Made by a program: the position numbers and the translations under genes. DNA of 8,432 nucleotides from Bacteroidota bacterium (GTDB taxonomy: Bacteria > Bacteroidota > Bacteroidia > Bacteroidales > UBA1556). A model generated the notes under the pieces. That model was not told the DNA's origin. It searched no databases and saw nothing but the letters and a program-made list of their open reading frames with translations. The DNA lies in contig QMPB01000163.1 in assembly GCA_003648395.1 (NCBI GenBank), positions 1-8,432 on the forward strand. Direction: 5' to 3'. Shown here piece after piece: positions 1 through 8,432 of this stretch (positions are counted from its first letter, which is position 1; each line of letters starts with the position of its first letter).

Positions 1-454
1 ATTTCTTACTGCTAGAACATTGAGTAGTGATATTATAGAAGGATTTAAAACTGGCTGTGATGATTATATTACAAAACCGTATAATATTGATGAACTATTA
101 TGGCGAATTAAAGCTGTTTTAAGAAGGAGGTCTAATGTCGATATTAAGAAAGTAGAGGAAGTATTTGAAGCTCCAAATTTTTCTTTTAAATATTCAGATA
201 GAAATTTGAGTGTTAATAGTATCGTGTTTTCTCTTAGCACAAAAGAGGCTGATATCCTGAAGTGCTTAGTCGATAATTTGAGTCAAATTGTTTCACGAGA
301 TACAATAATGAAAAATGTATGGGGTAATAATGATTATTTCACTTCTAAGAGTTTAGATGTATATCTTACAAAAGTCAGAAAGTACCTCTCCGAAGCTGAT
401 AATATAAAACTTATCAATATTCATGGACATGGATATAAACTGATGATTTCTTAA
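1..454 (+). CDS. OmpR/PhoB-family response regulator, 3' part (5' end outside window)
   Basis: This is the C-terminal part of a two-component response regulator, a cytoplasmic DNA-binding protein activated by phosphorylation from a histidine kinase. The frame is open from base 2, so the TTG at 20 is not its start. The first visible residues, FLTAR, are the conserved Thr switch region at the end of receiver beta-4. They are followed by GFKTGCDDYITKPY, whose TKP lysine (Lys25 counted from base 2) is the invariant receiver lysine. The phospho-acceptor Asp lies upstream of the window. A linker then leads to a winged-helix Trans_reg_C domain, with FSLSTKEADIL, the recognition-helix region SKSLDVYLTKVRKYL and the terminal wing HGHGYKL. 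The stop is TAA. The gene converges on the SirB1-like gene with 16 bases between stops and no hairpin seen. A cognate kinase gene probably lies to the left, but this cannot be seen. Target genes are unknown. Confidence 0.95.
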   Translation, partial: FLTARTLSSDIIEGFKTGCDDYITKPYNIDELLWRIKAVLRRRSNVDIKKVEEVFEAPNFSFKYSDRNLSVNSIVFSLSTKEADILKCLVDNLSQIVSRDTIMKNVWGNNDYFTSKSLDVYLTKVRKYLSEADNIKLINIHGHGYKLMIS

Positions 455-470
455 CTTTTTAGTGAAAGTA

Positions 471-1352
471 TTAATCCCTTAATGCTTCAAAAAGCATTTT
501 AAATTCATCTGCTTTCTGGTCATTACCTTTATTACTATAGATATTAATTAAATTATTAATAGACCGTTGAATAGTAGTGATATTTGAACAAGGCAAGTAA
601 TACTTCTTATTAGGTTCAATATTAATATTGCGCAAATATTTCATTACATCATTTAGAGAATAAATCTCTCCATTATTAAAAGGATTTATATAGAACAGAA
701 CATCATTAGATTTAACTTTCTCAATGGGTTGTGAATATAATTTCTCAACATATACCAACATATAATTTCTTGGCATATTTACTCCATAAATTGGTATGTT
801 AACACTCTGAGCAATAATTGAATAAATTGCACTAAGGTTTAAAGGATTCCCCTTCTTTCTCATTAATACATCACTAATAAACGAGTTTTCAGGATTGTGA
901 TAATCTTTAATATCACCTTTGAAATTATAGACATTAAAGAATAAATGATTTAGAATTCTAACCTTTTCTAGGGCTGTTAGATTATCATTAACTTCAAGCC
1001 ATAAGTCTTGACGAATTTTATTGACTATTTCACTTACCTTTTTCAGCTCTAGTCTTGGGTATTGAAATTTGGCTAGTATGCCTAAGCCTTGATATAAATT
1101 TCTAGAATTATTGTTCTTCCAAGATTCTAATTCTTTAATACTTTTTTGAAGGTTGAGCTTCTGATACAATTCTTTTAATCTGTAACTTAGAAGTGGATTT
1201 ACACTATTGTCCTCTGCATCTAATAAATAGGGCATTAATTCGGCTCCAATTTCTATTATTTGAGAATAAATAAGCTCATAAGTGCTTATATCCTCATCCT
1301 CTAAAAGGTGAATTAATGATTTTATTTTATTATCGTCTAATGCTGATTTCAA
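471..1352 (-). CDS. SirB1-like transglutaminase-fold protein, probably catalytically degenerate
   Basis: This 293-residue protein belongs to the SirB1/transglutaminase-like core 2 family, whose biochemical role is poorly defined. Residues 1-100 are helical and HEAT-like. The recognisable core is YHNPENSF (151-158), RKKGNPLNLSAIY (165-177), IPIYGVNMP (186-194) and FYINPFNNGEIYS (220-232), then a helical tail with YYLPCSN (251-257). Where relatives as I remember them read LPxHF, this protein has MPRNY, with Asn196 at the His position. The Asp expected before PF is Asn223, and no Cys lies in the core; the only Cys is 255. That suggests a non-catalytic fold, although some Bacteroidota relatives may share these changes. 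No ATG precedes Met40, so I accept TTG at 1352-1350. It lies three codons after, and in frame with, the TAG of the upstream phosphorylase gene, so the pair is probably one operon with coupled translation. The stop is TAA. No signal peptide is seen. Confidence 0.85.
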   Translation of the reverse strand: MKSALDDNKIKSLIHLLEDEDISTYELIYSQIIEIGAELMPYLLDAEDNSVNPLLSYRLKELYQKLNLQKSIKELESWKNNNSRNLYQGLGILAKFQYPRLELKKVSEIVNKIRQDLWLEVNDNLTALEKVRILNHLFFNVYNFKGDIKDYHNPENSFISDVLMRKKGNPLNLSAIYSIIAQSVNIPIYGVNMPRNYMLVYVEKLYSQPIEKVKSNDVLFYINPFNNGEIYSLNDVMKYLRNINIEPNKKYYLPCSNITTIQRSINNLINIYSNKGNDQKADEFKMLFEALRD

Positions 1353-1358
1353 TAGGTT

Positions 1359-2231
1359 CTATTTTGTTAATCTATCCAAAAGTATTTCAATAAGTTTAAC
1401 AACAGTTTTTTTATGATCTTTACTATAAGTTCTACTATATCTATTTGCAATAATGGCACATACTGTTGCTGTTTTATGTCCAAGAAGTTTTCCAAGACCA
1501 TAAATAGCAGATGTTTCCATTTCGAAGTTAGTAATAAGATGATTATTAAAATTAAAGGATTCTAATGTCTTATTAATATCTTCATTAGATAACTCTAATC
1601 TCAATTGACGACCTTGAGGACCATAAAATCCTGGAGCAGTTGCAGTAATTCCTTTATACATACCACGGCTTATTTTATCTTCAAGACATGAAGAGGCTTT
1701 TACAATGTATGGTCTACTTAAATCTTCATCCCAATTAGAAAAATTAATAAACTCATTGGTCATTTCTTTTTCAATTACTTGCTGATTACCTTTATAGAAG
1801 TTAAGTAATCCATCAAGCCCAAGCCCGTAAGATGAGAATACAAAAGAGTCAACAGGAATATCTTTTTGTAGAGCGCCAGAAGTTCCAAGTCTAACTATAT
1901 TTAAGCTTTTATGCTCTTTCTTAACTTGTCTTGTTTTTAGGTCAATATTAACTATAGCATCTAACTCGTTCATTACAATGTCAATATTGTCTGTGCCAAT
2001 GCCAGTAGCAAGTACGGTAAGCCTTTTCCCATTAAGGTGCCCTGTGTGAGTTACAAACTCTCTATTATATATTTTGTATTCAATATCATCAAAATAATTA
2101 CTTATTATTTCAACTCTTTGTGGATCTCCAACAACAATAATATCGTCTGCCAAATGCTTTGGAAGTAAGTTAAGATGGTAAATGCTTCCATCTGGATTGA
2201 TAATTAATTCTGATTCTTCAATTGTTCTCAT
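1359..2231 (-). CDS. nucleoside phosphorylase, uridine phosphorylase-like
   Basis: This is a cytosolic PNP/UDP-family nucleoside phosphorylase that probably cleaves uridine with phosphate to uracil and ribose-1-phosphate in pyrimidine salvage. I chose the ATG at 2231 (290 residues) over a TTG 21 bases upstream, because that TTG forms part of a TAnnTTTG promoter box. From the ATG, the phosphate-binding GDPQR is at 35-39, the glycine-rich GIGTDN at 77-82 and the phosphate-site RLGTSGA at 114-120. The base-recognition GPQGR is at 204-208, where Gln206 and Arg208 match the Gln-x-Arg pair that reads uracil in E. coli Udp. The ribose-binding FEMETSAIYG is at 236-245. The Gln/Arg pair favours uridine over purine nucleosides, but specificity is inferred. 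The stop is TAG, six bases before the SirB1-like start, and the two genes are likely co-transcribed. Length is a little above E. coli Udp. Confidence 0.93.
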   Translation of the reverse strand: MRTIEESELIINPDGSIYHLNLLPKHLADDIIVVGDPQRVEIISNYFDDIEYKIYNREFVTHTGHLNGKRLTVLATGIGTDNIDIVMNELDAIVNIDLKTRQVKKEHKSLNIVRLGTSGALQKDIPVDSFVFSSYGLGLDGLLNFYKGNQQVIEKEMTNEFINFSNWDEDLSRPYIVKASSCLEDKISRGMYKGITATAPGFYGPQGRQLRLELSNEDINKTLESFNFNNHLITNFEMETSAIYGLGKLLGHKTATVCAIIANRYSRTYSKDHKKTVVKLIEILLDRLTK

Positions 2232-2249
2232 AAAGTATATTTTAATAGC

Positions 2250-2257
2250 CAAAAATA
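2250..2257 (-). promoter_or_regulatory. Bacteroidota -7 box of the phosphorylase/SirB1-like operon
   Basis: On the minus strand these bases read TATTTTTG, an exact match to the Bacteroidota sigma-A -7 consensus TAnnTTTG. It sits 18 bases upstream of the ATG at 2231, giving a leader of roughly a dozen bases. I see no clear TTG -33 element at the expected distance. The box includes the TTG at 2252, which argues against that codon being a start. Confidence 0.6.
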
Positions 2258-2342
2258 GTAATTAAACAGATAATAAATATTTTGTAGCGTTAATTTTTCA
2301 TAATATGTGTCAGCCTAATGTGATTTAATAAAAAGCTATTTG

Positions 2343-2350
2343 TATTTTTG
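2343..2350 (+). promoter_or_regulatory. Bacteroidota -7 box of the universal stress protein gene
   Basis: The sequence TATTTTTG matches TAnnTTTG exactly and is followed by CAC, a plausible initiation region, 30 bases before the ATG at 2381. Upstream, TGTG at 2319-2322 is only a weak -33 candidate. The TTG at 2348 lies inside this box, so it is unlikely to be the translation start. This promoter is divergent from the one at 2250-2257. Confidence 0.65.
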
Positions 2351-2380
2351 CACAAAATTAATTACAAAAATAGCGAAATT

Positions 2381-3274
2381 ATGAATAAGGCAGTTTATAA
2401 AATATTAGTACCAACAGATTTTAGTGATCAATCTGATTTTGCTTTACATCAAGCACTGCATTTATCACAAATTGTAAATGGAGAAATAGTGCTTCTATAC
2501 GTATTGCATGAGAAGAAAGGAATACTTGGAAAAATATTTAACAGTGAACAAAAAGATTCTTTTAACGATTTAATATTGTCAAAACTGAAAGAGCAATCGG
2601 ATATTATTGCCGAAAAACATAATATTAAAGTAGCTATAGAACTTCTTCATTCTACAAGTATTAGTAGTAAAATAGTTGAATATGCTGATAAAATACAAGC
2701 TTCAATTATTGTTATGGGAAAAGGAGCTCTCATGGTTCATGGTGCTGAAGTCGATGGTATTGGCTCAAATACATCTCGTGTTCTTCGCAATTCTAAAATT
2801 CCCGTTGTTACTGTTAGCAATGCGCGACATAGTTTGGGCTGTAACCATATACTTCTTCCCTTAGATTTATCAAAAGAAACACGTCAAAAAGTTAGTTGGG
2901 GAATTCAGTTTGCAAAGTTATTTAATTCTAAGATTCATGTTGTTTCAGGGCTATGGGATACAGACAAGGATTTTGTGGTGAACAAAATAAATGCGCAAAT
3001 GAAGCAGGTTGTTAGTTTTGTGAAAAAACAAGGTGTTGATGTTGTAGGTGAGATAATAGTCCCAGAAAAAGGAAAAGAAGGAGTAGTGTCAGTTCTGTCG
3101 TCTTATATGACCAAACATCCTGAAATAGATTTAACAATTATCATGACACAACAAGAAGATGATTTTACGGAATTCTTTATTGGATCTGAAGCTACTTCAT
3201 TTATTCGGGGTGCAAAATGTCCTGTTTTATCAGTTGTTCCTCGCAAACTTGATGAGGTAGTTTTGGGAATGTAA
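2381..3274 (+). CDS. universal stress protein with two tandem Usp domains
   Basis: This is a cytoplasmic tandem-domain UspA-family protein of 297 residues. Such proteins help cells survive starvation and stress, but no specific partner can be read here. Domain 1 spans about 6-146, from YKILVPTDFSDQSD (6-19, beta-1 with the conserved Asp13) to GIGSNTSRVLRNSKIPVVTV (126-145). Domain 2 spans about 155-287, from NHILLPLDLS (155-164) to FFIGSEATSFIRGAKCPVLSVVP (265-287). The family ATP motif G-2x-G-9x-G-S/T is altered in domain 1: GKG (113-115) is followed by a longer loop before Gly128-Ser129. In domain 2 the first glycines are replaced by TQQEDD. ATP binding is therefore doubtful. The ATG start follows the promoter box by a normal leader, and the protein then begins directly at beta-1. 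The stop is TAA. cinA follows 61 bases later with no terminator, so co-transcription is likely. Confidence 0.93.
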   Translation: MNKAVYKILVPTDFSDQSDFALHQALHLSQIVNGEIVLLYVLHEKKGILGKIFNSEQKDSFNDLILSKLKEQSDIIAEKHNIKVAIELLHSTSISSKIVEYADKIQASIIVMGKGALMVHGAEVDGIGSNTSRVLRNSKIPVVTVSNARHSLGCNHILLPLDLSKETRQKVSWGIQFAKLFNSKIHVVSGLWDTDKDFVVNKINAQMKQVVSFVKKQGVDVVGEIIVPEKGKEGVVSVLSSYMTKHPEIDLTIIMTQQEDDFTEFFIGSEATSFIRGAKCPVLSVVPRKLDEVVLGM

Positions 3275-3335
3275 GAATCCTTTGGTTTCGATCAAGAAAA
3301 AGGAGAATGAGAGAAAAGGTAAAAACAAGAAAGCT

Positions 3336-4619
3336 ATGAACAAAAAAGGAATCGATATAATAAGCATAGGCGATGAGTTATTAATAGGACAAGTAATTAA
3401 TACTAACTCGTCATGGATGGGTGACAAATTAAATTCAGTTTCACTACCCGTTAATAGAATAATTGCAATTGCGGATACTGCTAATGCAATATCTTCTGCT
3501 CTTATTAATAGTATGGAATCAGCCAAGTTAGTACTGATTACAGGGGGATTAGGTCCTACACAAGATGATTTAACTAAGGCAACTATTCTTGACTTTTTTG
3601 GAAGCAAATTAGTTTTGAATATGGAAGTCCTAGATCATGTGGAATCCTTTTTTGCAAAAAGAGGAAGAAGCTTAACAGAGTCTAATCGGCTTCAAGCAAT
3701 GGTTCCTGACAATTGTGAAATAGTAAAAAATAATCAAGGAACAGCACCTGCAATGCATTTCGAAAAAGAAGGAACTCACTTTGTATTTATGCCTGGTGTG
3801 CCTTTTGAAATGAAGCATATTATGGAAGAATGGGTGATTCCTTACTTTTCTAATAAGTGTTCTACCAGACCAAAAGCACAAAAAACTGTTCTTACAAGTG
3901 GTATGGGAGAATCATTCTTAGCCGATGTTATTTCTGATTGGGAAAATAACTTACCTGAAAATACAAGTTTAGCATATCTACCATCACCAGGTAGAGTTAG
4001 ATTGAGAGTAAGTGTTGTAGCTGATAATCAGGTAGAAGCAGATAATCAGCTTAAAAAGCATGTTGACGATTTAGTTAGTATTATTCCAGATTTAGTATAT
4101 GGATATAATGATGATCTAATGGAGACATTGATAGGTAAACTATGTGTAAATCAGAATAAAACTATAGCAACTGCCGAAAGTTGTACTGGCGGAATGATTG
4201 CACAAAAGATTACAAGCGTAGCTGGTAGTTCCCAATATTACAAAGGAAGTATTGTAGCCTATGCTAACGAAATAAAGGCTAAACAATTAGGGATAGACCC
4301 AGCTATAATTGAGGAATATGGAGCTGTAAGCGAGATTGTTGTTCGTCAGATGGCAGAGAATGTAAGGCGTATAATGAATGTAGATATTGCAATTTCTACA
4401 ACAGGAATTGCAGGTCCAGATGGAGGCACTGAAGACAAACCAGTAGGTACAGTATGGATTGCGCTTGCTACTAAAGAAAAAACTATTGCCAAGAAATATC
4501 AATTTGGCACTCAAAGAGAGAGAAATACTAATTGGACAGTGCAGACTGCTTTGAATACTATTCGCAAGGAGTTAATTGGTGGTTTTGGGGGTAAAAAAGA
4601 TGATTATAGGGCTTTTTAA
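3336..4619 (+). CDS. cinA: CinA-like protein (nicotinamide-nucleotide amidase family)
   Basis: This full-length, 427-residue two-domain CinA is a cytosolic enzyme. In this family the C-terminal PncC domain deamidates nicotinamide mononucleotide for NAD recycling, and the N-terminal COG1058/MoCF-like domain can have ADP-ribose pyrophosphatase activity. The N-terminal domain (about 5-170) shows GDELLIGQVINTNS (12-25), GGLGPTQDDLT (70-80) and MPGVPFEM (152-159). A middle region (about 180-255) holds LAYLPSPGRVRLR (212-224). The C-terminal domain (about 262-415) shows ATAESCTGG (278-286), YANEIKAKQLG (309-319), with Lys314 the likely catalytic-site lysine, and STTGIAGPDGG (354-364). All key motifs look intact. 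I chose the ATG at 3336, just before beta-1; an in-frame TTG at 3282 would add 18 Lys-rich residues with no family counterpart. It probably shares a transcript with the upstream usp gene and is followed by an AT-rich hairpin before rpmB. Confidence 0.96.
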   Translation: MNKKGIDIISIGDELLIGQVINTNSSWMGDKLNSVSLPVNRIIAIADTANAISSALINSMESAKLVLITGGLGPTQDDLTKATILDFFGSKLVLNMEVLDHVESFFAKRGRSLTESNRLQAMVPDNCEIVKNNQGTAPAMHFEKEGTHFVFMPGVPFEMKHIMEEWVIPYFSNKCSTRPKAQKTVLTSGMGESFLADVISDWENNLPENTSLAYLPSPGRVRLRVSVVADNQVEADNQLKKHVDDLVSIIPDLVYGYNDDLMETLIGKLCVNQNKTIATAESCTGGMIAQKITSVAGSSQYYKGSIVAYANEIKAKQLGIDPAIIEEYGAVSEIVVRQMAENVRRIMNVDIAISTTGIAGPDGGTEDKPVGTVWIALATKEKTIAKKYQFGTQRERNTNWTVQTALNTIRKELIGGFGGKKDDYRAF

Positions 4620-4658
4620 AATAATAATAATTAGTTGATGATTGTTAGTGATAGTATA

Positions 4659-4692
4659 AATAAAACATATTCAGTTAATTGTATGTTTTATT
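4659..4692. repeat. perfect 11-bp inverted repeat between cinA and rpmB, possible weak terminator
   Basis: AATAAAACATA (4659-4669) and TATGTTTTATT (4682-4692) are exact reverse complements around a 12-base loop. The position, 40 bases after the cinA stop and upstream of the rpmB promoter, suits a terminator. However, the stem has a single G-C pair and no real poly-T tail follows, so it would be weak. It could instead be a protein-binding palindrome. Confidence 0.5.
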
Positions 4693-4719
4693 GGTCGAAA
4701 AATAAATATCAGATTATAC

Positions 4720-4750
4720 TTGTGTAATCAAATAATTTTGATTTATTTTG
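4720..4750 (+). promoter_or_regulatory. promoter of rpmB
   Basis: TTG at 4720-4722 is a -33 candidate. Twenty bases later TTATTTTG (4743-4750) differs from the Bacteroidota -7 consensus TAnnTTTG at one position. It is followed by CACTCCG, and the rpmB ATG lies 40 bases downstream. This gives rpmB its own transcript independent of cinA. Confidence 0.55.
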
Positions 4751-4789
4751 CACTCCGTTTTTAGGAAATAATATTTAAAGATTATAACG

Positions 4790-5026
4790 ATGTCTAAAAT
4801 TTGTGAAATAACAGGAAAGAAAGTAATAGCAGGAAATAACGTAGCACACTCTAATGCTCGCACTAAGAGACGTTTCTACCCAAACCTACAAACTAAAAAG
4901 TTTTATATTCCTGAGGAAGATAAGTATATTACATTAAAAGTATCGGCAGCAGGAGTTAGAAAAATTGACAAGAATGGTATTTCTGCTTGTATTAAAGAAG
5001 CTAAAGAAAAGGGTTATATGAAATAG
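4790..5026 (+). CDS. rpmB: 50S ribosomal protein L28 (bL28)
   Basis: This is a 78-residue ribosomal protein L28, a structural component of the large subunit. The N-terminal signature KICEITGKK (3-11) with the basic stretch NARTKRRFYPNLQ (22-34) is diagnostic. The C-terminal half contains KYITLKVSAAGVRKIDKNGI (45-64). Length is normal for the family. Only Cys5 (and Cys67 outside the motif) is present, so this is a form without zinc-knuckle cysteine pairs. The ATG is preceded by A/T-rich sequence and no Shine-Dalgarno, as is usual in Bacteroidota. The stop is TAG. Unlike the order I recall from many Bacteroidota (rpmB-rpmG-DUF4295-ftsY), it is followed directly by a strong terminator, so here it appears to be monocistronic. 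Confidence 0.98.
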   Translation: MSKICEITGKKVIAGNNVAHSNARTKRRFYPNLQTKKFYIPEEDKYITLKVSAAGVRKIDKNGISACIKEAKEKGYMK

Positions 5027-5046
5027 GAGATTTATATTTCCAATAT

Positions 5047-5082
5047 AAAAACCGATATTCTTATAAGTTTATCGGTTTTTTT
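5047..5082 (+). terminator. rho-independent terminator after rpmB
   Basis: AAAAACCGATA (5047-5057) pairs perfectly with TATCGGTTTTT (5070-5080) around a 12-base loop that itself contains the palindrome CTTATAAG. The right arm runs into a seven-T tract (5076-5082). It lies 20 bases after the rpmB stop, and the next promoter box begins only 11 bases later. Confidence 0.85.
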
Positions 5083-5093
5083 GTGGATATATG

Positions 5094-5101
5094 TATATTT
5101 G
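5094..5101 (+). promoter_or_regulatory. -7 box of the FKBP lipoprotein gene
   Basis: TATATTTG matches the Bacteroidota TAnnTTTG -7 consensus exactly, 32 bases before the ATG at 5134. No TTG is found at the expected -33 distance; that position falls in the right arm of the rpmB terminator. The gene is thus likely a single-gene transcript starting right behind the terminator. Confidence 0.55.
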
Positions 5102-5133
5102 CGGTTCATATATAATTTTAAACACTCGGTATT

Positions 5134-5583
5134 ATGATAAAGAAGGTATTTTTAATTACGATTATCACTTTGGGAATTGCCTTAAATTGGTCTTGCCAAA
5201 AAAGTCAGTCAGATAAAGATAGAGAAGCAATCACTAAATATATTTCTGATAATAATATTGATGCTGTAGAATATGAAACTTCTGGTTTGTTTTATTCTAT
5301 TAAGAAAGCTGGGGGGACAACTCATCCAAATTCTTCTTCTGAAGTAACTGTAAATTATGATGGACATTTATTAAATGGAGAACGATTTGATCAAAGTGAT
5401 ACTATCAAATTATATTTAGACCAAACTATTTATGGTTGGAAATTAGGGATTCCTCTAATAGGGGAGGGAGGAAGTATTCAGCTTTTAGTACCTTCTTCTT
5501 TAGCTTATGGTACTAGAAAAGTTGGAAATATTCCAGCAAATTCTCCCTTGGTTTTTGATGTGGATTTAATATTATTCAATTAA
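5134..5583 (+). CDS. FKBP-type peptidyl-prolyl cis-trans isomerase, probable lipoprotein
   Basis: This 149-residue protein has an N-terminal signal (Lys3-Lys4, hydrophobic 5-18) ending at Cys21 in ALNWSC. That is a loose lipobox of the kind accepted in Bacteroidota, so the mature protein is probably a lipid-anchored envelope protein acting in the periplasm. After a short linker, a single FKBP domain (about 65-149) follows. Compared with human FKBP12, active-site positions are kept at Tyr75 (VNYDG), Phe85-Asp86 (RFD), Ile99 and Trp102 (TIYGW), Tyr125 (LAYG) and Phe141 (LVFDVDLI). The FKBP12 Val55 equivalent is Thr98, and the His87 position is not kept. It should therefore be an active proline isomerase assisting folding of exported proteins; the substrate is unknown. 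It has its own promoter and lies between two ribosomal-protein transcripts. The stop is TAA. Confidence 0.93.
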   Translation: MIKKVFLITIITLGIALNWSCQKSQSDKDREAITKYISDNNIDAVEYETSGLFYSIKKAGGTTHPNSSSEVTVNYDGHLLNGERFDQSDTIKLYLDQTIYGWKLGIPLIGEGGSIQLLVPSSLAYGTRKVGNIPANSPLVFDVDLILFN

Positions 5584-5612
5584 ATATTTTCGGGGTTCAT
5601 ATTTTAGAAAAA

Positions 5613-5620
5613 TAAATTTG
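5613..5620 (+). promoter_or_regulatory. upstream -7 box of rplU-rpmA (candidate P1)
   Basis: TAAATTTG followed by CAG is an exact TAnnTTTG match, 30 bases after the FKBP stop and 103 bases before the rplU ATG. No clear -33 TTG is seen. It could be a second promoter feeding the ribosomal-protein operon, or a chance match in AT-rich sequence. Confidence 0.4.
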
Positions 5621-5634
5621 CAGTATAATATAGA

Positions 5635-5660
5635 TTGTTAAAAAATAAATTGTACTTTTG
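5635..5660 (+). promoter_or_regulatory. main promoter of rplU-rpmA (candidate P2)
   Basis: TACTTTTG at 5653-5660 is an exact TAnnTTTG match followed by CAGCCC. TTG at 5635-5637 is a -33 candidate, although the 15-base spacing is a little short. The implied leader is about 55-60 bases and contains the inverted repeat at 5671-5690. Confidence 0.6.
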
Positions 5661-5670
5661 CAGCCCTAAA

Positions 5671-5690
5671 AATTCGATAGCTTTCGAATT
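5671..5690 (+). repeat. 7-bp inverted repeat in the rplU leader
   Basis: AATTCGA (5671-5677) and TCGAATT (5684-5690) are perfect reverse complements around a 6-base loop, inside the predicted 5' untranslated region of rplU. It could fold as a small hairpin in the leader RNA, where ribosomal-protein operons are often autoregulated. No named leader family was recognised, and no poly-T follows, so it is not a terminator. Confidence 0.4.
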
Positions 5691-5723
5691 AATTAGGAAT
5701 AAATAAACTAAATAGATAATAAG

Positions 5724-6035
5724 ATGTACGCAATCGTAGAGATCGCCGGTCAACAATTCAAAGTGGAAAAGAACAATCAGATTTTTGTTCACCGCTTGGA
5801 AGGCGAAGAAGGAGCAAGTCTTGAGTTCGATAAAGTCCTTTTAATTGAGGATGGAAAATCTATCAAGGTAGGAACACCAACTGTTGAAGGTGCAAAAGTT
5901 TCCGCAAAAATTATTTCACACCTTAAGGGTGATAAAGTAATTGTTTTCAAGAAGAAACGCCGTAAAGGTTATAAGAACAAAAATGGTCATCGTCAGTATT
6001 TGACTAAGATCAGTATTGAAAACATTACAGCATAA
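5724..6035 (+). CDS. rplU: 50S ribosomal protein L21 (bL21)
   Basis: This 103-residue L21 is a 23S-rRNA-binding large-subunit protein of normal length. It begins MYAIVEIAGQQFKVEK, the standard L21 N-terminus. It contains DKVLLIEDG (36-44), VGTPTVEGAKV (49-59) and the basic family signature from about 73 to 94, VFKKKRRKGYKNKNGHRQ with LT following. The ATG at 5724 is the only sensible start. The stop is TAA. rpmA begins 34 bases later, the conserved bacterial rplU-rpmA order, so both are co-transcribed from the promoter(s) just upstream. The minus-strand frame overlapping its 5' end is a shadow. Confidence 0.98.
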   Translation: MYAIVEIAGQQFKVEKNNQIFVHRLEGEEGASLEFDKVLLIEDGKSIKVGTPTVEGAKVSAKIISHLKGDKVIVFKKKRRKGYKNKNGHRQYLTKISIENITA

Positions 6036-6069
6036 TTAAATAAGTTAAACCCTTTAAAAATCATATAAC

Positions 6070-6348
6070 ATGGCTCATAAAAAAGGTGCAGGTAGTTCAA
6101 GAAACGGTCGCGAATCGGAAAGTAAACGATTAGGTGTAAAAATTTACGGCGGTCAGGCAGTACGCGCAGGTGGAATCATTGTTCGCCAACGCGGAACCAC
6201 ACATCATCCAGCAACTAACGTTGGAATGGGAAAAGATCATACTTTATAAGCTTTAGTTGATGGAGTAGTAGAATTCAGAAAACGTAGAGATAATCGCTCT
6301 TTCGTTTCTGTTGTTGCTCTTCCTGCTGCAGAAGTTGCAGCTAACTAA
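6070..6348 (+). pseudogene. rpmA: 50S ribosomal protein L27 (bL27) gene interrupted by in-frame TAA at codon 60
   Basis: Translated through one stop, this frame is a complete L27. [20 protein letters not shown] starts the protein, then [19 protein letters not shown] and VGMGKDHTL lead to codon 60. That codon (6247-6249) is TAA where family members have Phe or Tyr (DHTLFA in E. coli). After it the same frame resumes with ALVDGVVEFRKRRDNRSFVSV and ends at TAA (6346-6348), 93 codons in all. Both halves are well conserved in one frame, so a single base change (for example TAT or TAC to TAA) explains the break and no frameshift is needed. A 59-residue product would lack the C-terminal part of the fold. 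L27 sits near the peptidyl-transferase centre and its loss is severely harmful where tested. A sequence error is therefore most likely; a recent nonsense mutation with a second copy, or readthrough, are alternatives. TAA ends most genes here, so global reassignment is unlikely. Confidence 0.9.
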
Positions 6349-6368
6349 TTAGCATTAAACTAAAATAT

Positions 6369-6400
6369 AAAAGCCATTCGCATTGCGAATGGCTTTTTTT
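6369..6400 (+). terminator. rho-independent terminator after rplU-rpmA, possibly bidirectional
   Basis: A perfect 13-bp stem, AAAAGCCATTCGC (6369-6381) with GCGAATGGCTTTT (6385-6397), closes a 3-base loop and runs into an eight-T tract (6393-6400). It follows the last rpmA stop by 20 bases. On the minus strand the stem is followed by a shorter T-rich run, so it may also stop the convergent DUF2807 transcript. Confidence 0.93.
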
Positions 6401-6448
6401 GTGCCAATATATTTCGTCTTCTCAAATCTCTAATTGAGGGGGGATTTA

Positions 6449-7174
6449 TTATTTTCTACTTACACTTCCAGCTCCTGAAGTTTCAATATCTACTATCTTA
6501 GGATTACCCATATAAGTAATATTTGACGCGCCACTTGCTTCGCCTTTAATGTTCTCTTTTACATTTATATAAGCATGAGAAGCGCCACTACAATCAATAT
6601 CTGTAGAGTTAATTTCCAATTCGTAAGCCTTAAGTTTACTTGCACCAGAGATTTCCATATCCGAAGAATTTGCAAATCCTTGTAGAATTACTTTTGATGC
6701 ACCACTAGCATCTAATTCTAAATGATTTGTTTTTATTTTAAATTCTAGTTTTGCGGCTCCACTAGCATCAATTTCCATATTAGTTTCATCAAATCTATCA
6801 TTTGAAATGAGTTTAGCAGCTCCACTAATATCAATATCGTCCATATGTGGTATTGTAATATAAACTTTAAAACTAGACGCATTATTAATAGTTCCCTTAG
6901 TTGAAAGTTCAAGAATACCATCTTTTACCTTAGATCTTATTTGAGGCATTATATTGTCGTCTGTTTCTATTTCAAGACTTTGTACATCACCTTTTGTTAT
7001 TGTAATATTAAAAGCACTGCCGGCATCAATTCCATGAAATACGGATACTGTTCTTGTTTCTTTAATAATATTACCACTTCCTTTTGTTCCAATAAGATTG
7101 AAACTATTAAATGGTAAAAATATGTATACTGCTATTGCAATACCAACTCCTATTAATAGTGATTTTGTTCTCAT
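6449..7174 (-). CDS. head-GIN domain (DUF2807) protein, exported or membrane-anchored
   Basis: This 241-residue protein belongs to the head-GIN/DUF2807 family, which is abundant in Bacteroidota. Its function is unknown despite database labels such as putative autotransporter adhesin. A hydrophobic segment at about 5-22 after Arg2 and Lys4 is a signal anchor or uncleaved signal peptide, so the bulk should be outside the cytoplasm. The family N-terminal motif is visible as GSGNIIKETRTVSVFHGIDAGSAFNITITKGD (32-63, in pieces). The rest is a repetitive beta-helix-like region with Ser-Gly-Ala at 117, 138, 157, 176, 196, 214 and 233. Most are preceded by I/L-x-acidic-Ala/Ile and several are followed by Ala/Ser-Lys. 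The 18-21 residue spacing fits one helix rung per repeat. The ATG is clear and the stop is TAA. The gene lies 54 bases after the sirtuin gene on the same strand with no promoter box between, so it is probably in the same transcript. Confidence 0.9.
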   Translation of the reverse strand: MRTKSLLIGVGIAIAVYIFLPFNSFNLIGTKGSGNIIKETRTVSVFHGIDAGSAFNITITKGDVQSLEIETDDNIMPQIRSKVKDGILELSTKGTINNASSFKVYITIPHMDDIDISGAAKLISNDRFDETNMEIDASGAAKLEFKIKTNHLELDASGASKVILQGFANSSDMEISGASKLKAYELEINSTDIDCSGASHAYINVKENIKGEASGASNITYMGNPKIVDIETSGAGSVSRK

Positions 7175-7228
7175 ATTATGTGATTTTAGTTGTTATAAAA
7201 AACTATGACGTACTAAATGCTTTTTTAG

Positions 7229-7918
7229 TTACATCTCTTTCTCGATTAATTTTTGGACTAATTCTTTTGTAGCGCTGCTTGCCTTCTCTGCCATGCAAAC
7301 TACATTTGGTAAGTTCATTTCTCCAGCATTGGGGTCAATATAATAGACTTTACAATGCGATGGAGCTTCATGACGAAGCCCTGCTGCAGGATAAACCGCA
7401 AGAGAAGTACCAATGATTATTAGAATATCAGCTGTTTGTACAATTTCCACTGCTTGATTTATCATAGGTACTGCTTCTCCAAACCAAACAATATGTGGTC
7501 GTAATTGATTGCCATCACTTGCTAAATCACCCAGTTTAAGTTCCCAGCCATCCAACTCACTTACAAGATACTCATTCAGTTCACTTCTAACCTTTCTTAA
7601 TTCACCATGCAAATGTAATACATTTAAAGAACCTGCTCTTTCATGCAAATCATCAACATTCTGTGTTACAATTTCTACATCAAAATATTTTTCTAATTTC
7701 ACCAAATCATAATGAGCAGAATTGGGTTCTACTTCAAGTAATTGTTTTCTTCTTGTATTGTAAAAGTCAAGAACTAACTGAGGAGTTTTTCTCCAAGCAA
7801 TAGGACTAGCCACTTCTTCAATTCTGTATTTTTCCCATAATCCCCCCATATCTCTAAAAGTAAGGATTCCACTTTCAGCACTCATTCCTGCTCCGCTTAA
7901 TATTACTATTTTTTTCAT
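7229..7918 (-). CDS. cobB: Sir2-family NAD-dependent protein deacylase, class III-like
   Basis: This 229-residue sirtuin is a cytosolic enzyme that removes acyl groups from lysines using NAD. It shows GAGMSAESGILTFRD (9-23, NAD binding), TQNVDDLHERAGS (85-97), the catalytic His104 in HLHGEL (102-107), HIVWFGE (142-148) and GTSLAVYPAAG (170-180). The class III signature Tyr-x-x-Arg is present as Tyr53 and Arg56 in FYNTRR, matching E. coli CobB Tyr92/Arg95 and human SIRT5, so desuccinylase or demalonylase activity as well as deacetylation is expected. The small domain between His104 and FGE has no cysteine, so the usual four-Cys zinc site is absent. I recall this in short Bacteroidota sirtuins, so it need not mean loss of function. 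The ATG at 7918 directly precedes beta-1. The stop is TAA. The DUF2807 gene follows. No exact TAnnTTTG box was found upstream. Confidence 0.95.
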   Translation of the reverse strand: MKKIVILSGAGMSAESGILTFRDMGGLWEKYRIEEVASPIAWRKTPQLVLDFYNTRRKQLLEVEPNSAHYDLVKLEKYFDVEIVTQNVDDLHERAGSLNVLHLHGELRKVRSELNEYLVSELDGWELKLGDLASDGNQLRPHIVWFGEAVPMINQAVEIVQTADILIIIGTSLAVYPAAGLRHEAPSHCKVYYIDPNAGEMNLPNVVCMAEKASSATKELVQKLIEKEM

Positions 7919-8118
7919 GTTAGTTTGTTTTTAGCTAATATTGGGGAGTGAATTGTATCTAAATGTGACGATTCCTCTCTATTTCCAAATACCCTACCTT
8001 TTTAATCAAAATATTAAGCTATAAATATACAACATTTATCATAAATTTTAAATCCTTATTAATCTTTTGCTTGTGATGAACTATTTTATATTTTAAAAAC
8101 TCCTAAAATGAAATTATT

Positions 8119-8126
8119 TACTTTTG
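8119..8126 (+). promoter_or_regulatory. candidate -7 box for the malic enzyme gene
   Basis: TACTTTTG matches TAnnTTTG exactly and is followed by TGC. It lies 214 bases before the malic enzyme ATG, which would give a long leader carrying the GC-rich element. No -33 TTG is seen at the usual distance. A closer promoter was not recognised, so the assignment is tentative. Confidence 0.4.
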
Positions 8127-8210
8127 TGCTACTTATAAAAAGGGAATTATGATGGTATTAAAATAAATGCTCTTATTCCTTATAATTTTATATAAAATAA
8201 CAAATAATAG

Positions 8211-8314
8211 TTCGTTAAAAAATTTATAATCAAAGCTTTGCTCCCGATAACTATCAGGATAGCGGCTTTGCCTGCCTGAATCGGTAGACTGACGAGAAAT
8301 AAATAATTAACGAA
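8211..8314. repeat. 8-bp inverted repeat enclosing the GC-rich element
   Basis: TTCGTTAA (8211-8218) and TTAACGAA (8307-8314) are exact reverse complements 88 bases apart and bracket the GC-rich palindromic stretch. They could be the base of a long RNA stem or the ends of a small inserted element. In AT-rich sequence an 8-bp match could also be chance. No target-site duplication was identified. Confidence 0.3.
8231..8296. repeat. GC-rich palindromic intergenic element, probable degenerate dispersed repeat
   Basis: This 66-base stretch has 34 G or C by hand count, in strongly AT-rich surroundings. It contains the perfect palindrome CAAAGCTTTG (8231-8240), a near-palindrome CCCGATA/TATCAGG (8243-8249 and 8252-8258, one mismatch) and a decayed inverted pair around CCTGCCT (8271-8277) and AGACTGAC (8286-8293). 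GCTTTG occurs twice (8235 and 8265). From memory it resembles dispersed intergenic repeats of Bacteroidota built from TCCCGATA...TATCGGGA and CCTGCCTG...CAGGCAGG modules. Here both halves look mutated. No coding potential was seen. Confidence 0.5.
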
Positions 8315-8340
8315 GTTTTAACATAGTAAAACTAAAAACA

Positions 8341-8432
8341 ATGGACGAATTGTTAAAAAAACAAGCTCTAGAATATCATTCAATGGGCAAACCAGGAAAA
8401 GTAGAAGTTGTTCCTACAAAACCATATTCTAA
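8341..8432 (+). CDS. NADP-dependent malic enzyme, N-terminal fragment (3' end outside window)
   Basis: Only the first 30 codons are visible. They begin MDELLKKQALEYHSMGKPGK and continue VEVVPTKPYS. The YHS-x-G-x-PGK-x-EV-x-PTKP signature is the N-terminus of the large MaeB-type malic enzymes (in many bacteria with a C-terminal phosphotransacetylase-like domain), which convert malate to pyruvate and CO2 while making NADPH. The ATG at 8341 is preceded by an A-rich stretch (AAAACTAAAAACA), as is common for Bacteroidota starts. The frame stays open to the window edge. Catalytic and cofactor-binding residues lie outside the window, so cofactor preference and domain completeness cannot be judged. 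A long upstream leader with a GC-rich repeat is a possible regulatory feature. Confidence 0.9.
   Translation, partial: MDELLKKQALEYHSMGKPGKVEVVPTKPYS

Follow-up and report, generated by a model that had tools for sequence, protein, structure and literature searches.

The rpmA locus and its surroundings

The window, by which we mean the whole 8,432-nucleotide stretch of a Bacteroidota bacterium contig (QMPB01000163.1) that was analyzed, carries 11 genes, the first of them cut by the window edge. Among these are rplU and the only rpmA gene visible in the window (Table 1). Translation of 6070-6348 gives 59 L27 residues, a TAA, 32 further residues and a second TAA at 6346-6348, confirming an initial annotation in which codon 60 had been read as an in-frame stop. 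That annotation had also described the frame as L27 on both sides of the TAA, and profile comparison agrees. When an X is put at the stop, the frame matches positions 1-79 of the 79 in PF01016 (Pfam) at 121.9 bits, so what follows the stop is genuine L27 sequence rather than an open frame that arose by chance. The gene resembles bL27/rpmA (PF01016, TIGR00062) in the sequence on either side of the stop, in its N-terminal motif and in its place behind rplU, but differs by the one in-frame TAA, which interrupts the frame.

Table 1. Coordinates of rpmA and adjoining features in the window
Feature	Position	Strand	Evidence
rplU (ribosomal protein L21), intact, stop TAA	5724..6035	+	TIGR00061, 112.1 bits
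rpmA codons 1-59, front part of L27	6070..6246	+	PF01016, 98.1 bits (residues 1-59 alone); TIGR00062, 93.2 bits
In-frame TAA, codon 60 of rpmA	6247..6249	+	Translation; Phe, Tyr, rarely His in relatives examined
rpmA codons 61-92 and normal end TAA	6250..6348	+	PF01016 with X at the stop; no in-frame start
Inverted repeat behind rpmA, likely terminator	6369..6397	+	13 pairs

The MAG 'Bacteroidetes bacterium 4572_112' (L001; CinA 67% identical), the nearest relative with a name that was found, shares with the window the gene order sirB1-udp-usp-cinA-rpmB-fkbp-rplU-rpmA, in keeping with the earlier view that rpmA lies in its normal place behind rplU. Two relatives were compared with the window across the rplU-rpmA DNA, and the nearer was G003 (L048), which is 85.5% identical in 712 aligned bases against 80.1% for L001. 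A strong terminator had been proposed after rpmA; the inverted repeat is there, and we grade it as a likely terminator only. The program lists it on the minus strand, and by eye T's follow on the plus strand too. Downstream of rpmA, neither DUF2807 nor Sir2 was found in six relatives (L001 and L098-L102; about 1.2 to 3.7 kb read), but the relatives with listed frames also differ from one another there, so the absence is neutral on misassembly near rpmA. In the window DUF2807 and Sir2 are paired (6449-7918, minus strand), and the two stand next to each other at 6 of 10 Sir2 loci of relatives (L053-L062). No rplU relatives turned up in a search of viral contigs, and a search of phage records gave weak matches only (6 records, about 67-70% identity). 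At the other end of the window, the SirB1/transglutaminase-like gene (471-1352, minus strand) has no ATG start, its best start being TTG at 1352; its match begins with Met in L001 and with Leu here. By eye, a short G+C-richer stretch at about 8230-8300, perhaps a repeat remnant, stands amid an AT-rich, gene-poor region.

The rest of the window looks clean. None of its other 10 genes has an inner stop, and residues that are odd where all others agree number 2 in Sir2 (0-5 in ten relatives) and 4 in CinA (0-10 in ten relatives), which speaks against generally noisy sequence; an error at codon 60 would therefore be isolated. During this comparison inner stops were flagged for Sir2 (G009, G011) and for CinA (G016); none of them falls within a blast alignment of the protein, and they hence look like normal gene ends. 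A further flagged row was a weak partial Sir2 match in G021. The Sir2 gene (7229-7918, minus strand) reads GILTFRD at a motif that canonically has Pro in place of the Leu. This Leu does not look like a second error, since all five relatives shown have it too.

Codon 60 and the downstream frame in relatives

Codon 60 was compared in several sets of relatives, a check put forward with the initial annotation, and in those examined it is a sense codon (Phe, Tyr, rarely His) and never a stop. Among 29 aligned relatives, chosen from the best 120 of 8000 scored proteins, it encodes Phe in 15, Tyr in 12 and His in 2, so the statement that the family has Phe or Tyr at this position holds for 27 of the 29 and fails for the two with His. 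The closest protein among the matches listed (P0001, 96% identical, encoded on an 814-base contig) is whole at 92 residues with Tyr60, and the codon in L001 is TAT; TAA is one base away from both Tyr codons, TAT and TAC. At the level of DNA, 37 rpmA loci were given to a script, which dropped five that its start motif missed; the remaining 32 have a Phe codon (25) or a Tyr codon (7) and no stop. The script's own tally shows 31, as one locus with HTI for HTL was printed and not tallied.

Searches for the stop elsewhere were likewise negative. L27 was matched in 143 of 149 relatives (no match in 6), and no inner stop appears in any row listed for these 143. When the search was widened to 296 genomes, 279 had L27, again with no inner stop among the matches listed. 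The motif preceding codon 60 followed by TRR (stops or Trp) occurs in 0 of 395 genomes; its sense form, followed by a Phe or Tyr codon, occurs in 29 of the 395, so this search is informative for about 29 genomes. Two protein searches, each covering the best 120 of 8000 scored, returned no L27 cut near residue 59, the shortest protein among the matches listed having 82 residues.

We also compared the constraint on either side of the stop with that in six relatives. Over codons 61-82, the mean changed share of nonsynonymous positions is 0.100 for the window against the relatives (6 pairs) and 0.124 among the relatives themselves (15 pairs); over codons 1-59 the corresponding values are 0.040 and 0.038. 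Relaxed constraint behind the stop was thus not found in these 22 codons, a region short enough that only strong relaxation would show. The sequence behind the stop appears to have been constrained like that of a working L27 until very recently, and a real nonsense mutation would accordingly be very young. The window gene is like a pseudogene in its premature stop, but differs in having no frameshift, no relaxation behind the stop and a normal gene order. A decayed rpmA copy is not supported, as the initial annotation had already argued from context.

Possible decoding of the TAA

We reject a general change of code in which TAA is sense, since TAA is the usual terminator here. It ends 9 of the 11 genes, which would be extended by 5 to 269 codons if it were read as sense, and the TAA at codon 60 is the sole inner stop among all 11; the earlier argument from the ends of the other genes therefore stands. 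We reject a re-start of translation behind the stop as well, since codons 61-92 contain no in-frame ATG, GTG, TTG, CTG, ATT, ATC or ATA. A ribosome hop from the Leu codon preceding the stop to an identical one beyond it would leave residues out of the protein, and nothing supports it.

Local decoding of the TAA, through a suppressor tRNA or programmed readthrough, would yield full-length L27 and would account for a frame that is intact and constrained on both sides. Known readthrough and suppression genes likewise have a conserved frame behind an in-frame stop; here, however, the stop is not kept among relatives (0 of 395 genomes by motif, none in the rows listed for 143 of 149, 0 of 32 fetched genes), it is the least leaky of the stops, and no unusual structure accompanies it. 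One study (PMC5289835) describes UAA as the stop that is least read through, strengthened by a U at +4, with UAAU the strongest signal. The base after this TAA is G and not U, which is a point in favor of decoding. Against it, three 71-base stretches that contain the stop show unremarkable folding (z -1.02 to -1.29), no Rfam family matches in the window at gathering score, and no tRNA gene, hence none with a UUA anticodon, lies within the window. Readthrough had been offered as one option only, and these tests agree in giving no positive evidence for recoding. We regard decoding of the TAA as very improbable, and a TAA that is genuine, fixed and decoded, with the supply of L27 dependent on stop suppression, as more improbable still.

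Origin of the codon-60 stop

The initial annotation had set out three options, a one-base error, a fresh nonsense mutation for which another copy makes up, and readthrough, and as a set they hold up well; we rank the error first and the fresh mutation second. Our preferred reading, which we consider probable, is that one base of codon 60 is wrong in the sequence. The gene would then be an ordinary rpmA in which codon 60 departs by one base from the Tyr codons of the nearest L27 relatives and so reads TAA, the wrong base arising from a base call or from the consensus of mixed reads in assembly, and the organism would make a normal L27 of 92 residues. Several observations argue for this reading: the frame is unbroken and recognizably L27 both before and after the stop, codons 61-82 are as constrained as in relatives, the closest protein among the matches listed is whole with a Tyr at the same position, the relatives examined lack the inner stop, the gene order is that of L001, and a single base separates TAA from two Tyr codons.

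Judged by sequence alone, a single wrong base and a very young nonsense allele would fit almost equally well. If a true and very recent mutation had struck the sampled cell or strain, L27 would be cut to 59 residues and lose its last strands, and the lineage would be sick or partly compensated and probably short-lived. The cost of this bears on how readily it can be accepted. Loss of L27 had been called very costly, and two reports on Escherichia coli lacking L27 uphold the cost but describe the loss as not lethal: growth is reported to be six times slower (PMC4647459), and colony counts of saturated cultures to fall 10,000-fold (PMC12871816, a preprint). A structure model of the read-through protein (mean pLDDT 66.5) places its strands of at least 3 residues beyond the stop, at 65-70 and 78-83, so normal folding of an L27 of 59 residues is improbable, a prediction of modest confidence. 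A real nonsense allele would thus be costly, though not impossible. Viability in E. coli favors such a mutation, as does, somewhat, the clean rest of the window, which weighs to that extent against an error; the unrelaxed sequence behind the stop is equally compatible with a very young mutation and with an error. Against a young mutation stand the probable misfolding of the cut protein, the absence of any cut L27 among the best 120 of 8000 in either protein search and the absence of inner stops in the rows listed for the 143 relatives. We place the error ahead because the change would be costly, is unseen in the relatives examined, and was singled out by a genome scan for oddities, a selection that favors rare errors. 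A recent true mutation is accordingly a possibility that we hold to be unlikely.

The genome might also carry another, intact rpmA that makes up for a true nonsense mutation in this copy, although a fresh mutation would not need one if L27 loss is survivable, as the E. coli reports suggest. One relative, G076, does have two L27 matches on different contigs (C288:16800-17033 and C378:13785-14018), but these could reflect a mixed assembly, and of the 143 relatives with L27 each of the remaining 142 has a single match. The rpmA of the window, moreover, sits in the conserved place behind rplU and is not relaxed. We therefore consider a covering copy quite improbable.

Among the papers listed for premature stops in metagenome genomes, none was on point. 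Where a constrained gene shows an isolated stop and its contig comes without reads, an error or a young mutation is the best assumption until the reads have been checked. It would be a great surprise if the TAA proved both real and decoded, for the cell would then rely on stop-codon suppression to make a core ribosomal protein. Most likely, however, the case is an ordinary one, and the TAA at codon 60 is not a real feature of this rpmA.
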